Of a stretch of DNA of 64,000 bases, positions 1-64,000 are shown one piece after another. Below the pieces are notes generated by a model. The model saw only the letters and a list, made by a program, of their open reading frames with translations. It had not been told where the DNA came from and made no database searches. The position numbers and the translations under genes were made by a program. This DNA is from Thermoflexus hugenholtzii JAD2 (GTDB lineage Bacteria > Chloroflexota > Anaerolineae > Thermoflexales > Thermoflexaceae): positions 62,001 through 126,000 of the forward strand of contig NZ_FYEK01000075.1 in the NCBI RefSeq assembly GCF_900187885.1. The letters run 5' to 3'. Within the stretch, counting starts at the first letter, position 1, and each line of letters starts with the position of its first letter.

Positions 1-1
1 A

Positions 2-214
2 CCCTATCGCGATCGGCTGGATGAACTGCTTCGCCTTGGGCTTCGCGAGTTGCGCAAAGCCGAAAGCCTGGTCTTGCTTCGGTCCGGAGCGATCTCGATC
101 GGTAAGGCCGCTCGCCTGGCTGGCGTTCCTCTTCGCGAAATGATCCACTACGCCCTGGCCCATGGGGTCCATCCCCCCATCGATGAAGAGATGATCCATG
201 AGGAGCTGGCATGA
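2..214 (+). CDS. UPF0175-family antitoxin (partial, 5' end outside window)
   Basis: Only the last 70 residues are visible; the start lies left of the window. The tail reads as a helix-turn-helix-like segment ('SIGKAARLAGVPLREMIHYA') of the kind seen in UPF0175 proteins, the antitoxin-like partners of PIN/DUF3368 toxins. The stop codon overlaps the next start (ATGA, 211-214), so the two genes are translationally coupled, as expected for a type II toxin-antitoxin pair. The family assignment comes from the pattern and the neighbour; the coupling is seen directly. Confidence 0.75.
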   Translation, partial: PYRDRLDELLRLGLRELRKAESLVLLRSGAISIGKAARLAGVPLREMIHYALAHGVHPPIDEEMIHEELA

Positions 215-738
215 AAGTCGTTAGCAACGCCGGCCCTCTGATCACATTGGGCAAACGGGGTCAGCTGGGATTGCTGCTCCGGCTTTATCAGGAAATCTTC
301 ATTTCGCAAGAAGTGCATACCGAAGTTGTAGTGAAAGGCCTCGAGATTGGAGAGCCGGACGCAAGCGCAACAGCCTTTCTTGTTAACCAGGGTCTAATTC
401 GCGTTAGGAAGATCGAGTTTCCTTCCTCTCTCCCCGAATGGTCGGGCGGAATCGATGAAGGGGAGATTTCCACAATCCTTCTGGCTCTTCATCTACAGAC
501 AGATTGGATATTGGTGGATGATCTCCAAGCCCGTCGGGCCGCTCGGGCGGCCGGGCTTCGATCGAAAGGTTCGATTGGCATTCTGTTGCAGGGTCTGCGA
601 GCAGGTTATCTCTCCCTGGCAGAGTTCGAGCTGTTGATCCATATGATCCGGAACCGTAGAGATCTATGGATCCATCCTCATCTGTGTGAGCTGGCGCTCC
701 AAGAGGCCCGCCGCTTCGCAGGTCGAGATCGTGTGTGA
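211..738 (+). CDS. DUF3368 PIN-like toxin/nuclease
   Basis: A 175-residue protein of usual DUF3368 length. It opens with a PIN-like strand 'VVSNAGPLITLGK', where Asn6 occupies the place of the first acidic residue. A central acidic cluster (Asp82, Glu83, Glu85) and the pair Asp103-Asp104 before 'QARRAARAAGL' match the metal-binding layout of PIN-domain RNases. It overlaps the upstream UPF0175 gene by 4 bp, so it is best read as the toxin of a type II module. RNase activity is inferred from the family. A short CCCCT/AGGGG hairpin follows the stop, between this gene and the convergent aldolase gene. Confidence 0.8.
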   Translation: MKVVSNAGPLITLGKRGQLGLLLRLYQEIFISQEVHTEVVVKGLEIGEPDASATAFLVNQGLIRVRKIEFPSSLPEWSGGIDEGEISTILLALHLQTDWILVDDLQARRAARAAGLRSKGSIGILLQGLRAGYLSLAEFELLIHMIRNRRDLWIHPHLCELALQEARRFAGRDRV

Positions 739-796
739 GCAGCCCACCTGAAACCCCTCCAAGGGGCGTCCATTGAACTTCTCCCGCAAAGTCCTC

Positions 797-1690
797 CTAT
801 GGGATCAGGCTATAAGCACGCAGCACCTGGCGCAGCCGCTCCACGTTCTCCGGCCGCATAGGGGCGAGGGGAAGCCGGACCTCCGGGGAGATCTTCCCCA
901 TCATCCCCAGGGCGGTCTTGGCGGGCACCGGGTTGGTCTCAATGAAAAGGGCGTCGTTCAGGGGCAGCAGCTCATAGTGGAGATCCTGGGCCTCCCGCCA
1001 GCGACCCGCCGCCACCAGATCGTAGAGCCGGGCCACCCGGTCCGGCAGCACGTTCCCGGTGGCGCTGACATAGCCTGCCCCGCCGATGGCCAGCACCGGG
1101 AAGCACAGCAACTCGATCCCAGAGTAGACCCGGAAGTCCCGCCCCATCCGGTGCAGGAGCCGGTTGATGTGCTCGAAGTCCTTGTTCGCCTCTTTGATCC
1201 CAATGATGTTCGGGCAGGCCTCCCGCAGCCGGGCCACCGTGTCGACCTCCAGATGGGCCGCCGTCCGCCCGGGGATGTTGTACAGAATGATCGGGAGGTC
1301 GACCCGTTCGGCGATCCCTTTGAAGTAACGGAAGAGCCCTTCCTGGGAGGGCCGGACGTAATAGGGCACCACCACCAGCAGGGCGTCGACACCGGCGGCC
1401 TGGGCGGCCTGGGAGAGCCGCACCGTCTCCTCGAAGTTGTTCGTGCCCGTCCCGGCGATGATCGGGACCCGGCCCCGGGCCACCTCCACGGCCAGGCGGT
1501 AGAGGCCGACCCGTTCCTCGAAGGTGAGGGCGCTGGGCTCCCCGGTGGTCCCGGTGATCACCAGGCCGTGGGATCCCGAGGCGATCTGCCATTCGATCAG
1601 CCCGGCGAACCCCTCCCAGTCCACCGCCCCGTCCCGGAAGGGCGTGACCAGGGGGACCAGGGAGCCGCGCAGGCGCGCGATGTCGCTCAT
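797..1690 (-). CDS. dapA: 4-hydroxy-tetrahydrodipicolinate synthase family aldolase (DapA-like)
   Basis: A 297-residue class I aldolase, the normal length for DapA. Visible family marks are GTTGE (47-51), the tyrosine pair at 110-111, the catalytic Tyr137 in 'ILYNIPGRT' and the Schiff-base lysine Lys166 in 'GIKEA'. A longer upstream reading exists, but 'MSDIARLRG' at 1690 is the natural start and overlaps the upstream stop (ATGA). True DapA condenses pyruvate and aspartate semialdehyde for lysine and peptidoglycan. This copy is the last gene of a liv transporter-flavin reductase operon, so a catabolic pyruvate aldolase or hydratase role is equally possible. The fold is certain; the substrate is not. 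Confidence 0.85.
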   Translation of the reverse strand: MSDIARLRGSLVPLVTPFRDGAVDWEGFAGLIEWQIASGSHGLVITGTTGEPSALTFEERVGLYRLAVEVARGRVPIIAGTGTNNFEETVRLSQAAQAAGVDALLVVVPYYVRPSQEGLFRYFKGIAERVDLPIILYNIPGRTAAHLEVDTVARLREACPNIIGIKEANKDFEHINRLLHRMGRDFRVYSGIELLCFPVLAIGGAGYVSATGNVLPDRVARLYDLVAAGRWREAQDLHYELLPLNDALFIETNPVPAKTALGMMGKISPEVRLPLAPMRPENVERLRQVLRAYSLIP

Positions 1691-2190
1691 CCGGCTTCCC
1701 TCCCGTCCGGGATGGCCAGACGCCGGTAGCTCCCCTCGAAGTAGAGCAACGGCGCTCCCTCCCGCAGGACCCCCGCGGCCTCCACCAGACCCAGGTAGAT
1801 CGTGTGGTCGCCGCCCCAGTAAGCGCCAGCCACCGTGCAGTCGAGGTAGGCCAGGGCCTGGGTCAGGATGGGGGCGCCGGTGACGGCCACCTGATACGGA
1901 ACGCCCTCGAAGCGATCGGCGACCGGAATCCGTCCGGCGAACCGCTCGGAGAGCTCCCGCTGATCCTCCGTCAGGAAGTTCACCGCGAAGCAACGCCCTT
2001 CCCGCAGCAGGGCGTCACTGCGGCTGTCGTTCTGGATGCAGACCAGCACCAGCGGCGGGTTCATCGAGACGCTGGTGAAGGCCGTGGCTGTGAGGCCGTG
2101 GATCTGCTCACCGGCTCGCATGGTCACGACCGTCACCGTGCTCGCCCACCGACGCATCACCTGACGCAGCTGCTCGGGCGGGACGGGCAT
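1687..2190 (-). CDS. flavin reductase family protein (HpaC-like FMN-binding split barrel)
   Basis: A 167-residue protein with the FMN-binding split-barrel signature: 'STVTVVTM' near the N-terminus, 'GLTATAFTSVSMNPPLVLVC' in the middle and a closing 'PLLYFEGSYRRL'. Family members use NAD(P)H to supply reduced flavin to a monooxygenase such as HpaB. No monooxygenase is visible in the window. The start at 2190 is preferred because homology begins there; the upstream in-frame extension lies inside livF. The end overlaps dapA by 4 bp, so the two are co-translated. The pairing with a DapA-like aldolase and liv genes hints at aromatic-acid use, which is inference. Confidence 0.82.
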   Translation of the reverse strand: MPVPPEQLRQVMRRWASTVTVVTMRAGEQIHGLTATAFTSVSMNPPLVLVCIQNDSRSDALLREGRCFAVNFLTEDQRELSERFAGRIPVADRFEGVPYQVAVTGAPILTQALAYLDCTVAGAYWGGDHTIYLGLVEAAGVLREGAPLLYFEGSYRRLAIPDGREAG

Positions 2191-2950
2191 ATGCCGCGAC
2201 CTCCGAAGGATGGGATCCCGGGAGAGTTGGCGAGGCGCCTCCCAGATAAGCGGCCTGGATGGCCGGGTCCTCCAGCAGGGCTGCCGCGGGCCCTTCCCGG
2301 ACAATACGTCCGATCTCCATCACGTAGGCGCGGTCGGCGGCCCGCAGGGCCTGGCGGGCGTTCTGTTCCACCAGGAGCAGGGTGAGCCCCTGCCGACGCA
2401 GATCGGCGATGATCCGGAAGAGCTCCTGGACCAGCAAGGGGGCCAGGCCCAGGGAGGGCTCGTCCAGGAGGAGGATGCGGGGACAGGCCATCAGCCCGCG
2501 CCCGATGGCCAGCATCTGCTGCTCGCCGCCGCTGAGGGTCCCCGCCGTCTGCCGGCGCCGCTCCTTCAGCCGGGGGAAGAGGGCATACACCCGCTCCAGG
2601 TCCGCTTCCACGGCCTTCCGCTCGCCCCGCCGAAGCCGCAGATAGGCCCCCAGGCGGAGGTTGTCCTCCACGCTCATGGAGGCGAACAGCTGCCGCCGCT
2701 CCGGGATCTGGATCACCCCAAGGGCCACGATCCGCTCCGGCGGCCATCCGGTGATCTCCTGTCCGTCCAGCCGGATCCGCCCGGCGCTCGGGCGCAGCAG
2801 CCCGCTGATGGCCCGCAGCAACGTGGTCTTGCCTGCGCCGTTGGCCCCGATCACCGCCACGATCTCCCCGGGCTCCACCCGCAGGGAGACCCCGTGGAGG
2901 ACCTTCACGGCGCCGTAGGCCACCTCCAGCCCCTCAACCTCGAGCGACAT
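2108..2950 (-). CDS. livF: branched-chain amino acid ABC transporter ATP-binding protein LivF
   Basis: A 280-residue ABC ATPase. The Walker A motif GANGAGKTT is at 35-43, the signature is LSGGEQQ, and Walker B is ILLLDEP followed by the LivF-typical 'SLGLAPLLVQELF'. It is the second ATPase of a LivFGHMK importer. LivF proteins usually end just after 'AAYLGG'. This one runs about 45 residues further in low-complexity sequence and overlaps the next gene by 83 bp, so a missing stop or a frame error near the end is possible. The start at 2950 overlaps the livG stop by 17 bp. Confidence 0.93.
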   Translation of the reverse strand: MSLEVEGLEVAYGAVKVLHGVSLRVEPGEIVAVIGANGAGKTTLLRAISGLLRPSAGRIRLDGQEITGWPPERIVALGVIQIPERRQLFASMSVEDNLRLGAYLRLRRGERKAVEADLERVYALFPRLKERRRQTAGTLSGGEQQMLAIGRGLMACPRILLLDEPSLGLAPLLVQELFRIIADLRRQGLTLLLVEQNARQALRAADRAYVMEIGRIVREGPAAALLEDPAIQAAYLGGASPTLPGSHPSEVAAYARPARAAASGDASVGEHGDGRDHASR

Positions 2951-3758
2951 GGGGCAGCTCCTCCTCACCCAGATAGGCCGCGATCACCCGGGGATCCCGC
3001 TGGATCACCTCCGGGGGACCCTCTGCGATCAGCCGTCCGTAATCCAGCACCGCGATCTCCTCTGCCAGCCCCATTACCAGGCTCATATCGTGTTCCACCA
3101 GGAGGATGGTGATCCCTTCCTGATGCAGTTGCCGGATCAGTTCGGCGAGGCGGGCTTTTTCGGAGGGGTTCAGCCCAGCGCCGGGCTCGTCCAGCAGCAA
3201 CAGCTGCGGGGTGGCGGCCAGCGCCCGGGCGATCTCCAGGATTCGCTGCAGCCCCAAAGGCAGGCCCTCCGCCGGATGATCCGCCCACTCCGTCAGGCCC
3301 ACCCGCTCCAAGATCTCCCAGGCCCGGGCCCGGGCGGCCTCCTCCTCCCGACGCATGCGGGGGGCGCGCAGGATCGCCTCGAGCATGCCGCTATGGCCGT
3401 GCCGATGTCCTCCCACCAGCACATGCTCCAGCACCGTCATCCCCGGGAACAGCTGGACGTTCTGGAAGGTGCGGGCGATGCCCAGGGCCGCGATCCGATA
3501 AGGGGGAAGCCCCACAATAGACCGACCCTGGAACCGGATGTCCCCAGAGGTCGGGCGCAGGGTCCCGGTGATGAGGTTGAATAGCGTGGTCTTGCCCGCG
3601 CCGTTCGGCCCGATGAGCCCCTTGATCTGCCCCGGCCAGACGCGGAGCGAGACCTCCATCAGGGCCATCAACCCCCCGAATGCCTTCGAGACCCGAATGA
3701 CTTCGAGAAGCGGCCGCGCCTCACGCTCCCCTGTGCCATTTGAGCTGACCCGAACCAT
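2934..3758 (-). CDS. livG: branched-chain amino acid ABC transporter ATP-binding protein LivG
   Basis: A 274-residue ABC ATPase with Walker A 'GPNGAGKTT', a LivG-style helical insert ('LEHVLVGGHRHGHSGMLEAI'), Walker B 'LLLLDEPGAGLNP' and the C-terminal 'VIAAYLGEE'. The signature is degenerate: 'EGLPLGLQRILEIARAL' in place of LSYG(Q)QR, a common LivG variant. The frame is open far upstream, but that part overlaps livM out of frame. The start 'MVRVSSNG' at 3758, just after livM, is chosen. LivG and LivF form the cytoplasmic ATPase pair of the importer. Confidence 0.92.
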   Translation of the reverse strand: MVRVSSNGTGEREARPLLEVIRVSKAFGGLMALMEVSLRVWPGQIKGLIGPNGAGKTTLFNLITGTLRPTSGDIRFQGRSIVGLPPYRIAALGIARTFQNVQLFPGMTVLEHVLVGGHRHGHSGMLEAILRAPRMRREEEAARARAWEILERVGLTEWADHPAEGLPLGLQRILEIARALAATPQLLLLDEPGAGLNPSEKARLAELIRQLHQEGITILLVEHDMSLVMGLAEEIAVLDYGRLIAEGPPEVIQRDPRVIAAYLGEEELPHVARG

Positions 3759-3784
3759 CCTTCCCTCTCTTCCCTTAATGGAAA

Positions 3785-4870
3785 TCAGCGGCTCGCCGGG
3801 ATGGTGCCGCGCGCCATCCGACGGCCCCGGAGCCGTCGGAGCCCCCAGACGGTGAGGCCTTCCGGCATGAAGAGCATGATGAGAACCAGGATGGCACCGA
3901 AGGCGATGAGCTCGAGCTCCCCTTGGGCCCCGGGGATCAGCCGGCGCAGCTGGGTGCGCAGGACCTCCTGAACCAGCAGCACCGTCAGCGCCCCAAAAGG
4001 AGCTCCCCAGATGCTGGCCATCCCCCCCACGGCGGACATCACCACCAGCTCCAGGGAGGGGCCGAACCCGAAGGTGGCCGGGATCACCGTGGTCTGGAAG
4101 TGGGCGTAGAGGCTGCCGGCCAGGGCGGCCATCCCCGCGCTCAGGGCGAAGATCCGAGCTTTGTAATGGGGGACCTCCACCCCCACGCTCTCGGCGGCCA
4201 TCTCGCTGCCGTGGATCGCCCGCAACGCCCGGCCCACCCGGGAGCGGACCACGTTGAGGCCGAGGGCGATGGCGCCGAAGGCGAAGAGCCAGACCAGGAA
4301 GTAATACCGCCAAGCCGGCCAGAGGGTCAGCGATCCCAACCGCAGGCGGGGGATCCCCTGCAGGCCATCGAATCCACCGGTTAGGTTCAAATGCGGGAGG
4401 CCCAGGTTCTCCCGCAGCAGGATGTAAACGACGACCCCCAGGCCCAGGGTGGCCATCGCCAAGTAGTGGCCCCGCAGCCGCAGGATCGGACGCCCGATCC
4501 CATAAGCCAGGAGACCAACCAGGAATGCGCCGCTGAACATCACCAGCCACGGCCATGCCCATCCTTCGGCCAGTCCCGGCGGGATCCCCAGGGCCCGGGC
4601 GCGCACGGTCAGGATGGCGGAAAAGAATGCCCCCATCCCGTAAAAGGCCGCCTGCCCCAGAGAGATCTGGCCCGCGTAGCCCATCAGCAGGTTCAGCCCC
4701 ACCAGGACGATGGTGAACAGGCCGGCCCGGATCATCGTGTCCAGGGTCAAAAAGCCTCCGGTGAGGGTCGACAAGGAGAGGTCGAAGGGCCGCCAGGCTT
4801 CCAACAGCCCGATGGCCAGGATCAACGGGACGCCGATGACAAACCCAACCCAGGGCGAGCGCATCCGCAT
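3785..4870 (-). CDS. livM: branched-chain amino acid ABC transporter permease LivM
   Basis: A 361-residue polytopic membrane protein with about ten hydrophobic segments. Family marks are 'LNLLMGYAGQISLGQAAFYGMGA' (shown in part; the LivM/LivH 'GxxSLGxxAF' element), 'RGHYLAMATLGLG' and the EAA-like loop 'VGRALRAIHGSEMAAESVGV'. It is one half of the translocation pore, paired with LivH encoded just upstream with a 7-bp gap. Length and motifs are normal. Confidence 0.93.
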   Translation of the reverse strand: MRMRSPWVGFVIGVPLILAIGLLEAWRPFDLSLSTLTGGFLTLDTMIRAGLFTIVLVGLNLLMGYAGQISLGQAAFYGMGAFFSAILTVRARALGIPPGLAEGWAWPWLVMFSGAFLVGLLAYGIGRPILRLRGHYLAMATLGLGVVVYILLRENLGLPHLNLTGGFDGLQGIPRLRLGSLTLWPAWRYYFLVWLFAFGAIALGLNVVRSRVGRALRAIHGSEMAAESVGVEVPHYKARIFALSAGMAALAGSLYAHFQTTVIPATFGFGPSLELVVMSAVGGMASIWGAPFGALTVLLVQEVLRTQLRRLIPGAQGELELIAFGAILVLIMLFMPEGLTVWGLRRLRGRRMARGTIPASR

Positions 4871-4877
4871 CCTCTCC

Positions 4878-5912
4878 TCACGTACGCTCGACCTCAGCCT
4901 CCGATCCGGCGAACCCCTGCGGGTGGATCAGGAGGACGAGGATCAGGATGATGAAGGCGAACAGATCCTTGAACCCGGCCACCGTCACCCCGGCCCACAA
5001 GTTCTCCAAGGCGCCCAAAAGCAGCCCCCCCAGCACCGCCCCCGGGAAGCTCACCAGCCCACCCATGATGGCGGCCACGAAGCCTTTAAGCCCCAGCTCC
5101 AGCCCCATCTCATAGGTCGGCCGGGTGGCCGGCCCCAGCACGATACCGGCCATCGCCCCCAGAGCAGCGGCCAGGCCGAAGGCCAGCGTGCTCATGGCGT
5201 CCACCCGGATCCCCATCAGCTGAGCGGCCAGGCGGTTGACGGCGCAGGCCCGCATGGCTTTGCCGAGGGTCGTGCGCCCGAAAAACAGCGCCAGGGCCAG
5301 AAGCGAGACCCCCAGAGCTCCCCAGATCCACAGGCTCTGGGCCTTGATCCGGAGCGCCCCAAAGCGGAGGGTGGGATCAGCCAAGCTCAGCGTGGTGAAG
5401 GAGGGGATCACCTTCGCATAAGGGCCCCACAGCAGCAGGGCCGCGCCCTCCAGGATCAGATACACGCCGACGGTGATGATGATGCGGGTGAGGGGGGAAG
5501 CCCGCCGGGCCGGATAAAGGGCCCAACGCTCGACGGCTACCCCGATCCCGGCAACGATGCCAATCGAGAGGAGGGCGGCGAGGGCCAAGCGGAGGCCAGG
5601 GGTGGGAGGCCAGCCCCGCTCATAAAAGGAGGCGGTGAGCATGGGCCCCAGCATCACGAAGGCTCCCTGGGCGAAGTTGATCACCCCCGTCACCCGATAG
5701 ACCAGCACGAAGCCCAGGGCCACCAGGGCGTAGATGCTGCCTCCCCGTAGCCCGTCCAGGAGAAACTGGAGATATTCCGGCGCCCCGAACCCGTGCCGCC
5801 GGCCCAGGAGGACCAGCAAAGCCAGCGTCCCCAGCGCGGCGAGGGCCACTCCCCCGCGCCAAGCGCCTTCCTTTGTCCATGCCCGTTCCCCCCAGCGCCA
5901 TCCCCGGACCAT
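4878..5912 (-). CDS. livH: branched-chain amino acid ABC transporter permease LivH
   Basis: A 344-residue membrane protein. After a basic N-terminus and a first TM segment (about 20-40) come the LivH marks 'GSIYALVALGFVLVYRVTG' and 'INFAQGAFVMLG', and the later loop 'LGKAMRACAVNRLAAQLMGI'. It forms the pore with LivM. It lies 36 bp downstream of the lipoprotein gene livK and is presumably transcribed from the livK promoter. Confidence 0.93.
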   Translation of the reverse strand: MVRGWRWGERAWTKEGAWRGGVALAALGTLALLVLLGRRHGFGAPEYLQFLLDGLRGGSIYALVALGFVLVYRVTGVINFAQGAFVMLGPMLTASFYERGWPPTPGLRLALAALLSIGIVAGIGVAVERWALYPARRASPLTRIIITVGVYLILEGAALLLWGPYAKVIPSFTTLSLADPTLRFGALRIKAQSLWIWGALGVSLLALALFFGRTTLGKAMRACAVNRLAAQLMGIRVDAMSTLAFGLAAALGAMAGIVLGPATRPTYEMGLELGLKGFVAAIMGGLVSFPGAVLGGLLLGALENLWAGVTVAGFKDLFAFIILILVLLIHPQGFAGSEAEVERT

Positions 5913-5948
5913 CGCCGCCCTCCACGCAACGGACCCGCGGGTCCGCCC

Positions 5949-7232
5949 TTACTTCCACTGATCGCGAGGCAGAATCTGGAACTTCCCGTCCTTCACGACC
6001 ACCATCACGAAGTCGGTGTAGTTGAAGCCCAGATGGTCATCCGGGCTGAGGTTGAAGATCCCGTGGGTGCCCGGGAGGTTGCGCAAGCCCTCCAGAGCCT
6101 CGCGGACCTTGGCTCGCTGCTCGGCCAGGGAGAGGCCATCGGGCAGCGTCTTCAGGGCCGCGATCGCCCACTGCAGGGCATCATAAGCGTGGCCGGCGAA
6201 GGTGCTGATGGGCTCGCCCTTCGTGAAGTCCTGGTAGGCCTTCACGAAATCCAGGTTGAGCTGCTTCACCGGGTCCGTGTCCGGCAGCTGGTCAGCGACC
6301 AGGATCTTGCCACAGGGCATCACCGTGCCTTCAGCGGCCGCCCCAGCGTTCTTGACCAAGTCCGGGCTGCAGGAGCCGTGGCCGTGGACAATGCGGATCT
6401 CGGGCAGGGCGTCCCGCACCGCCACGTTCACCAGGGCGGAGGCGGGCGGGATGGAGCCGATGACCACCGCCTGGCACCCGCTGGCCTTCACCTTCTCCAC
6501 CTGCGGGAACTCCGTGGCGGTGCGCTCAAAGGCATCCCCGTAGACGATCTCGATGCCGGCCTGCGGGAAGACAGCCTGGGCGCTGGCGAAGGTGTCTTGC
6601 CCGTAAGCGGTGTTCTCGTAGAGATGACAGACCTTCGTTATCCCCACCGCCTTCAGGTAGTCTGCCTGCATCTGGGCCGAGTGGAGGTTCTCTGGGACTG
6701 GCTTGAAGATCCATTCGCGCATCTTCTTGGTCTCGGGGTCCTCGATAATTGCGCGGGCAGAGGCCATGGAGATCATGGGCACCTTCGCCTCGGTGGCGAT
6801 GGGGACCATGGCCAGGCTGGGCCCGCTGAGGGTGCCGGCCACCAGGACCACTACGCCCTCCTGCTCGATCAGGCGCCGGGCCACGCTGGCCGCCGTGTCG
6901 TTCTTGCTCTCGTCATCGAAGATGAGGATCTGCACCTCGTGACGGACCCCGTCCGGCCCCACGATGCCGCCCTGGGCCTTGAGCTGCTCCTGGACCATCT
7001 GAGCGACGTTGCGCTCCGGGATGCCCAGGCTGGCCCCGGGGCCGGTAATGGAGGCGATGAAGCCGATCTTATAGGGGGAGCCGACCTTCGGAGCCGGCGT
7101 GGGGGTGGGCGGCGCAGCGGGCGCAACCGTTGGCGTGGCGGCCGGTGGAGCGGGAGTGGGGGTGGGCGCCGCACAGGCCGCCAGCAGCACCGCAACCAGA
7201 GCGACGACGGAACCGATCCGCAAACGACCCAT
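5949..7232 (-). CDS. livK: branched-chain amino acid ABC transporter substrate-binding lipoprotein LivK
   Basis: A 427-residue secreted binding protein. The start at 7232 gives a typical lipoprotein signal ('VALVAVLLAAC', cysteine about 20 residues in). A Pro/Thr/Ala linker follows, then the periplasmic-binding-protein type 1 domain opening 'YKIGFIASITGPGASLG'. A good ribosome site (GGAGGAGAGG) precedes this ATG; the frame extends 50 codons further upstream but would place the signal peptide internally. It is the first gene of the liv operon and captures the solute. Whether the ligand is Leu/Ile/Val, another amino acid or an aromatic acid cannot be told from sequence. Confidence 0.92.
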   Translation of the reverse strand: MGRLRIGSVVALVAVLLAACAAPTPTPAPPAATPTVAPAAPPTPTPAPKVGSPYKIGFIASITGPGASLGIPERNVAQMVQEQLKAQGGIVGPDGVRHEVQILIFDDESKNDTAASVARRLIEQEGVVVLVAGTLSGPSLAMVPIATEAKVPMISMASARAIIEDPETKKMREWIFKPVPENLHSAQMQADYLKAVGITKVCHLYENTAYGQDTFASAQAVFPQAGIEIVYGDAFERTATEFPQVEKVKASGCQAVVIGSIPPASALVNVAVRDALPEIRIVHGHGSCSPDLVKNAGAAAEGTVMPCGKILVADQLPDTDPVKQLNLDFVKAYQDFTKGEPISTFAGHAYDALQWAIAALKTLPDGLSLAEQRAKVREALEGLRNLPGTHGIFNLSPDDHLGFNYTDFVMVVVKDGKFQILPRDQWK

Positions 7233-7353
7233 AGGCCCCTCCTCTCCTCCAGGATATGGGACCGGCCGCCCCGCCGGGCAGGCCCCGGTCCTTCCCCGAA
7301 GGGCAACCGGCCAGGCGGATAGCAAACGTTCGTTCTTCCGCCTTTTGCTAATT

Positions 7354-7382
7354 TTTATAATCCGCCTGATCGAAAATGTCAA
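7354..7382 (-). promoter_or_regulatory. near-consensus sigma-70 promoter of the liv operon
   Basis: On the minus strand TTGACA (7377-7382) and TATAAA (7354-7359) are separated by exactly 17 bp. Expected transcription start is near 7347, leaving a leader of about 115 nt before livK. Seen directly in sequence; activity is inferred. Confidence 0.75.
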
Positions 7383-7427
7383 GGGAGATGGCCCCGCGCT
7401 CGGAGACCCTGGGATCGGCCTCCGGGC

Positions 7428-7433
7428 TATAAT
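7428..7433 (+). promoter_or_regulatory. -10 box for the small Cys-rich gene
   Basis: A perfect TATAAT ends 26 bp before the GTG start of the next gene. No convincing -35 box is present, so the call rests on the -10 element and its position. Confidence 0.45.
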
Positions 7434-7459
7434 GGGGAAAGACCGACGGGGAGGGATGC

Positions 7460-7798
7460 GTGCGCACGCCGTATGGGGCGGAATGCCCCTTCTACTATGC
7501 GGATTACTACCGCGGACGGGAGACGCAGGCCTGCCGCCTGATCGAGCGGACCCTCAGCGGAGGCGCATGGAAGCCTTTCCTCTGCGCGACGTGTCCGGTT
7601 CCGCGGATCGTCCAGGCCAACGCCTGTCCGCATCTGGCCTTAGAGGCCCGGGTGACGAAGACCTGGCTCGGCCTCCGCGAGCAGGTGCGGGTCTACGCGG
7701 TCTGTACGCTGCGCCTGGTAGAGGTCGAGCGGCCCGAGATCGGCTGCGGCGAGTGCCATCTCCATCGCTCCCTCCCGCCCGGTTCGGTCTGTCAGTAA
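7460..7798 (+). CDS. small Cys-rich conserved hypothetical protein
   Basis: A 112-residue protein starting at GTG after 'GGGGAGGGATGC'. It has ten cysteines, including CxxC ('CATCPVP', 41-44) and a CxxC-His near the end ('CGECHLH'). It has no signal peptide or TM segment, so it is probably a soluble metal (Zn or Fe-S) binding protein. Its own -10 box precedes it and a repeat array follows it. I do not recognise the family, and no function is claimed. Confidence 0.6.
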   Translation: MRTPYGAECPFYYADYYRGRETQACRLIERTLSGGAWKPFLCATCPVPRIVQANACPHLALEARVTKTWLGLREQVRVYAVCTLRLVEVERPEIGCGECHLHRSLPPGSVCQ

Positions 7799-7809
7799 AC
7801 AAGGTGCAA

Positions 7810-8141
7810 AGCTGAAGCCCCTCCCACAAAAAGACCGATGTTTGATAGGAGCGGCTTCAGTCGCGACCTTGCGGGATCGAGAACATGGGGGTTGAGGTTG
7901 GAGGAGCCGCTTCCGCCACAACCCTCGCGTCATCGAAGACCAAAGTTCGGGGCTAAAGCCCCTCCTACCCAAGATCGATTTGTGTAGGAGCGGCTTCAGT
8001 CGCGACCCTTCGCATCATCGAAGACGGAGGTTCGGGGCTAAAGCCCCTCTTACAAAAAGACCGGAGGTTTAGGGTTGAAGCCCCCTTCGAAAAGCGAGCG
8101 GTGGCCTCATGGAGGGCAACAGTTCGGGTCGAAAGCCCTAT
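7810..8141. repeat. array of alternating palindromic (REP-like) repeats
   Basis: Gene-free stretch 7799-8305. It holds at least six short palindromic units in alternating orientation. Forward units begin GTAGGAGCGGCTTCAGTCGC (7845-7869, first bases varied; 7984-8007). Inverted units have GGGGC-TAAA-GCCCC plus CTCCTAC (7946-7968, 8031-8053). Weaker copies lie at 7810, 8072 and 8123. A block containing 'CATCGAAGAC' plus a unit is repeated with an 85-bp period (7931 and 8016). The GTAG start and palindrome recall REP elements mobilised by RAYT transposases; no RAYT gene is in the window. From about 8145 to 8305 I see no feature. Confidence 0.8.
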
Positions 8142-8305
8142 AAGCAAGAAGGTCAATGACCATAGGCACGGCTTGCGCCGCGCGGGATCACAACAGCGCT
8201 CAGCCCAAATAGGAGATCCCGTCGAATCCGTAGAGATCCGCGTGAGCTCCGGGCGCCCATCAACGCTCCCTGCGCGGATCCTCATCTTGCCGGCGCGGAG
8301 GGATC

Positions 8306-8668
8306 GTGAAAAGCGGGAGAGCGATCCTCCTGATCGGACTCCTGGGGATTGGGATGGGCCTGGGGGCAGGGTTTCTCCTGGGCCGCTATGTGTGGCCGGT
8401 CCGCTATGTGGATGTAGCCCCTGTGGATCTCCGCTCAGAGTGGCAGGCGGAGTATGTGCGGATGGTGGCCCTGGCATACATCCGGGAACAGGATCCAACC
8501 CTCGCCCGGGCCCGCTTGGCCCTCCTCGGGGATCCCGTGGCGGTGCTGCGCGGGATGCTCACCGCGGGCTCGCCTCCCCTGTCGCCCGCCGCCCGCGCGG
8601 CCATCGCGGAGCTGCTCCGGGCGCTGGAAGGCACCGGTCTGCAGGTGCCTGCTGGAGGTTCGCCATGA
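8306..8668 (+). CDS. hypothetical membrane-anchored protein
   Basis: A 120-residue protein with a GTG start, an N-terminal TM segment ('AILLIGLLGIGMGLGAGFLLG') and a helical remainder. 'VAPVDLRSEWQAEYVRMVALAY' and 'ARARLALLGDP' repeat, in shorter form, the architecture of the next gene's N-terminal half ('PADLAPAYQDLWIVLAAQADL', then 'RRRLEALGLPD'). The two look like tandem paralogues. It overlaps the next gene by 4 bp (ATGA). No known family recognised. Confidence 0.65.
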   Translation: MKSGRAILLIGLLGIGMGLGAGFLLGRYVWPVRYVDVAPVDLRSEWQAEYVRMVALAYIREQDPTLARARLALLGDPVAVLRGMLTAGSPPLSPAARAAIAELLRALEGTGLQVPAGGSP

Positions 8669-9504
8669 GGAGCCGGATCCCCCTGGTCTTCGCGTTGAGC
8701 TTCCTGATCGGCCTGGGTGGAGGGCTTCTGCTGGCCTGGGAGATCTTTCCACCGCCTCCGGGAAACGCCACGCCGGCGGACCTGGCCCCCGCCTATCAGG
8801 ACCTGTGGATCGTCCTCGCCGCCCAGGCGGATCTCGTGGAGGGAGACGTAACGGCCTCTCGCCGGCGCCTGGAGGCCCTGGGGCTGCCGGATCTGCCGGA
8901 ACGGGTGCGGGCGCTGGCGGAGCGGGGCCTATTTGAGAACTGGCCCCTTTCCACCGTCCAAGCCCTGGCGCGCCTCGCCCAGGCCCTGGGGGCGCGCTCC
9001 CCTGCTCTCGTGGTGATCCTGGCCACACCGGTTCCCACCCGCCTCCCGCCGTCCCCTACCCTGATCCCAACCGCCACGCCTTCTCCGACCCCGTCCCCTT
9101 CCCCTTCGCCCTCGCCCACGCCCCTGCCCTCCCCCTCACCTGCTCCCACGGAGCAGGCAACCGTCACGCCCCCCGCGCCGAACGGGCCGGCGCTCCTCGA
9201 ATCCCAGGCGCGTTGCGAGACCACACCGCTTCTCCGGATCTACGTCTTCGACTCCGAGGGACGGCCCCGCGCAGGGGTCCGCCTGTGGGTGAGCGGGCCG
9301 CAGGGAACAGAGACATTGCTCACCGGCCTGAAGCCGGGAATGGGGGAAGGCTACGCCGACGTGCAGATGACGCCGCAGGGGACCTACCGGCTCGGGGTGG
9401 AGCGACCGGAGCCCGCTGTGGTGGAGCTGACCGCCCACCCGTGCGCCGAAGTCGCCGGCCAAGCCGGGTGGACCGGATGGGAGGTTCGGGTGCGCCTGCC
9501 GTAG
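8665..9504 (+). CDS. membrane-anchored protein with Pro/Thr linker and small beta domain
   Basis: 279 residues. N-terminal TM segment ('FALSFLIGLGGGLLLAW'), a helical part resembling the preceding gene, a long Pro/Ser/Thr linker (about 115-170) typical of exported Chloroflexota proteins, then a C-terminal beta domain with two cysteines (near 'QARCETTPLLRIYVFDSEG' and 'TAHPCAEV'). 'GRPRAGVRLWVSGP' and 'GTYRLGVERPEP' look like a carboxypeptidase-regulatory or Ig-like fold. Outer-face location is inferred. The start at 8665 is chosen for translational coupling with the preceding gene. Confidence 0.65.
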   Translation: MRSRIPLVFALSFLIGLGGGLLLAWEIFPPPPGNATPADLAPAYQDLWIVLAAQADLVEGDVTASRRRLEALGLPDLPERVRALAERGLFENWPLSTVQALARLAQALGARSPALVVILATPVPTRLPPSPTLIPTATPSPTPSPSPSPSPTPLPSPSPAPTEQATVTPPAPNGPALLESQARCETTPLLRIYVFDSEGRPRAGVRLWVSGPQGTETLLTGLKPGMGEGYADVQMTPQGTYRLGVERPEPAVVELTAHPCAEVAGQAGWTGWEVRVRLP

Positions 9505-9554
9505 CCATTTGAGGTGCGGCTTCCCTGCCGGATGGCTATCAGTGAGGAAAAGCG

Positions 9555-10466
9555 ATGAGAGATCCCGGAGGACATCGAGAGAGAAACGCGCTGCAAGCGG
9601 TGCGACGAGCCCTCCGGGCCTCCTCCCCGGAGGCGGCCCTCTGGTGGACGGCGCAGGCCTACCGGGCCGCCCCCACCCACCCGGCCGTCCGGGCCTTGGT
9701 GCGGCGGATCCGGCGTCGATATCCGAACGCGCGGGGACATCGGCCCATCCACTGGTTCCGCATCGCACTGGCTGGCTATGCCCTTCTGACTCTCAGCGCC
9801 CTGATCGTGATCCTCTACGGTCTGCGGCTGCGCAACCCGCTGGAGCCTCCGGCAACTGTGGATCCCTCCGTGGCGATCGCGGTATCAGAGGAAACCGGGA
9901 TGTCAGAGACGCGCTGGGGAGAAGAACCCGCCCCAGAAATTGCGACGCCGTCCCCTGCCCTCGCAAGTCCGACGCCGACCGCCACCCTTGTTCCCCCAAC
10001 GCCAACCGCGCACGCTTCGCCCGCGGCCTCGCCGACGCGGCGGCCGGTGCCCACCGCAACGCCCCGGCCGCGCCCGACGGCCTCTCCCACCCTCATGCCC
10101 GGTCCACCCTTCCCCGGGCGCTGGATCCTGGTGGATCTCAGCGATCAGGAGCTCATCGCCTACGAAGGGGAGACGCCGATCCTGCGGACGAAGGTCTCCA
10201 CCGGGCGGGCCCGCACGCCCACGGTGGTAGGGGTCTTCCGCATCTATCTCAAGCTGCAGTCGCGGACGATGCGGGGCCCGGACTACCACCTGCCGAACGT
10301 TCCCTACGTGATGTATTTCTACAAAGGCTATGCTCTGCACGGCACCTATTGGCACAACAACTTCGGCCGGCCGATGAGCCACGGCTGCGTCAATCTGCCC
10401 ACGCCGATCGCGGCGCAGCTGTATCAGTGGGCGGACATCGGGACGCCGGTGGTGGTGCAGCCGTGA
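9555..10466 (+). CDS. L,D-transpeptidase (YkuD domain), membrane-anchored
   Basis: 303 residues. A cytoplasmic basic N-terminus (1-68), one TM segment (69-90), a Pro/Thr linker (about 115-175) and a YkuD domain from about 180. The catalytic motif is present: His262 in 'LHGTYWHNN' and S275-H-G-C278-V-N-L. These enzymes form 3-3 cross-links in peptidoglycan or attach proteins to it, outside the membrane. The last 77 bp overlap the convergent SARP gene. Family assignment is firm; the physiological partner is unknown. Confidence 0.9.
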   Translation: MRDPGGHRERNALQAVRRALRASSPEAALWWTAQAYRAAPTHPAVRALVRRIRRRYPNARGHRPIHWFRIALAGYALLTLSALIVILYGLRLRNPLEPPATVDPSVAIAVSEETGMSETRWGEEPAPEIATPSPALASPTPTATLVPPTPTAHASPAASPTRRPVPTATPRPRPTASPTLMPGPPFPGRWILVDLSDQELIAYEGETPILRTKVSTGRARTPTVVGVFRIYLKLQSRTMRGPDYHLPNVPYVMYFYKGYALHGTYWHNNFGRPMSHGCVNLPTPIAAQLYQWADIGTPVVVQP

Positions 10467-12447
10467 GGGCTTCGGAGCGGGGAGCCATCCAGGCAGGTGG
10501 TTCCAGGAACGGCGTCTCCTCCCAGAAGACGCGCCACGCCTCCCATCCCATCCGCATCAGGAGGCGCTCCGCCTCCGAACGGGCCACAGGGGTCCATCGC
10601 CGGCGGAGGGCCATGGCCAGCAGCCGGAGGTCATCCCGACCCCAGCGTCGCGATCCCTGTAGGGCGCGCCGCCCCCAGCGGCGGGCCTCCGCGACATCGC
10701 CCCGGGCGCGCGCCGCCAGGGCGAGGACCAGAGCCGCCCGCGGGCCCTCGAAGCCGTCGCCGGCGATGGGCCAAAGGGTCTTCAGCCGATCGATCCAGCG
10801 CGCGCAAGCCGTTGGATCCCCGGTCCGCAGATAGATCCGGGCCGCCCCCGCGGCCATCCAGAGGGCGGCATCGAGATCCCGCTCCGCTTCCGCCCTCCGA
10901 TAAAGGGCCTCGATCTCCTCCTCCCAGGCCGGGGAAGGCCCCTCCGCCCACCCGCGGAACAGCGTCCAGTTCCCACGGATCCGAACGCCGAGGAGGCCGC
11001 AGCGCTCATCCTCTTCGAGGAGCGCCCACGCCGTCTCCAGAGACCGGAGGGCCCCCGGGTAGTCCCCCAGATGGCGTAGCGCCACCGCCAGGCCGTTCAG
11101 CGTGGCGGCCCGATGGACGGCCGGGGCGTCCTCGGGCAGCTGCGCAAGGGCGGTCTGGAGATGCCCGCGGGCAGCCGGGAACCAGCCCCGGCGCAGCGCC
11201 GTCAGCCCCCGCAGCCGTCGCAACAGGGCGCGGTGAAGGGGATCCAGGGGAAGAGCGACCTCCGCGGCGGCGAGGAGCCGTTCGGCGGCGGCCGGGCGCC
11301 CCCGCTGGAGCTCCAGATAGCTCAGGCAGGCGACGGCCTCCGCCCGACGCGTTGGATCCCCCATGCGGCGGGCGAGGCGGAGCATCGCCCGCAGGTTGGC
11401 CGCTTGGCGGGCCCGATCCCCCTCGAAATCCGCAACGGCATCCACGGCGCACCGCGCCCGCCAGGCCCACTCCACCGGCGTGTGTGGAGTCAACAACGCC
11501 AGGGCCGCCACCGCCCAGGGGGCCGCCTCCCGGTAAGCGCCGCGGGCCAGGGCCTCCTCCGCCGTTTGCACCAGGCCCTCCAGGAGGGCCTGACGGAGAG
11601 GCTCCACGGGGAAGGCAGGCGCCTCCCAGGCGAGCGTTTCCAAGGCTTGTAGCAAGCGACCCAGCGGGGCCGGCGGACGGATCCGCCATGGAGGCGCGAA
11701 CGCGACGTCCAGATCCATGGGGACCCCTTGGGATCGGCAGGCCCATTGATACCGTTGCCCGATGCGGCGCGCCGCTTCAAGGTCCCCGCGCGCCTCCGCC
11801 TGGCGGATCAGGAAGCGGACGACCTCCGCGCGGGTGGGCTCCTCCCGGAACAGGCGCTCCGCCCAGCGTTCCGCCTCCGGCAGGTCGCCCATCTTCTCTG
11901 CCAGGCGCCACAGGCGGGCGAGGGCTTCCAGGAATTGCTCGCGCAGCGCCTGTCGCCAGCCGACCACCCACGGGGCTTCCCAGTCCGGGAGCAGGTCTCC
12001 GGTGTAGAGGGCGACGGCGGCCTCCAGGGCCGCCCGGGCCTGCAACGGAGGAGCCCCTCGCGCCCGCTGTAGGAGCCCCGCGAAGGCGTGGACGTCCGTC
12101 CACCACGGCGTCGAAGGGGCGAAGGCGATGCGGGCCCGGTCGACCCGCAGGGGGAACCGGAGCCCGCGGAACAGGCGGCGAAGGCGATAGAGGGCCGCGC
12201 GCAGGGCGCCCTGAGCCTGCTCCGGCGCGAGATCCGGCCACAACGTCTCCGCCAGGGCGGACCGGGAGAACGCGCGGAAGGGGTGGAGGGCCAGGAACGC
12301 GAGGAGCGCCCCCGTGCGGGGCTGCCGGGCCAGCTCCGGAAGCGGGCGGCCCCGGCCCTCCACCTCCAGGCCCCCGAACAGACAAAGACGCAGGGCCGGG
12401 CGGGCGAAGACCGGCCCGCCGGCCTCATCGAAAGCGGAAGGGATCAT
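10390..12447 (-). CDS. SARP-type transcriptional regulator (winged helix + BTAD + TPR-like repeats)
   Basis: A 685-residue protein. Residues ~15-105 form an OmpR/SARP winged helix ('LRLCLFGGLEVEGRG', 'RSALAETLWPDLAPEQAQGA'). A bacterial transcriptional activation domain follows ('ALYTGDLLPDWEAPWV'), then a long helical TPR-like C-terminal half. It lacks an NB-ARC ATPase, so it is a mid-sized SARP. The start at 12447 has a strong ribosome site; in-frame ATGs further upstream are disfavoured. It is divergent from a LuxR-type gene, and heptameric direct repeats lie between them. SARPs usually activate accessory or secretory gene sets; the target here is unknown. Confidence 0.85.
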   Translation of the reverse strand: MIPSAFDEAGGPVFARPALRLCLFGGLEVEGRGRPLPELARQPRTGALLAFLALHPFRAFSRSALAETLWPDLAPEQAQGALRAALYRLRRLFRGLRFPLRVDRARIAFAPSTPWWTDVHAFAGLLQRARGAPPLQARAALEAAVALYTGDLLPDWEAPWVVGWRQALREQFLEALARLWRLAEKMGDLPEAERWAERLFREEPTRAEVVRFLIRQAEARGDLEAARRIGQRYQWACRSQGVPMDLDVAFAPPWRIRPPAPLGRLLQALETLAWEAPAFPVEPLRQALLEGLVQTAEEALARGAYREAAPWAVAALALLTPHTPVEWAWRARCAVDAVADFEGDRARQAANLRAMLRLARRMGDPTRRAEAVACLSYLELQRGRPAAAERLLAAAEVALPLDPLHRALLRRLRGLTALRRGWFPAARGHLQTALAQLPEDAPAVHRAATLNGLAVALRHLGDYPGALRSLETAWALLEEDERCGLLGVRIRGNWTLFRGWAEGPSPAWEEEIEALYRRAEAERDLDAALWMAAGAARIYLRTGDPTACARWIDRLKTLWPIAGDGFEGPRAALVLALAARARGDVAEARRWGRRALQGSRRWGRDDLRLLAMALRRRWTPVARSEAERLLMRMGWEAWRVFWEETPFLEPPAWMAPRSEALTAAPPPASRCPPTDTAAPRSAWAD

Positions 12448-12527
12448 CTCCCACCTCCCCTCCCCCTGGGTCCACGCCATTCTCCAAAACTTCACGGAGA
12501 ATTCTAACACACCGGGGCCGGGTTTTG

Positions 12528-12545
12528 TCACGATCTTATCACGAT
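12528..12545 (+). promoter_or_regulatory. heptamer direct repeats, possible SARP operator
   Basis: TCACGAT-CTTA-TCACGAT: two identical heptamers with a 4-bp spacer, an 11-bp period. This is the geometry on which SARP proteins bind. The pair sits in the 158-bp region between the divergent SARP and LuxR-type genes. A second direct repeat, CACGGAGAAT, flanks it (12493-12502 and 12549-12558). Binding is inferred. Confidence 0.45.
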
Positions 12546-12631
12546 CGGCACGGAGAATCGGAAGAGAGACCCCCCACCACAAGGCGGCTCACGGGGTATT
12601 TCATATGGGAAGCAACAACGAGGAGGATCAG

Positions 12632-13392
12632 GTGGTCGTCGGGATCGCGGAGCCCTGCCCCCTGCGTCGGGAAGCCCTCCGGAGGGCGCTGCGGGCGTTG
12701 GGATGCCCGGACCTTCGGGAGTTGCCGCTTCCGCTGGCCGGCCCGGGATGGCGCGAGGGGGAAGAGGACCTCGAGGTGGTGCTCCTGGCCTTCCGGGTGC
12801 CGGCCGGCAACGGGCTGGGCCTCTACGCCGCCCTCCGACGCGCCCACCGGCCCGTGCGGGGCGTGGTCCTGGTGGAGGATCCGGGTCCGCCCCACTGGGG
12901 GCTGGCTGGGCGGCTGGGCCTTGCGGTGCTGGCCTATTCCGAGGCCGCCGGGGAAGTCCTTCGCCGGGCGGTGCGGGGGCAGTGGGCGATGTCCCCGGCG
13001 GCCCGGAGCGCCGGGGCGGCGTGGTGGGCGGGATGGGGTGCCCGCTGGGAGGGGTTGAGCCGGATGCAGCGGGCCATCGCCTGGGGATCGCCCGCGGCTG
13101 GAGCGACCCGGAGATCGCCCAGGCCCTCTCGATCCGCCGGAGCGCGCTGCGCACCCACCTCCGACGCCTGTTCGCCCGCCTGGGACTCCCCGGCCGACAG
13201 GCCCTGCGGGCGTGGCTGCGAGCCGGGGGGCTGGAGGACCCGGCGGTGGCAGCCGGGCTTCGGGGGGAAGCGCCCTGGCCGCCCGTGGCAGGGGATCCCG
13301 ATGGCCGTGCGATGTCCCCCCTTTTGGAGGACACCGCCCGAATTTGTCCTCCTTTTTGGAGGACCACGGCTTCCGCTGGCTGGATAGGATGA
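12632..13392 (+). CDS. LuxR-type response-regulator-like protein, frame broken once as given
   Basis: The N-terminal part reads like a degenerate receiver domain ('VVVGIAEPCPLRREALRRAL'). The C-terminus is a clear LuxR helix-turn-helix ('SDPEIAQALSIRRSALRTHL', then 'RRLFARLGL'). The two lie in different frames. Adding one G to the G4 run at 13083-13086 joins them as '..MQRAIAWGIARGWSDPEI..' and gives about 253 residues. So this is a one-base loss or a sequence error rather than an old pseudogene. The GTG at 12632 follows GAGGAGG at good spacing; an ATG at 12605 is the alternative. It is divergent from the SARP gene. Confidence 0.6.
13314..13364 (+). other. two near-identical hairpins at the 3' end of the LuxR-type gene
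   Basis: GTCCTCC-TTTTT-GGAGGAC (13346-13364) is a perfect 7-bp stem. A sister copy with one mismatch, GTCCCCC(C)-TTTT-GGAGGAC, lies at 13314-13332. Both are inside the last codons of the repaired gene. Without a following T run they are poor intrinsic terminators; a small repeat is the other reading. Confidence 0.4.
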
Positions 13393-13438
13393 AAACCGAA
13401 AGCCGACCCGCGAGCGGAGGGGAAGCGAGGAGCGAACG

Positions 13439-13546
13439 ATGGCTACTCTACGATGCGGATGCTCGGTGTGCGCCGCCCTGGCCCGGGAGGTGGAAGCCCG
13501 CAACCACGGATGGCTGAAAACGCACTCACTGCGATATCATGAGTAG
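13439..13546 (+). CDS. possible small Cys-containing protein
   Basis: A 35-codon ORF (M-A-T-L-R-C-G-C-S-V-C...) preceded by AGGAG at correct spacing. Three cysteines in CxCxxC form suggest metal binding. It sits between the LuxR-type gene and the IS1182-like element, whose left end begins about 20 bp after its stop, so it could be the remnant of a longer gene. Little can be said beyond this. Confidence 0.3.
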   Translation: MATLRCGCSVCAALAREVEARNHGWLKTHSLRYHE

Positions 13547-13567
13547 CTCAATGATAGAAAAACATGA

Positions 13568-15456
13568 ATGAGTTCACTGCAAAAATGGTAAGGTTCTGAT
13601 CCGAGTATGTTCGCGCAAACGGGTGAATTCTAGTATAATTTTGGAAAACCCTACCGGAGGAGAACGGAATGTTCCGAAAGAACACCCGTCACCGGCAAAT
13701 CCCTCTGACCCGCCCCGTGGATGAACGGCCCGCTCCCCTGCAAGAGCGATGGCAGAACTCCTGGGCGGAGACCTTCTATCGGGACTTCTTTTGCCGCCTG
13801 GACGAGCAACCCTTTGCCGTCCTCTATGCGGACCAGCCCTCCCGCCCCAACGTGCCGGTGAATGTTCGGGTCGGCCTGGAGTTTCGGAAAGCCGCCAACG
13901 GCTGGACCGACAAGGGGACGAGGAGATGTACAACGAGTTCTGCTATAACGTCCAGGTGCGCTAGGCCCTGGGGTGCCCTCATCCGGGCGAAGGGCGCTTT
14001 GACCTGCGCACCCTTTACTACTTCCGCGAGCGGCTGGCCCGCCATATGCAGGAGACGGGTGAGAACCTGCCGGAGCAGGCCTTTGAGCCGGTCACCGATG
14101 AACAACTGGGGGCGTTCTCCCGCAAGACCGGCCAGCAGCGAATGGATCGCACCCGGCTGGCTTCCAACATCCGCCAGATGGGACGGGTGCAACGGCTGGT
14201 GACCGTCTTGCAGCGGGTCTGGCGGATGCTCTCGGAAGAGGACCAGCCGCGCTATGCCGACCTCTTCGCCCCCTATCTGAAGGGGCACGCCGGGCAATAT
14301 GTCTATCGGCTGAAGAAAGAAGACCTGCCCATCCACCTGCAGCGCATCGGCGAGGAGATGCGCCGCCTGCTGACGGAATTGGAGGCGGTCTACGGCGATC
14401 CGCCCACCTATCACGTCCTGGCGCGGGTCTTCGCCGAGCATTTCCGCCTGGAACCGGAAGGACTGCAGGTCAAGGAGGCCGGCGAACGGAGCGCCAGCAA
14501 TCTGCCGTCGCCGGATGACCTGGAAGCGACCTATCGGGAGAAACGGGGGCAGGGCCATCGCGGCTATGTAGTCAACCTGGCCGAGACCTGCGATCCCGAG
14601 AACCCGGTGCAATGGATCACCCAGGTGCAGGTGGCACCGAACACCACGGACGACAGCGCCCTGCTGGCCGAGGCCCTCCCCGACCTGAAAGCCCGCCCCG
14701 GGGTGGATACGGTCTTCACCGATGGCAGTTATGGGAGTCCCAAGAATGATGCCCTGCTGGCGGAACATCAGGTCACCTTGATCCAGACGGCGATTCGGGG
14801 CCGGCCGCAGGATCCGGAGCGGTTCTACCGGGAGGATTTCCGAGTCCAGGCGGATGCATCGGGCCAGCCGGAGCAGGTCACCTGCCCGAAGTGGGGAGTC
14901 GGCCCGGGTGAGCGCCTCTCTTTCGGGCGAGGCCTTTCTGGCGGTCTTTGGGCCAGTCTGCGCCACCTGTGCCGGGCGGGATTGTTGCCTGGTGGCCCAG
15001 CGGAAACGGTCGGGAGCGTGGGTCTTGCGCTTCACGACCGAAGCGTTGCAGCGGGCGGAGCGTCGGCGTCGGTCCCGCCAGCATCGGGAGAGTGGGCGGA
15101 ACCTGCGGGCGGCGGTGGAATCCACGGTGCGCGGTGTGAAACATCCCTTTGCGGGAGGGAAAGCCCCGGTGCGGGGCCGCTTCCGGGTGACCTGTATGGT
15201 CATTGGGTCAGCGGCGGTGGTCAATGTCGGGCGGTTGCACCGCTTCTGGCAGGCCAGCGTGCGGCTACTGCAGGCGAAAAGGGGGCCGGAGGGAGGGCAG
15301 AAGCGGCAGCCAGGACGGGTGGAACCGCCGGGGTGTTCTTCTGTGTTTTCTTTCGTCAGGGCGATTCGGGCGCTGCGATGGCGATTCCTGGCCCTCCAGC
15401 CGTTTCAACGCCCGGCATTGGGTTGGTAAAGTTCGGACTTTTTGCAGAGGACTCAT
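13568..15456 (+). mobile_element. IS1182-like insertion sequence, 1889 bp
   Basis: Bounded by 18-bp terminal inverted repeats that match at 16 of 18 positions: left ATGAGTTCACTGCAAAAA (13568-13585); right end 15439-15456, whose complement reads ATGAGTCCTCTGCAAAAA. Size and gene content fit the IS1182 family. No target duplication is evident (left flank AACATGA, right flank AACCTTA), which suggests an old insertion or a later rearrangement. The element marks the left border of a low-GC accessory segment. Confidence 0.8.
13669..15429 (+). pseudogene. IS1182-family transposase (broken)
   Basis: Family features: N-terminal 'MFRKNTRHRQIPLT', an N-terminal DUF772-like part, 'GVDTVFTDGSYGSP' with a DDE aspartate, and a Cys-containing C-terminal part 'FGPVCATCAGRDCCLVAQRK'. 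The frame is broken three times. A shift near 13914-13917 is repaired by one more G in a G4 run. A TAG occurs at 13963-13965 where 'QVRYALG' would be expected. A second shift lies near 14885, where one extra A fits. As given it cannot make active transposase. Confidence 0.8.
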
Positions 15457-15491
15457 AACCTTAATGCCAACTTCATCAAAGGAGGTGCAAA

Positions 15492-16268
15492 ATGCGCGAG
15501 CCATATATTATCGCCTTGATGGTTATAATTCTCGTGCTGACAGTCGCTCCACCGGAGACTGTGGGGTCAATCTCATTAGAACAAAATGTTGATCAAATCG
15601 ATAAAGCGCTAATGAATTTGACCCCTTATGTCCGCTTTGCTGATGACGGGATCGCAGTCTTTGATATGAACTCTGCTAAACAAGCTGGTTTCTCGGAATC
15701 CGTCATCCTTTTAGCAGAGGAGATGGTAGCCTTCCACAATGAGTTAGTCAAGGTAGCATCCCTTGAAAAAGTGACAGATGTACGAATGATACCAGTAGCT
15801 CTCGATCGGTATCCAAGGTTGCGAGAATTGTTTGAGCGGGCTTCTCGTGAAGCCTATTTCCGCCAGGAGTCTAATAATGGCGCCGTCCCCCTCGGACTTC
15901 ACGCTTGTGGGACTTACAGCAATCCTGTGCCCAACTACACACCGCCTCGATCCACATTCGGTCCGTATGCTGATCCAGCAGGGACCCTGATTAGTTGGGG
16001 GTTTCATCACACGGCGTGGTATGCCTGTGGGCAGTTACCCCCATACGACTGTCCCAACGACTTTACCAGGGACAGGGGATATTACGGGCCATATGGCTAT
16101 TGTTGGTCACCCTGTTTCCGCGATCAAGGACGTACCACGAGTGGAAGCTCATATTTTACCATCCAATATGGAGAACCTAATCCTGAGGTTTACAAGAGCT
16201 CATGGCCTTCGTGGTGGCCATATTGGTATTGGGACACATATGTTTTCTGGTGGCACTTGACATATTAG
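15492..16268 (+). CDS. secreted Tyr/Trp/Cys-rich protein of unknown function
   Basis: 258 residues with a strong ribosome site (AAAGGAGGTGC) and a signal peptide ('YIIALMVIILVLTVAPPETVGS'). Residues 30-130 look helical. The last 120 residues are rich in Tyr, Trp, Pro and Gly with five cysteines ('GLHACGTYSNPVPNYTPP', 'YGYCWSPCF'), ending in an aromatic tail ('SSWPSWWPYWYWDTYVFWWH'). GC content is visibly far lower than the surroundings, which points to recent transfer. It starts 36 bp after the IS1182-like element. I do not recognise the family; an extracellular toxin-like or surface protein is a guess. Confidence 0.7.
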   Translation: MREPYIIALMVIILVLTVAPPETVGSISLEQNVDQIDKALMNLTPYVRFADDGIAVFDMNSAKQAGFSESVILLAEEMVAFHNELVKVASLEKVTDVRMIPVALDRYPRLRELFERASREAYFRQESNNGAVPLGLHACGTYSNPVPNYTPPRSTFGPYADPAGTLISWGFHHTAWYACGQLPPYDCPNDFTRDRGYYGPYGYCWSPCFRDQGRTTSGSSYFTIQYGEPNPEVYKSSWPSWWPYWYWDTYVFWWHLTY

Positions 16269-16301
16269 ATTGGCACAGATGGCACCGAGGGCATTTGAAT
16301 C

Positions 16302-16336
16302 GCTCTAGGTGCTCTGTATTCAAGAGCACCTAGAGC
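16302..16336. terminator. perfect 14-bp inverted repeat between two low-GC genes
   Basis: GCTCTAGGTGCTCT (16302-16315), a 7-base loop, then its exact complement (16323-16336). It lies 33 bp after the stop of the secreted protein gene and ends 22 bp before the next start. There is no T run after it, so it may act as an mRNA-stabilising or factor-dependent 3' structure, or as a protein-binding site. Confidence 0.5.
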
Positions 16337-16358
16337 ATCTCTACGGAGGTTGAGAAAA

Positions 16359-16610
16359 ATGAATAGAACATCGATTAAAGTTTTCTTACACATCGTAGCT
16401 GTTTATCTCCTGATAGGCTTTGCTTACGCAGTTTATGTTCAGATCAAAGCGGACCCGAATGACCCACCACCTATGCCAGTATGGGCTCCAGGACTTTCAG
16501 TAGGTGAGCGATTAGGAGCTTTCTTACTTGGTTTCGTCCTCCCAGGGCTTTTTTGGCCATTCTTCCTTCCTCCTACCCTGTGGTGGTGTTTATTCAAGAA
16601 TGCCTGTTGA
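16359..16610 (+). CDS. small two-TM membrane protein
   Basis: 83 residues from the ATG at 16359 (ACGGAGG 8 bp upstream). Two hydrophobic stretches ('VFLHIVAVYLLIGFAYAVYV' and 'LGAFLLGFVLPGLFWPFFLP') are separated by a Pro-rich loop. Low GC like the secreted protein just upstream, so the two probably arrived together; a partner or immunity role is possible. No family recognised. Confidence 0.55.
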   Translation: MNRTSIKVFLHIVAVYLLIGFAYAVYVQIKADPNDPPPMPVWAPGLSVGERLGAFLLGFVLPGLFWPFFLPPTLWWCLFKNAC

Positions 16611-16682
16611 ATGGGACGGGTAAGCAGGGTTTTCTTTGAAGCAGGCTAACACACGCTTGCTAAGAAATAGCCCCGGCTGGTG

Positions 16683-17000
16683 TCAGGGTAAGCCGAGGCG
16701 CGCGGCCTTGCGTTGCAGGTGGCGAAGTTCGCGTTCGCAGAATTGTCGGGTATACTCTTCGGCGCTGATTTGCTGGTACTCTATCTTGTTCTTTTTGGTA
16801 CACGCGGGCGATCTTGTGGGCGGTGGCGACTTGGGCCCGGGCCGGGCCGACCCGCGCTTTGAGGCGGCGATAGAAGGCGCCAAAGGCACAGTGGCTGCGA
16901 GCCACCGAGGCCGCGGCCTGCAGGAACGCCTGCCGGGCGCGACTGTGGCTCTTGCCGGTCGAGGAACGGATGATCTCCTGGTGTCCCCTGACCACTGTCT
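16683..17000 (-). pseudogene. C-terminal remnant of an IS110-like transposase
   Basis: Fills the stretch after the two-TM gene. On the minus strand 'FGAFYRRLKARVGPARAQVA' and 'TAHKIARVY' match the C-terminal (Transposase_20) part of IS110/IS1111 enzymes. After a frame break come 'KIEYQQISAEEYTRQFCERE' and 'LRHLQRKAARLGL' to a stop at 16683. The N-terminal DEDD catalytic half is missing. The exact 5' border is uncertain. Confidence 0.55.
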
Positions 17001-17153
17001 CCATCGGCCCTATAATTGTGGACCGAATATAGAGTGAGGAGGTTCCCAATGGGCCGCAAGAAACAGATAGACACCAGTATGTATTTTGTCCCCATACCGA
17101 CTGCCCCAATCACGGTAAAGTGGGGCCTGGCAACCAGATTGTGGGTGCCGGCC

Positions 17154-18041
17154 GAACTCATCTCAAAACCCTGGGTGGGTAGTATCCTCGATCTTGGGGA
17201 GCCTGATCCCGGAGGGAGGCGATGGCGTTTCGGGAGCGGAGCGAGGAGCAATGGGCGTTCCTTCCACCCCTGCTTCCTCCCAAGGCCAGGACCGGGAGGC
17301 CCCGGGCTGATGATCGCCGGATCATCCACGGGATCTTATCGGTGCGGATCACGGGTTGTCGCTGGCCGGATCGGCCTCGGCGATAGGGGGCGTATCCAAC
17401 GGCGTGGAGAGGACCCCAAGAACTTCCAGAGAAGGGGGTGTGGGAGAAGATCTTTCGGGGGCTTTGGGATGGGGGCGATGCCGAGGGGAAGGTGGCGGTG
17501 GAGGGGGTGGGGGTGGATTCCACGATGATCGAAGCGAAAAAAGGGGGGAAGCGGTGGGGAGAGAGGGACATCCGCGACGGAAAGGGACGAAAGGGCATGT
17601 TGGGGTGAATCGAAGAGGGCTTCCGCTGGGCGTGGCATGGGGGCCTGGGAATGAACATGATAGTCAGAAGTTGAAGGCTTTGCGGGAAGGGGTGCGGCTT
17701 CGGCAGCGGGGGAGGGGGAGGCCGAGGACGCGGCCCCGGGTGGTCTATGGGGATGGGGCCTATGATTCGGAGGCGATCCGGGCGGCTTTGCGGCGACGGG
17801 GGATTCGCGCCGGCATCCGAGAGAACCCGCGGGGGAGGAAGAAGGCCCAGAAGGGGAGGCCTCGTTGCTTCGATGAAAAAGCGGATCCCACGATCCGGAG
17901 GAGCGTGGCGCGGTTCTTGGCGTGGCGGAAGGGAGGGTTTCGGCGGCTTTCCTTAAAGACACGAGCGACTTCTCTCCACGTTTCAAGGCTTCGTCTACCT
18001 TGCCTGCCCCCTCATCGCTTGGAGAGTTTTGAGATGAGTTC
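17154..18041 (+). mobile_element. IS5-like insertion sequence, 888 bp
   Basis: Perfect 16-bp terminal inverted repeats: GAACTCATCTCAAAAC at 17154-17169 and its exact complement at 18026-18041. The transposase remnant inside belongs to the IS5 group. No target-site duplication is visible. GC is high, in contrast to the low-GC ORF it interrupts. Confidence 0.82.
17222..18037 (+). pseudogene. IS5-family transposase (broken)
   Basis: Starts 'MAFRERSEEQWAFLPPLLPP' and continues 'GRPRADDRRIIHGIL', 'GVDSTMIEAKKGG', 'GPGNEHDSQKL', 'VYGDGAYDSEAIRAAL' and 'LSTFQGFVYLACPLIAWRVL', all normal for IS5-group DDE transposases. Breaks: a TAG where 'RRYGAYPT' is expected (about 17383); a shift repaired by one extra G at 17593-17595; another near 17960. 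The stop lies within the right terminal repeat. Confidence 0.75.
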
Positions 18042-18314
18042 TCTGCGTGTGGAAATCATCGATGGCTCCTCTTAAGCGCGACATGGATGGATAACTCCGG
18101 AAGCCATCCGATTTCAGGATGGTATTGGGTCCCATCTATGTGCAATCCAAGTGACTTTTGTGTGGCTTATCGAAGCGATCAGGATTTCTATCTGTGGGGA
18201 ACAACTATTTATGGGGATTTTTATAGTCGAACATATTTTGGGATGGGATGTTTTCCTAATGTGGGTCCGGCACGTGGTCTCCGTGTTTATCCCTAACAGA
18301 CCGAGGAGGTGGAT

Positions 18315-19040
18315 ATGCACAAGGGACGATGGCTTCTTTTGGTGGGGATCGGGTTGTTGCTGAGCGTAGGGCGCGGGGCGGCTCCCTCCAATCCATCGGC
18401 TCCCATCCGGCTCACAGCCGCCCTGGCAAAGATCACCATCCCCATGGCCTCCCCGCTTCTATGGGCTCCGATCCCCTCGGATCGAAAAGGGGACTCTACC
18501 CCTATCGTCTGGGTGAACGGCCAGCCGATTCCTTACGAGGCCTGGGCGTTCGCCGTCGAGCCAATGCACGCGGCAGGGGTTCCCAATCCCGCAGGCGAGG
18601 CCCTCGCCCTGCTGATCCAGAACACGCTCATACAGCAGGAAGCCCAACGGCAGGGAATGCGCGCTCGTCCAGAGGAGGTGGAAGCCGCTCTCGCCCATAT
18701 GTTTGCAGCCGCGGAGCAGAGTCCAGAGGCGAAGGCGCTGCTCCAAACCCTGGCCCAGCGGCAGGGACTCCGACCGAAGGATCCCGCGTTTCGGGCGATG
18801 ATGGCGCAGGCGCTGGAACGAAGCCTGCCGGTGGCGAAACTCAACGAGGTGCTCCTTCGAGAGAGCGGCGGCGACCCCTGCGCGGCGCATCGACGGCGGG
18901 TTGCCCTGTTGAAGGAGCTCTGGAGCCGGGCGGAGATCCGGCTGGCCCCCCAAGGGGAGGCGCTGGGCCTGCAGGTGCCCCCACCGGAGGAGCTGCCGGA
19001 GGTTCGCAATCCGCCGCCGGGCTGCGAGGCCTCCCGGTGA
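18315..19040 (+). CDS. secreted SurA-N-like protein without PPIase domain
   Basis: 241 residues with ribosome site GAGGAGG, a signal peptide ('WLLLVGIGLLLSVGRGA') and a SurA/PrsA N-terminal-type domain: 'VWVNGQPIPYEAWAFAVE', then 'ALLIQNTLIQQEAQRQGMRA'. The parvulin PPIase domain normally found downstream is absent; the C-terminus is short with a Cys near the end. Its stop overlaps a GTG (GTGA, 19037-19040) that opens the Cys-rich precursor. This implies translational coupling and a dedicated chaperone or secretion role for that precursor. The fold is reasonably sure, the role is inferred. Confidence 0.7.
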   Translation: MHKGRWLLLVGIGLLLSVGRGAAPSNPSAPIRLTAALAKITIPMASPLLWAPIPSDRKGDSTPIVWVNGQPIPYEAWAFAVEPMHAAGVPNPAGEALALLIQNTLIQQEAQRQGMRARPEEVEAALAHMFAAAEQSPEAKALLQTLAQRQGLRPKDPAFRAMMAQALERSLPVAKLNEVLLRESGGDPCAAHRRRVALLKELWSRAEIRLAPQGEALGLQVPPPEELPEVRNPPPGCEASR

Positions 19041-19681
19041 GGCGGAAGCCCCCCTCCGCCGAGATGACCTTTCCCGCGCCGAGTCAGCACTCGGGTCCAT
19101 GCCCTGCAGCGCTTCCAGAACCACCCGGATCTTCAAGCCCTGGGGCTGGCCGTGCCACAAGAGGATGGAGAGTTCCCGATCGTCGTCGCCCACGAACTGG
19201 CCGATGGCAACACCTTGCTGGCGGCAGGCTGGGTTCAGAAACCGAACGAAGTGGTGGTGACGTATGCCTTCGCCAGGGGAAGGCACTGCGCATTCAGAGC
19301 GAAGTGCTGCAGATCGTTGCGGATTCGGATCGGGCCCGGCTGGCGGGGCGGAGCGTGAACGGGCGGGTCACCGCGGGGACCCAGGCGGGGGCAGGAGCCG
19401 GCGTCCAGCCGATGAGCCACTGCGCCGGATGCATCAACTGCTGGACCGGACCGTGGGAGACCGATTGCCAATCTTGCGCCTCATGGAACTACACCTGCCT
19501 GTGGAATTGCTGTGGTTGGCCATGTGGCACAAGCTGCGCAATGTGCGTGATTCGACGAGATCCTTTAGCCTGTGCGATCTGCGTTGCATGCATTGTCGTC
19601 CATTGCCCGCTGTGCGCTTCCGGGTGCTGCCTTCAGTGGGTTCATGACTGCTGCGCATGTGGTCCTTGTCCTGGACCATAA
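19037..19681 (+). CDS. Cys-rich peptide precursor A (22 Cys in last 88 residues), frame broken as given
   Basis: The C-terminal 88 codons (from 19415) are open and extraordinary: 22 cysteines in CxxC-like spacing among Trp, Gly and hydrophobic residues, e.g. 'SHCAGCINCWTGPW' and 'NCCGWPCGTSCAMC'. The upstream part lies in other frames ('ALQRFQNHPDLQALGLAVPQ', 'FPIVVAHELADGNTLLAAGW', then 'ALRIQSEVLQIVADSDRARL'). Adding one base to each of three runs (C6 at 19049, G3 at 19093, G4 at 19276) gives one ORF of about 215 codons from the GTG overlapping the previous stop. It resembles a leader plus Cys-rich core, as in bacteriocin precursors. No export signal is seen. Function inferred. Confidence 0.55.
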   Translation: MRRKPPSAEMTFPAPSQHSGPCPAALPEPPGSSSPGAGRATRGWRVPDRRRPRTGRWQHLAGGRLGSETERSGGDVCLRQGKALRIQSEVLQIVADSDRARLAGRSVNGRVTAGTQAGAGAGVQPMSHCAGCINCWTGPWETDCQSCASWNYTCLWNCCGWPCGTSCAMCVIRRDPLACAICVACIVVHCPLCASGCCLQWVHDCCACGPCPGP

Positions 19682-19700
19682 ATGGCCCCAGGAGGTTCCG

Positions 19701-20066
19701 ATGTCCTTTCGCCTGACGGCTCGAAGTCCAGGATGGCGCATGGCTCTGTTGCTTGGGATCTGGGGGAGCGCGCTGGCCTATGCCTTCCTCGGCCCAACAG
19801 GAGATAAAGTGCTGGAAAGCGCAGCAATCGTAGCGCTGGCTGCCCATACGCTGGCGTGGGACGCTCCGGGACGTCGGGTCCGACTCCCGTTGGCTCTGCA
19901 CCTCGGGATCCCTCTGGGGCTCCTCATCTTGGCGGGAGCGCGGGCTCCCAACTGGATCGCTCTGCCCCCCTGGCTGCAGATGGTGGATGGCTTCTGGGTG
20001 GTTGCAGCCCTTGCGACCTACGGGGTCAGCCTTCTGGCGCGCGTTCGCCTCAGGCCCCTGAAGTGA
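19701..20066 (+). CDS. four-TM membrane protein A, partner of precursor A
   Basis: 121 residues, start at 19701 with GGAGG 5 bp upstream, only 19 bp after the Cys-rich precursor. Four hydrophobic segments: 'WRMALLLGIWGSALAYAFL', 'LESAAIVALAAHTLAW', 'ALHLGIPLGLLILAGA' and 'FWVVAALATYGVSLLARV', with a basic C-terminus. Small multi-TM proteins directly after a peptide precursor are typical immunity or transport helpers. The second precursor in this operon is followed by a protein of the same layout. No family recognised. Confidence 0.65.
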   Translation: MSFRLTARSPGWRMALLLGIWGSALAYAFLGPTGDKVLESAAIVALAAHTLAWDAPGRRVRLPLALHLGIPLGLLILAGARAPNWIALPPWLQMVDGFWVVAALATYGVSLLARVRLRPLK

Positions 20067-20158
20067 TCGACCAAAAGCTGTGTGTGGACACATAGCTCCG
20101 TGAGATCTGGCCACGCATCGGCTGTCCGGCCGGCGCCTCCAGAGCTGAGGGGGAGCGG

Positions 20159-20962
20159 GTGTGGGTCTTCACGGATCTCTCGATGCGGGCGCGTCTCGTG
20201 CAGGTCCTGGGCCCGGTGCGGGCCCTGCGGGTGGCCCAGGCGGTGGCCCGGATGGGAGGCCCCGTGCTCGGGGTGGATTGGGGAAGGCGAGATTTCCTCC
20301 GCCGGGCTGGAGGAGCCCTGCTCGGCCTTCTGGCGCTACGAAACCTAAGGGCTCCGCTTCGCTCTGGGACAGCTAGGCCCCCCATCCCTTCCCAATCCCG
20401 GCCGCCCTCCCGCCGACGGGTGCCACGGGGGGAACCGATCGATGAAGCGCTCTTCCGCCGGGCCCAGGCCCAATTCCGCCCGGAGCGCTGGAACGCCGAA
20501 CCCGACTGGAACGAAGTGTGGCTGTATACTTCCGAGCAGGGTTCTGCTCTGGTCACACCACTATCGACATCCGGCCTATCGCATCGCTTCCTGACCGCCC
20601 CAGTCCGCGGGGAGGAGATCCTAGCCCTGTATGTGGCAGAGATCGAATGGCGAGGGGGATCTACAACCAGCGCTCGGATGCGGCTGTATGACCTACGAGC
20701 GAAAGTGTTATTGGACGCTGAACTTGAGAATGGCCGGGCGCGCCGCCAAGCACCGGTTCAGTCCTCCAAGGCACCGGGTCATGCCAAGGACGTGGCACGC
20801 TCAAAGCAGGATGTCTGCTGCAACTGGCTGGCACTGAATTTCTGCATTGATGCGGCCACAATTGAGTGCGTGGGTTGTTGTTTCACAAACCCCGCGCTAT
20901 TTGCTGCCTGGTTAGCCGCCGGAACCGCAGCCTGCTTTGCTGCCAACTGCTGGTTCTGTTAA
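20159..20962 (+). CDS. Tat-exported Cys-rich peptide precursor B
   Basis: 267 residues from GTG 20159 (GAGGGGGAGC upstream). A twin-arginine motif RRDFLRR (43-49) is followed by 'AGGALLGLLALRNL', a classical Tat signal with a 42-residue n-region; later starts at 20183 or 20249 would shorten it. A beta-rich middle ('EEILALYVAEIEWRGG', 'ARMRLYDLRAKVLLDAELEN') leads to a 50-residue tail with nine cysteines among hydrophobic residues ('CCNWLALNFCIDAATIEC' ... 'CFAANCWFC'). Tat signal, long propeptide and Cys-rich hydrophobic core is the architecture of halocin-C8-type bacteriocin precursors. Homology is not claimed; the layout is what is seen. Confidence 0.7.
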   Translation: MWVFTDLSMRARLVQVLGPVRALRVAQAVARMGGPVLGVDWGRRDFLRRAGGALLGLLALRNLRAPLRSGTARPPIPSQSRPPSRRRVPRGEPIDEALFRRAQAQFRPERWNAEPDWNEVWLYTSEQGSALVTPLSTSGLSHRFLTAPVRGEEILALYVAEIEWRGGSTTSARMRLYDLRAKVLLDAELENGRARRQAPVQSSKAPGHAKDVARSKQDVCCNWLALNFCIDAATIECVGCCFTNPALFAAWLAAGTAACFAANCWFC

Positions 20963-20980
20963 GGCGAGAGGAGGCACATT

Positions 20981-21319
20981 ATGGACCAGGCCTCGATTCC
21001 CCTTCCCTTGCGGTGGAGTCTTCTCTTGCTGAGCCTCACTCTGGGCGGGATGCTCCTTATGAACGGACTGGCCCTCGGCATCCCGTGGCTTCCTGTGTTC
21101 AGTCTGGCAACCTTCCTGCTGGCGGCGGTTTTCCTTCGATATGGCAATACGCGGATCAGCACCGGCGTGGGGCTGGCCCTGCTGCTGGCCGGATACATCG
21201 GGATGCTAATCGGCGGGCTGCTCCGACAGTTCCAGACGCCGCTGGAAACCGTGGCCATCTTGAGTGTGGGAGTGATGGTCCTGGGCCTGTGGGCGGACTG
21301 CCGCAAGCGATCCCCATGA
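20981..21319 (+). CDS. four-TM membrane protein B, partner of precursor B
   Basis: 112 residues, ATG 20981 after GAGAGGAGG, 18 bp after precursor B. Four TM segments: 'WSLLLLSLTLGGMLLMNGLA', 'FSLATFLLAAVFLRYG', 'GVGLALLLAGYIGMLIGGLL' and 'VAILSVGVMVLGLWADC'. Size and topology mirror the membrane protein after precursor A, though the sequences are not obviously alike. An immunity or export role is inferred from position. Confidence 0.65.
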   Translation: MDQASIPLPLRWSLLLLSLTLGGMLLMNGLALGIPWLPVFSLATFLLAAVFLRYGNTRISTGVGLALLLAGYIGMLIGGLLRQFQTPLETVAILSVGVMVLGLWADCRKRSP

Positions 21320-21390
21320 TCCGCTATGCTGGCAGGCGGAAAACATAGGACCTTCCCCCACTTGGAAGAAACAAAGAAGGAGGGGAAGCC

Positions 21391-21639
21391 GTGACAAGGA
21401 GGATGAAAAACGCGGCGTGGATCCTGGGGATGGCGGTTCTGGGGCTCTGGGGCGCCTGCCAGCCCCTACGATCCTCCCCGCCCGCTTCCCCTTCCACTCC
21501 GAGGGGAACCCTTCCGCCGGCGACCTCCCCCACCGTTTCGCCGGGCGTCTCCGGCGCAGGGGGCGCGCCGGCCTGCCGCTTGGAGAGGTGGCGATGCGAC
21601 GGATCGGGCGTTGGGTCATCGGGATCGGATGGATGCTGA
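21391..21639 (+). CDS. small lipoprotein-like hypothetical protein
   Basis: 82 residues, GTG start after AAGGAGGGGAAG. A hydrophobic N-terminus ending in Cys ('ILGMAVLGLWGACQ') and a Ser/Pro/Thr-rich remainder suggest an exported lipoprotein, although the lipobox is imperfect. It overlaps the next lipoprotein-like start by 46 bp. Either a very small surface protein or the front of a gene broken by frame errors. Confidence 0.4.
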   Translation: MTRRMKNAAWILGMAVLGLWGACQPLRSSPPASPSTPRGTLPPATSPTVSPGVSGAGGAPACRLERWRCDGSGVGSSGSDGC

Positions 21640-22304
21640 TCCTGGGGTGTCGGGCGGGAACGCCCGCGCCGATCCCAACGGGTCCCCCACCCTTCGTGCT
21701 CCCCTCCCGCCTTCCCCGACGCCAACCTGCCCGAGCGGGGCCGAGGCATCCGCCGCGCCCTCATTCCCTGACCCGGCCGGCTGGTCCTGACAGACGGAGA
21801 GGCGGGCCGGAGGGGTCCTGCGCCGGCTGACGCCGAGGGCCCCGGCGCCTCTACCTGCTTCCCTTTGACCGCTCCCTGGTCGTCTGCTGGATCGGCCGGG
21901 GGTGCACATCGATGCGGATGATCCTGGATCGGAATGGAGATGCCCATCGGCGCAGCCCCGTGGTTTTCCTGTTTTGCTTCATCCTGGACGTCCGATGGAT
22001 CGGGCCGTGGGATCGGCCCACGCGGGCTCCGGATGGGCGGTGGGTGGGGGCGGAGAGCCTGTGGGCGGTGGCCCTGCGGGTGGAGACGGTAGTGTGGCTT
22101 CCCGCGCCCCCGCCCCGGCCGCCCCGGGCCGAGCTCTCGCCGCCTCCCCGAAGTCAACCTCCTACCCCGGTTCCCGAGGTGCCGGAGGCATTTGACGAGG
22201 TGAGGACCTGGCGGATCCCCCTGGAATGGGAGACGCCGACGGCAGGGTCGGTTCACTACCGACGGGTGGGGGATCCGATTCCCAGCCGGGATTGGGCTGG
22301 ATGA
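21594..22304 (+). pseudogene. degenerate lipoprotein-like gene
   Basis: ATG 21594 opens 'MRRIGRWVIGIGWMLILGC', a lipoprotein signal, followed by Pro-rich linker sequence. The continuation that looks coding ('GPRRLYLLPFDRSLVVCWIG', then 'PDGRWVGAESLWAVALRVE' and 'EVRTWRIPLEWETP') is in another frame and ends at 22304. I could not place a single clean repair, so the region is called degenerate. It abuts the convergent mfd gene. Confidence 0.4.
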
Positions 22305-22324
22305 AAGCCCTAAGCTCAGCTTCT

Positions 22325-25795
<3,471 letters not shown>

Positions 25796-26027
25796 CCCTG
25801 GCCTGGACAGGGCGAGCGGGTTGGGTTTGCGTAGAGCCAGCTTGGTGGACAGTCCTTATCATTTTACGGCAGGCTTCGTGAAGGGCTCCACGGGCGCCTC
25901 TTCAGGCCTGGGAAAGTGTCTGAGAATAGCTGGCTGAGGCACTCTCAGGCGGATCACATCCGGGCGCGATGGGTTTTGGAGAAAGGAGATTTACCCCGAA
26001 CCATCCTGCGAGACCACAACCGCGAAA

Positions 26028-26112
26028 GGTCGCGGCGCAAGCCGCTCCTACTCCTACAATCCGAACCCTGTCCTCTCGATCCCGCAAAGGTCGCGGCTGA
26101 AGCCGCTCCTAC
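26028..26112 (-). repeat. two copies of the GTAGGAG palindromic repeat; 25796-26108 intergenic
   Basis: Gene-free region of 313 bp between mfd and lipB. On the minus strand GTAGGAGCGGCTTGCGCCGC (26051 down to 26028) and GTAGGAGCGGCTTCAGCCGC (26112 down to 26089) are the same repeat as in the 7.8-8.1 kb array. The second copy contains the lipB stop codon (26109-26111). The rest of the region holds no clear gene. Confidence 0.8.
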
Positions 26113-26915
26113 AACTTGGATGCCCAAATGAATTTTTCGTTGCGAGGTGGTTCTGCGGATAGACCGGCGAGGGACCAGAGCCGGGCCGGGTCCACGTGCT
26201 CCGGTTCGAGGGCGAAGACCTCTCCGAACCGCCGGGCGAGCTCCTCCTGGACCGAAGCCATCAGCCGGGACCGGGCCGTCTCGTCCTCTGGCTCTCCCAG
26301 GAACATGGCCATGGAGACCACCCCTTTGTCCGCGATCCCACATGGGATGATCCCCGTGAAATACGTAAGGTCCGGGCACACGTTCAGGGCGAAGCCATGG
26401 GTGGTGATGCCCCGGGCGTCCACCCGGGCCCCGATGGCAGCAATCTTGGCCGGAGCCCGTCGCAGGGCGGGTGGACACCAGGCGCACCGGCTCATGGCGT
26501 CCGGCTGTACCCACACCCCGGGCGCTCCCGGAAGGGTCCCGGCGGCGATCCCGAAGCGGGCCAGGGTCTCGATCAGCATCTGCTCAATCCGCCGGACGAA
26601 GGCCACTTTGTCCAGGCCCCGGGCGTGAAGGTCCAGGATCAGATAGCCCACTACCTGGCCGGGGCCGTGGTAGGTGACGTCCCCTCCTCGATCGGTGACG
26701 ACCAGGGCGACGCCCCGGCGAGCGCGCTCCGCCTCATCCCACAGGACGTGCTCGGGCCGGGCGGAGCGCCCCAGGGTGAACACGTGGGGATGCTCCAGCA
26801 AAAGCAGGGTGTCCGGGATCGCTCGGGCGGCCCGGGCCTCCGCCAGGGCCCGCTGCAGCGCCCACGCCGCCTCATACGGAACGGTTCCGAGGACCGACCA
26901 CCATCCGCGTTCCAT
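26109..26915 (-). CDS. lipB: lipoyl(octanoyl) transferase LipB
   Basis: 268 residues from 26915. Family marks: 'LLLEHPHVFTLGRSA', 'RGGDVTYHGPGQVVGYLILD', the lysine in 'KIAAIG' and the acyl-thioester cysteine in 'TGIIPCGI'. LipB moves octanoate from acyl carrier protein to lipoyl domains, the first step of lipoate assembly. The C-terminus beyond about 250 ('AEPPRNEKFIWASKL') looks like read-through; its stop lies within a palindromic repeat, so the repeat may have replaced the original end. Divided from priA by 29 bp. Confidence 0.93.
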   Translation of the reverse strand: MERGWWSVLGTVPYEAAWALQRALAEARAARAIPDTLLLLEHPHVFTLGRSARPEHVLWDEAERARRGVALVVTDRGGDVTYHGPGQVVGYLILDLHARGLDKVAFVRRIEQMLIETLARFGIAAGTLPGAPGVWVQPDAMSRCAWCPPALRRAPAKIAAIGARVDARGITTHGFALNVCPDLTYFTGIIPCGIADKGVVSMAMFLGEPEDETARSRLMASVQEELARRFGEVFALEPEHVDPARLWSLAGLSAEPPRNEKFIWASKL

Positions 26916-26944
26916 GCGAGCCCCTCCGCGAGATCGCAGATGCC

Positions 26945-29536
26945 TTACAAGACCTCCAGGGGATCCACATCGACCCGCCACTCCGGCGGCAACGGGAAAT
27001 CCCGCAGCCAGGCCACCGGGTCCGGCCCGCGCAGGAGGATATGCCAGCGGTAAAGGCCCCGCAGGCGGCTGAAGTAGCACGGAGCCGGGCCGATCATAGC
27101 CGATGGCGGCGCCCCTTTGGCCATCAGATGATGCCGCAGCGCCTCCCCCAGCCGCTCAGCGGCCTCGCGGGCCCGCTCGGCCTCTGCGTGCCAGTAAAGC
27201 AGCCGGACCAGACGGGCGAAGGGCGGATATCCATGGGCTTTTCGGAAAGCCACCTCGCCCCGGTAGAAACCATCGAGATCGTAGCGGGCGGCCGCGGCGA
27301 CGGCCGGGTGATCCGGTCGATAGGTCTGGAAGATCACCCGCCCGCCGAAGAGTCCCCGTCCCGCCCGGCCGGCCACCTGGATCAGCAGTTGGAAAGTCCG
27401 CTCCGCGGCCCGGAAATCGGGCAGCCCCAGCCCCACATCGGCGAGGATCACCCCGACCAGGGTCACCAGGGGGAGATCCAGCCCTTTGGTGAGGACCTGG
27501 GTGCCGATCAGGACGTCCGCCTCGCCGTCGGCGAAGCGCCGCCAGATCAGGGCGTGCGCGGCGCGGGTGGGGGCCGTGTCCAGATCCCAGCGGAGGACGC
27601 GGGCGGCCGGCCAGCGCCGCCGCACCGCCTCCTCCACGGCCTGGGTGCCGATCCCCATGCCCTTCAGCCGCCGGGAGCCACAGTGCGGACAGCGCGCCAC
27701 GGGCGGCTCCACCGCCCCGCAGTGGTGGCACACCCATCGGGTCGGATGGAGGTGTTCGGCCAGCGGGAGGTCGCATTGGGAACACCGCATCAGGTGCCCG
27801 CAATCCCGGCAGAACACGAAGGGCGCGGCCCCCCGGCGGTTCAGGAACAGGATGGCCTGCTGCCCCCGGCGCAACACCTGATCCAGCGCCCGCTCCAGGG
27901 CCCGGCTGAAGATCCCGGTGTTGCCCGCTTTCAGTTCCTGGCGCATGTCCACCACTTCAACGGGCGGCAGGCCGCTGGTCAGGGCCTCCGCCTCCGTCTC
28001 AACGAAGCCTTCCAGAGAGGCCCCGAAATGGCGGGCCTGGGCGGCCAGGCGCGGGCGATAGCCCAGGAAGCGGCGGGGGAGACGCAGCTCCTCCAGGAGG
28101 CCGTGCTCGGCCTGATAGCGCAGCTCGATGCTGGGGGTGGCTGTGCCCAAGATCACCACCGCCTCCAGGGCGCGGGCCAGAGCCATCGCCGCGTCCACTG
28201 CATGATAGGCCGGGATCCGGTAAGGGATCTCGGGCCGCAGGTCCTGCTTGTAGCTCGGATCGTGGGCTTCGTCGATGACGATCAGCCCCAAATCCGGCAC
28301 CGGCACGAAGAGGGCGGAACGGGTCCCGACCACCACGCGGGCCTGACGGCGTCGGATCCGCTCCCATATGGCTCGCTCCTGGGCCGGGCTCATCCCGCCG
28401 GTCCATACCGCCACCTGACCGGGAAACCGCGCCTCGAAGCGACGGGCGGTTTGGGGGGTGAGGGCCAGCTCCGGCACCAGGATGAGGGCGCCCTTCCCCC
28501 GCCGGAGGGTTTCCGCCACGGCCTGGAGGTAGAGCTCGGTCTTGCCGCTGCCGGTGATCCCGTGGAGCAGGAAGGCATGGAAGCGGCCGACCTTCAACGC
28601 CCGCTCGATGGCCCGCCAGGCCAGGGCCTGATCCGAGGTGAGGGGCGGCGGCTCCTCGGGCACCGGATAGGGATCCGCGGCCTCCCAGATCGGCCGCTCC
28701 ACCGGCTCGATGATCCCCCAGCGGGTCAGCTGGCGCAGGTCCGCGGGCGTGCAGCCGGTTTCCGCTTGCAGCCAGTCCGCCGGGAGCGGACGGCCCGCCT
28801 CCTGCAGCCGCTCCAACAGGCGTCGGCGCCGCGCGACGATCTCCCCCCGCCGCCCCAGCCGGATCCCTCCTTCCCGCAGCGCTTGCAGGATCCCCTCCTC
28901 CTTCAACCGGATCATACGAAGGGTAGGGGGGCGGCCCTCTCGGATCCGCCAGCTCCGCCGGATCCAGCCGCGCTCCAGCAGGCGGCGCAGCGCCCGCTGT
29001 CGCTCGGCCAGGGGGAAATCCCGCAGGATGGCGTGGACCTCGCTGTGGGCGAGGGGGCCTTCCGCCAGGGCGGCCAGCAGGACCTGCTCGGCGAAGGAGA
29101 CGGCCACCGCGTGCTCCAGCCCCCCGCGGGCGCCCTCCGGGGCACACCGCTCGTAGACGGGCTCCCGGCGGGGGATCAGGCCAGCGGGGATCATCAGGCG
29201 CAGGCATTCGCTCAGCGGGGCCAGGTAGGTCCGGCTGAGCCATGCCGCCCACTCCAGGCGCATGGGATCCAGGACCGGCTCCTCGTCGAGCAAACGGATC
29301 ACCCGCCGGCGGGGGCGGACGCCTCGCTCCTCCTCATCCGGCCCGCGCCCTTCCGAGGGCTTCCCCGCGAGGCGGCGCCACACCACACCGGGCTCCGGCC
29401 GCTCGCCCCGACCGAAAGGGACCAGCACCAGATGCCCGGGCCGGAGGTGGCCGTTCAGGCCCTCCGGCTCCTCATACAGGAAAACGCCGCCGGCGTAGGC
29501 GGCGCCGGCGGCCAGCACCGCGATCTCCAGGCTCAT
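26945..29536 (-). CDS. priA: primosomal replication restart helicase PriA
   Basis: 863 residues. An N-terminal 3'-DNA-binding part (1-110), a winged-helix section, Walker A 'GITGSGKTELYLQAVAETL', DEAH box 'IVIDEAHDPSYKQ', and the zinc-binding cysteines 'CRDCGHLMRCSQC' and 'CHHCGAVEPPVARCPHC'. The helicase C domain includes 'GTQVLTKGLDLPLVTLVGV'. It reloads the replisome at collapsed forks. Length is slightly above the usual range because of a longer middle; all motifs intact. Confidence 0.96.
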   Translation of the reverse strand: MSLEIAVLAAGAAYAGGVFLYEEPEGLNGHLRPGHLVLVPFGRGERPEPGVVWRRLAGKPSEGRGPDEEERGVRPRRRVIRLLDEEPVLDPMRLEWAAWLSRTYLAPLSECLRLMIPAGLIPRREPVYERCAPEGARGGLEHAVAVSFAEQVLLAALAEGPLAHSEVHAILRDFPLAERQRALRRLLERGWIRRSWRIREGRPPTLRMIRLKEEGILQALREGGIRLGRRGEIVARRRRLLERLQEAGRPLPADWLQAETGCTPADLRQLTRWGIIEPVERPIWEAADPYPVPEEPPPLTSDQALAWRAIERALKVGRFHAFLLHGITGSGKTELYLQAVAETLRRGKGALILVPELALTPQTARRFEARFPGQVAVWTGGMSPAQERAIWERIRRRQARVVVGTRSALFVPVPDLGLIVIDEAHDPSYKQDLRPEIPYRIPAYHAVDAAMALARALEAVVILGTATPSIELRYQAEHGLLEELRLPRRFLGYRPRLAAQARHFGASLEGFVETEAEALTSGLPPVEVVDMRQELKAGNTGIFSRALERALDQVLRRGQQAILFLNRRGAAPFVFCRDCGHLMRCSQCDLPLAEHLHPTRWVCHHCGAVEPPVARCPHCGSRRLKGMGIGTQAVEEAVRRRWPAARVLRWDLDTAPTRAAHALIWRRFADGEADVLIGTQVLTKGLDLPLVTLVGVILADVGLGLPDFRAAERTFQLLIQVAGRAGRGLFGGRVIFQTYRPDHPAVAAAARYDLDGFYRGEVAFRKAHGYPPFARLVRLLYWHAEAERAREAAERLGEALRHHLMAKGAPPSAMIGPAPCYFSRLRGLYRWHILLRGPDPVAWLRDFPLPPEWRVDVDPLEVL

Positions 29537-29579
29537 CCCTGCTGCTCACGTCGCGCCCGGGACCTTGCCTCCTCACGCT

Positions 29580-31799
<2,220 letters not shown>

Positions 31800-32057
31800 G
31801 GATGAACACCTCCTATGATTGCACTCCACGTTGTGCATCGGCCCAAGGATCACTTTCGGTCGGCGCAGGCTGACCAAGGCTTTCACGCCGATTGAAATCG
31901 GCCTTCATAGGCGCTCCGCGCCAAGCGTCGGCGAAGGTCGACGCGAAGGATGCTTTTCGGCCGGCGTAGGCCGACCGTTGGCCAGAGGGCCCCCTGAGGT
32001 CGAATTCATTCGACGCCCAAGCCCGATCCATCGGTCGAAGGCCTCTTTAGGCTGAAT
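31800..32057. repeat. palindromic repeat cluster between the two hydroxylase genes
   Basis: Holds several short hairpins: 'GGTCGGCGCAGGCTGACC' (31858-31875) and a sister 'CGGCCGGCGTAGGCCGACC' (31958-31976), offset by 101 bp; 'CCGATTGAAATCGG' (31888-31901); 'TCGAATTCATTCGA' (32000-32013). GAATTCATTCG recurs at 32002 and 32054; the second copy supplies the stop codon of the FAD/2Fe-2S gene. Same stem-TTCA/TGAA-stem design as the array at 7.8 kb. Confidence 0.65.
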
Positions 32058-33521
32058 TCATTCGGCATACCGGGCACGCTCTCGGGCCGCCTCCTCCACC
32101 GCCCGGATGATGCTGTAATAGCCGGTGCACCGGCAGAGGTTGCCGGCGAAGGCCTGCTGGATCTCCTCCAGGGTCGGCTGCGGGACTTCCTCGAGCAGGA
32201 CGACCCCGGACATGATAAAGCCTGGGGTGCAGTAGCCACATTGCACGGCTCCCTGGCGGATGAAGGCGGACTGCAGCGGGTGGAGCGACCCCTCCGCGGC
32301 CACGCCCTCTACGGTGATGATCTCCGCCCCGTGAGCCCGAGGCGCCGGCACCAGACACGACATCACCGCCATGCCATCCAGGATCACCGTGCACGCGCCA
32401 CACTCGCCCTCCGCGCAGCCCTCCTTGGTGCCCATCAGATGCAGATCCTCCCGGAGCATCCGCAGGAGGGTCTTATCGGCCGCCCCGTGGACTGCCATCG
32501 TGCGGCCGTTGACGGTGGTGAGGATCGGCTCGGGCCCGTCCTCCCGATGGCGCACCCGTCCATCCCACGTGGCCAGCCCAGGGGGCACCTGGGTCCAGAA
32601 GAGGGAACGCTCCTCGCGCGGCCGCTGGAGCCGCACCGGGCGTTCTGGGAAACCCCGACGTTCAGTTCCGTCCCGTAGCTGGCGCAGGGCCCGCATGGTG
32701 AGCACCCGCACCATCTCTGCGCGGTACCAGGCCGGCCCCCGGATGTCATCGATGGGGCGGGCGGCGGCCTGAGCCAGCTCCCCGGCCCGGGCGATCACCT
32801 CCTCCGTCAGACGCTGGCCCTGCAAGAAGGCCTCCGCCTCCCGTGCTCGGACAATGGTGGGGGCCACCGCTCCCAGGGCGATGCGGGCGCGGGCCACCCG
32901 CTCCCCTTCGAAGGCCACTACCGCTGCCACGCTGACCACCGAGATCGCCTGGGCGCGCCGCAATCCCAGCTTAAGGAACGTCCCCCGTTCGTTCGGCTGT
33001 AACGGCTCAAAGGCGATGTCCACCAGCATCTCATCGGGGGCCATCGCCGTCTTCCGGACGCCCAGGTAGAACTCATCGAACGAGAGGGTGCGCTGGCCCC
33101 GGACACTTCGGAGGGTCACCGTGGCGTCCATGGCCCAGAGGGGCACGATGGTGTCGTTGGCCGGCGAGGCGGTGATCAGGTTGCCGGCCACTGTCCCTCG
33201 GTTCCGGATCTGAGGAGAGCCCACCTCCCAGCAGGCTCGGGCCAGGGGAAAAGCCCGCTCCCGACAAAGGGCCGAGGCCAGGACCTGACTATGGGTGACC
33301 AGCGGGCCCAGATGGATGCGGCCATCCGCTCCGATGGCGATGGTGTCCAGGCCGGGGATGCGGGTGATATCGATGAGGACCTCTACGCCCGGGCGTTGCC
33401 GACGCTCCAGCTCCAGGATCAGATCTGTGCCTCCGGCGATGATCCGCGCCCGGCTCCCGTGCTCGGCCAGCAGGCCCAGGGCTTCCTCCGTAGACGTCGG
33501 GGTGTAGTAGGCTTTCCACAT
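32058..33521 (-). CDS. fused FAD-binding and [2Fe-2S] subunit of molybdenum hydroxylase
   Basis: 487 residues from 33521. Residues 1-~290 are the FAD subunit (CoxM type: '[20 protein letters not shown]', '[20 protein letters not shown]'). After a ~40-residue linker, ~330-487 is the [2Fe-2S] subunit (CoxS type: '[15 protein letters not shown]', '[13 protein letters not shown]', '[15 protein letters not shown]'). All eight cluster cysteines are visible. In three-subunit enzymes these are separate; in eukaryote-type xanthine dehydrogenase the order is 2Fe-2S then FAD, so the FAD-first fusion is unusual. Electrons from the Mo site go through 2Fe-2S to FAD. The C-terminal 'AE' and stop come from a repeat. 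Confidence 0.92.
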
Positions 33522-33654
33522 GGGGTTTCCCCTCCTTGGGCTGCGCCTTGCCCTCCTTACTAAGTTTAACCCATGCGAACTCCCGGCTCTGGTTCGGAGA
33601 GGGTCGGGACCTTCCGGATTTTCTGGGCAGGTGATCCCTTTCGGCCACGGGATA

Positions 33655-33684
33655 TGTAGGGCAACTGCTCGCAGTTGCCCTACA
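33655..33684. repeat. perfect palindrome with GTAGGG/CCCTAC ends
   Basis: TGTAGGGCAACTGC, two bases, then the exact complement: a 14-bp stem with a 2-base loop. It lies 78 bp before coaE. Same end sequence and design as the palindrome at 38192-38220, so a dispersed element is likely. It could also end antisense or upstream transcripts. Confidence 0.7.
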
Positions 33685-33761
33685 TGCGGAAACACTGGAA
33701 AGCCCTGGAAGAGGGTTGGGGAGCCTTCCATACAGCAGGAGACTCGCTTATCATAGAGAAT

Positions 33762-34391
33762 ATGGGGAAGCGTCCGCTCTGGATCGGCCTCACGGGGAAC
33801 ATCGCCTGCGGGAAGAGCACGGTGGCCCGCATGCTGGCGGAGATGGGGGCTTATGTCATTGACGCCGACGCCATCGCCCACGAGGTGATCCGCAAGGGCA
33901 CCCCCGCCTACGAGGCCATCCTGCGCCGGTTCGGGCCGGGGATCCTAAGGGCGGATGGAGAGATCGACCGCCGGCGTCTGGGGGAGATCGTCTTCCGCGA
34001 TCCGGCGGCGCTGCGGGATCTGGAGGCCATCGTCCACCCGGCGGTGCTCGCGGAGATCCAGCAGCGCATCCTCGCCTGCCCGGATGCCCCGGCCATCGTC
34101 ATCGAGGCCATCAAGTTGATCGAGTCCGGGTTCGCCCGGGCCTGCGACAGCCTGTGGGTGGTCACCTGCCCGGAGCCCGAGCAGGTCCGCCGGCTTATGG
34201 AGGATCGGGGGCTCACCGAGGAAGAAGCCCGGATGCGGATCCGGGCCCAGCCCCCTCAGGAAGAAAAGGTCCGTCAGGCCGACGTGGTCATCGACAACAG
34301 CGGGGACCTGGAGGCCACGCGCCGGCAGGTGGAGGCCGCATGGCGGCGATGGGTGCAGGAGCGGTCATCCGCTCCGGAGGAGGCCTCCTGA
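33762..34391 (+). CDS. coaE: dephospho-CoA kinase
   Basis: 209 residues. P-loop '[12 protein letters not shown]' (9-20), '[20 protein letters not shown]', '[11 protein letters not shown]' and 'LEAIVHPAV' are all classic CoaE elements. It phosphorylates the 3'-OH of dephospho-CoA, the last step of coenzyme A synthesis. The start 33762 is chosen by homology; the frame runs 29 codons further upstream. TATCAT lies only 7 bp before this ATG with no ribosome site, so a leaderless or near-leaderless transcript is possible. Confidence 0.95.
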
Positions 34392-34422
34392 AGGCGGGAT
34401 TCTACGCCGGAGGAGAGGGACG

Positions 34423-34917
34423 ATGAAGGTCACGATCCGTCGGGCTCGGCCGGCGGATGTGGACGAGATCTGCGAGCTGGTCCGCCGGGCCACCCGGGGG
34501 CGCTTGATGCCCTCCCGGGACGAGGTGTTCGACCGGATGGCGGAGCGGGGGATGCTGCTGGCCTTCAGCCCGGCGCGCGAGCTGGTCGGGCTGATCAGCT
34601 GGCGGGTGGAGAACTTGGTGGCCCGCATCCTGGACTTCCTGGTCCATCCCCTCGACCTGCGGCCCACGGTGGGGCGCCAGCTGGTGGAGGCCGTCGAGGA
34701 GGAAGCCCGCCGTCTGGAATGCGAGGCCTGCGTCCTCTATGTCTCCCCCGAGATGTCCTCCGAGGCCCTTGCCTTTTACATCGGGCTGGGGTATACCCGC
34801 TGGCCGGAGGAGAGCCTGTCGGAGCCGTGGCGCGAGGCGGCGCACGAATTCGACGCCTTCGGGCGCGTGGCCCTCATCAAGCAGATCCGCGCCGAACGGG
34901 TGACCCGCCCCATCTGA
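34423..34917 (+). CDS. GNAT-family N-acetyltransferase
   Basis: 164 residues, 31 bp after coaE, ribosome site GGAGGAGAGGG. N-terminal 'VTIRRARPADVDEICELVRR' is the usual GNAT opening, and 'EALAFYIGLGYTRWPEES' is the last helix-strand of the fold. The acetyl-CoA loop is degenerate ('LVHPLDLRPTVGRQLVEAVE'). The acceptor is unknown. Probably an operon with coaE and the next small membrane protein. Confidence 0.8.
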   Translation: MKVTIRRARPADVDEICELVRRATRGRLMPSRDEVFDRMAERGMLLAFSPARELVGLISWRVENLVARILDFLVHPLDLRPTVGRQLVEAVEEEARRLECEACVLYVSPEMSSEALAFYIGLGYTRWPEESLSEPWREAAHEFDAFGRVALIKQIRAERVTRPI

Positions 34918-34964
34918 GGGGTTGCATATCCCCAGGAGAATCCCGACAGAGGAGGTAGGATCCG

Positions 34965-35207
34965 ATGTGGGCGACGATCCGAGGGTTCGTGGAGCGACAT
35001 CCACGCCTGACCGCATGGATCGCCTTGGCCATCGGGATGGTGGCCATCCTGCTCTGGTCGGCCCGAGATGTGGGGCTCACCCCCTCCCAGATGCTGGCCC
35101 TTGTGGTGGCCACCATCATCTTGGCCGGCCTGTGCGTGTGGATCATCAGCTGGGAGGACGAGGAGGAAGAGGCTGGATCTGAGGCGCAGCCCTCGAAGAA
35201 AGCGTGA
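34965..35207 (+). CDS. small two-TM membrane protein
   Basis: 80 residues, GAGGTAGG upstream. Two TM segments ('AWIALAIGMVAILLWSA' and 'MLALVVATIILAGLCVWIIS') and an acidic tail ('WEDEEEEAGSEAQPSKKA'). Small proteins of this type are frequent in Chloroflexota; function unknown. Confidence 0.7.
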   Translation: MWATIRGFVERHPRLTAWIALAIGMVAILLWSARDVGLTPSQMLALVVATIILAGLCVWIISWEDEEEEAGSEAQPSKKA

Positions 35208-35318
35208 GATCCCGGCGGAACGGCGTTATCCCCTCGGGCGGTGCCGCTCTCCCCTCTCCGGAGCCTGCGCGCCGGGCGGTGAGCCCTTCGGGGAGCCCTT
35301 CGCATCGATGGAGGAACC

Positions 35319-35690
35319 ATGGAGCTCCTGGAGGCGCTGAAAGAGATCCGATCCTCTCAAGGGCTGCTGAGCTGGCTGGATGTCTTCAATGCCTGGGCGC
35401 AGGCGCGAGCGGCCGGGCCGGAGGGCCCCTTCGTTCAGGCCACAGCGGAGGCGGCCTTAAGCCACTTGGAGGAAACTCAGCCTCAGCCCTCCGATGAGGC
35501 GATGCGGTTGCTGGCCCGAGCCATCCTGGGCTGGTGGTCCTTGGCAGTGGACGCGCTGGGCGGGAGCGCGGAAGCCCAGGGCCTGCGCGTTCGGGCCCTG
35601 ACCCTGGCCCGCCAGCTGGATGAGGTCACCGAGCGGCGTTGGGCTCTGTCCGCCTGGCTGGAGCGCCACGCCCCTCAGAAAGAGGAGTAA
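35319..35690 (+). CDS. hypothetical helical protein
   Basis: 123 residues with ATG 35319 after 'GGAGGAACC'. Predominantly helical, with no signal or TM segment: 'LLSWLDVFNAWAQARAAG', 'EAMRLLARAILGWWSLAVDA', 'LTLARQLDEVTERRWALSAW'. No family recognised; a soluble protein is expected. Confidence 0.6.
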   Translation: MELLEALKEIRSSQGLLSWLDVFNAWAQARAAGPEGPFVQATAEAALSHLEETQPQPSDEAMRLLARAILGWWSLAVDALGGSAEAQGLRVRALTLARQLDEVTERRWALSAWLERHAPQKEE

Positions 35691-36449
35691 ACCGCCCCCG
35701 GATTCCCGGGGACGGGAGGCTCGTTGCCCAAACAAAAACCCCGCCATGCCGTGGGCCGCCGGGCTGATGCACCCGCTCGCTCAGGTGGGAGCCTCCTGCC
35801 GGTTGCCGCCTTGACGTGCCCCGCGCGCAGGCCGTCTAACGCGTCCCCGGTCCAGAGTCCGGCCCCCTTCCTTTCAGGTGTTGGCGCCAGCCGCTGCACA
35901 CAGCCGCACGCACATGGCCGGGCTACCTCTATTTTAGGTCAGGATCGCCCAAATGCGCAAGCCCCCAGGGCTTTCGGCTTTCCTGGGGCTCAGACCTCAG
36001 TGGGGACAGGGGGAGAGGGAAGAGGAGGGCGTAGAAGGCGGCCCGCGCCGCGCCCGCGGGGGCCCGCCCCTCCCGCCTCAAAACCGACCCCTTCCGCTTC
36101 AGCGAGACAAACAAACCGGACTCCTACACTCATCTCCCCTTCCACTTCTATCCCCGGCAGCCCATCCAGAAAATCCCTCCGTTGCGCTCCCACCCGCAGC
36201 CCACAGGATGGGACGCGGGTGCAGGGGAGCAATGCGTCTTGGGACGGGATGATTCCGGGTGGATGGGAGTGTGGGGTTTGGGTTCAATTGGAAGAGTGTG
36301 AATTCGTTGCCGAAAGCGTTCACGCGGAGCGGGCAGCTCTGCCGTTGAGGGAACGGTGGCCAGATGTGGGAGTGGCGTTGAGAGGCACCGCCCCCCTGAT
36401 TTCAGGCACCATCGGGGCTCCCCGCCTTCCTCAAATAGAGGAGAAGCCA
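35691..36449. other. long non-coding region upstream of dnaN, possible minus-strand RNA
   Basis: About 850 bp separate the last gene from dnaN. On the minus strand a TAAAAT box (about 35933-35938) is followed by roughly 200 nt of strongly GC-paired sequence, ending near 35725-35733 in a T-rich stretch (TTTTTGTTT). That looks like a structured RNA with a terminator. A separate hairpin (AGCCCC(C)AGG / CCTGGGGCT, about 35964-35993) lies upstream. Signatures of RNase P, tmRNA and SRP RNA were looked for and not seen. No DnaA-box cluster was seen. The RNA is a hypothesis. Confidence 0.3.
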
Positions 36450-36477
36450 TTGCTTGCTTGTCCTTCTCGGCTATAAT
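36450..36477 (+). promoter_or_regulatory. promoter of dnaN
   Basis: TTGCTT (36450-36455) and a perfect TATAAT (36472-36477) spaced by 16 bp. The expected start, near 36484, is right at an in-frame ATG (36486), so a leaderless longer form of DnaN is conceivable. Confidence 0.6.
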
Positions 36478-36536
36478 CGAAACAGATGTTCTTCCGCAAC
36501 TTGACCGTGGATCCACTCGCGCGGAGGATCTCCTTC

Positions 36537-37694
36537 ATGAACGTGACCATCGCCCAGTCAGCGTTTGAGCGTGCCCTGTCGGTGGCGGGCCGGGCGGTTC
36601 CTTCCCGGGCCACTTTGCCAACCCTCACGCACGTGCTGTTGCAGGCCGAGCCCGGGCGGTTGAAAGTCGCCGGCACGGATCTCAATCTGGCTATCATTAC
36701 ATGGGAAGAGGCGCTCGTCTCCGAGCCCGGCGGCATCACGGTCCCGGCGAAGCCCCTCGCAGAGTTCATCGGAGCTCTTCCGGACGAGCCGATCCATCTC
36801 CAAGTGGACCGGGAGACATGGACCCTCCAAATCGTGTGCGGAGCCTATGAGACGGCGATGAAGGGGCTGGATCCGGAGGAGTATCCGATCCTCCCGGAGC
36901 TGGAGGGAGACGGCTTCGCCCTGGACCCGGAGGATTTCCGACTGGCGATCGATCAGGTGACCTTCGCCGCGGCGACGGACGAGACCCGACCGATCCTGAC
37001 CGGGGTTCTGATCCGCCGGGAGGAAGGGCGACCGGCCGGGCAGCCCGCGGGGGTGGCGACCTTCCTCACTATGGCGGCTGCCGATGGCTACCGGCTCTCC
37101 GTCAAGACCCTCCCGGCCCTGCGGGCGCCTGAGGGCGCCTTCTCGGTGATCGTCCCAGCGAGCGCCCTCGAGGAGGTGGGCCGGCTGCTGAAGGGAGAGA
37201 CGGAGCCGGTGTCCATGATGGCGCTACGGGGGCGCAATCAGGTGGGCTTCCGGCTCCGCCGGGTGGCGGTGCTCTCCCAGCTCATCGAAGGCCAGTTCCC
37301 GGACTTCCAGGCCATCATCCCGAAGCGCTGGGAGACCCGGATGGAGGCCCCCCGGGATGCGTTGCTGAAAGCGTGCAAGGCCCTCAGCGTGTTCGCCCGG
37401 GAGACCTCGAACGCGGTCCGGCTGGTCCTCACGCCGGGGGAGGAGGGACGCCCGGGACAAGTCCTGTTGCAATCCCGATCCCCTGAGAAAGGGGAGACGA
37501 AGGTGTCCATCGACGCCTTGGTGGAGGGCAACCGGCTGGAGATCGCCTTCAACGTCCGCTTCCTGATGGATGTGCTGGAGGCCATCGAGGACGACCGGGT
37601 GGCCTTCGAGATGACCACCCCGCAATCGCCGGTGAAGGTGCTCCCGGTCAGCGATCCTTCCTTCGTTCACGTGGTGATGCCGATGTTCCTGTGA
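36537..37694 (+). CDS. dnaN: DNA polymerase III beta sliding clamp
   Basis: 385 residues from ATG 36537, which follows GGAGGATCTCC and gives the usual opening 'MNVTIAQSAFERALSVAGRA'. Three clamp domains are visible; 'THVLLQAEPGRLKVAGTDLN', 'KPLAEFIGALP', 'TMAAADGYRLSVKTL' and the ending 'VHVVMPMFL' are typical. The clamp tethers polymerase to DNA. An ATG at 36486 would add 17 residues. dnaA is not adjacent. ssb follows 29 bp later, so the pair probably shares the TATAAT promoter. Confidence 0.95.
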   Translation: MNVTIAQSAFERALSVAGRAVPSRATLPTLTHVLLQAEPGRLKVAGTDLNLAIITWEEALVSEPGGITVPAKPLAEFIGALPDEPIHLQVDRETWTLQIVCGAYETAMKGLDPEEYPILPELEGDGFALDPEDFRLAIDQVTFAAATDETRPILTGVLIRREEGRPAGQPAGVATFLTMAAADGYRLSVKTLPALRAPEGAFSVIVPASALEEVGRLLKGETEPVSMMALRGRNQVGFRLRRVAVLSQLIEGQFPDFQAIIPKRWETRMEAPRDALLKACKALSVFARETSNAVRLVLTPGEEGRPGQVLLQSRSPEKGETKVSIDALVEGNRLEIAFNVRFLMDVLEAIEDDRVAFEMTTPQSPVKVLPVSDPSFVHVVMPMFL

Positions 37695-37723
37695 GGAAAG
37701 CCTGCGGTAAGGAGGGTGAAACG

Positions 37724-38155
37724 ATGTATCACAAGCTGATCATCGCCGGGCATCTGGGAACGGACCCCGAGATGCGCTACACGCCGGAGGGAACGCCCGT
37801 GACCTCGTTCCGGATGGCCAGCAACATCCGCTATCGAGACGCCAGCGGGGAGCAGCGGGAGGAGACGATCTGGTTCCGGGTGTCGGTCTTCGGGCGGCAG
37901 GCGGAGATCGCCAATCAATACCTGCAGAAGGGGCGCCCGGTGCTGGTGGAGGGCCGCCTGCGGCCGGACCCACAGACCGGGAACCCACGGATCTTCCGGC
38001 GCTCCGATGGGACGGCAGGGGCGGTCTACGAGGTGCGGGCGGACCGCATCGTGTTCATCGGGCCGCGGCCGGCGGAAGCGCCGCCGGCGGTGGAGGCCGA
38101 GGAGCCGGTCCTGGAGGAGCCCGGCTCGATTGAGGAGGAGGAGATCCCATTCTAA
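37724..38155 (+). CDS. ssb: single-stranded DNA-binding protein
   Basis: 143 residues after a strong ribosome site (AAGGAGGGTG). OB-fold marks: 'KLIIAGHLGTDPEMRYTPEG', 'FRMASNIRYRD', 'IWFRVSVFGRQAEIANQYLQ', 'KGRPVLVEGRL'. The C-terminal tail is acidic and ends 'EEEEIPF', the partner-binding tip. It coats single-stranded DNA in replication and repair. Confidence 0.94.
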   Translation: MYHKLIIAGHLGTDPEMRYTPEGTPVTSFRMASNIRYRDASGEQREETIWFRVSVFGRQAEIANQYLQKGRPVLVEGRLRPDPQTGNPRIFRRSDGTAGAVYEVRADRIVFIGPRPAEAPPAVEAEEPVLEEPGSIEEEEIPF

Positions 38156-38191
38156 TCGGAGCGGGGAGAACGCAGGCCGGGCGGCCCGGGA

Positions 38192-38220
38192 GTAGGGGCG
38201 CAGCGTCGCTGCGCCCCTAT
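38192..38220. repeat. palindrome with GTAGGGG/CCCCTAT ends after ssb
   Basis: GTAGGGGCGCAGC, three bases, then GCTGCGCCCCTAT: a 13-bp stem with one G-T pair. It lies 36 bp after the ssb stop and has no T run. Same design as 33655-33684. It may serve as 3' structure for the dnaN-ssb transcript. Confidence 0.65.
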
Positions 38221-38336
38221 GGCTCTACAGATCCTTCATGGGACACCTCTGCGGATGCCCGGTCTAGATGAAACAGGAAGCAGCCGGTCAGACCTGCCCG
38301 GCCTGCGAACTCGTACGCTTCCAATGGAGCGCGTCG

Positions 38337-38975
38337 ATGCGCCTCAAGGAACTGGAAGGGATCGCCCGCGAGATCCACGCGGTCCTGGAGGCGAAGAACG
38401 CAGCCCGGGACGCGGCTCTCATGCGTTGCCGGGAGCTGACCCGCCTGTGCGCGCTGTGCATCCGGGCGGTCCATCGCGAGGAATACGCGGAGGGCCAGCG
38501 CCTGCTTCGTGAAGCCCAGCAGGCCGCCTTTGTCCTGCAGACGGATCTCGCCCCCTTCCCGGATCTCCTGTATGCCGGATATACGCAGGACGCGCTGAAG
38601 GAGTGGGTCGAGGCCTCAGTGGTCTACGCCATCGTCACCGGACAGCCCCTTCCGGGGCCGCGGGAGCTGAACGTCCCGGAAGCGGCTTATCTGAACGGCC
38701 TGGCGGAGGCGGCCACGGAGCTCCGCCGTCGTATCCTGGATTTGATCCGCACGGATCGCTTTGATGAGGCGGAACGCCTGCTTCAAGCGATGGATGAGAT
38801 CTACGAAGTGCTGATCACGATGGATTACCCGGATGCCCTCACGGGAAATCTGCGCCGGGCTACGGATGTGGTGCGGGGAACGCTGGAGCGAACCCGTGGG
38901 GAGCTTACCCTGAGCCTGCGGGAACACCTCCTCCAGGAGGCTCTGCAACGGATCGATCTGCGCTTCAGCAAGTGA
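38337..38975 (+). CDS. translin family protein
   Basis: 212 residues from ATG 38337; the frame extends 23 codons further to 38268, but that part is unlike translin. Helical throughout, with 'RELTRLCALCIRAVHREEYA', 'DALKEWVEASVVYAIVTGQP', 'NVPEAAYLNGLAEAATELRR' and 'DYPDALTGNLRRATDVVRGT', the order and spacing of translin/TRAX-like proteins of archaea and some bacteria. Family members bind nucleic acid and some cleave RNA. The role in bacteria is not established. Confidence 0.75.
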   Translation: MRLKELEGIAREIHAVLEAKNAARDAALMRCRELTRLCALCIRAVHREEYAEGQRLLREAQQAAFVLQTDLAPFPDLLYAGYTQDALKEWVEASVVYAIVTGQPLPGPRELNVPEAAYLNGLAEAATELRRRILDLIRTDRFDEAERLLQAMDEIYEVLITMDYPDALTGNLRRATDVVRGTLERTRGELTLSLREHLLQEALQRIDLRFSK

Positions 38976-39087
38976 TCCGCTCCCCCGTTTTCTTGAAGGG
39001 CTTCTGGAAATGTGAAAGCATGGGAGTGAGACGCCAAGGGCAGAATCCGGGCCCTGGGACCATCCCGGCCGTCTGGGCAAGTGAACG

Positions 39088-40209
39088 ATGGCCTTCACAG
39101 TGAAGGATTTTGAAGATCTGCTGCGCATCTTGGATCGCTATCCCCACTGGCGGGAGGAGTTGCGCCGGCGCATCCTCCTGGAGGAGCTGGAGCAGCTGCC
39201 CCGGGCGCATCGGCGGCTCTCCGTCCGGATCGGTCGGATCGAGAAGGCCCTGGCGGCGCTGGCCGAGACAGTCCGGAAGCTCGCCCAGGACCAACGGCGT
39301 CATGCCGCCGCCCTGGCCAAAGTCCGCAAGGAGGTTGCGGAAGCACGCGCCGAGGCCGATCGTCGGTTTGCGGAGTTGGCGGAGACGCAACGGCGGACGG
39401 AGGAGAGCCTGGCGGCCTATCGGGCGGAGACGGAACGCCGGTTTGCCGAGCTGGCAGAGGCCCAGCGGCGGCATTATGAGGAGTTCGCCGCCCACCGCCA
39501 GGAGTTCCTCGCCTATCGGGCGGAGACGGAACGCCGGTTCGCGGAGCTGGCAGAGGCCCAGCGGCGGACGGAGGAGAGCCTGGCGGCCTATCGGGCGGAG
39601 ACGGAACGCCGGTTTGCCGAGCTGGCAGAGGCCCAGCGGCGGCATTATGAGGAGTTCGCCGCCCACCGCCAGGAGTTCCTCGCCTATCGGGCGGAGACGG
39701 AACGCCGGTTCGCGGAGCTGGCAGAGGTCCTGCGACGCTTGGTGGAGCGAGTGGATCGGATCGAACAGGATGTCGGGACGCTTAAAGACCATGACCTGCG
39801 CCGGCGCTATGCGGAGCTCGCACCCTCTTACTTCGGCGGCCCGAACTTCCGCAAAGTCCGCGTGCTGACATCCTCGGAGCTGGTCAACCGGCTGTTGGCC
39901 GCATTGGATGAGGGGAAGATCGAACGGGAAGACTTTGAGGAAGCCCGTCGCATCGATCTGGTGGTTCGCGGCGAATGGGAGGGCCGCACGCTCCACCTGG
40001 CCCTGGAGACCTCCTGGACGATCGATCGTAGGGATGTGGAGCGCGCGGTGCAGCGCGCGCGGATCCTTCAGGCCGTCTTGGGGGAGACCTGGCCTGCAGT
40101 AGCTGGCAGCCGTCTGACCGAAGGGGCCCGCGAGCTCCTCCAGCGGATCCGCGAGGAAGGACGGCCCATCGTGGTCGCCCAGGACGGCGGCATCGAGTGG
40201 CCCTCTTGA
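39088..40209 (+). CDS. coiled-coil protein with C-terminal nuclease-like domain (DUF3782-like)
   Basis: 373 residues. 1-~45 is a small helical head. ~45-235 is a coiled coil built from 'AYRAETERRFAELAEAQRR' units, expanded by a 57-residue tandem duplication (171 bp, nearly identical copies). ~250-373 is a compact domain with 'EARRIDLVVRGEWEGRTLHL' and 'ALETSWT', the D...E.S spacing of PD-(D/E)XK-like DUF3782 proteins common in thermophiles. Function unknown; oligomerisation through the coil and nucleic-acid cleavage are inferred from the family. Confidence 0.75.
   Translation: MAFTVKDFEDLLRILDRYPHWREELRRRILLEELEQLPRAHRRLSVRIGRIEKALAALAETVRKLAQDQRRHAAALAKVRKEVAEARAEADRRFAELAETQRRTEESLAAYRAETERRFAELAEAQRRHYEEFAAHRQEFLAYRAETERRFAELAEAQRRTEESLAAYRAETERRFAELAEAQRRHYEEFAAHRQEFLAYRAETERRFAELAEVLRRLVERVDRIEQDVGTLKDHDLRRRYAELAPSYFGGPNFRKVRVLTSSELVNRLLAALDEGKIEREDFEEARRIDLVVRGEWEGRTLHLALETSWTIDRRDVERAVQRARILQAVLGETWPAVAGSRLTEGARELLQRIREEGRPIVVAQDGGIEWPS
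39391..39727 (+). repeat. 171-bp in-frame tandem duplication
   Basis: Copy 1 is 39391-39561, copy 2 starts at 39562 and matches to about 39727. The copies appear almost identical base for base, so the duplication is recent. Each encodes 57 residues of coiled coil, keeping the frame. Confidence 0.85.
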
Positions 40210-40224
40210 ACGGAAGCCTCTGGC

Positions 40225-42696
40225 TTAGCGGACTTCGATCCGCAGAGAGGGCGCCGGGATGACCTCCCCTTCCTCCAGCTCAGCTGTCGCTTGAAAGATG
40301 TGGGTTCCAGGGATGAGGAGCCACCAAGCCCGATAGGGCGGGCTCGTCCACTCCATCCACGGTTGCCCGTCGATCTCCACTCGCACGGATCGGGGGATCC
40401 TCTCTCCGGTCCAGTAGAGCTCCACCAGCAGGCGCTGAGCCTCCGGAGGTAAGGAGGGAGCCTGTCGATAGATCGCCCCCGCGGGCGGGGAGACCCAGCG
40501 CAAGCCGCCTGCCCCCTTCCCTCCTTCCTGCTCCACCCGAGGAGGCAGAGGAAACCCGTTCTCCTGAGCCCATTTCCAGGCCCGTGGCGGCCACATGATC
40601 ATCACCCGCTCCTCCACCGCCTCGGGAGGCGTGTCCGGGCCCGCCAGGCCTCCGGTCCGACGATCGATCCGCCATCGGCGATATAGATCATCGGCCTCCT
40701 TCGGCTCGGTGCCCTCGATGAACCATTCCTCCCGGGTCTGGGGGCAATCCGGTGTCGGAAGCTTGCCGGAAAGGGCGCAAACGGTCATCCGGCGCACCCC
40801 CTCCGGGACGGGGAAATCCCGAGCCGGCCGGCCGCGATGGAGGAGCTCCATCACGGCATGCCAGATGGGAGCGGCGCCTGTCACCCCCGAAACCTCCCGC
40901 AAGGGCGTCTGATCCACGTTCCCGATCCAGACACCCACCACCCAGTCCGGGGTGTAGCCGATGGTCCAGTTGTCCCGCCAGTCGCTGCTGGTTCCTGTCT
41001 TCACGGCGGCCGGCCGGTCCAGCCGCAGGGGGCTCCAGGCCCCGAACCCCAACGTCCGCGCATCCGGGTCTTTCAGGATATCTGTGATCAGGAAAGCAAC
41101 CCGTGGATCCAGAACCTGGGGGCCTGGGGTCGGCTCCGCGCGAGCGCGCCACCGCCCATGGCGATCCCGGATCTCGCGGATCAGGATGGGCGTCACCCGG
41201 CGTCCGCCGCTGGCCAGCGCCGCATACGCCGCTGTAAGATCCAGCAGTCGAACCTCCCCGCCTCCCAGGGTCAGGGAGAGCCCATAGCGGGTGGGAGGGC
41301 CGGGGAGCTGAACCCCCAGACGATCCAGAAGATCCAGGAGGCGGGGAACCCCGACCTGCTCCAGCACGGCCACGGCGGGCACGTTCAGGGAGGAGGCCAG
41401 GGCGACCCGGGCGGAGACCGGCCCATGGTAGCGCCGGTCGTAATTGATCGGCTGGTAGCCTTCGCCCTCGGCGGGGATGAAGGTCTGCGGCAGATCCCAG
41501 AGAAGAGAAGCAGGGGTAAGCAGAGGGCCGCTGTGCGGATCAAAGGCCATGGCGTAAGTGAAGGGCTTGAGGGCGGAGCCGGGCTGACGGGGGATTCGGA
41601 CGCCATCCACCGCCCCGCTGATCGTCGCATCGAAATAGTCCGGGCTGCCCACCCAGGCCAGGACCTCCCCGGTCTGCGGGTCCAGGACCACAACGGCCCC
41701 GTTGCGGGCCCCCGCGCCCGGGCGATCCGGACGGGGGCGGTTGATCTCCGCGAGATGATGGCGCAGGATCCCGGTGATGGCCTCGTTCCACGCCAGATCC
41801 AGGGTGGTGGTGACGACCAGGCCCTCTTGGAACATGGCCTCTTCGCCGAACTGCGCCGCCAGCGCTTCGCGGATCGCCATCACGAAATGGGGGGCGTGGA
41901 TGGGGAAAGGGACGCTGGCGAAGCGCAAACGCTCTGCGGCGGCGATGGCCGCCTCCTCCGGGGAGAGGAAGCCATGCCGAACCATCAGGCGGAGCACCTG
42001 CTGCCGGCGCTCCTCTGCGGCCTCCGGCCGGGTGAGGGGATCATACCGGCTGGGCGCTTGCGGCAGGCCGGCCAGCAATGCGCACTCCGCGGTGTCCAGC
42101 TCCCCCGCGTGCTTGCCGAAGTAAGTTCGGGCTGCAGCCTCCAGGCCGTAGGCGAAGTGTCCGTAGAAAACCGTGTTCAGGTAAATCTCCAGCAGTTCAT
42201 CCTTTCCGTAGCGTCGGCTGAGCTCCAGGGCCAGCAGGGCTTCCCGGACTTTCCGCCGCAGGGTGCGCGCGGTTCGCTCGTCCGGTTCCAGGAGCAGCGC
42301 GCGGGCGATCTGCTGGGGAATGGTGCTGGCCCCGCTCGGGGAGCCCTCCCCCCGCAGGTTCATCCAAAGGGCGCGCAGGATGGCGATGGGATCCACCCCG
42401 GGGTGCTCATAGAAACGGGCGTCCTCCGTCGCCAGCGTGGCCTGCACACAGGCCCGGGGGATGCGGGAGAGGGGAACCCAGGTGTGGCCTCCCTGATGGG
42501 GTGGGGCGATCTCATACAGGAGCCGGCCCTGGCGATCGAGGATCCGCACCCCGGGCACAGGGGCGCGCCCGAAGAGCCCTTCGGGATCCGGGAGCGGGCC
42601 GATCCAGAGCCGCAACAGCCCTCCGATCCCGGCGAACCCGAGAACCAGGAAAAGGAGGGCCCTCCTGCGCCGCCTGCGCTCCTGATGTGCGCCCAT
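40225..42696 (-). CDS. pbpC: penicillin-binding protein 1C
   Basis: 823 residues. One TM anchor near the N-terminus, a GT51 glycosyltransferase domain ('ATEDARFYEHPGVDPIAIL', 'EIYLNTVFYGHFAYGLEAAA'), a transpeptidase domain with the active serine in 'GSALKPFTYA', 'SSLNVPA' and 'KTGTSSDWRDNW', and a C-terminal biPBP_C-type beta domain (~700-823). It polymerises and cross-links peptidoglycan outside the membrane. Class C identity rests on the C-terminal domain and the short linker. Starts 28 bp downstream of the site-2 protease end. Confidence 0.93.
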   Translation of the reverse strand: MGAHQERRRRRRALLFLVLGFAGIGGLLRLWIGPLPDPEGLFGRAPVPGVRILDRQGRLLYEIAPPHQGGHTWVPLSRIPRACVQATLATEDARFYEHPGVDPIAILRALWMNLRGEGSPSGASTIPQQIARALLLEPDERTARTLRRKVREALLALELSRRYGKDELLEIYLNTVFYGHFAYGLEAAARTYFGKHAGELDTAECALLAGLPQAPSRYDPLTRPEAAEERRQQVLRLMVRHGFLSPEEAAIAAAERLRFASVPFPIHAPHFVMAIREALAAQFGEEAMFQEGLVVTTTLDLAWNEAITGILRHHLAEINRPRPDRPGAGARNGAVVVLDPQTGEVLAWVGSPDYFDATISGAVDGVRIPRQPGSALKPFTYAMAFDPHSGPLLTPASLLWDLPQTFIPAEGEGYQPINYDRRYHGPVSARVALASSLNVPAVAVLEQVGVPRLLDLLDRLGVQLPGPPTRYGLSLTLGGGEVRLLDLTAAYAALASGGRRVTPILIREIRDRHGRWRARAEPTPGPQVLDPRVAFLITDILKDPDARTLGFGAWSPLRLDRPAAVKTGTSSDWRDNWTIGYTPDWVVGVWIGNVDQTPLREVSGVTGAAPIWHAVMELLHRGRPARDFPVPEGVRRMTVCALSGKLPTPDCPQTREEWFIEGTEPKEADDLYRRWRIDRRTGGLAGPDTPPEAVEERVMIMWPPRAWKWAQENGFPLPPRVEQEGGKGAGGLRWVSPPAGAIYRQAPSLPPEAQRLLVELYWTGERIPRSVRVEIDGQPWMEWTSPPYRAWWLLIPGTHIFQATAELEEGEVIPAPSLRIEVR

Positions 42697-42724
42697 GGCG
42701 CAACCTCTCCCGGGGCACCCTTTT

Positions 42725-43825
42725 TCAAAACTCCACCAGCGAGAAGGGAACGGGGACGAAGATCAGCAGGAACAGGATCCAGGTGAGCCAGCCGATGGCC
42801 TGGCGCATCGGGTTCAGGGGTGTGATGTCGTTCAGCGGCGGCGGATGGCGCAGGCCGGTCAGCATCGGCATGAAGGCCCAGAGGAACCATCCCGGCCAGC
42901 GCAGGCCCAGTAGCAAAAGAGCGAACACGCCGATCTCCGAGATCCGCCACGCGGCGCGGCCCAGCATCGCATACATGATGTGTCCGCCGTCCAGCTGGCC
43001 CAGGGGCAACAGGTTGAAGGCCGTCACCAGCAGCCCAATCCACCCCGCCCACGCCAGGACGTTCAGCTGCACGTCATAGCCATCGCTCGGGAGAGGACGT
43101 CCGAAGATCAACGCCTTCAGCACCCAGTAAAGGAGGGAGTTGCCCTCCAGGAATACCACGCCCCGCAGGGGGACCACCGGGGAGGTGTAGAGGCCGTAGA
43201 TCAGGATCGGGAGGGCGACGGCCAGCCCGGCCAGAGGGCCGGCCACCCCGATGTCAAAGAGGGCCTTGCGGTTGCGGATGGGCGAGCGGATCTGGATGAA
43301 CGCCCCGAAGGTCCCCAGGGTCCCGATCCACGGAGGGACAGGGATGAAATACGGCAGGGTGACTTCGCTGCGGTGTAGCCGCGCGGCGATATAGTGCCCC
43401 ATCTCGTGGACCCCCAGGATCAGCAGGAGCGCCCCGGCGAAAGTGACCCCCTGGGAGAGGTTGAGGCCACCCTCGCTCCCGTAGAGCGCCCCGGCCCAGA
43501 TGGTGGTCGCCACCGTGGCCAGGAAGAGAAGCAGGTTGATCCAGGGACGAGCCCGAGAGGGTCGGAACACCCCCGCCTGGGCGATGATCTGATCGGTGCT
43601 CCCATGACGACGCAGGATCGGGGTATAACCCAGTGCCTCGAAGCGATCGCGTAGGACTTCAAAAGCCGCCTCGGCATCGGTCTGCAGATAACCCTCGAAA
43701 GCGATCACCTGATCCGGGGGATACAGCACCCGGGTCTCCGTGATCACGAAAAGCCCCCGCAACGCCGCCGCCAGCCGGTCCAGCGTAGAGGGGGTCCATT
43801 CCGTCTCATACCATACGGTTTCCAT
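42725..43825 (-). CDS. site-2 protease family membrane protein (M50)
   Basis: 366 residues from 43825; the open frame upstream overlaps non-coding sequence. N-terminal soluble part (1-90), then a polytopic domain with the zinc motif H140-E141-M-G-H144 and the second motif 'LLPLGQLDGGH'. This is the plant-EGY/cyanobacterial-type intramembrane protease layout without a PDZ domain, unlike the RseP-type gene at 54 kb. Substrates are unknown; regulated intramembrane proteolysis is the family role. Confidence 0.9.
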   Translation of the reverse strand: METVWYETEWTPSTLDRLAAALRGLFVITETRVLYPPDQVIAFEGYLQTDAEAAFEVLRDRFEALGYTPILRRHGSTDQIIAQAGVFRPSRARPWINLLLFLATVATTIWAGALYGSEGGLNLSQGVTFAGALLLILGVHEMGHYIAARLHRSEVTLPYFIPVPPWIGTLGTFGAFIQIRSPIRNRKALFDIGVAGPLAGLAVALPILIYGLYTSPVVPLRGVVFLEGNSLLYWVLKALIFGRPLPSDGYDVQLNVLAWAGWIGLLVTAFNLLPLGQLDGGHIMYAMLGRAAWRISEIGVFALLLLGLRWPGWFLWAFMPMLTGLRHPPPLNDITPLNPMRQAIGWLTWILFLLIFVPVPFSLVEF

Positions 43826-44167
43826 CGGATCCGTGCCTGATCGAGCGTGAGGATGGGGGATCGGGTTCTCCTTGGCATCTCGAAGGGCGGAGGGAGCCCG
43901 CCCCGTTTGAACCGTCCCATGGAGCCTTTGGCCGGCTCCCGGGGTGCTCCGCAACGCCTACCCCTTCTCTTCAGTCTAAGACACAGGGGCCGGGCGTGCA
44001 ACGAAAGGCGACGTTGTCGCCTGCTCCCCATGGCCGATTTTGCGGTAGGATAGGATATGAGGAACGGAGGGTCGCGGCCCCACCGGCTGCGGCGACGAGA
44101 TGATCAATGAGAAGCCTGGGCTCTCGTTCATAGGAGCGCAATCGGAAACGAGGTAGGGAGATCCACG
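43826..44167. other. divergent intergenic region, 342 bp
   Basis: Lies between the site-2 protease (minus) and the CofD-like gene (plus), so it should hold both promoters. I see a small perfect hairpin GGCGAC-GTT-GTCGCC (44007-44021) and an A/T-richer TAGGATAGGATAT (about 44048-44060) that could be a -10 for the plus-strand gene. No -35 is convincing and there is no gene. Confidence 0.35.
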
Positions 44168-45484
44168 ATGACCCTGAGACGATGGACTCGTCCGGGATGG
44201 GAGGGGATCCTCCGCTCCCTCCGTTACTGGCTGACCCCGGGGATGGGGATCAAGCGGTGGCTGGTCCTGCTGCTGGTGGGGATCACGGAGCTGGCGCTGG
44301 CCTTGGCTTATGTGCTGGTGACCATTTACCGGGAGCAGCCTCTGCCGCCGATCTTTTATTACATCACGCTCCAGTTCATCCCCCGGCTGGGCCGGGCGGC
44401 GCTCTTCGGGCTGCTGGGCTTGGTCACCACCGGTTTCGCCCTGCTCCGGTTGAACCGCACGCTGCTTTCCCCTTTCCTCCAGCCGGGGCGGGATGTGGCG
44501 GAGATCCTCCATCGTCACCGGCAGCGGGAGCGGGGCCCACGCATTGTGGTCATCGGCGGAGGAACGGGTCAATCCACCCTGCTCCGTGGTTTAAAGGGGG
44601 TAAGCGCGCGACTGACCGCGGTGGTCACCGTGGCGGACGATGGGGGCAGTTCCGGCCGGCTGCGTCGGGAGATGGGCCTGTTGCCGCCCGGGGACTTCCG
44701 GAACTGCCTGGCTGCCCTCGCGGAGGCCGAGCCGCTGATGACCGCCCTCTTTCAATACCGGTTCGGACGGGGGACCGGCCTCAACGGACACGCCTTCGGA
44801 AATCTCTTTATCGCCGCCATGGCGGAGATCACCGGCAGCTTCGAACGGGCGGTCGCCGAATCCAGCCGCGTCCTGGCGGTCCGCGGGCAGGTGTTGCCAT
44901 GCACTGTGGAGCACGTCATCCTGGCCGCGGAGATCCGGGATGCGGAAGGCCGCATCCATCGCGTGGATGGGGAGTCGGCGATCCCCGAGGTCCGGGGCCG
45001 CATCGAGCGGGTGTGGCTGATCCCGGAGCATGCGCGGGCGTATCCGGAAACCATCCGGGCCATCCTGGAGGCGGACCTCATCGTCCTGGGGCCGGGGAGC
45101 CTCTACACCAGCGTGCTGCCCAACCTGCTGGTGGAGGGCATCGTCCCCGCCATCCGGGCCAGCCGGGCCCTTAAGGTCTACGTGTGCAATGTGGCCACTC
45201 AAATCGGGGAGACGGACGGCTATACCGTGGCGGATCACGTCCGGGCCATCGAGCGGCATGTGGGGGTGGGGCTTTTTGATCTGGTCCTGGTGAACAGCCG
45301 GGTGGACGTGCCATGGGAGGAGATCCCCGAGGAGGTAGGCGAGCTGGTGCGCTGGGATGGGCAGCCGATCCCGCCCTACACGGTGGTGGCGATGGATGTG
45401 ATCGATGAGCGGATGCCCTGGCGCCATGATCCGGAGAAGCTGGCCCGGGCGCTGATGACCCTTTTCGAGCGCAGCCGCCGTTAA
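44168..45484 (+). CDS. yvcK: gluconeogenesis factor YvcK/CofD-like protein, membrane-anchored
   Basis: 438 residues. N-terminal ~110 residues carry two TM segments ('WLVLLLVGITELALALAYVL' and 'ALFGLLGLVTTGFALLRL'), an extension often seen in this phylum. The CofD-like domain follows: 'GGGTGQSTLLRGLK', 'TVADDGGSSGRLRREMG', 'PPGDFRNCLAALAE' and 'IVLGPGSLYTSVLPNLLVEG'. The family binds UDP-sugars and affects cell-wall metabolism and shape; the enzymatic role is unclear. Probably co-transcribed with the next two small genes. Confidence 0.92.
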   Translation: MTLRRWTRPGWEGILRSLRYWLTPGMGIKRWLVLLLVGITELALALAYVLVTIYREQPLPPIFYYITLQFIPRLGRAALFGLLGLVTTGFALLRLNRTLLSPFLQPGRDVAEILHRHRQRERGPRIVVIGGGTGQSTLLRGLKGVSARLTAVVTVADDGGSSGRLRREMGLLPPGDFRNCLAALAEAEPLMTALFQYRFGRGTGLNGHAFGNLFIAAMAEITGSFERAVAESSRVLAVRGQVLPCTVEHVILAAEIRDAEGRIHRVDGESAIPEVRGRIERVWLIPEHARAYPETIRAILEADLIVLGPGSLYTSVLPNLLVEGIVPAIRASRALKVYVCNVATQIGETDGYTVADHVRAIERHVGVGLFDLVLVNSRVDVPWEEIPEEVGELVRWDGQPIPPYTVVAMDVIDERMPWRHDPEKLARALMTLFERSRR

Positions 45485-45530
45485 GGCCCGACCTGAAGGT
45501 TCTTCCCTCACAAGTCGAGGAGGTCCTGGG

Positions 45531-46193
45531 GTGGAGCGGCACATCCGATCCGGAGCGCGCGGGGTCCTGGGGCTGGTGCTCCTGATCGGGAGCGCATGTC
45601 TCCTGGGACCCTCCCGTCCCGGCCCCTTGATCTATGAAGGGCCTTACCGGGTTGACCTGGCTGTGGGCGAGCGGTTGCCAGGGACGGATGTCCGGTATCT
45701 GGGGGTGGGGGCGCAGGGAGCGCGCGTGCGCATCGAGGGCCAGGAGGCGATCCGTCTGGCGGGGGATTCCCTGGAAGCGGAGGCCCAGCCGCATCCTGCG
45801 CTGGCGGTGCGCTACAACCTCCGGATCTACTCCTATGATGAACGCGCCCTCCATGCCATCGGCACCGTCCATGTTGAGATCCGGGAAGCGCAGCCGCGGA
45901 TGGGACCGCTGCCGGAGAAGGCGGCGGTGCGCTTCACCGCCCCGGTCACTTATCGCGTGCCCCGGGACGGCGTGATCCCCGGGACCTCGATCGTTTATCG
46001 GGGGAAGGAGGACGGACGGGCGCGCCTGGAAGGCCTTCCCGGTTACCCCTACCGGAACATCGGGGATTCGATCCTCTGGACCGGGCAGGTGCATCCGATG
46101 GCTCACCTGAACGCCACCCTCCGGGTCCTGCTGATCGAGGATTCGTGGCTGACGGTGGGCGGGACGGTCGAAGTGTGGCTCTCGGGGCTTTAA
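45531..46193 (+). CDS. secreted protein with two repeated beta domains
   Basis: 220 residues, GTG start after GTCGAGGAGG. Signal peptide with a Cys at its end ('LGLVLLIGSAC'), so possibly a lipoprotein. Two similar halves follow: 'YRVDLAVGERLPGTDVRYLG' and 'YRVPRDGVIPGTSIVYRG', each ending in a 'GTVHVEI' / 'GTVEVWL' strand. The internal duplication is clear by eye. No known family recognised; a cell-surface role is inferred. Confidence 0.7.
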   Translation: MERHIRSGARGVLGLVLLIGSACLLGPSRPGPLIYEGPYRVDLAVGERLPGTDVRYLGVGAQGARVRIEGQEAIRLAGDSLEAEAQPHPALAVRYNLRIYSYDERALHAIGTVHVEIREAQPRMGPLPEKAAVRFTAPVTYRVPRDGVIPGTSIVYRGKEDGRARLEGLPGYPYRNIGDSILWTGQVHPMAHLNATLRVLLIEDSWLTVGGTVEVWLSGL

Positions 46194-46227
46194 GAGGGAT
46201 CGGTATCTCGGGAGAAGGGGGGCTTCC

Positions 46228-46461
46228 ATGGTCCAGGCCTATGTGTTCATCCAGGCGGCGATGGGCAAGCCCAGCGCGGTGGCGGAGGCCCTGCGCGGGC
46301 TTCCCGAGGTGAAGTCCGCGGTGGTGGTCACCGGACCTTACGACGTGATCGCCCTGATCGAGGCGCCCGACCTGCAGGCCTTAGGCCGGGTGATCACCGA
46401 GAAGATCCAGACCATCGAGGGGGTGGAGCGCACGCTGACCTCGCTGGTCACGGGGATCTGA
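46228..46461 (+). CDS. Lrp/AsnC ligand-binding (RAM) domain protein
   Basis: 77 residues, the stand-alone RAM domain: 'AYVFIQAAMGKPSAVAEALR', 'VVVTGPYDVIALIEAPDLQA', 'IEGVERTLTSLVTG'. It lacks the helix-turn-helix of full Lrp regulators. Stand-alone RAM proteins bind amino acids and may modulate enzymes or other regulators. It ends 21 bp before the convergent CoxE-like gene. Confidence 0.88.
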   Translation: MVQAYVFIQAAMGKPSAVAEALRGLPEVKSAVVVTGPYDVIALIEAPDLQALGRVITEKIQTIEGVERTLTSLVTGI

Positions 46462-46482
46462 GGGAGGGTCGCGTCGCGGCCG

Positions 46483-47880
46483 CTACGCGCCGCCTCGCTC
46501 GAACAGGCGGTCGATGGCTTCCGTCAGCTCCGCCAGGTTCTGGACCTGGTGGACCGCCGCGCAGAGCGGGGCGTAGAGGAGCATGTCGCTGTCGCCGGTG
46601 CCCCAGAGCGCTCGGGGCTCTGGATTGAACCAGAGGATGCGTTTCGCTCGACGACGGATGAGCTCGAAGCAATCCAGGCGGGGATCGTTGTAATTGTTCC
46701 GCCCGTCCCCCACGATGATCACCGTGGTCTTCCGGTCCAGGGCGTCCAGGTGGCTGCGGCAGAAGGTGGCCAGGCTGGTCCCCAGGTCCGTGTTGTAATA
46801 CCCCGGCGGGTTCTCCCGGAGCACCCGACGCACCGCCTCCTCCGGCCGCTCCTCGGCGAAAATGGGCGTGATCTCACGCAGGTCATCGATGAACACAAAG
46901 CTGCGCGTGCGGCTGATCTGATCCTGCAGCAGGTAGATCAGATGGAGGAAGAACTCGGAGCAGTGCCGCACCGAGGTGCTGAGGTCGCACAGCACCACCA
47001 GTCGGGGCTTGAGGTGGCGCCGGCGGAAGCGCAGGTCGAAGGGGACGCCGGCGTGGCGCAGGTTCGCCCGCAGCGTGGCCTTGGCGTCCAGCCGGCGGCC
47101 ATCCCCGCGCTTCATACGCAGAGCGGCCCGGGTGCGCAGGCGGGCGGCCAAGCGGGCGACCATCTGGCGCATGCGGTGGAGATCCGTGGGGGTCAGGGCG
47201 TGGAACGGGCGCTCTAGGAGCTCCGCCTCGCTGGGCTCCGGGGGGCGCTCGGCCAGGCGCTCCAGGGCAGACATCCCCGCCGCCTGCTGGATCTGGCGGA
47301 GGAGGGCGGCCCGGTTGGCCCGCATCCGTTCCTCCAGCTGCCGGATCGTGTTCGCATCCATCCCGGCTTCCGCCAGCATCCGCAGGAGGGCCCGCAGCAT
47401 TTCCTCCAGCCGTTCGTCCAGCCCCGCCCCTCGCTGCATCCAGCGGGCGAGGGCCTGGCGGTCCGCCCACTCCCGGATGTGCCGGCTTCCGGCATAGCGG
47501 GCCAGGGCCTGGAGCTCCTCCGGCGTGAAGGGCTGACCTTCCAGCAGCCGGCGCAGCAGCTCCGCCATCTGGGGCCCAAACGAACGGGCCAGGGCCTGCA
47601 GCGCCTGTTGCAGCAGCCGCTGATCCCGGGGGGAGAGACCGCCCGTCGCGGGCATCATCGGGGGCTCGCCCAGCCCGAAGAACAGGGGGAACAGCTCCTC
47701 GAAAACGGGGAGGGACCGGGCATCCTTCACCAGGGCGGTTCTCAGGGCGGCTTTGAAGATCTCCCGATCCATCACCCCGACCTGCTCGACCGCGCGGAGG
47801 GCATCCGCCGATTCCGCCACGGACACCCGCACCCCGGTCGCCCGGAGGGCCCGGATGAACCGCACAATCCGCTCATCCAT
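46483..47880 (-). CDS. VWA domain-containing CoxE-like protein
   Basis: 465 residues. A helical N-terminal half ('FIRALRATGVRVSVAESADA', 'LKALRTAL'-type segments) and a C-terminal von Willebrand A domain with MIDAS-like 'VVLCDLSTSVRH' and 'DLGTSLATFCRSHLDALDRK'. CoxE-like proteins work with MoxR-type ATPases to insert metal or sulfur into Mo hydroxylases. A molybdenum hydroxylase lies 14 kb away, but no MoxR gene is adjacent, so a link is only possible. Confidence 0.85.
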   Translation of the reverse strand: MDERIVRFIRALRATGVRVSVAESADALRAVEQVGVMDREIFKAALRTALVKDARSLPVFEELFPLFFGLGEPPMMPATGGLSPRDQRLLQQALQALARSFGPQMAELLRRLLEGQPFTPEELQALARYAGSRHIREWADRQALARWMQRGAGLDERLEEMLRALLRMLAEAGMDANTIRQLEERMRANRAALLRQIQQAAGMSALERLAERPPEPSEAELLERPFHALTPTDLHRMRQMVARLAARLRTRAALRMKRGDGRRLDAKATLRANLRHAGVPFDLRFRRRHLKPRLVVLCDLSTSVRHCSEFFLHLIYLLQDQISRTRSFVFIDDLREITPIFAEERPEEAVRRVLRENPPGYYNTDLGTSLATFCRSHLDALDRKTTVIIVGDGRNNYNDPRLDCFELIRRRAKRILWFNPEPRALWGTGDSDMLLYAPLCAAVHQVQNLAELTEAIDRLFERGGA

Positions 47881-47961
47881 CGTGGGCTCCTTGGGAATCC
47901 CCTCGCTCCTGTTGGCTTCATTCTGACGCGACCGGGCGAGGGCGTCAAAAAGATAGCAGGA

Positions 47962-49083
47962 CTATATGACCCATGAAGCGGGCAGATCCAGCAGGAAGGC
48001 ATTGCCCAGCCGGATCCGGGTGAGGCCCGCCGCGCGAGCGGCCTCGAGGGCCTCCCGAGCGTGCGCGGAGGAGGTGCAGGGAAGGTCGGCCATCCAGAAG
48101 TGGGGGGCAAAGGCAAGCAGGGTGTAGGGGATGTCCGGGTTGATCGAGGCGATGAAGCGGGCGATGCGGAACACCTCCTCGGCATCCACATAGCCGGGGA
48201 TCAGCAGGGTGCTGGCCACCACCAGGGGCGGGTGGGGTCGCCGGGGGATCATCGCCGCCGCTTGCCGAAAGTTCTCCAGGGTGCGGCGGTTGCTGGCCCC
48301 CGTCAGGGCGATGTGCAGGTTCTCATCGAAGGCTTTCAGGTCGAACTTGATGCAGCCCCCGGTCTCCAGCGAGAGGCGGACGGCCTGATCCAGCAGCCAG
48401 GGGTTCATCATGCCGTTGGTCTCCCAGCAGACCCGCACGCCTTTTCGGGCGAGCAGCCGGGCCGCGGCCAGGGCATGCGGCATCTGAGAGGAAGGATCGC
48501 CGCCGAAGAAACACACGCAGAAGGTGCGTTCGTTGGCGGCAGCCGCCAGCTCAGCGGCGGAGATCCGAGCGCGCTCTGAAGCGCGGAGCTCACGATAGTG
48601 CCAGTTCTGACAGAACAGGCAGTTGAAGGTGCACGAGCCATAAAACACCGCCAGGTTATGATGTCCGCGCGCGTGATGACCCTCACATACCCAGTCCGCC
48701 ACGCAGTTGGTGGGTAAGGGATCCCGATACCAGTGCAGGAGGCCCCTCTCCGGGGTCCCTGCGTGGTGGATCAGCTGTCCGTTCCGGACGATCCGCAGGC
48801 CGCAGTAGCCCTGCTCGCCCTCCCCCAGGCGGCACTCCCACGCGCACAACCCACACCGGATCCCTCCGGGGGTCTGGGGGGCGTTCTCCGGCAGACCGAA
48901 AGCCCGCCGGACCTGACGGTGGGTGGCCTGGGCCAGCGGGACGGCTTCCTGAGGCCGCTCCCGGATGCAGCGCACGCAGACGCCGATGGCCCGGGCCACC
49001 GGCGGGGCGGACCGGCCGCACAGCCGGCACGCGGCGGATCCTTCCGCTGCAGGTGGCAATCCGGGAGAGCGTTTCCACACCAT
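47962..49083 (-). CDS. radical SAM protein (PflA-like)
   Basis: 373 residues. N-terminal zinc-ribbon-like cysteines ('CRLCGRSAPP', 'CVRCIRE'), a 'CGLCAWECRLGEGEQGYCGL' module, then the radical SAM cluster motif CTFNCLFC (CxxxCxxC). 'CVCFFGGDPSSQMPHAL', 'VRVCWETNGMMNPWLL' and 'CIKFDLKAFDENLH' follow the PflA / AmmeMemoRadiSam style. It uses SAM and a 4Fe-4S cluster to make a radical; the target is unknown, since no MEMO1 or AMMECR1 gene or glycyl radical enzyme is adjacent. Confidence 0.87.
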   Translation of the reverse strand: MVWKRSPGLPPAAEGSAACRLCGRSAPPVARAIGVCVRCIRERPQEAVPLAQATHRQVRRAFGLPENAPQTPGGIRCGLCAWECRLGEGEQGYCGLRIVRNGQLIHHAGTPERGLLHWYRDPLPTNCVADWVCEGHHARGHHNLAVFYGSCTFNCLFCQNWHYRELRASERARISAAELAAAANERTFCVCFFGGDPSSQMPHALAAARLLARKGVRVCWETNGMMNPWLLDQAVRLSLETGGCIKFDLKAFDENLHIALTGASNRRTLENFRQAAAMIPRRPHPPLVVASTLLIPGYVDAEEVFRIARFIASINPDIPYTLLAFAPHFWMADLPCTSSAHAREALEAARAAGLTRIRLGNAFLLDLPASWVI

Positions 49084-49101
49084 CCCTCTCCCCTCACGGT
49101 T

Positions 49102-49339
49102 TCACCGCTCCGCCAGCCGTTGAAGCATCTCGCTCCACTCTTCATTCGCCTCCCGGAGAGCGCGCTCGAAGGTCTCCCGACGTTCCTTATGAAGGGGATC
49201 GTATGGGACGGATGATCCAGGATTGTCCATCGGTGCACAGCTCGACCGAAGAGTTGGGCGGAATGTCGAGTTGCTGTAAGCGCGACGCATCCATCACCAG
49301 CAATGCGTTGCTCTCTCGAAGGATCAGCCTCCGGAGCAT
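49102..49339 (-). pseudogene. AbrB/MazE-type antitoxin, frame broken
   Basis: From ATG 49339: 'MLRRLILRESNALLVMDASR', 'LQQLDIPPNSSVELCTDGQS', 'WIIRPIRS' is a SpoVT/AbrB swapped-hairpin domain. It meets a TAA in that frame, while the expected tail 'DPLHKERRETFERALREANE' runs on one base out of register to a stop at 49102. A 2-base loss near 49190 (RPI-R-DPLHK) or a 1-base gain explains it. No toxin gene is adjacent; the intact family acts as DNA-binding antitoxin. Confidence 0.6.
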
Positions 49340-49387
49340 CTTCGTTCCCTCATCCCACGAATAGGCCTGCGAGTAAGATCCTCCATC

Positions 49388-50905
49388 TCATGATGCCGCG
49401 GGCCCGGAGGGCGCATCAAGAACCGAGGCAGATGAGATCCCGGAGGGCAGGCTCCGGGCGAGGGCCTCTGCGGTGAAGCGGGCCAGATCCCGGAAGAGGG
49501 GCTCGGCGCGGGCCTCCTGTTCCTCCGGGGGAAGCTGGAGGTGGGCCTCCACCCGGCCGGCTATCTCCTCCAGGGCGTGGGGGTCGGCCCACCGGGCGAG
49601 CCACGCGAAGAGCGCACGGTGGGCGCCTTTCCGCGCCATCGCCTCCAGCCCGTCCAGGATCTGCCGGTGGGGCGTGCCTTCCCAGATGGGCAAGATCATG
49701 GCCTCCCGCAGCCAGCGCTCCACCGGATACTCCCCCAGCACCCCCATCCCGCCGTGGACCTCCATCGCCCACTTCGCCGTCTGCACCGCCTGCTCCGCCG
49801 TCCAGTATTTGGCCAGATGGGTGAGCAGGCGGAAGAGGTGATAGCGCTCCGGATAGGGCGGACGCTCCGGCCAGACTTCCTCCAGCATGCGGACCGTGGC
49901 CCAGGTCAGGGCGAAGGCGGCCTGGAGCTCCCGGATGCGCTCGGCGAACTGACGACGCATCAAAGGATGCTGGAGAACAGGGCGGCCGAAGGCGATGCGG
50001 CGGGCTGCGAAGGCCAGGGCCTCCGCGACCGTCCGCTGCATCAGGGCGACGCTGCCGACGCTGTTGGCGACCCGGGAGACATTGAGGACCTCCAGGATCT
50101 CGTAGATGCCGGTCTCCGGGCGGCCCAGCAGGTAGGCCTCGCTCTCCCGCAGCTCCACCTCACCGGTGGGCACCGAGCGGGTGCCGATCTTGTCCTTCAG
50201 GCGCCGGATGAGATAGTTGAGGGTGCCATCCTCCCGATAGCGGGGGAGCAGGAAGAGGGCGAGGCCGCGGACGGTGCGGGGGGCGCCCTCCGGGCGGGCG
50301 GCGACCACAGCCAGCTCCGCCCCGGCGTTGCTGGCGAAATACTTCTCCCCCGTCAGCCGCCAGTGTTCGCCTTCAGGCCGGGCGACGGTCTCCACGGTTG
50401 CCCCCAGATCCGAGCCGCCGCCGGCCTCGGTCATCCAGGTGGCGCCCTGCCAGACCTCGCCGTCCCGCCGGAGCAGGGGTGGGAGGAAGCGCGCCTGAAG
50501 CGCGGGATCGCCGTATTTGCGCAGGGCCAGGGCGGTGGCCAGAGAGACGGTATAGGGGCAGTAAAGGCCTGCATCATAGAAGGCCGTTACATATCCGATG
50601 AGGAACGTCGCGGCGAGCCCTTCCCCTTCGAAGGCCCGCCAGACCGCGCCGGCCCGGTAGCCCTGCAGGAGCATCCGCCGGTAATCCGGCGGGTAGAGGA
50701 TCTCATCGATGCGGTGGCCGAAGCGGTCGTAAGCGCGCAGCCACGGTGTGCCCATGCGATCGATCATCGTGGAGATATCCTTCCCCTCCGCCTCCCACCA
50801 GGCCTCCAGCTCCTCGAGCTCAGCCCGGATGGGAAGCGGAACCCCCATTGCCTGAAGGAACCGCGTGGGCGAAGGCAGGGCTTCCATGAGCTCCATCTCA
50901 GCCAT
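49388..50905 (-). CDS. acyl-CoA dehydrogenase (AidB-like)
   Basis: 505 residues from 50905. Acyl-CoA dehydrogenase marks: 'GATWMTEAGGGSDLGATVET', 'RLTGEKYFASNAGAELAVVA', 'RIAFGRPVLQHPLMRRQFAE', and the C-terminal flavin-contact part 'MEVHGGMGVLGEYPVERWLR' and 'ILPIWEGTPHRQILDGLEAM'. The catalytic carboxylate region is 'PIWEGT'. The longer-than-usual C-terminus and N-terminal extension fit the AidB subgroup. It presumably oxidises acyl-CoAs; the substrate is unknown and no other beta-oxidation gene is adjacent. Confidence 0.9.
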   Translation of the reverse strand: MAEMELMEALPSPTRFLQAMGVPLPIRAELEELEAWWEAEGKDISTMIDRMGTPWLRAYDRFGHRIDEILYPPDYRRMLLQGYRAGAVWRAFEGEGLAATFLIGYVTAFYDAGLYCPYTVSLATALALRKYGDPALQARFLPPLLRRDGEVWQGATWMTEAGGGSDLGATVETVARPEGEHWRLTGEKYFASNAGAELAVVAARPEGAPRTVRGLALFLLPRYREDGTLNYLIRRLKDKIGTRSVPTGEVELRESEAYLLGRPETGIYEILEVLNVSRVANSVGSVALMQRTVAEALAFAARRIAFGRPVLQHPLMRRQFAERIRELQAAFALTWATVRMLEEVWPERPPYPERYHLFRLLTHLAKYWTAEQAVQTAKWAMEVHGGMGVLGEYPVERWLREAMILPIWEGTPHRQILDGLEAMARKGAHRALFAWLARWADPHALEEIAGRVEAHLQLPPEEQEARAEPLFRDLARFTAEALARSLPSGISSASVLDAPSGPAAS

Positions 50906-51053
50906 GCCGATCCCCCTGTGGAAGATCCACCTCCATGATAAGCCTTCGCGAAGGGATGCGCCGGAGGATGTCCCTTCGGCCTCCGGGATCCGAAAAGATC
51001 CGTCGTATGATGAAATGGTGGGATGACGGATGACCTCGAAGGGAGGATGACGC

Positions 51054-52439
51054 GTGCTTCGATGGCTGAAGGCCGGGCTGGGGGGAGCCCTTCTGTTTCT
51101 GGGCCTGCTTCTCGCGATGCGCCGGGCGGAGGGAGAGGCCACGATGCTCCTGCCGCCCCTGTGGGGTCCCAACACGGTGGCCAACACCGATCGGAGCGGC
51201 TTCGCCCAGCAGGAACCCAGCCTGGCCATCCACCCCCGCGACCTCCGAAATCTGGTGGTGGCAGCCAAGGACTTCCGCCGCACCCAGGACATCACCCGTG
51301 AGGTCTGGATCTACGTTTCCTTTGACGGAGGACGCTCCTGGCCGATCCAGATCCCCTTCCCCGGCCTGCCCCCCACCATCACCCGCCAGAGCGATCCGGT
51401 CGCCCTGGCTACAGAAGAAGGGCGTTTCTACGTGCTGGCCCTGGGCGCCGGGACGCCCGCTTACCGCCATCACGGATTGTTCCTGACCTGGTCCGATGAC
51501 GGGGGGCGCACCTGGCGGGACGCTGTGACGATCATCTCGGATCCATCGACGATCCTCGATGATAAACCCTGGCTGGCCCGCGACGCCTATCCCGCCAGCC
51601 CCTACTACGGGCGCCTGTATGTGGCCTGGCGGCCCATGCACGCCGACGTGCTGTGGGTGGTCCGCTCCGAAGACGGCGGCCTTTCATGGTCCCGCCCGGT
51701 GACCGCAGCCGAGGGGGAGGGGGTGCAGGGGGCCATGCCGGTGGTGGGGGCCGATGGGGCCGTTCATCTTTTCTACGTGGAGCCGATGTCGCCCACCGCG
51801 CCCGGATGGATTCGGGTGGTCACGTCCTTTGATGGGGGGGCTTCCTTCTCCGCTCCGCGGAATGTCGCTCCGGTCCTTCAGCCCCCCAGCCCTGTCCGCG
51901 CTTACGATCGGTGGCGGCTTTATACATTGCCCAGCGCCGCAGCAGACCCCCGGGATCCGGCCCGGCTGTATGTGGTCTGGACGGAGGGATCCCCTCAGGA
52001 GGCCCTGGGCACGGAGGTGGCCTTCGCCCGCAGCGAGGACGGCGGTCGCACCTGGACGCTGAGCCGGCCTTTCGCCGCCCCGGGGGACGCCGCCCATCCC
52101 ATCGTGCGGACGGACGCGCGGGGATGGGTGCATCTGTTCTGGCTGGACCGCCGCCGGGATCCCTGGAACCGCCTTTTCGATGCCTTCTATGCTTACTCTC
52201 CGGACGGCGGGCGGACCTGGAGCATGCCCTTCCGGGTGAGCACGCGCTCCTTCGATCTGAACCAGGCCGTGCCGCCCATCAGCCCGGCGCCCGGAGATTA
52301 CTGGGGTCTGGATGTCCGGGGAGATCGCATCTGTGCAGCGTGGAGCGATACCCGGTTCGGCGATGAAGAGATTATGGTGACATGCGGGATCCTCCCCCTT
52401 GCCTCCTCTATCCTGCTTCCCGGGATCCCCCTGGAGTAG
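51054..52439 (+). CDS. secreted Asp-box (BNR repeat) beta-propeller protein
   Basis: 461 residues, GTG start after GGGAGGATGACGC. Signal peptide ('GGALLFLGLLLAMRRAEGEA'), then at least six Asp boxes: 'SFDGGRSWP', 'SDDGGRTWR', 'SEDGGLSWS', 'SFDGGASFS', 'SEDGGRTWT', 'SPDGGRTWS'. This is the fold of sialidases and related propellers. The sialidase arginine triad and 'RIP' motif are not clear to me, so enzymatic activity is uncertain. Exported; probably acts on or binds carbohydrates. Confidence 0.85.
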   Translation: MLRWLKAGLGGALLFLGLLLAMRRAEGEATMLLPPLWGPNTVANTDRSGFAQQEPSLAIHPRDLRNLVVAAKDFRRTQDITREVWIYVSFDGGRSWPIQIPFPGLPPTITRQSDPVALATEEGRFYVLALGAGTPAYRHHGLFLTWSDDGGRTWRDAVTIISDPSTILDDKPWLARDAYPASPYYGRLYVAWRPMHADVLWVVRSEDGGLSWSRPVTAAEGEGVQGAMPVVGADGAVHLFYVEPMSPTAPGWIRVVTSFDGGASFSAPRNVAPVLQPPSPVRAYDRWRLYTLPSAAADPRDPARLYVVWTEGSPQEALGTEVAFARSEDGGRTWTLSRPFAAPGDAAHPIVRTDARGWVHLFWLDRRRDPWNRLFDAFYAYSPDGGRTWSMPFRVSTRSFDLNQAVPPISPAPGDYWGLDVRGDRICAAWSDTRFGDEEIMVTCGILPLASSILLPGIPLE

Positions 52440-52520
52440 CAGCGGCCGGCGGAAGTTTGAGCCCCCGGCTGGGATGATGTTAGACTGAGGCGACGGATCT
52501 CAGCTCGACGGACGCAAGAG

Positions 52521-53510
52521 ATGGCGCGTCGCGCCACCGCCCTGGCCCACCCGAACATCGCCTTCGTGAAATACTGGGGGAATCGGGATGAGCGCCTCCG
52601 ACTCCCGGCCAATCCCTCGTTTTCTATGAACCTGGGAGGGTTGCGCACGATCACCACGGTGACGTTCCAGGAAGCGGAAGGGCCGGATCTCCTGTTCGTG
52701 AACGGCGTGCCGGTGGAGGGGCCGGCTCGGGAACGGGTCTCGGCGTTCCTGGATCACGTGCGAAGGATGGCCGGGTTCCGGGGCCGCGCCGTGGTGGAGT
52801 CCATCACGGACATCCCGCCCGGCGTGGGGCTGGCCTCCTCGGCGGCGGCCTTCGCCGCCCTGGCCGCTGCGGCGTCCGCCGCCCTGGATCTGCGGCTCTC
52901 CGAGCGGGACCTGTCCACCCTCGCCCGCTTGGGCTCCGGTTCGGCGTGCCGTTCGGTGCCCCCAGGATTCGTGGAGTGGGTGGCCGGCGAGCGCCATGAG
53001 GATTCCTATGCTTATAGCGTGGCCCCACCGGAGCACTGGGACCTGTGGGACGTGATCGCTGTGGTCAGCGAGCAGCACAAGGCGGTGGGGTCCAGCGAGG
53101 GGCACCGCCGGGCGGCCACCAGCCCCCTTCATGGACCGCGGGTGGCGACCGCGCCGGAGCGGGTGTCCCGCTGTCGGGAAGCCGTGCTGCGGCGGGACTT
53201 CGAGGCCCTGGCGGAGATCGTCGAGACCGATGCCATCTGGATGCACGCGGTGATGATGACCTCCCGACCGCCCCTGTTCTACTGGGAACCCGCCACCCTC
53301 ATCGTGCTGCAGGCAGCCCGTCGCTGGCGGGAGGAGGGGCTGCCGGTGGCCTTCACCCTGGACGCCGGACCGAACGTCCATCTGCTCTGCCCCGCGGAGG
53401 CCGTGGAGGAGGTGGCCCGGCGGGCCCAGGGGGTGCCCGGGGTGCTTCGGGTGCTGCGCAGCGGCCCCGGCGGCGGGGCCCGCATCCTGCCGCCCGAGGG
53501 AGGCCCATGA
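52521..53510 (+). CDS. mvaD: diphosphomevalonate decarboxylase (mevalonate pathway)
   Basis: 329 residues. The opening 'AHPNIAFVKYWGNRDERLRL' is diagnostic of mevalonate decarboxylases; 'PPGVGLASSAAAFAALA' is the GHMP ATP-binding loop; 'GSGSACRSVPPGFVEW' and 'FTLDAGPNVHLL' complete the active site. It makes isopentenyl diphosphate or, in relatives, isopentenyl phosphate. Most bacteria use the MEP route, so its presence fits Chloroflexota, where a mevalonate route is known. No other pathway gene is in the window. Confidence 0.93.
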   Translation: MARRATALAHPNIAFVKYWGNRDERLRLPANPSFSMNLGGLRTITTVTFQEAEGPDLLFVNGVPVEGPARERVSAFLDHVRRMAGFRGRAVVESITDIPPGVGLASSAAAFAALAAAASAALDLRLSERDLSTLARLGSGSACRSVPPGFVEWVAGERHEDSYAYSVAPPEHWDLWDVIAVVSEQHKAVGSSEGHRRAATSPLHGPRVATAPERVSRCREAVLRRDFEALAEIVETDAIWMHAVMMTSRPPLFYWEPATLIVLQAARRWREEGLPVAFTLDAGPNVHLLCPAEAVEEVARRAQGVPGVLRVLRSGPGGGARILPPEGGP

Positions 53511-53522
53511 AAGGAGGTCCCT

Positions 53523-54092
53523 ATGGATGTTCGCGTGGAGCGGCGCCTGTTCACGGTGGAGGAGTATCACCGGATGGCGGAGGCGGGGATCCTCTCCGAG
53601 GACGACCGGGTGGAACTCATCGAGGGGGAGATCGTCGAGATGAGCCCCATCGGAAGCCGGCACGCGGGGTGCGTCAACCGGATCAGCCACTGGTTCTCCC
53701 AACGAGTGGGTAGGCGCGCCATCGTCAGCGTTCAGAACCCCATCCGTTTGGGGCGGCGTTCGGAGCCGCAGCCGGACGTGGCGTTGTTGCGGCCGCGGGA
53801 GGATTTCTACGCTTCGGAGCATCCAGGAGCGGAGGATGTGTTGCTGATCGTGGAGGTGGCGGAGCATTCGGCCGGGTATGATCGGGGGGTGAAGGTGCCG
53901 CTGTATGCGCGGTATGGGGTGGTCGAGGTGTGGGTGGTGGATCTTTTGCGAGGCGTGGTGGAGGTGTATCGGGGACCGGAGGGAGAGGGGTATCGGGAGG
54001 TGCGGGTGGTGGGGCGGGGGGAGGCCATCGCCCCGCTCCAGCTGCCGGATCTCCACGTCCCCGTGGACCAGATCCTCGGCGAGACCTCCTGA
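53523..54092 (+). CDS. Uma2-family PD-(D/E)XK endonuclease-like protein
   Basis: 189 residues of the Uma2 (DUF820) type: 'MAEAGILSEDDRVELIEGEI', 'SPIGSRHAGCVNRI', 'GRRSEPQPDVALLRPREDFY' (catalytic-like D), 'LIVEVAEHSAGYDRGVKVPL', 'YARYGVVEVWVVDL'. Family members are widespread in Chloroflexota and Cyanobacteria in many copies; cellular role unknown. The 3' half is biased toward G in the third position relative to its neighbours. 12 bp after mvaD, AAAGGAGG upstream. Confidence 0.9.
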   Translation: MDVRVERRLFTVEEYHRMAEAGILSEDDRVELIEGEIVEMSPIGSRHAGCVNRISHWFSQRVGRRAIVSVQNPIRLGRRSEPQPDVALLRPREDFYASEHPGAEDVLLIVEVAEHSAGYDRGVKVPLYARYGVVEVWVVDLLRGVVEVYRGPEGEGYREVRVVGRGEAIAPLQLPDLHVPVDQILGETS

Positions 54093-54134
54093 GGGAAGGT
54101 CGTATCCGTCGGGGAACCTCGATTGGGGGGAGCG

Positions 54135-55222
54135 ATGACCGAGCCGGTGATCACGATGCCGTGGGGTGTCTTGGGGTTCTTGCTGGCGCTGGGCCCGCTG
54201 ATCTTCGTCCACGAGCTGGGGCATCTCCTGACGGCGAAGCTGGCCGGGGTGGCGGTGGAGGAGTTCGGGTTCGGCTTCCCACCCCGGCTGCTGATCCTGG
54301 GCCGGTGGCGGGAGACCTGCTCACCCTCAACGCGATCCCCTTCGGCGGCTTCGTGCGGCTGCGGGGCGAGGAGGATCCGGGGATCCCGGAGGGCTTCGCC
54401 GCCCGGCCGTGGGCCTGGCGCTTGCTGATCCTCGCCGCCGGGCCCCTGATGAACATGGCCCTGGCCTGGGGGGTGCTCATCCTGATCTTCCTGCTCGGCG
54501 TGCCCTCCTCCCAGGTCCGGGTGGAGGGCGTGGCCGCTGGTTCCCCGGCCGCCCAGGCCGGGCTCCAGGCCGGGGATGTCATCCTGGCGCTGGATGGCGT
54601 GCCGGTGGAGCGCACCGAGGATGTGCGCCGGCTGGCGCAGGAGCGAAAGGGGCGCACCGTGATCCTGCGGATCCAGCGGGCGCAGGGCGTGCAGGAAGTA
54701 TCCGTATACGTGCGGCCGGATCCGCCGCCGGGCCAGGGAGCGATGGGGGTGATCATCGCCTCGGTCCCGGATTACAGCCGGATGCAGCGGTTCGGGCTCG
54801 GGGAGGCGATGGCCCGCGGGACGGTGATGTTCGGGGCGTTGACGGCGCAGCTGTTCAGCCTGCCGGCCCGCATCCTCCTGGGCCTGGTCCCGGCCCAGGT
54901 CCTCCAGCCCGCCGGCCCTGTCCGCATCGGGGCGGAGGCGGGGGAGGCGCTGCGGACCAGCGTGGAGGTGGGCTCCGCCTATGTGTTCCTCACCTTCATC
55001 GCCCTGATCAGCTTGGCCATCGCTTTCACCAACCTCTTGCCCATCCCGGCCCTGGATGGCGGGCGGATCCTGTTCGTGCTCATCGAGGCCGTTCGAGGGC
55101 GGCGTCTGGATCCGCGCCGGGAGCAGGTGGTGCACCTTATCGGCTTCGCCTTCCTGCTGGCGCTGCTGATCTTCCTCTCCATCCGGGAGATCGGAGAGCT
55201 CTCGCGGGGGGCCGGCCCGTAA
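54135..55222 (+). CDS. rseP: RseP-type site-2 protease with PDZ domain, frame broken once as given
   Basis: The first 60 codons (from ATG 54135) carry the zinc motif HELGH (26-30) in '[18 protein letters not shown]' and '[18 protein letters not shown]'. The rest, in another frame, continues '[19 protein letters not shown]', TM segments, a PDZ domain ('[20 protein letters not shown]') and the second zinc motif '[11 protein letters not shown]'. One extra G in the run at 54310-54312 joins both exactly ('[17 protein letters not shown]') and gives a normal 362-residue RseP. The gene is usually important, so a sequence error is likely. It cleaves anti-sigma factors or signal-peptide remnants within the membrane. 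Confidence 0.85.
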
Positions 55223-55345
55223 AGGAAGGGCGCCGCGCCGCTGCTCCCTTCTCCCGGAGGGAACCCTCATTCCTCGGGCGGCGGTGAAGCCCGCCGCACG
55301 GGCGCGCGTCGATGCTCCGGATGACCCTGCTTCAGGAGGAGCCCG

Positions 55346-55804
55346 GTGGATCGGCCGGTGGTGGCCACGACGTTCTACGTGCGGTATGCGGAGACCGATC
55401 AGATGGGCCTGGTGCATCACAGCGCTTATCTGATCTGGTTCGAGGAGGGAAGAAGCCAGTATATGCGGGCCTGCGGGGCGGACTACGCGGAGATCGAGCG
55501 CAGCGGGGCGTTGTTCGCGGTGGCCGAGGCCCACGCCCGTTACGAAGCCCCGGCCCGCTACGGGGATCGGGTCACCGTCCGGACATGGGTGGAGGAGATC
55601 CGCAGCCGCTCGATCACCTTCGGCTACGCGGTCTACAACGCCGACACCGGCCAGCGCCTGGCCACCGGCTGGACGAAACATCTGTGCCTGGATCGATCCG
55701 GCCGGGTGATGACGATCCCGGAGATCTGGCGAGCCGTCCTAACGCGCGGTCCGCAAGCAGGCTCCTTCGGGGACCAGAGCGTGCGGGTGGAGCGGACTGG
55801 GTGA
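55346..55804 (+). CDS. acyl-CoA thioesterase (YbgC/4HBT hotdog family)
   Basis: 152 residues, GTG start after CAGGAGGAGC. The hotdog-fold opening 'YVRYAETDQMGLVHHSAYLI' with the catalytic Asp, then 'WFEEGRSQYMRACG', 'YEAPARYGDRVTVRTWVEEI' and 'SRSITFGYAVYN'. It hydrolyses short- to medium-chain acyl-CoA or 4-hydroxybenzoyl-CoA-like substrates in the cytoplasm; the specific substrate is unknown. Confidence 0.9.
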   Translation: MDRPVVATTFYVRYAETDQMGLVHHSAYLIWFEEGRSQYMRACGADYAEIERSGALFAVAEAHARYEAPARYGDRVTVRTWVEEIRSRSITFGYAVYNADTGQRLATGWTKHLCLDRSGRVMTIPEIWRAVLTRGPQAGSFGDQSVRVERTG

Positions 55805-55870
55805 GCGGGCCATCGCATGAGGGCGGCGTGGCGCTGAGCTTCCAGACACCATTCCTGCGGAGGATGCGCC

Positions 55871-56845
55871 ATGGAGTATCGCACCCTGGGACGGACCGGG
55901 CTCAAGGTCTCCGCGCTCTGCCTGGGCACCATGACCTTCGGATGGACGACCGATGAGGCGACGGCCCACCGGATCCTCTCGGCCGCGGTCGATGCCGGGA
56001 TCAACTTCATCGACACAGCGGATATCTACCCCTACTGGGCGCCGGGGGCGTGGGCCGGGCGCACGGAGGAGATCATCGGACGCTGGCTGAAGGGGCAACG
56101 CCGGGAAGCCCTGGTGATCGCCACCAAGGTGCGCGGCCCCATGGGCCCGGGCCCCAACGACCAGGGGCTCTCCCGCAAGCACATCTTCGACGCCGTGGAG
56201 GGGAGCCTCCGGCGCCTGGGGACGGACTACATCGACCTCTATCAGGTCCACTGGCCGGATGAGGAGACGCCGCTGGAGGAGACGCTGCGGGCCCTGGACG
56301 ACCTGGTACGGCAGGGCAAGGTGCGCTACATCGGGGCCTCGAATTTCCCAGCCTGGCTGCTCTGCAAGGCATTGTGGATCAGCGACAAGCACGGGTGGGC
56401 TCGCTTCGACAGCCTGCAGCCCCATTACAACCTGCTGCACCGGGCGGAGTTCGAGCGGGAGCTGATGCCGCTCTGTCGGGATCAGGGCCTGGGAGTCATC
56501 CCCTACAGCCCGCTGGCCGGGGGCTTCCTCACCGGGAAATACCGGCGGGACGCCCCGCCGCCCTCCGGAAGCCGGGGCGCGGTCAGCGAGTGGCTCCGCC
56601 GGTACCTTCAGGACCCCCGGGCCTGGCAGGTCCTGGAGGAAGTGGAGCGCATCGCCCGGGAGCTGGGGAAGACCCCTGCTCAGGTGGCCCTGGCCTGGTT
56701 GCTGCGCAACCCGACCGTGACCAGCCCCATCATCGGGGCCAGCACGGTGGAGCAGCTCCCGGAGCTTCTAAGTGCGGTGGGCTGGTCCCTGCCCGAGGAG
56801 ATCGCCCAGCGCCTGGACATGCTCACCGCATGGGAGAGGGATTGA
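55871..56845 (+). CDS. aldo/keto reductase
   Basis: 324 residues. AKR marks: '[20 protein letters not shown]', the catalytic Asp in '[14 protein letters not shown]' with Tyr, Lys in 'LVIATKVRG', His in '[10 protein letters not shown]', and the NADPH-binding '[20 protein letters not shown]' and '[17 protein letters not shown]'. A potassium-channel-beta/YajO-like member. Reduces aldehydes or ketones with NADPH. It lies upstream of the polysaccharide genes, with 32 bp to the next start. Confidence 0.92.
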
Positions 56846-56877
56846 GCCGGAGGGACCGGGAACAGCGGAAGGCAGTG

Positions 56878-58020
56878 ATGCGGGTGGTGCTGCTCTCCAA
56901 AGCCCTGGTGGTGGGCACCTACCAGCGCAAGGCGGAGGAGATCGCCCGCCACGAGGGGATCGAGCTCATCGTCCTGGTCCCGCCTGCTTGGCGGGATGAG
57001 CGGGGGGTGCTCCCTTTGGAGCGGGCGCACACCCGGGGCTATACGTTGCTGGTGGAGCCCATCGCTTTCAACGGGCATTTCCATCTTCACTTTTACCCGC
57101 ATCTGGGCCGGCGCCTCCGCGCTCTGCGGCCGGACCTTTTGCACATCGAGGAGGAGCCCTACAACCTGGCCACTTATCACGCGGTCCGTCTGGCGAAGGG
57201 TCTGGGGATCCGCGTCGGCGTCTTCTCTTGGCAGAACCTTCTGCGCCAGTATCCGCCGCCCTTTCGATGGTGGGAGCGCGCGGTGCTGCGGGCGGCGGAC
57301 TTCTTGATCGCCGGCAGCGAGACGGCCGCGCGGGTCTGGCGGGCCAAGGGCTACGCCGGCTTGATGGCGGTGATCCCTCAGTTCGGGGTGGATCCCGAGT
57401 CCTTCCGGCCTGCTCCCCCGCGCTCCCCGCGGCCGTTCACCATCGGATACGTCGGGCGCTGGGTGCCGGAGAAAGGGATCGACCTTCTGTTGCATGCAGT
57501 GGCCGGGCTGGAGGGGAACTGGCGGCTGCGGATCATCGGCAGCGGACCGGCGGGTCCCTCCCTGCGGCAGCTCGCGGCGCGCCTGGGGATCGTGGACCGC
57601 GTCGCCTTCGAGCCGCCCTCCCCCTCGACCCGGATGCCGGAGGTCTACGCGGGTCTGGACGTCTTGGTGCTGCCCTCTCGAACCCGGCCGAACTGGACGG
57701 AGCAGTTCGGCCGGGTGCTGATCGAGGCGATGGCCTGCGGCGTCCCGGTCATCGGCTCCTCCGCGGGGGAGATCCCATGGGTGATCGGGGACGCTGGCTT
57801 GGTGTTCCCGGAGGGCGATCCAGAGGCGTTGCGGGCGGCGCTGCGTCGGGTGATGAGGGATCCCGATTTGCGGGCGGCGCTCCGCGAGCGGGGAAGGACC
57901 CGGGTCCTGGAGCGATTCACCCAGGCGGAGATCGCCCAGGCCACCGTCGCCCTCTATCGCCGGGTGATAGGAGGGAATGCGGGATCGCTTCCGGAGCCGT
58001 CATGCGGCGTGTCGCGCTGA
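56878..58020 (+). CDS. GT4-type glycosyltransferase
   Basis: 380 residues from ATG 56878, which begins the recognisable 'MRVVLLSKALVVGTYQRKAE'. N-terminal acceptor domain with 'DLLHIEEEPYNLATYHAVRL', then the donor domain 'FTIGYVGRWVPEKGIDLLLH', 'LRIIGSGPAGPSLRQLAARL', and 'TEQFGRVLIEAMACGVPVIG', the EX7E motif region of GT-B retaining enzymes. Transfers a nucleotide-linked sugar to a growing glycan. Overlaps the next glycosyltransferase gene by 19 bp. Confidence 0.9.
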   Translation: MRVVLLSKALVVGTYQRKAEEIARHEGIELIVLVPPAWRDERGVLPLERAHTRGYTLLVEPIAFNGHFHLHFYPHLGRRLRALRPDLLHIEEEPYNLATYHAVRLAKGLGIRVGVFSWQNLLRQYPPPFRWWERAVLRAADFLIAGSETAARVWRAKGYAGLMAVIPQFGVDPESFRPAPPRSPRPFTIGYVGRWVPEKGIDLLLHAVAGLEGNWRLRIIGSGPAGPSLRQLAARLGIVDRVAFEPPSPSTRMPEVYAGLDVLVLPSRTRPNWTEQFGRVLIEAMACGVPVIGSSAGEIPWVIGDAGLVFPEGDPEALRAALRRVMRDPDLRAALRERGRTRVLERFTQAEIAQATVALYRRVIGGNAGSLPEPSCGVSR

Positions 58021-59183
58021 ACGCGCAGTTGCTGGCCGGCGAGGCCTCCTACCGCAGCGCCGGGATCCACCGCTATCTCTATGAGGTCCTGCGGCGCCTG
58101 CCGGAGGCCGCCCCGGAGATCGCCCTCACCGCCTTCATCGGGCCTCGGGCCATCCCCCCGGAGGTCCCCGGAATCCGGTGGGTTCGCACGTCCTGGCCCA
58201 CCCATCAGCCTTTCGTCCGGATCCTGTGGGAGCAGCTGGTTTTGCCGCTGCGCCTGGCTCGGGGGAGTTGGGAGCTGTTGCACGCGATGGCCTTCGTGGC
58301 GCCGCTGGCGGCCCGCCTGCCCGTGGTGGTCACCGTCTACGACCTCAGCTTCCTCCTTTACCCGGAGGCCTTCCGGACGGCGAACCGGTTGTATCTGCGG
58401 ATGTTCGCCCGATGGACCTGCCGGCGGGCGGCAGGGATCCTGGCGATCTCCCAGGCGGCTCGGGAGGATCTGATCCGCCGCTGGGGTCTTCCGCCGGAGC
58501 GGATCACGGTGGCCTACCCGGGGGTGGATCCCCGGTTCCGGCCCTTGCCGGCGGAGGAGGTGGCTGCCTTCCGGGCGCGCCGGGGCCTGCCGGAGCGGTT
58601 CATCCTGTATGTGGGCACCCTGGAGCCGCGCAAGAACCTCGGGGTGCTGCTGGAGGCCATCGCCCGTCTCTCCCCGCCGGTCCCGTTGATCCTGGTCGGG
58701 GGCAAAGGCTGGAAGCCGGCCTTTCTCCCCCGGTTGCGGGAGCTGGAGCGGGAGGGGCGGGCGCGCTGGGTGGGGTTCATCCCCGATGAGGAGCTTCCCC
58801 TCTGGTATAACGCGGCCACGGTCTTCGCCTATCCCTCTCGCTATGAGGGGTTCGGGATGCCTCCGCTGGAGGCGATGGCCTGTGGGACCCCGGTGATCGC
58901 GGCGCGGGCCGCTTCGCTTCCGGAGGTGGTGGGCGAGGCGGGCCTGCTGGTGGACCCGATGGATGGGGAGGCCTGGACAGAGGGGCTCTCTACCCTGTTA
59001 CGGGATGAGGCGCTCCGGGAGGCCCTGCGGGCCCGGGGCCTGGCCCGCGCCGCCCGCTTCACCTGGGAGGCCACCGCCGCCGCCACCGTGCGGCTGTATC
59101 GAAGGCTCCTCAGCGGGGCGGAAGGCCCCCGCACCGGCTCACTGCTCACAGAGCCACAGGCGAAGGATGGGGCAAGGGTATAA
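58002..59183 (+). CDS. GT4-type glycosyltransferase (mannosyltransferase-like)
   Basis: 393 residues from ATG 58002. 'AGIHRYLYEVLRRLPEAAPE', 'VVTVYDLSFLLYPEAFRTAN', 'RFILYVGTLEPRKNLGVLLE', 'WVGFIPDEELPLWYNAATVF' and 'YPSRYEGFGMPPLEAMACGT' are typical of GT4 mannosyl- or rhamnosyltransferases of O-antigen and exopolysaccharide clusters. Overlap with the previous gene and closeness to the sugar-phosphate transferase place it in one exopolysaccharide operon. Confidence 0.92.
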   Translation: MRRVALNAQLLAGEASYRSAGIHRYLYEVLRRLPEAAPEIALTAFIGPRAIPPEVPGIRWVRTSWPTHQPFVRILWEQLVLPLRLARGSWELLHAMAFVAPLAARLPVVVTVYDLSFLLYPEAFRTANRLYLRMFARWTCRRAAGILAISQAAREDLIRRWGLPPERITVAYPGVDPRFRPLPAEEVAAFRARRGLPERFILYVGTLEPRKNLGVLLEAIARLSPPVPLILVGGKGWKPAFLPRLRELEREGRARWVGFIPDEELPLWYNAATVFAYPSRYEGFGMPPLEAMACGTPVIAARAASLPEVVGEAGLLVDPMDGEAWTEGLSTLLRDEALREALRARGLARAARFTWEATAAATVRLYRRLLSGAEGPRTGSLLTEPQAKDGARV

Positions 59184-59291
59184 TCAGGGTGCACTTAGAG
59201 TCGAAGCCCGCTTCGGCCCGCGTGCTTGGGCCCCATGCTCTTGGTTTGGGATTCGTTTGGCAAGAACGGACAATCACGGATTCGGAGCGCG

Positions 59292-60716
59292 ATGGGAGAT
59301 CGAAAGGTTCCGCGGGGATGGAAGTGGCTTCGGATCGGCCTGGATCTGATGGTGATCCAGGCTGCCTTCGTCCTGGCGTATTTCATGCGTTACCGGTGGG
59401 AGTGGTTCCGGGAGATCACCTTCGACGCGCCGTTCTCCGCCTATATCCCCTTCCAGATCGCCTGGACGGTCCTGCTGCTTTTAACCTTCCGCCTGGACCG
59501 GGTGTATCCGCCTCAGATGGGGGCGCCCTGGCTGGAGGAGATGTATCGCGTCCTCAACGCAGTGGCCAAGAGCACGCTGGTGCTCATGGCCGTGGTCTTT
59601 TTCTCTCAGTCTCTCTTCTACTCCCGGTTGATGTTTCTCGAGGCCGCCCTCCTGGTGGTGTTGATGCTGGGCGCCCTACGGCTCCTGGAGAGCCGGGTCG
59701 AGCGGATGCTGCGCCGGCGGGGCCTCGGGGTGGTACGCGCCCTAATCGTCGGGGCTGGGGATCTGGGGAGAGCGGTGATGCGAGCGGCCCTGGCCCGCCC
59801 GGAGTTGGGCTACCGGATCATCGGGTTTGTGGACGATGACCCGGAGAAGGCCTGCACGGACATCGGCCCCTTCCGCGCCCGGGGCACCCTGGAGGACCTG
59901 CCGCGGGTCCTGCGGGAGGAGGCGGTCGATGAGGTGATCATCACCCTCCCCCTGGCCTTCTACGATCGGATCCAGGAGGTGGTGCAACACTGCGAAGCCC
60001 ATCGCGTCCCTGTGCGCATCGTCCCCGATCCCTTCCAGCTCACCCTGAGCCGCCTGGACGTGCGGGACCTGGATGGGATCCCCCTGATCGGGATCCGGGA
60101 GGCGCGTTTTTCGCCCTGGCAGTTCCGCATCAAGCGGGCCATGGATCTGATCCTGGCCACGGTCCTGCTGATCCTCGCGGCTCCCCTGATGGCCCTGATC
60201 GCCCTGGCCATCCGGCTGGATTCGCCCGGGCCGGTGATCTTCCGGCAGGTCCGGGTGGGGAAGGACGGCCGTCTGTTCACGATGTATAAGTTCCGCACCA
60301 TGCGGGTGGGGGCGGAGCAGGAGCAGGAGCGCCTGCGGGCGCTGAACGAGGCCAGCGGCCCCCTCTTCAAGATCCGCAACGATCCGCGGGTGACGCGGGT
60401 GGGGCGGATCCTGCGCCGGCTGAGCCTGGACGAGCTGCCCCAGCTGGTCAATGTGCTCAAGGGGGAGATGAGCCTGGTGGGGCCGCGCCCGCCGGTTCCT
60501 TCAGAGGTAGAGGCTTACAAGCCCTGGCAGCGCCAGCGCCTGTCGGCCATCCCGGGGATGACCGGGCTGTGGCAGATCTCCGGCCGCAGCGACCTCACCT
60601 TCGACGAGATGTGCCTCCTGGACATCTACTACATTGAGAACTGGTCCCCGCTGCTGGACCTGGAGATCATGCTGCGCACCATCCCCCGCGTGATCATGGG
60701 AGAGGGGGCGTATTAG
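59292..60716 (+). CDS. undecaprenyl-phosphate sugar phosphotransferase (WcaJ/WbaP-like)
   Basis: 474 residues from ATG 59292; an ATG at 59226 would add 22 residues without clear support. Four TM segments in the first ~130 residues, a Rossmann-like CoA-binding-type domain ('ALIVGAGDLGRAVMRAALAR'), then a final TM ('MDLILATVLLILAAPLMALI') and the catalytic bacterial sugar transferase domain ('MYKFRTMRVGAEQ', 'RLSLDELPQLVNVLKGEMSL', 'VGPRPPVPSEV'). It starts exopolysaccharide repeat units by loading a sugar-phosphate on the lipid carrier. Third gene of the polysaccharide trio. Confidence 0.93.
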   Translation: MGDRKVPRGWKWLRIGLDLMVIQAAFVLAYFMRYRWEWFREITFDAPFSAYIPFQIAWTVLLLLTFRLDRVYPPQMGAPWLEEMYRVLNAVAKSTLVLMAVVFFSQSLFYSRLMFLEAALLVVLMLGALRLLESRVERMLRRRGLGVVRALIVGAGDLGRAVMRAALARPELGYRIIGFVDDDPEKACTDIGPFRARGTLEDLPRVLREEAVDEVIITLPLAFYDRIQEVVQHCEAHRVPVRIVPDPFQLTLSRLDVRDLDGIPLIGIREARFSPWQFRIKRAMDLILATVLLILAAPLMALIALAIRLDSPGPVIFRQVRVGKDGRLFTMYKFRTMRVGAEQEQERLRALNEASGPLFKIRNDPRVTRVGRILRRLSLDELPQLVNVLKGEMSLVGPRPPVPSEVEAYKPWQRQRLSAIPGMTGLWQISGRSDLTFDEMCLLDIYYIENWSPLLDLEIMLRTIPRVIMGEGAY

Positions 60717-60823
60717 CGATCCCAGGGTGTGCCTTCACGGGTCCGCTCAGGTCCAGTCGCTTCAGGCTCTCCATGGATTCCTCCGGCGTGACCCTGGCCA
60801 GTCAAAGGATGCCCCAAAGGTTT

Positions 60824-63800
60824 TCAAAAGCCCTCCAGCCGGCTGAGATCGGCGATCCCGTCGGCCAGGTCGGCGATGGCCTGGAGCAGGGCCAGGCGGT
60901 TGCGGCGGAGGGCCTCCGCTTCGTGCATCACCAGGACCTCCTCGAAGAACCGGTCGATGAAGGGGGCCAGACGCTCCAGGGCGGCGACCAGGGATTCCAC
61001 GGGGCTCTCCGGGCCCACCTGCTCCCGGGCGGCCTGCACGGCCTCCCACAGCGCCTGTTCGGCATCGCTCTCAAAGCGAGCGGGATCCACCGCCGGGGCC
61101 GGCTCGCTCCCTTCGGACCGGGCTTTGCGCAGAATGCGCACGCACCGGCTGTAAGCGGCCAGCAGGCGTGGCCAGTCGGGCCGTTCCACCGCCCGTTGGA
61201 GCGAGGCGACGCTTTCCGCCGTCCGCGCCGGATCGTCGCCCCGGGCCGCGAGGATCGCCTCGATGACATCGTAGCGATAGCCGGCCTCCTGGAGGGCGGC
61301 CCGCTGCCGGCCGATGAGGAAGGCCCGCACCTCCTCCAGGATCTCAGAAGTCACCGGCACCGGCTGGACGGTTGCCGCGGCGGCCAGACCCTGGGAGAGG
61401 GAGAACCGCAGGCCGTGGGCGGTGAGGATCTGAATCAGGCCGGCGGCCGCCCGGCGCAGGCCGTAGGGATCCGCGGAGCCGGAGGGCGCCAGCCCCACAG
61501 CGAACAACCCCACCAGGGAGTCCAGTCGGTCGGCGAGGCCCAGGGCGATCCCCGGCCGGGTCTGGGGAAGGGCGTCGCCGGCGAAGCGGGGGAGGTAGTG
61601 CTCGAAGATGGCGGTCGCCACCCCCTCCGGCTCGCCGCACCGGCGGGCGTATTCCCGCCCCATCACCCCCTGCAGCTCGGTGAGCTCGATGACCATCTGG
61701 GTGGCCAGGTCGGCCTTGCATAAATGCGCCGCTCGGGCAAGGAGCCGCATCTCTTCGGCGTCCAGCCCGAGCATCTCGCCGATGCGGGGAGCCAGGGCTT
61801 CCAGGCGGCGGGTCTTATCCAGCATCGAGCCCAGCCGCTCCTCGAAGGTCAGGGTGGCCAGGCGGGGGAGGAAGGTCTCCAGGTGCTGGCGGGTGTCGTG
61901 GTCGAAGAAATAGGCCGCGTCGGCGAAGCGGGCCCGCAGCACCGCCTCGTTCCCCTGGCGCACCTGCTCCAGCCCGCGCCGTCCGCCGTTGCGCACCGCC
62001 AGGAAGTAGGGGAGGAGCTGCCCATCGGGCCCGAGCACCGGGAAGTAACGCTGGTGCTTGCGCATCACCGTGATCAGAACCTCGGCGGGCAGGCGGAGGG
62101 CTTCGGGGTCGAACTGGCCCCGCAACACGGTAGGTGTCTCCACCAGGTTGGCCACCTCGGCTAGGAGCTCCGGGTCCTCCGGGACCGTCCCGCCCACCTC
62201 CGCAGCCAGCCGTTCCAGCTCCTTGCGGATCCGCGCCTGCCGCTCCGCCACCGGGAGCACGATACGGGCTCGACGCATGGTGGGGAAGTAGTCGGCGGCC
62301 TGGGCCAGGCGGAGGACCGGCGAGCCCCGAGGACGGGGCCCGCGGGTCTCGCGGCCGCTGCGGACGCCGGCGAACTCGAAGGGGATCACCTCGCGCCCGT
62401 AGAGGGCCACCAGCCAGCGGATGGGCCGGGAGAAGGCAACCCCGCTGCGGTTCCAGCGCATGCTCATCTCGAACTTCAGGCTGGTGATGAGTCGGGGGAG
62501 CAGCTCCGTCAGGACAGCGGGGGTCGGCTGCCCCTCGGCCCGCCGGATCACACCCACGTAGCGGCCCTCCGGGAGCTCCCGCACGGTCAGGGCCTCCACC
62601 GGGACGCCCTGGGCCCGGGCGAAGCCGAGGGCGGCGGGGGTGGGATGGCCCTCGGCGTCGAAGGCCACGTGGGCCGGCGGGCCCTTCACCCAGGTCTCTA
62701 TCGCGCGGGTGCGGGGTTGCAGGCGGCGGACGTAGAGGACCAGCCGGCGCGGCGTTCCATGGACCTCCATCGACGCATACTCCAGCCGGGCCTCCGCGAA
62801 CATGGCGGGGGCGTTCTCGGCCAGCTGGGCCAGGGCCGCCTCCAGATCTCGCGCGGGCAGCTCCTCTGTGCCGATCTCCAACAGGAGATCCTCCGCCTCC
62901 TCGACCGTGGGGAGGGGCGGCATGGGCTCGGGAGATGGCGGGGCGGGCGCCTTCCAGAGGAAGGGATAGCCCAGGCGCTCTCGCTGTTGCAGGTAGAGGG
63001 TGGCCACCTGGCGGGCCAGCTCCCGCATGCGGGCGAAGTAGCGGGCGCGCTCGGTGACCCCGATGGCCCCCCGGGCGTCCAGCAGGTTGAAGGTGTGGGA
63101 GCAACGCAGCACGTAGTCATGGGCCGGGATCACCAGGCCGCGGGCGATGCAGGCGCGGGCCTCCGCCTCATAGTGCTGAAACAGCTCCCGAAGCCGCTCA
63201 ATGTCCGCCAGCTCGAAGTTGTAGACGCAGTGTTCAACCTCCGACGTCTTGAGGATCTCTCCGTAGGTGTGGGTGCCGTCCCAATCCAGATCCCAGACCG
63301 AGGGAACCCCCTGGAGGTAGAGGGCGATGCGCTCCAGCCCATAGGTGATCTCCACCGCCACCGGGTCCAGGGGGAGGCCGCCGGCCTGCTGGAAGTAAGT
63401 GAACTGGGTGATCTCCATCCCGTCCAGCCAGACCTCCCAGCCCAGTCCCCAGGCGCCCAGGGCGGGGGACTCCCAGTTGTCCTCCACGAACCGGACGTCG
63501 TGGCGGCGGAAGTCGATGCCCAGGGCCCGCAGGCTCTCCAGATAGAGCTCCTGAGGGTTGCCGGGATCCGGCTTGAGGATCACCTGGAACTGGTGATGGA
63601 GCTGCATCCGGTTGGGGTTCTCGGCGTAGCGGCCGTCGGCGGGCCGATAGGAGGGCTCCACGTAGGCCACCCGCCAGGGCTCAGGGCCCAGCACCCGCAA
63701 CACAGTGGCCGGGTTCATCGTCCCGGCCCCCACCTTCTCGCTGTAGGGCTGCCAGATCAGGCAGCCCTGCTCCGCCCAGAACTCCTGCAGTCGGAGGATG

Positions 63801-63835
63801 ATCTCCTGGAACGAGAGCGGACGTCGAGGCGCCAT
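60824..63835 (-). CDS. glyQS: glycyl-tRNA synthetase, fused alpha and beta subunits
   Basis: 1003 residues from 63835 (AGAGGAGGCAGG upstream). Residues 1-~285 are the alpha subunit (class II catalytic core: '[20 protein letters not shown]', '[20 protein letters not shown]', '[16 protein letters not shown]'). A Pro-rich linker (~300-325) joins the beta subunit ('[20 protein letters not shown]', '[20 protein letters not shown]', '[20 protein letters not shown]'). In most bacteria these are two genes (glyQ, glyS); the single-chain form is known in a few lineages. It charges tRNA-Gly. A terminator-like hairpin sits just upstream of its start. Confidence 0.95.
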
Positions 63836-63853
63836 CCTGCCTCCTCTCCCGGG

Positions 63854-63890
63854 AATAAAAGGCGATGGGCGCGCGGGGGCGCCCACCGCC
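63854..63890 (-). terminator. hairpin plus T-run 20-55 bp before glyQS
   Basis: Minus strand: GGCGGTGGGCGC, a 6-base loop, GCGCCCATCGCC, then TTTTATT. The 12-position stem has one mismatch. It fits an intrinsic terminator for the upstream gene that stops at 63927. A GATAAT box (63893-63898) just before the hairpin could instead start the glyQS leader there, making this an attenuator or 5' stabiliser. Confidence 0.7.
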
Positions 63891-63926
63891 TCATTATCGC
63901 ATAGCGCCGGCGGCGAGGGGAGGGGG

Positions 63927-64000
63927 CTACGCCGTCCCGAACTCCCGCCGCAGCTGCTCCGCGGCCTGGCGGATGGATCGGAGCTTGCGGAAGGCCACCT
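63927..64000 (-). CDS. C-terminal end of an unidentified protein (partial)
   Basis: The last 23 codons of a minus-strand gene entering from the right edge: '[20 protein letters not shown]', 'GTA', stop. Basic, helical tail. Too short to identify. It ends 91 bp before glyQS with a terminator-like hairpin between. Confidence 0.55.

Follow-up and report, generated by a model that had tools for sequence, protein, structure and literature searches.

A 64,000-nucleotide stretch of the genome of the hot-spring bacterium Thermoflexus hugenholtzii JAD2 (here called the window) contains two cassettes in which a Cys-rich C-terminal tail is paired with a small membrane protein. Both belong to a modular family found repeatedly across the genus. 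We consider it probable that this family comprises polymorphic, Tat-exported, Cys-rich bacteriocin-like peptides with membrane partners that provide immunity or assist export. Five consecutive open frames had been read in a preliminary description as one intact operon; the frames exist, but they are pieces of the modular family. The relevant features are the following.

13457-13543, + strand: severed head of another carrier module (GCSVCAALAREVEARNHGW...), found by tblastn with a module query (E = 8e-6)
17356-18072: DDE_Tnp_1 remnant
18087-18296, + strand: secreted-protein remnant ending GMGCFPNVGPARGLRVYP, grouped with the SurA-like gene and not with the Cys-rich cassettes
18315-19040, + strand: gene 1, secreted SurA_N_3-like protein, a separate unit
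19068-19283 (frame 19068-19355), + strand: gene 2 propeptide remnant (RVHALQRFQNHPDLQALG...), 49% identical to the propeptide of the intact L064:6449-7525
19286-19681, + strand: gene 2 22-Cys tail, an orphan/frameshifted cassette, 60% identical to its G003 homologue
19701-20066, + strand: gene 3, membrane protein of 121 aa, partner of the 22-Cys tail
20147-20320, + strand: carrier-module segment common to copies, made up of the last part of the thioredoxin-like domain and the twin-arginine signal; its DNA homology to other copies has sharp edges
20159-20962, + strand: gene 4, with truncated carrier module, Tat signal, beta-rich propeptide and hydrophobic 9-Cys tail (about 20813-20959)
20981-21319, + strand: gene 5, 4-TM protein of 112 aa, partner of the 9-Cys tail

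A Modular Family in Thermoflexus

The family yields up to 17 matches per Thermoflexus genome. From N to C terminus, intact relatives consist of a thioredoxin-like domain with a DxGCxxC motif, a twin-arginine signal, a beta-rich propeptide, and an unrelated C-terminal tail that is often hydrophobic and Cys-rich. The CxxC is retained in 32 of 40 Thermoflexus copies and the RR in 34 of 36, with a hydrophobic stretch after the RR as in Tat substrates, and L065 passes the Tat model TIGR01409 (17.2 bits against a cut-off of 16.7). This carrier module is joined to unrelated C-termini both within one genome and across the genus, with sharp edges of DNA homology. It also bears non-Cys tails, namely a "GELWEGFLLLPPGAP" domain and a matrixin metalloprotease, and is thus a general export module rather than a bacteriocin-specific one. 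With hydrophobic Cys-rich tails it also occurs elsewhere in the Chloroflexota and in a small number of other MAGs. Searches for gene 4 in phage records (tblastn) and for the carrier module in viral contigs returned no matches, giving no sign of viral origin.

An AF2 model of one relative shows a thioredoxin/glutaredoxin-like N-domain (pLDDT about 90) whose helix 1 begins at the CxxC, followed by a beta-rich propeptide and an unstructured tail. Foldseek linked the N-domain to thioredoxin/glutaredoxin-like chains with probabilities of at least 0.9, yet with E-values of 0.02-0.1 and Z of at most 5.8. PDB fold searches with the propeptide domain (Z at most 6.3 for L084 and at most 5.4 for gene 4), which included PepSY/BLIP-like periplasmic proteins among their rows, were set aside as evidence because the scores were too weak.

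A small multi-TM gene lies downstream of 17 of 29 Cys-tail precursors, compared to 9 of 502 control frames, and an ABC/FtsX-like permease follows five further Cys-tail precursors; some precursors, in Streptomyces as well as in Thermoflexus, lack a TM partner. The partner proteins are small and diverse and track the type of tail, and orphan tail/TM cassettes were found at L064:8146-8983 and at L060. The proposal of two Cys-rich exported peptides, each with its own membrane partner, is supported: tail/TM pairs recur elsewhere, and the family as a whole shows the precursor/TM order. The neighborhood comparison suggested at that time likewise found such pairs kept together in other genomes rather than dispersed. 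As judged from the sequences, the arrangement of a constant N-terminal module, variable C-termini, an adjacent partner, and orphan cassettes is that of a polymorphic toxin-type system.

The Two Cassettes of the Window

DNA homology between gene 4 and more than 30 other copies begins sharply at position 20147, and the gene lacks the N-terminal half of the thioredoxin-like domain found in its relatives. Of the Tat-signal precursor with a 9-Cys tail originally proposed here, the tail and the twin-arginine motif (GRRDFLRRAGG, which is present in the sequence but has no Tat HMM match) both hold, while the front of the precursor is incomplete. Gene 4 has 62% identity over 267 aa with its counterpart in G004 (L047:3868-4653), its tail 91% in G006, and an AF2 model of its propeptide has pLDDT values mostly between 70 and 90. 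The tail has 9 Cys in 50 aa (GRAVY 1.18) compared to no more than 8 in Markov shuffles, which by itself is barely above chance; we take it as real because of its homologues and the selection acting on it. The pair formed by this tail and gene 5, which is the 112-residue 4-TM protein that had been described, is adjacent in two other genomes, G006 (gene 5 at 86%) and G001 (38%). Relative to G006, dN/dS was 0.38 for the gene 4 propeptide plus tail and 0.25 for gene 5, and the range of 0.13-0.55 across the window tails and gene 5 indicates that these sequences are under purifying selection. Genes 4 and 5 may still be functional, because the Tat signal has been kept.

Gene 2 has neither the thioredoxin-like (DCC) domain nor a Tat signal, and its propeptide and tail lie in different frames, with a 16-base deletion relative to the intact homologue. 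The 22-Cys tail previously assigned to it is present (89 aa, 19412-19681); the intact precursor is not. The Cys richness of this tail is far above chance, at 19 Cys in 70 aa where none of five first-order Markov shuffles of the window exceeded 9, and its dN/dS is 0.13 with dS saturated. The tail and gene 3 are adjacent in one other genome (G003), where a distant homologue of gene 3 adjoins the same tail type. Gene 3 itself agrees with its first description in length and membrane nature, with three TM segments by hydropathy in place of the four reported. Gene 2 probably serves as a donor cassette or is inactive. Its decay, the multi-copy modularity of the family, and the thioredoxin-like N-domain of intact relatives lay outside the view from which the preliminary description was made. 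A decayed REC/LuxR-type regulator is located just upstream of the severed module head at 13457-13543.

Gene 1 was correctly described as a SurA-N-like protein lacking a PPIase domain (Pfam SurA_N_3, E = 2.4e-7; no PPIase match). This was the sole match in NCBIfam and Pfam family scans of the window proteins, none of which matched curated bacteriocin, immunity, or Tat models. Among nine congeneric genomes the only other copy is in G002 (36% identity), where it lies 3′ of a "GCFPNxGP...RVYP" secreted protein (G002:C206, L110), the same order as in the window, with no Cys-rich gene adjoining. Gene order in the two genomes indicates that the SurA-like gene is part of another two-gene unit, and the idea that it serves both cassettes as a shared chaperone is therefore unsupported and was rejected.

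Relationship to Known Systems

The closest annotated relatives are Streptomyces plasmid proteins annotated as "bacteriocin fulvocin C-related," which share with the intact relatives described here a DxxCxxC thioredoxin-like front, a twin-arginine signal, a propeptide, and a C-terminal Cys-rich peptide. These Streptomyces proteins match NF033852 in their C-terminal half (E-values of 1e-28 to 4e-30; 105.6 bits for L103 and 100.7 for L105, where membership requires a whole-protein score of at least 35 bits), while no window gene or Thermoflexus protein matches that model. NF033852 spans the C-terminal half only, leaving the thioredoxin-like/RR front outside the NCBIfam model. That front is present in intact Thermoflexus and Chloroflexota relatives; within the window, gene 4 has only its second half and the Tat signal, and gene 2 has neither. 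In contrast to the family in Thermoflexus, no small TM partner was found adjoining L103 and L105, and the Streptomyces members were not observed to form a multi-copy family with exchanged tails. The fused domain resembles the DCC1-like thiol-disulfide oxidoreductases (PF04134) in its D-x-x-C-x-x-C start and predicted thioredoxin-like fold, with relatives scoring 14 to 19 bits (best 19.0 against a gathering threshold of 27.8) and window proteins giving no match. Among the open-licence literature, we found no paper that connects DUF393/DCC with fulvocin and bacteriocins as described here.

Halocin C8 comprises the HalI propeptide and HalC8, and immunity conferred by the propeptide (HalI) is one of the defining traits of that family. 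A resemblance to halocin C8 precursors (TIGR04449) had been pointed out, and as a comparison of architecture it is apt: gene 4 also has a Tat signal, a long propeptide, and a hydrophobic Cys-rich C-terminus, and a short gene likewise lies 3′ of the precursor at halocin C8 loci L106 and L108. In contrast to the intact relatives, halocin C8 has no thioredoxin-like domain. Homology was tested as well. TIGR04449 was absent from the window proteins and from all 400 Chloroflexota genomes searched, L065 scored 10.8 bits against a threshold of 24, and the weak C-terminal matches of one relative's tail to halocin_C8_dom and of another's to Gpos_C8_like were below the cut-offs. A profile comparison between haloarchaeal halocin-C8 precursors and an alignment of Chloroflexota propeptides and tails gave a probability of 49%, with only the Tat/propeptide start aligned, and we therefore claim no homology.

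Polymorphic toxin systems combine a constant N-terminal trafficking module with variable C-terminal effectors, an adjacent partner, and orphan cassettes (Zhang et al., 2012; PMC3482391). That paper makes no mention of Tat export or of a thioredoxin domain, and the tails described here are small Cys-rich peptides of putative toxicity, not enzymes. Trans-acting CxxC thioredoxin-fold proteins such as PedC raise the potency of disulfide bacteriocins (PMC4919988). In pediocin PA-1/PedC and sublancin/BdbA, too, a CxxC thioredoxin-fold protein is devoted to the disulfide peptide bacteriocin (PMC4919988), but as a separate oxidase, whereas here the thioredoxin-like domain is fused ahead of the precursor's own Tat signal.

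Alternative Explanations

The tails could instead be secreted or surface domains with structural, redox, or metal-binding roles, with the TM proteins acting as anchors or electron-transfer partners. The thioredoxin-like domain in the carrier module, the matrixin carried by the same module, and the tail type L043, which is 46% Cys, would all fit such roles. We nonetheless regard this as unlikely: no metallothionein, ferredoxin, or cytochrome model in Pfam or NCBIfam matched the tails of the window or of its relatives (the families of the first two kinds having been named beforehand as an outcome that would speak against secreted peptides), the majority of tails are strongly hydrophobic (GRAVY about 0.6-1.5), contain few His and carry a roughly neutral charge, and their great diversity, patchy distribution, and orphan cassettes suit conflict peptides better.

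Decay is evident in the window, where gene 2 is headless and frameshifted, the gene 4 module is truncated, another module head is severed, and a transposase remnant lies nearby. That the whole region consists of functionless scraps between transposase remnants is nevertheless quite improbable, given that the gene 4 propeptide and tail and gene 5 retain open frames, are conserved, and show purifying selection relative to G006, with the Tat motif intact. It is very improbable that the tails are signaling or pheromone-like peptides processed or received by the TM proteins; a REC/LuxR-type regulator, found 5′ of 8 of 37 module starts, could be the responder at the heads of some arrays, but no histidine kinase was seen adjoining precursors, the small and diverse TM proteins follow the tail type, and both precursors and tails are larger than would be expected of pheromones.

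Proposed Mechanism and Significance

Under the bacteriocin-like interpretation, the thioredoxin-like domain preceding the internal twin-arginine signal of an intact member may act as an oxidase, and Tat would then export a folded, probably oxidized precursor. The beta-rich propeptide would be cut off, freeing a hydrophobic, disulfide-rich C-terminal peptide that may harm competitor cells, probably at the membrane, with the adjacent small multi-TM protein conferring immunity or aiding export. New specificities would arise by recombination that places different tail/partner cassettes after the conserved carrier module. More tentatively, and with considerable doubt, these peptides may form an undescribed class of weapon in which the precursor's own thioredoxin-like domain oxidizes the Cys-rich peptide in cis in the cytoplasm before folded Tat export, with tail/immunity cassettes shuffled genus-wide.

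The fused thioredoxin-like/Tat carrier provides a handle for sequence searches (DxGCxxC ... RPGWRWEP ... GRRxFL). If the interpretation is correct, this carrier would bridge the fulvocin-type architecture of bacteria and the halocin-type architecture of archaea and offer a testable idea on how many-disulfide peptides fold ahead of Tat export. Thermophilic Chloroflexota would then hold a large store of heat-stable, disulfide-rich antimicrobial peptides that escapes every Pfam and NCBIfam model tested in this analysis.

Tail/Membrane Protein Pairs in the Window

All five frames named in the preliminary description were recovered in the window at their coordinates:

18315-19040: gene 1, SurA_N_3-like protein (Pfam E 2.4e-7)
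19286-19681: frame in which the 22-Cys tail of gene 2 lies
19701-20066: gene 3, membrane protein of 121 aa
20159-20962: gene 4, 267 aa, carrying the twin-arginine motif GRRDFLRRAGGALLG and ending in a 9-Cys tail
20981-21319: gene 5, protein of 112 aa with four transmembrane (TM) segments

The 22-Cys tail is beyond chance, with 19 Cys in a 70-aa stretch compared to at most nine in shuffled windows. By Cys count alone the 9-Cys tail is not outside chance in shuffled windows; its homologues and the selection acting on it demonstrate that it is real.

The proposed pairing of precursors with TM proteins was borne out in congeneric Thermoflexus genomes. Among nine genomes searched, G006 and G001 have the tail of gene 4 side by side with gene 5 (91% and 86% identity in G006, 53% and 38% in G001). 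In G004 the gene 4 tail is followed by a TM protein dissimilar to gene 5. The gene 2 tail adjoins a distant gene 3 homologue in G003 (60% and 32%), where orphan tail/TM cassettes stand in tandem at locus L064. A short stretch behind gene 5 (21572-21700) also recurs in G004 (L046:4792-4921; 88% DNA identity). More broadly, 17 of 29 bacterial Cys-tail precursors have a small TM protein (≤180 aa, at least two TM segments) ≤330 bases downstream, a count inflated by orthologues that leaves about 15 independent cases, and another five have a large permease; the identical criterion found a small TM protein behind 9 of 502 control frames. The single five-gene operon did not hold up: the SurA-like gene has only one further copy in the nine genomes; as in the window, a GCFPN-type secreted protein precedes it, and no Cys-rich gene lies nearby.

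A Carrier Module With Exchangeable Tails

Two other loci of the same genome match residues 1-84 of gene 4; there this part comprises the latter half of a thioredoxin-like domain and a twin-arginine (Tat) signal, with other tails behind it. Intact copies of this carrier module consist of a thioredoxin-like domain with DxGCxxC (~100 aa), an internal Tat signal of the RVAQAVARMGGPVLGVDWGRR type and one of many unrelated C-termini. Among these are a matrixin metalloprotease, a "GELWEGFLLLPPGAP" domain and several distinct Cys-rich tails that contain 8 to 24 Cys. With the module as query, it was found in eight of nine Thermoflexus genomes, the window's own counted, with up to 17 matches per genome, often in clusters. 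Modules within one complete genome share 80-89% DNA identity although their C-termini are unrelated, and, true gene 4 relatives excepted, DNA homology to the window ends directly behind the Tat signal; this pattern is the signature of recombination between modules and tails.

Individual loci vary in what the module carries. At L043:580-1839 the tail has 24 Cys in 52 residues, and at L051:8826-9734 the module start and a signal-like stretch precede a matrixin (M10) domain (Pfam E 1.3e-11). Fusions to the "GELWEGFLLLPPGAP" domain occur at L052, L053, L057, L058, L049, L047 and L035, and at L091; behind several of them lies a Cys-rich ORF whose HxH motif is M23-like, and a Pfam scan of two such ORFs gave no match.

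Damage and Selection

DNA homology of gene 4 to other copies starts sharply at 20147, within the thioredoxin-like domain, whose CxxC half is lost. The Tat signal, propeptide and tail remain open, and translation from either candidate start codon (GTG at 20159, ATG at 20183) would give a Tat precursor that is shorter but still plausible. Gene 2 has no carrier module, and a 16-base deletion lies between its propeptide and tail frames; it is a frameshifted orphan cassette. Its G003 counterpart is an intact single-frame protein (L064:6449-7525) with its own carrier domain, lacking CxxC. dN/dS is 0.38 for the gene 4 propeptide and tail against G006, 0.25 for gene 5, 0.13 for the gene 2 tail against G003 (dS saturated) and 0.18-0.26 for another tail type. 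Regardless of how intact the window copies are, selection has preserved these peptides at the protein level.

A third module head (13457-13543) is cut off behind a decayed REC/LuxR-type regulator, the two spanning 12314-13543; the regulator is frameshifted, and several congeneric loci have the same arrangement in intact form. The cassettes are flanked by a DDE_Tnp_1 transposase remnant (17356-18072; Pfam E 5e-13) and a frameshifted transposase-like stretch with no Pfam match (13669-15458). A secreted aromatic-rich protein (15492-16268) and a small membrane protein (16350-16610), neither with a family match, are possibly another secreted-protein/partner pair.

Wider Family and Proposed Mechanism

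Beyond Thermoflexus, copies of the module turn up sporadically across the Chloroflexota (Herpetosiphonaceae, Roseiflexus, Roseilinea, AL-N1, other Anaerolineae), and a few MAGs assigned elsewhere have it too; of 301 Chloroflexota genomes sampled evenly, six contain it, including the window's genome and one congener. This plan is common to most relatives, whose tails are hydrophobic and Cys-rich. Streptomyces plasmids encode the front end joined to proteins labeled "bacteriocin fulvocin C-related" by NCBI, whose model (NF033852) covers only the C-terminal half. Sub-threshold C-terminal matches to halocin_C8_dom in one Anaerolineae relative and to Gpos_C8_like in one Herpetosiphonaceae relative point in the same direction, short of proving membership.

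In a model of the AL-N1 relative, the N-terminal domain and a beta-rich propeptide (145-280) are confident and the tail is poorly predicted; the best Foldseek neighbors of the N-terminal domain are thioredoxin/glutaredoxin-like (probability at least 0.9, but E 0.02-0.1). The gene 4 model has a similar helix-then-antiparallel-strand propeptide (pLDDT mostly 70-90, from an alignment of two sequences only). Fold comparison with the PDB gave no strong relative for either propeptide.

The Tat pathway exports its substrates folded. Acting in trans, dedicated CxxC thioredoxin-fold proteins such as PedC make disulfide bacteriocins more potent (PMC4919988). On the most economical interpretation, the fused thioredoxin-like domain would help to oxidize the Cys-rich tail, either ahead of Tat export or in the course of it; the propeptide would be cleaved off, and the hydrophobic disulfide-rich peptide would target competing cells, the small TM protein being a putative factor for immunity or export. 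Two findings weaken the proposed oxidase role: some module copies have no CxxC (8 of 40, and the L064 precursor), and the same module serves Cys-poor tails. We infer toxicity and immunity only from architecture, pairing and the fulvocin and halocin parallels. The preliminary description stands in part, both as observation and as interpretation. In place of an undescribed five-gene operon, the finding is more aptly read as two damaged members belonging to a polymorphic family of Tat-exported, Cys-rich, bacteriocin-like proteins.

Follow-up and report, generated by a model that had tools for sequence, protein, structure and literature searches.

Among described systems, halocin C8 resembles in layout the intact relatives of the gene analysed here. 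The halocin C8 precursor is a Tat substrate that matures outside the cell, with a C-terminal peptide of 76 aa (PMC11509114). The model of its domain, TIGR04449 (halocin_C8_dom, NCBIfam; cut-off 24 bits), detected the positive control, Haloferax volcanii; none of the nine Thermoflexus genomes passed the cut-off, that of Thermoflexus hugenholtzii JAD2 included, and there was no match in 350 genomes of the phylum. A distant relative of the proteins described below, L103, matched TIGR04449 very weakly (E = 0.71), and is the only one to exceed the cut-off of the Tat model TIGR01409.

We analysed a stretch of 64,000 nucleotides, hereafter called the window, from the genome of the hot-spring bacterium T. 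hugenholtzii JAD2. It contains an open frame with a Cys-rich C-terminus—hereafter called gene A—directly behind a SurA-like gene. Through comparison with relatives, we propose, with a probability of roughly 70%, that gene A is a decayed, 5′-truncated pseudogene, the intact relatives of which look like genes for exported Cys-rich precursors. In the best reading, the decay is recent, and the island of the T. hugenholtzii genome that holds this copy is variable. The features of the locus are listed in the table.

Table. Features of the gene A locus, in window coordinates.
Feature	Position	Strand	Basis
3′ fragment of a secreted-protein gene	18098..18296	+	Ends in ..FGMGCFPNVGPARGLRVYP and the stop; usual partner upstream of the SurA-like gene; read by eye
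SurA_N-like gene, 243 aa, complete	18309..19040	+	PF13624 (SurA_N_3); GAGGAG before the start
GTG, originally proposed as coupled start	19037..19039	+	Unsupported: no ribosome-binding site
Leader domain of gene A	19086..19271	+	Frame of 19038; matched by the G003 protein in tblastn and in a frame-aware alignment; weaker homology from ~19047, TGA at 19065
Break (reading frame changes)	19272..19285	+	Comparison with the G003 protein
End of leader and Cys-rich tail	19286..19681	+	Frame of 19037; tail 19415-19678, stop 19679-19681; 58-60% identity to the G003 protein
Membrane protein, small and hydrophobic (121 aa); candidate cognate immunity protein of A	19701..20066	+	AGGAGG before the ATG
Gene B (Cys-rich relative, other type)	20159..20962	+	Carries the GRRDFLRR segment and, of the shared module, the second half
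Small membrane protein, four predicted helices, candidate immunity protein	20981..21319	+	Hydropathy; position after gene B

The tail is the most conspicuous part of gene A. As the original prediction had counted, 22 of its 88 codons encode Cys, twice the number in the runner-up 88-codon stretch among all open frames of the window (11 Cys). The prediction also placed three homopolymer runs correctly (C6 at 19049-19054, G3 at 19093-19095 and G4 at 19276-19279), but the one-base additions that it made there are not needed for an open frame of about 215 codons: the frame of 19037 runs through 215 codons to its first stop with no repair at all. Moreover, when every ordered triple of the 13 runs of at least three identical bases within 19037-19300 was tried, 286 of 286 gave a stop-free path. 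Since all of these triples and the unrepaired frame are open alike, arrival at the coupled start was guaranteed and is uninformative. The argument that three repairs leading there reveal a real gene is thus empty. The GTG does overlap the stop of the SurA-like gene (TGA, 19038-19040). However, it lacks the ribosome-binding site present at 18309, 19701, 20159 and 20981, the only close relative of the SurA-like gene in the genus is followed by no Cys-rich gene, and the N-terminus of the relative of gene A is quite different, being made up of a module and an RRDFLRR segment.

That relative is a near-complete, single-frame protein of the genome G003, a sister Thermoflexus (L014:6227-7528, on the same contig as L082; Thermoflexus sp. 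SKYG36); it comes from a metagenome assembly, and its own module lacks the CxxC start. In tblastn, the G003 protein matches two stretches of the window: 19047-19271, read in the frame of 19038, and 19286-19678, read in that of 19037. A frame-aware alignment places one frame change, at ~19271, and holds the leader frame upstream of it through a Pro-rich linker to ~19047, across the in-frame TGA at 19065; a weaker frame-change penalty adds a single further switch, which is doubtful and lies in low-complexity sequence. Consequently, of the three predicted frame changes, the one near the G4 run is supported (19271-19286), and those at the C6 and G3 runs are not, since the alignment keeps the leader frame there. 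Two distant proteins found in the phylum-wide search also match in the leader frame: L108 from position 19191 on, and L109 from 19086 on, which lies upstream of the G3 run. L109 matches the tail too; these matches are weak (E ~0.01 each). At the break, the G003 sequence has about five codons more than the window, so that a small deletion is no less likely an explanation than a miscounted base.

The front of the precursor is missing. In the G003 protein, the order is the module, a GRRDFLRR segment and then the leader. The segment, recognized by eye in the G003 protein and in gene B, is absent from gene A; neither it nor the module occurs upstream of gene A, and gene B (from 20147) is the one place in the window where the module is present, in part. 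In addition, the leader frame contains no ATG, GTG or TTG from the stop at 19065 to 19130. The prediction of a real gene holds for the origin of gene A, and so does that of a conserved upstream part in another frame, given the G003 homology to the tail and, in another frame, to the leader; the copy itself is broken. What the window preserves is thus the fossil of a genuine Cys-rich gene that has lost both its frame and its front. It shares with the genes that we define as A-type the leader homology, the conserved Cys pattern and a cognate membrane gene downstream, and differs from a complete single-frame precursor with an N-terminal export part by its frame break and missing N-terminus. A-type tails are rare, occurring in 5 of the 396 genomes of the class sample.

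From the end of the leader through the tail (19286..19681), 77 of 129 codons encode the same residue as in the G003 protein, with a dN/dS of 0.13 that is only indicative, as dS is saturated; the dN/dS of the leader is 0.41. The tail thus looks constrained, which suggests that the decay is recent; alternatively, the tail may still be in use. Its open frame and retained cysteines are the counterpoint to decay.

Could the gene be intact in the cell, with one or more base-count errors in the draft sequence? The break adjoins the G4 run, the tail is free of decay, and the genome is a draft of 3.22 Mb in 78 scaffolds (N50 139,933; PMC8129789). Nevertheless, we regard this explanation, which underlay the proposed repairs, as unlikely. 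Of the three errors proposed, a single one has homology behind it, the shortening by about five codons at the break argues against a base-count error, and the leader and tail, even if joined, would have neither start, module nor export segment. The genome G004, a single contig, provides a measure of the error rate: it is ~96% identical to the window in DNA over 22.3-64 kb, with synteny stopping at ~21.6 kb, and the 39.3 kb that align contain 84 gaps, mostly clustered outside genes. Frame-changing differences are rare in coding DNA, with few isolated single-base differences inside genes, and at this rate three errors within 230 bases are very unlikely, although the sequence is compatible with a single error. 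One single-base difference clearly splits a gene, at 54317, within a repeat-rich gene (52500-55681) that is intact in G004 (1256 aa). Furthermore, other A-type copies in the genus are broken or partial as well: L089 in T. sinensis (contig coverage 34.8), L015 and L018 in the genome G002, and the second copy in G003. Because of these copies, a transposase remnant nearby (17.4-18.1 kb) and the end of synteny at the island, decay suits the setting better.

Two further explanations take the sequence as given and let it be translated. From GTG 19037, which is open through the tail and overlaps the SurA-like stop, a 215-codon protein with a new N-terminus and the Cys tail could be made by coupling to the SurA-like gene. 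This is improbable, more so than a sequencing error: besides the missing ribosome-binding site and export segment, the first 80 codons of this frame have no counterpart in the G003 protein, which aligns to that stretch in another frame, and the arrangement of a SurA-like gene with a Cys tail is seen nowhere else. A programmed ribosomal frameshift joining leader and tail is the least probable of all, and was set aside. The AGGGGAAGG stretch at the break resembles, by eye, a ribosome-binding site; however, the G003 homologue needs no frameshift, no classical slippery heptamer was seen by eye, and the leader frame would still lack a start. Gene A as a decayed and truncated copy, most likely dead, remains our preferred reading.

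The SurA-like gene upstream is a separate and complete neighbour of gene A. Its protein matches PF13624 (E = 2.5e-7, 31.1 bits, cut-off 27.2), and a search of the genome-contig collection gave no match. Its relative in G002 (36% identity) ends at about the same place. The fragment at 18098..18296 resembles L017:1734-2276, which lies directly 5′ of the SurA-like gene in G002; in both genomes, the gene is thus preceded by a secreted-protein gene or fragment ending, by eye, in RVYP. The surroundings hold several other genes of note. A BTAD/SARP-type regulator (10390-12582) flanks the island, and a similar gene (L017:3-1487) flanks the SurA-like locus of G002. LuxR-like HTH genes or fragments, recognized by eye, lie upstream of module or cargo genes at window 12703-13392, L014:5923-6489, L015:5062-5403 and L089:5838-6155; the two that were scanned have no Pfam match. 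At 15492-16268, a secreted protein with an aromatic-rich C-terminus, whose ending resembles that of L033:7-492, is followed by a small membrane protein (16350-16610), and the two are possibly another effector/immunity pair.

Downstream of gene A, the small hydrophobic membrane protein has its homologue (E ~6e-6) in the protein encoded just behind the G003 relative. The module match in the gene B region spans 20147-20467, and a relative in G004 is 63% identical. Small membrane protein genes follow A- and B-type genes, and are mostly absent behind genes with the same module and other cargo. In G039, two precursor/membrane pairs lie behind an ABC transporter. The simplest reading of precursor plus membrane gene would be an effector/immunity pair. 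Among the neighbouring ORFs that were scanned against Pfam, a part of the total, no RiPP-type maturation enzyme stands beside a precursor; the matches were a regulator, a transposase, a protein kinase, a PEP-utilising enzyme and the ABC transporter of G039. Separately, a contig stretch of 4.8 kb (L016/L035) is 99.7% identical between G039 and G146, two bins from different families, which reflects either mis-binning or recent transfer.

How might an intact precursor work? Its thioredoxin-like (DCC1-like) module comes first, then the twin-arginine segment and the leader, and the Cys-rich peptide forms the C-terminus; the gene for a small membrane protein follows. Tat-dependent export would carry the protein out of the cell. 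The Cys-rich part would then be released and, once its disulfides are formed, act against competitors, and the membrane protein would shield the producer. In the genome of T. hugenholtzii JAD2, the peptide is probably not made in working form, because the leader and tail lie directly behind an unrelated SurA-like gene, with neither an export segment nor a usable start.

Of greater interest is the wider family. Its module begins with a CxxC near the N-terminus and is predicted to adopt a thioredoxin-like fold (pLDDT 78), with best PDB matches that are mostly thioredoxins (E ~4e-3); an AlphaFold prediction of the G003 protein from four sequences was unusable (pLDDT 36). Together with the twin-arginine segment, the module is fused to many C-terminal cargoes in Thermoflexus and other Chloroflexota (L083, L084, L085, L094, L099, L102-L109 and window 20159-20962), including Cys-rich tails, a 230-residue domain, a metalloprotease-like domain and a DPBB-like domain. 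One such protein (L084:3070-4332) carries an extreme Cys/Gly tail (GCGCSCNCCCGCGLCCGCGC...). Some Thermoflexus genomes contain at least ten module copies, and the module occurs in 11 of 400 genomes of the phylum and in a Bacillota MAG; most of the relatives that protein searches turned up are from Thermoflexus MAGs. The full length of the module protein is covered by no family of Pfam or NCBIfam, and the tail, leader and partner proteins match no family in Pfam, NCBIfam or PHROGs. Sequence searches of the PDB and of the plasmid collection gave no match either. The literature search yielded no paper on a module/Cys-rich precursor family, and the word bacteriocin is absent from the Thermoflexus genome paper (PMC8129789); the wider family of similar proteins appears to be undescribed.

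We put forward a tentative generalization, less probable than the decay of gene A itself: Chloroflexota may encode undescribed polymorphic exported precursors, in which a thioredoxin-like module and a twin-arginine segment carry interchangeable cargoes, many of them Cys-rich with cognate membrane immunity, and Thermoflexus may copy and re-fuse the module, leaving behind decayed copies such as gene A. If true, the combination of a conserved redox-like module, swappable Cys-rich peptides and a candidate immunity gene would supply heat-stable antimicrobial peptides rich in disulfides, and cargo swapping could be tested in a genus whose type strain is in culture.

Among known systems, the intact relatives resemble halocin C8 in combining a putative twin-arginine segment, a leader and a Cys-rich tail. 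In contrast to halocin C8, they carry a thioredoxin-like module before the putative export segment, and the candidate immunity function is a separate membrane protein rather than a part of the precursor. The SurA N-terminal domain proteins (PF13624) are represented by the neighbouring gene, which passes the cut-off, and not by any part of gene A. With the DCC1-like thiol-disulfide oxidoreductases (PF04134), the module shares the N-terminal CxxC and the predicted thioredoxin-like fold, and PF04134 is its recurring weak Pfam match; however, the matches stay below the cut-off (best 18.7 bits against 27.8), and the module, absent from gene A, is fused to an export segment and a variable cargo.

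Follow-up and report, generated by a model that had tools for sequence, protein, structure and literature searches.

The protein encoded at 20159..20962, here called precursor B, is a trimmed member of a large and apparently undescribed Chloroflexota family in which one leader precedes many different passengers. On balance, we favor the view that it is a Tat-exported, bacteriocin-like, Cys-rich precursor with a cognate small membrane protein, encoded just downstream, whose role would be to protect the producing cell or to accompany the product. Coordinates refer to the window, the whole 64,000-nucleotide stretch of Thermoflexus hugenholtzii JAD2 DNA that was analyzed.

Precursor B and its truncated leader

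The features of precursor B and the gene that follows it are these:
20159..20962, + strand: precursor B, Tat-type, 267 aa, GTG start, nine-Cys tail (stop codon counted in the coordinates)
20147..20320, + strand: second half of the shared leader (EGERVW..GRRDFLRR..), with a sharp left homology edge at 20147
20285..20338, + strand: twin-arginine motif RRDFLRR plus a short h-region, residues 43-60
20408..20752, + strand: middle domain, approximately residues 84-198, predicted helix and seven-stranded sheet, possible propeptide or chaperone
20816..20959, + strand: nine-Cys hydrophobic tail, residues 220-267, predicted with low confidence to form a two-helix hairpin
20981..21319, + strand: candidate immunity or partner protein, a small membrane protein of 112 aa with four TM segments, 18 nt 3' of precursor B

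A first-pass annotation had picked out the RRDFLRR motif and a cluster of nine cysteines in the last 48 of the 267 residues, and the ORF translation confirms both. The motif occupies residues 43-49 and is followed by the mildly hydrophobic stretch AGGALLGLLAL. All nine Cys (9/9) are confined to the C-terminal 48 residues, leaving residues 1-219 free of Cys, a distribution with a probability of ~1e-7 under random placement, and the C-terminus reads CC...CWFC-stop. Orthologues of the passenger occur in three further Thermoflexus genomes (G001, G004, and G006); in their alignment the tail pattern CC...C...C[WY]FC is largely preserved, and the tripeptide PGH, ~12 residues ahead of the CC (206-208 in precursor B), is invariant. 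The passenger has a dN/dS of 0.36-0.38, and the value of 0.38 obtained against both G004 and G001 indicates that the precursor B protein is under purifying selection.

The separate middle part suspected in the earlier reading also holds up, as a domain conserved in the G001 and G004 orthologues and modeled by AlphaFold with a pLDDT of ~66-79 across its length. It has no convincing match in the PDB: the best hits of the precursor B model (PepSY/BLIP-like periplasmic proteins; best E 0.55, Z ≤5.4) are within noise. Scans with NCBIfam and Pfam assigned no family to precursor B, to the neighboring precursor A, or to the TM proteins beside them; no homologue turned up that carries the tail as part of a known enzyme; and relatives of precursor B were absent from the viral contigs and plasmids searched.

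DNA homology to the leaders of other family members begins abruptly at 20147, so precursor B lacks the N-terminal half of the leader, including its YDxGCxxC motif. To the right of this edge, the remnant is 73-91% identical by blastn to ~40 leader copies, while blastn found no leader homology to the left of it, and the profile match to precursor B covers leader positions 60-124 only. The Shine-Dalgarno-like GAGGGGGAG ahead of the GTG corresponds to the E-G-E-R codons of relatives. Judged from these alignments, the "signal" of precursor B is the surviving second half of a leader of ~110 residues. The earlier description of a textbook Tat signal is thus supported as regards Tat-type export, for which RRxFL is conserved and tatC and tatA are present, and gives way as regards its origin, since the protein carries the cut-down leader of a family whose intact members begin with a thioredoxin-like domain.

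The surroundings show further signs of disruption:
19104..19681, + strand: precursor A, multi-Cys, related to the precursors, frameshifted near 19271-19286, without a leader of its own
19701..20066, + strand: candidate partner, a small membrane protein of 121 aa with 3-4 TM segments, set 22 nt behind precursor A
13211..13516, + strand: first half of another leader copy, preserved as a relic (ATG at 13438, MATLRCGCSVCAALAREVEA..) and ending before an IS transposase

The precursor encoded at L033, which bears the shared leader, aligns with precursor A by tblastn in two frames (frame 2, 58% identity across 132 columns; frame 3, 48% across 56), and the 19701-20066 product is weakly homologous to the ORF behind that same L033 precursor (41% identity over 32 aa, E 1e-4). 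The leader relic is 92% identical by blastn to L037:1-289 and matches leader profile positions 10-39.

Several other genes lie in this neighborhood. Within 10390-15458, the IS1182-like transposase just after the relic seems to be frameshifted too. Upstream of the relic are a LuxR-type regulator (~12605-13370), frameshifted at its HTH, and a large SARP/BTAD-type regulator on the minus strand (10390-12582); LuxR/SARP-like regulators also flank leader genes in other genomes. The ORF at 15492-16268 encodes a 258-aa secreted protein with a C-terminus rich in Trp, Tyr, and Cys, for which NCBIfam and Pfam gave no family and the fetched loci no relative. Immediately upstream of precursor A, 18309-19040 encodes an exported protein with a SurA-like N-terminal domain (PF13624, 2.5e-7), a possible outer-side chaperone for the cluster.

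With half its leader missing and its neighbors broken by IS elements and frameshifts, the window copy may be decaying. The extreme form of this idea, in which recombination or IS insertion broke the leader and the ORF is open only by chance, draws on the sharp homology edge, the frameshifted precursor A, the nearby IS elements and leader relic, and a dN/dS of 0.69 for the leader remnant against L037. We nevertheless consider it unlikely, given an ORF intact over 267 codons, the low dN/dS of the passenger, and that of the partner gene (0.25), which is under purifying selection. Moreover, the G004 orthologue, too, is missing ~28 residues from the start of the leader while retaining the RR and the passenger, which suggests that short leaders may work; in the G001 orthologue, the leader is complete and the linker is frameshifted. 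The short-leader form may be functional; alternatively, the family may be undergoing rapid turnover.

The leader family and its passengers

Intact leaders run to ~110 residues and consist of a DCC1-like domain of predicted thioredoxin fold (YDxGCxxC) followed by RRx[FL]L, with the RR motif at approximately residue 105-110. The AlphaFold model of an intact leader has a pLDDT of >90 over residues 1-90, and its beta-alpha-beta-alpha-beta-beta-alpha order is that of the thioredoxin fold. Its top PDB fold matches are mostly thioredoxin, glutaredoxin, and GST structures; with a best E of only 0.007 and Z of 5-7, these are supportive, short of conclusive. PF04134 (DCC1-like thiol-disulfide oxidoreductase) matches 21 of 39 leaders at E ≤0.1 (best E 6e-5), with the scores listed for these matches under the curated 27.8-bit cutoff, and the leader profile found no relative among PDB sequences. 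Many matches in the search of relatives covered residues 3-80 only, and the rest of these ORFs was unrelated; an example of this shared N-terminal module is MTERYLLYDSGCSVCAALAREVETRSGGRLGVRSLREPEIQALLDRVRPGWHWEPMLVEIEGERVRVFTGLAMRMRLLQLLGPVRALRVARAVARFGGPVLGVDWGRRDFLRRA (L034).

The leader is present many times per Thermoflexus genome and, by profile search, in further families of both the class and the phylum, including Chloroflexota MAGs; one Symbiobacterium MAG, possibly misbinned, carries it as well. Nucleotide identity between leaders is 83% within one genome regardless of passenger and 78.5% between genomes with the same passenger, against a background of 77.5%, which suggests that the constant part is homogenized or swapped. 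No modifying enzyme was seen to be conserved beside the Thermoflexus leader copies.

Tat-type export of precursor B is supported by several lines of sequence evidence. The genome encodes tatC and two TatA/B-type proteins, the genes that the first-pass annotation had proposed to look for. The RR is retained in nearly all full leaders throughout the phylum, and the motif is conserved across the leaders of other families of the phylum at overall identities of 24-64%. Precursor B itself fits the pattern of a Tat substrate: RRx[F/L]L, then a mild hydrophobic stretch, both conserved in relatives. With TIGR01409, the leaders of 14 of 39 relatives give matches at E ≤1, and the window protein is not called; an outgroup leader copy clears the TAT_signal_seq cutoff (17.3 versus 16.7 bits).

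The same leader fronts unrelated passengers: approximately ten families of hydrophobic Cys-rich tails, a fulvocin-C-related bacteriocin, Cys-poor exoproteins, and metalloproteases. Outside Thermoflexus, hydrophobic Cys-rich tails occur at L096, L098, L101, L104, L114, L119, L122, L125, L127, and L128. The bacteriocin, encoded at L129, matches NF033852 at 107.7 bits (cutoff 35) and is known from a single genome that is listed as 12% contaminated. Cys-poor 'GELWEGFLLLPPGAP' proteins also carry the leader, as do, outside Thermoflexus, Cys-poor 'EGFLLLPEGAP' proteins, TPR/hydrolase-like proteins, and, in this case without the RR motif, a TlpA/redoxin domain. Thermoflexus has further types, including two HEXXH metalloproteases and the Cys-dense L042 product. 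Comparison of the middle domains does not establish a shared ancestry for all of them: only type 2 with L127 (94%) and type 2 with the L119/L098 group (76%) stand out.

A number of loci have peculiarities of their own. L042:580-1839 encodes a leader-bearing protein that is extremely Cys dense, with 24 Cys among its last 60 residues (GCGCSCNCCCGCGLCCGCGC...). At L025, L029, L035, and L038, the leader precedes a conserved 10-Cys tail (CDCAVYQ..CSEC..WIGDLLRQWCCSGNNCWWGN.CGCGNW) with no small TM partner; there, the tail gene is overlapped or followed by a long ORF whose N-terminus resembles an FtsX-like permease, and an ABC ATPase is near. Behind Cys-poor 'GELWEGF' passengers (L022:12440-16783, L030, and L027) lies an ORF for a soluble secreted protein (MAYAYVYAPISGT..) that resembles a degenerate M23 peptidase, a pairing that differs from the Cys-tail/TM pairs. 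At L099, L103, L107, and L110, the DCC1-like domain is joined straight to a TlpA/redoxin domain without RR, beside a PqqE-like radical SAM protein; at L099 and L110, a DCC-RR-TPR/hydrolase-like gene comes after the fusion.

Because Cys-poor and protease-like passengers sit behind the same leader, carrying it is not enough to mark a protein as a bacteriocin. Likewise, several passengers are nearly free of Cys, so Cys chemistry alone cannot explain the leader and the Tat route, although formation of disulfides or a metal center in precursor B ahead of export is plausible. We also considered whether the leader CxxC tracks Cys-rich passengers and rejected the idea: the motif persists ahead of Cys-poor passengers and is disrupted in L101, which has a ten-Cys tail. 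The leader thus does not act strictly as a thiol oxidase of the tail, and a role as a chaperone or export-targeting module fits equally well. It is doubtful, in our estimate, that the DCC1-like domain has turned into a reusable leader acting as an in-cis chaperone or thiol oxidase, with Cys-rich membrane-active peptides being folded and disulfide bonded in the cytoplasm before Tat export and each tail having a dedicated small membrane protein.

The diversity of passengers bears on a broader alternative, in which proteins with this leader would be exported or surface components of a general kind (adhesive, proteolytic, cell wall, or metal binding), with the Cys tail structural or metal binding and the TM protein an anchor or assembly partner instead of an immunity protein. 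Such a reading would accommodate the Cys-poor, HEXXH, and TPR/hydrolase-like passengers, as well as a nonhydrophobic Cys type, GNNCWWGN, kept in four genomes without a TM partner. We judge it improbable nonetheless, for the TM partner tracks hydrophobic Cys tails only, passengers and partners turn over fast in type-specific pairs, as is typical for toxin/immunity systems, and one passenger (L129) belongs to a recognized bacteriocin family.

Small membrane proteins linked to hydrophobic Cys tails

The product of 20981-21319 is homologous to the partners found behind the same type of precursor in G006 (86% identity) and G001 (36% identity, E 6e-10). Across the family, a small downstream ORF with at least two TM segments follows 14 of 17 hydrophobic Cys-tail genes and 1 of 37 other leader genes (Fisher P 3e-9; background, 12/366 ORFs). 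A gene was counted as a hydrophobic Cys-tail gene with ≥6 Cys in its last 60 residues and a mean hydropathy of >0.2, and as having a partner when an ORF with ≥2 TM began within 150 nt downstream; the P value is descriptive, since these criteria were fixed after the first examples had been seen. When passengers were collapsed by hand to independent families, the linkage was 9/10 versus 1/15 (P 5e-5). Two of the three exceptions still precede membrane genes, in one case an ABC-2-type permease with an ATPase and in the other a 3-TM ORF at +175. The partners are small, with 2-4 TM, and homology comparison shows them to be specific to passenger type; one cluster holds several precursor and TM pairs.

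This linkage also speaks to the earlier suggestion that a propeptide between signal and tail confers self-immunity. That suggestion finds no support here, and the tightly linked downstream membrane protein is a better candidate: immunity through the middle domain seems less likely than immunity through this gene. The 20981-21319 product could also be a folding or export helper rather than an immunity protein.

Known systems and a proposed mode of action

The closest parallel is halocin C8, whose Tat-exported precursor ProC8 is matured into the immunity protein HalI and a 76-aa peptide (PMC11509114). Precursor B resembles ProC8 (TIGR04449, NF040679) in its Tat signal, its long propeptide-like domain, and its C-terminal hydrophobic Cys-rich peptide of ~50-76 residues. 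It differs in being bacterial, in having a tail that matches no curated model, in having intact relatives with a DCC1-like domain ahead of the Tat motif, and in being accompanied by a separate small membrane gene as candidate immunity determinant. One could nonetheless suppose a single-gene system of the halocin C8 type, in which the middle domain itself is the immunity protein; its conservation and the order of Tat signal, propeptide, and Cys-rich tail (PMC11509114) would suit this. TIGR04449 matches neither the window protein nor, even at E 10, anything in its own genome, and nearly every such tail has a dedicated linked membrane protein, which ProC8 is not described as needing, so that we hold this possibility to be very unlikely. 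The best TIGR04449 score among relatives is that of L010 (10.9 bits; cutoff, 24), and the C8-like Cys tails of other relatives give weak but correctly placed matches to TIGR04449 or TIGR04450.

The TIGR04450 family, Gram-positive C8-like immunity/bacteriocin fusions, likewise joins an immunity-like domain to a Cys-rich tail. The C-terminus of L114 matches it weakly (9.8 bits; cutoff, 27), the window protein does not match, and nothing among 400 Chloroflexota genomes scored above the cutoff. Matches in G079 and G699, near kinase-like proteins and inside M23-peptidase proteins, were dismissed as chance. We know of no DCC1-like leader in the TIGR04450 family. The fulvocin C-related proteins (NF033852) enter the comparison through L129, where such a passenger follows the same type of leader; their tail is Cys rich, not hydrophobic, and the window protein had no match to NF033852. 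Intact leaders resemble the DCC1-like oxidoreductases (PF04134) in their YDxxCxxC motif and predicted thioredoxin fold and differ in falling below the cutoff wherever a score was obtained and in being fused to a Tat signal and passenger, while the window copy lacks the DCC1-like half altogether. Finally, RiPP precursors of the NHLP/Nif11 type, which combine one conserved enzyme-derived leader with many unrelated, often Cys-rich cores, offer a parallel in organization; the present family has a Tat signal instead of a peptidase/ABC exporter, and its passengers include large folded proteins.

Returning to the bacteriocin-like reading that we favor, we infer the antimicrobial activity, the disulfides, the processing, and the role in immunity from the features described above. 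The leader remnant and its RR motif would direct folded precursor B through Tat, and the middle domain would keep the hydrophobic Cys tail safe or able to fold. This tail would be the active part, probably stabilized by disulfides and likely freed by proteolysis around the conserved PGH, after which it may attack the membranes of close competitors. Its mode of action would then be like that of halocin C8, with a separate immunity or partner protein. Precursor B would be one of many precursors, spread over genus and phylum, that join a constant leader, made up of a DCC1-like domain and a Tat signal, to interchangeable passengers.

We regard a leader of predicted thioredoxin fold common to interchangeable Tat passengers as the main novelty of this work. 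The open-access literature searched contained no description of the DCC-leader/Tat/passenger architecture; as such a search reaches only a minority of subscription papers, its outcome is weak evidence that the architecture is new. What these results point to is a phylum-wide, apparently undescribed set of Tat precursors that share a constant leader and differ in their passengers, many of them bacteriocin-like, with each hydrophobic Cys-rich tail paired with its own small membrane protein. If this is correct, the Chloroflexota would be a source of heat-stable, disulfide-rich antimicrobial candidates. The family would also provide a test case for how Tat handles prefolded Cys-rich cargo behind a thioredoxin-like domain. 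Should the leader prove to be an in-cis oxidase or chaperone, it would be the constant part of a polymorphic Chloroflexota secretion system.
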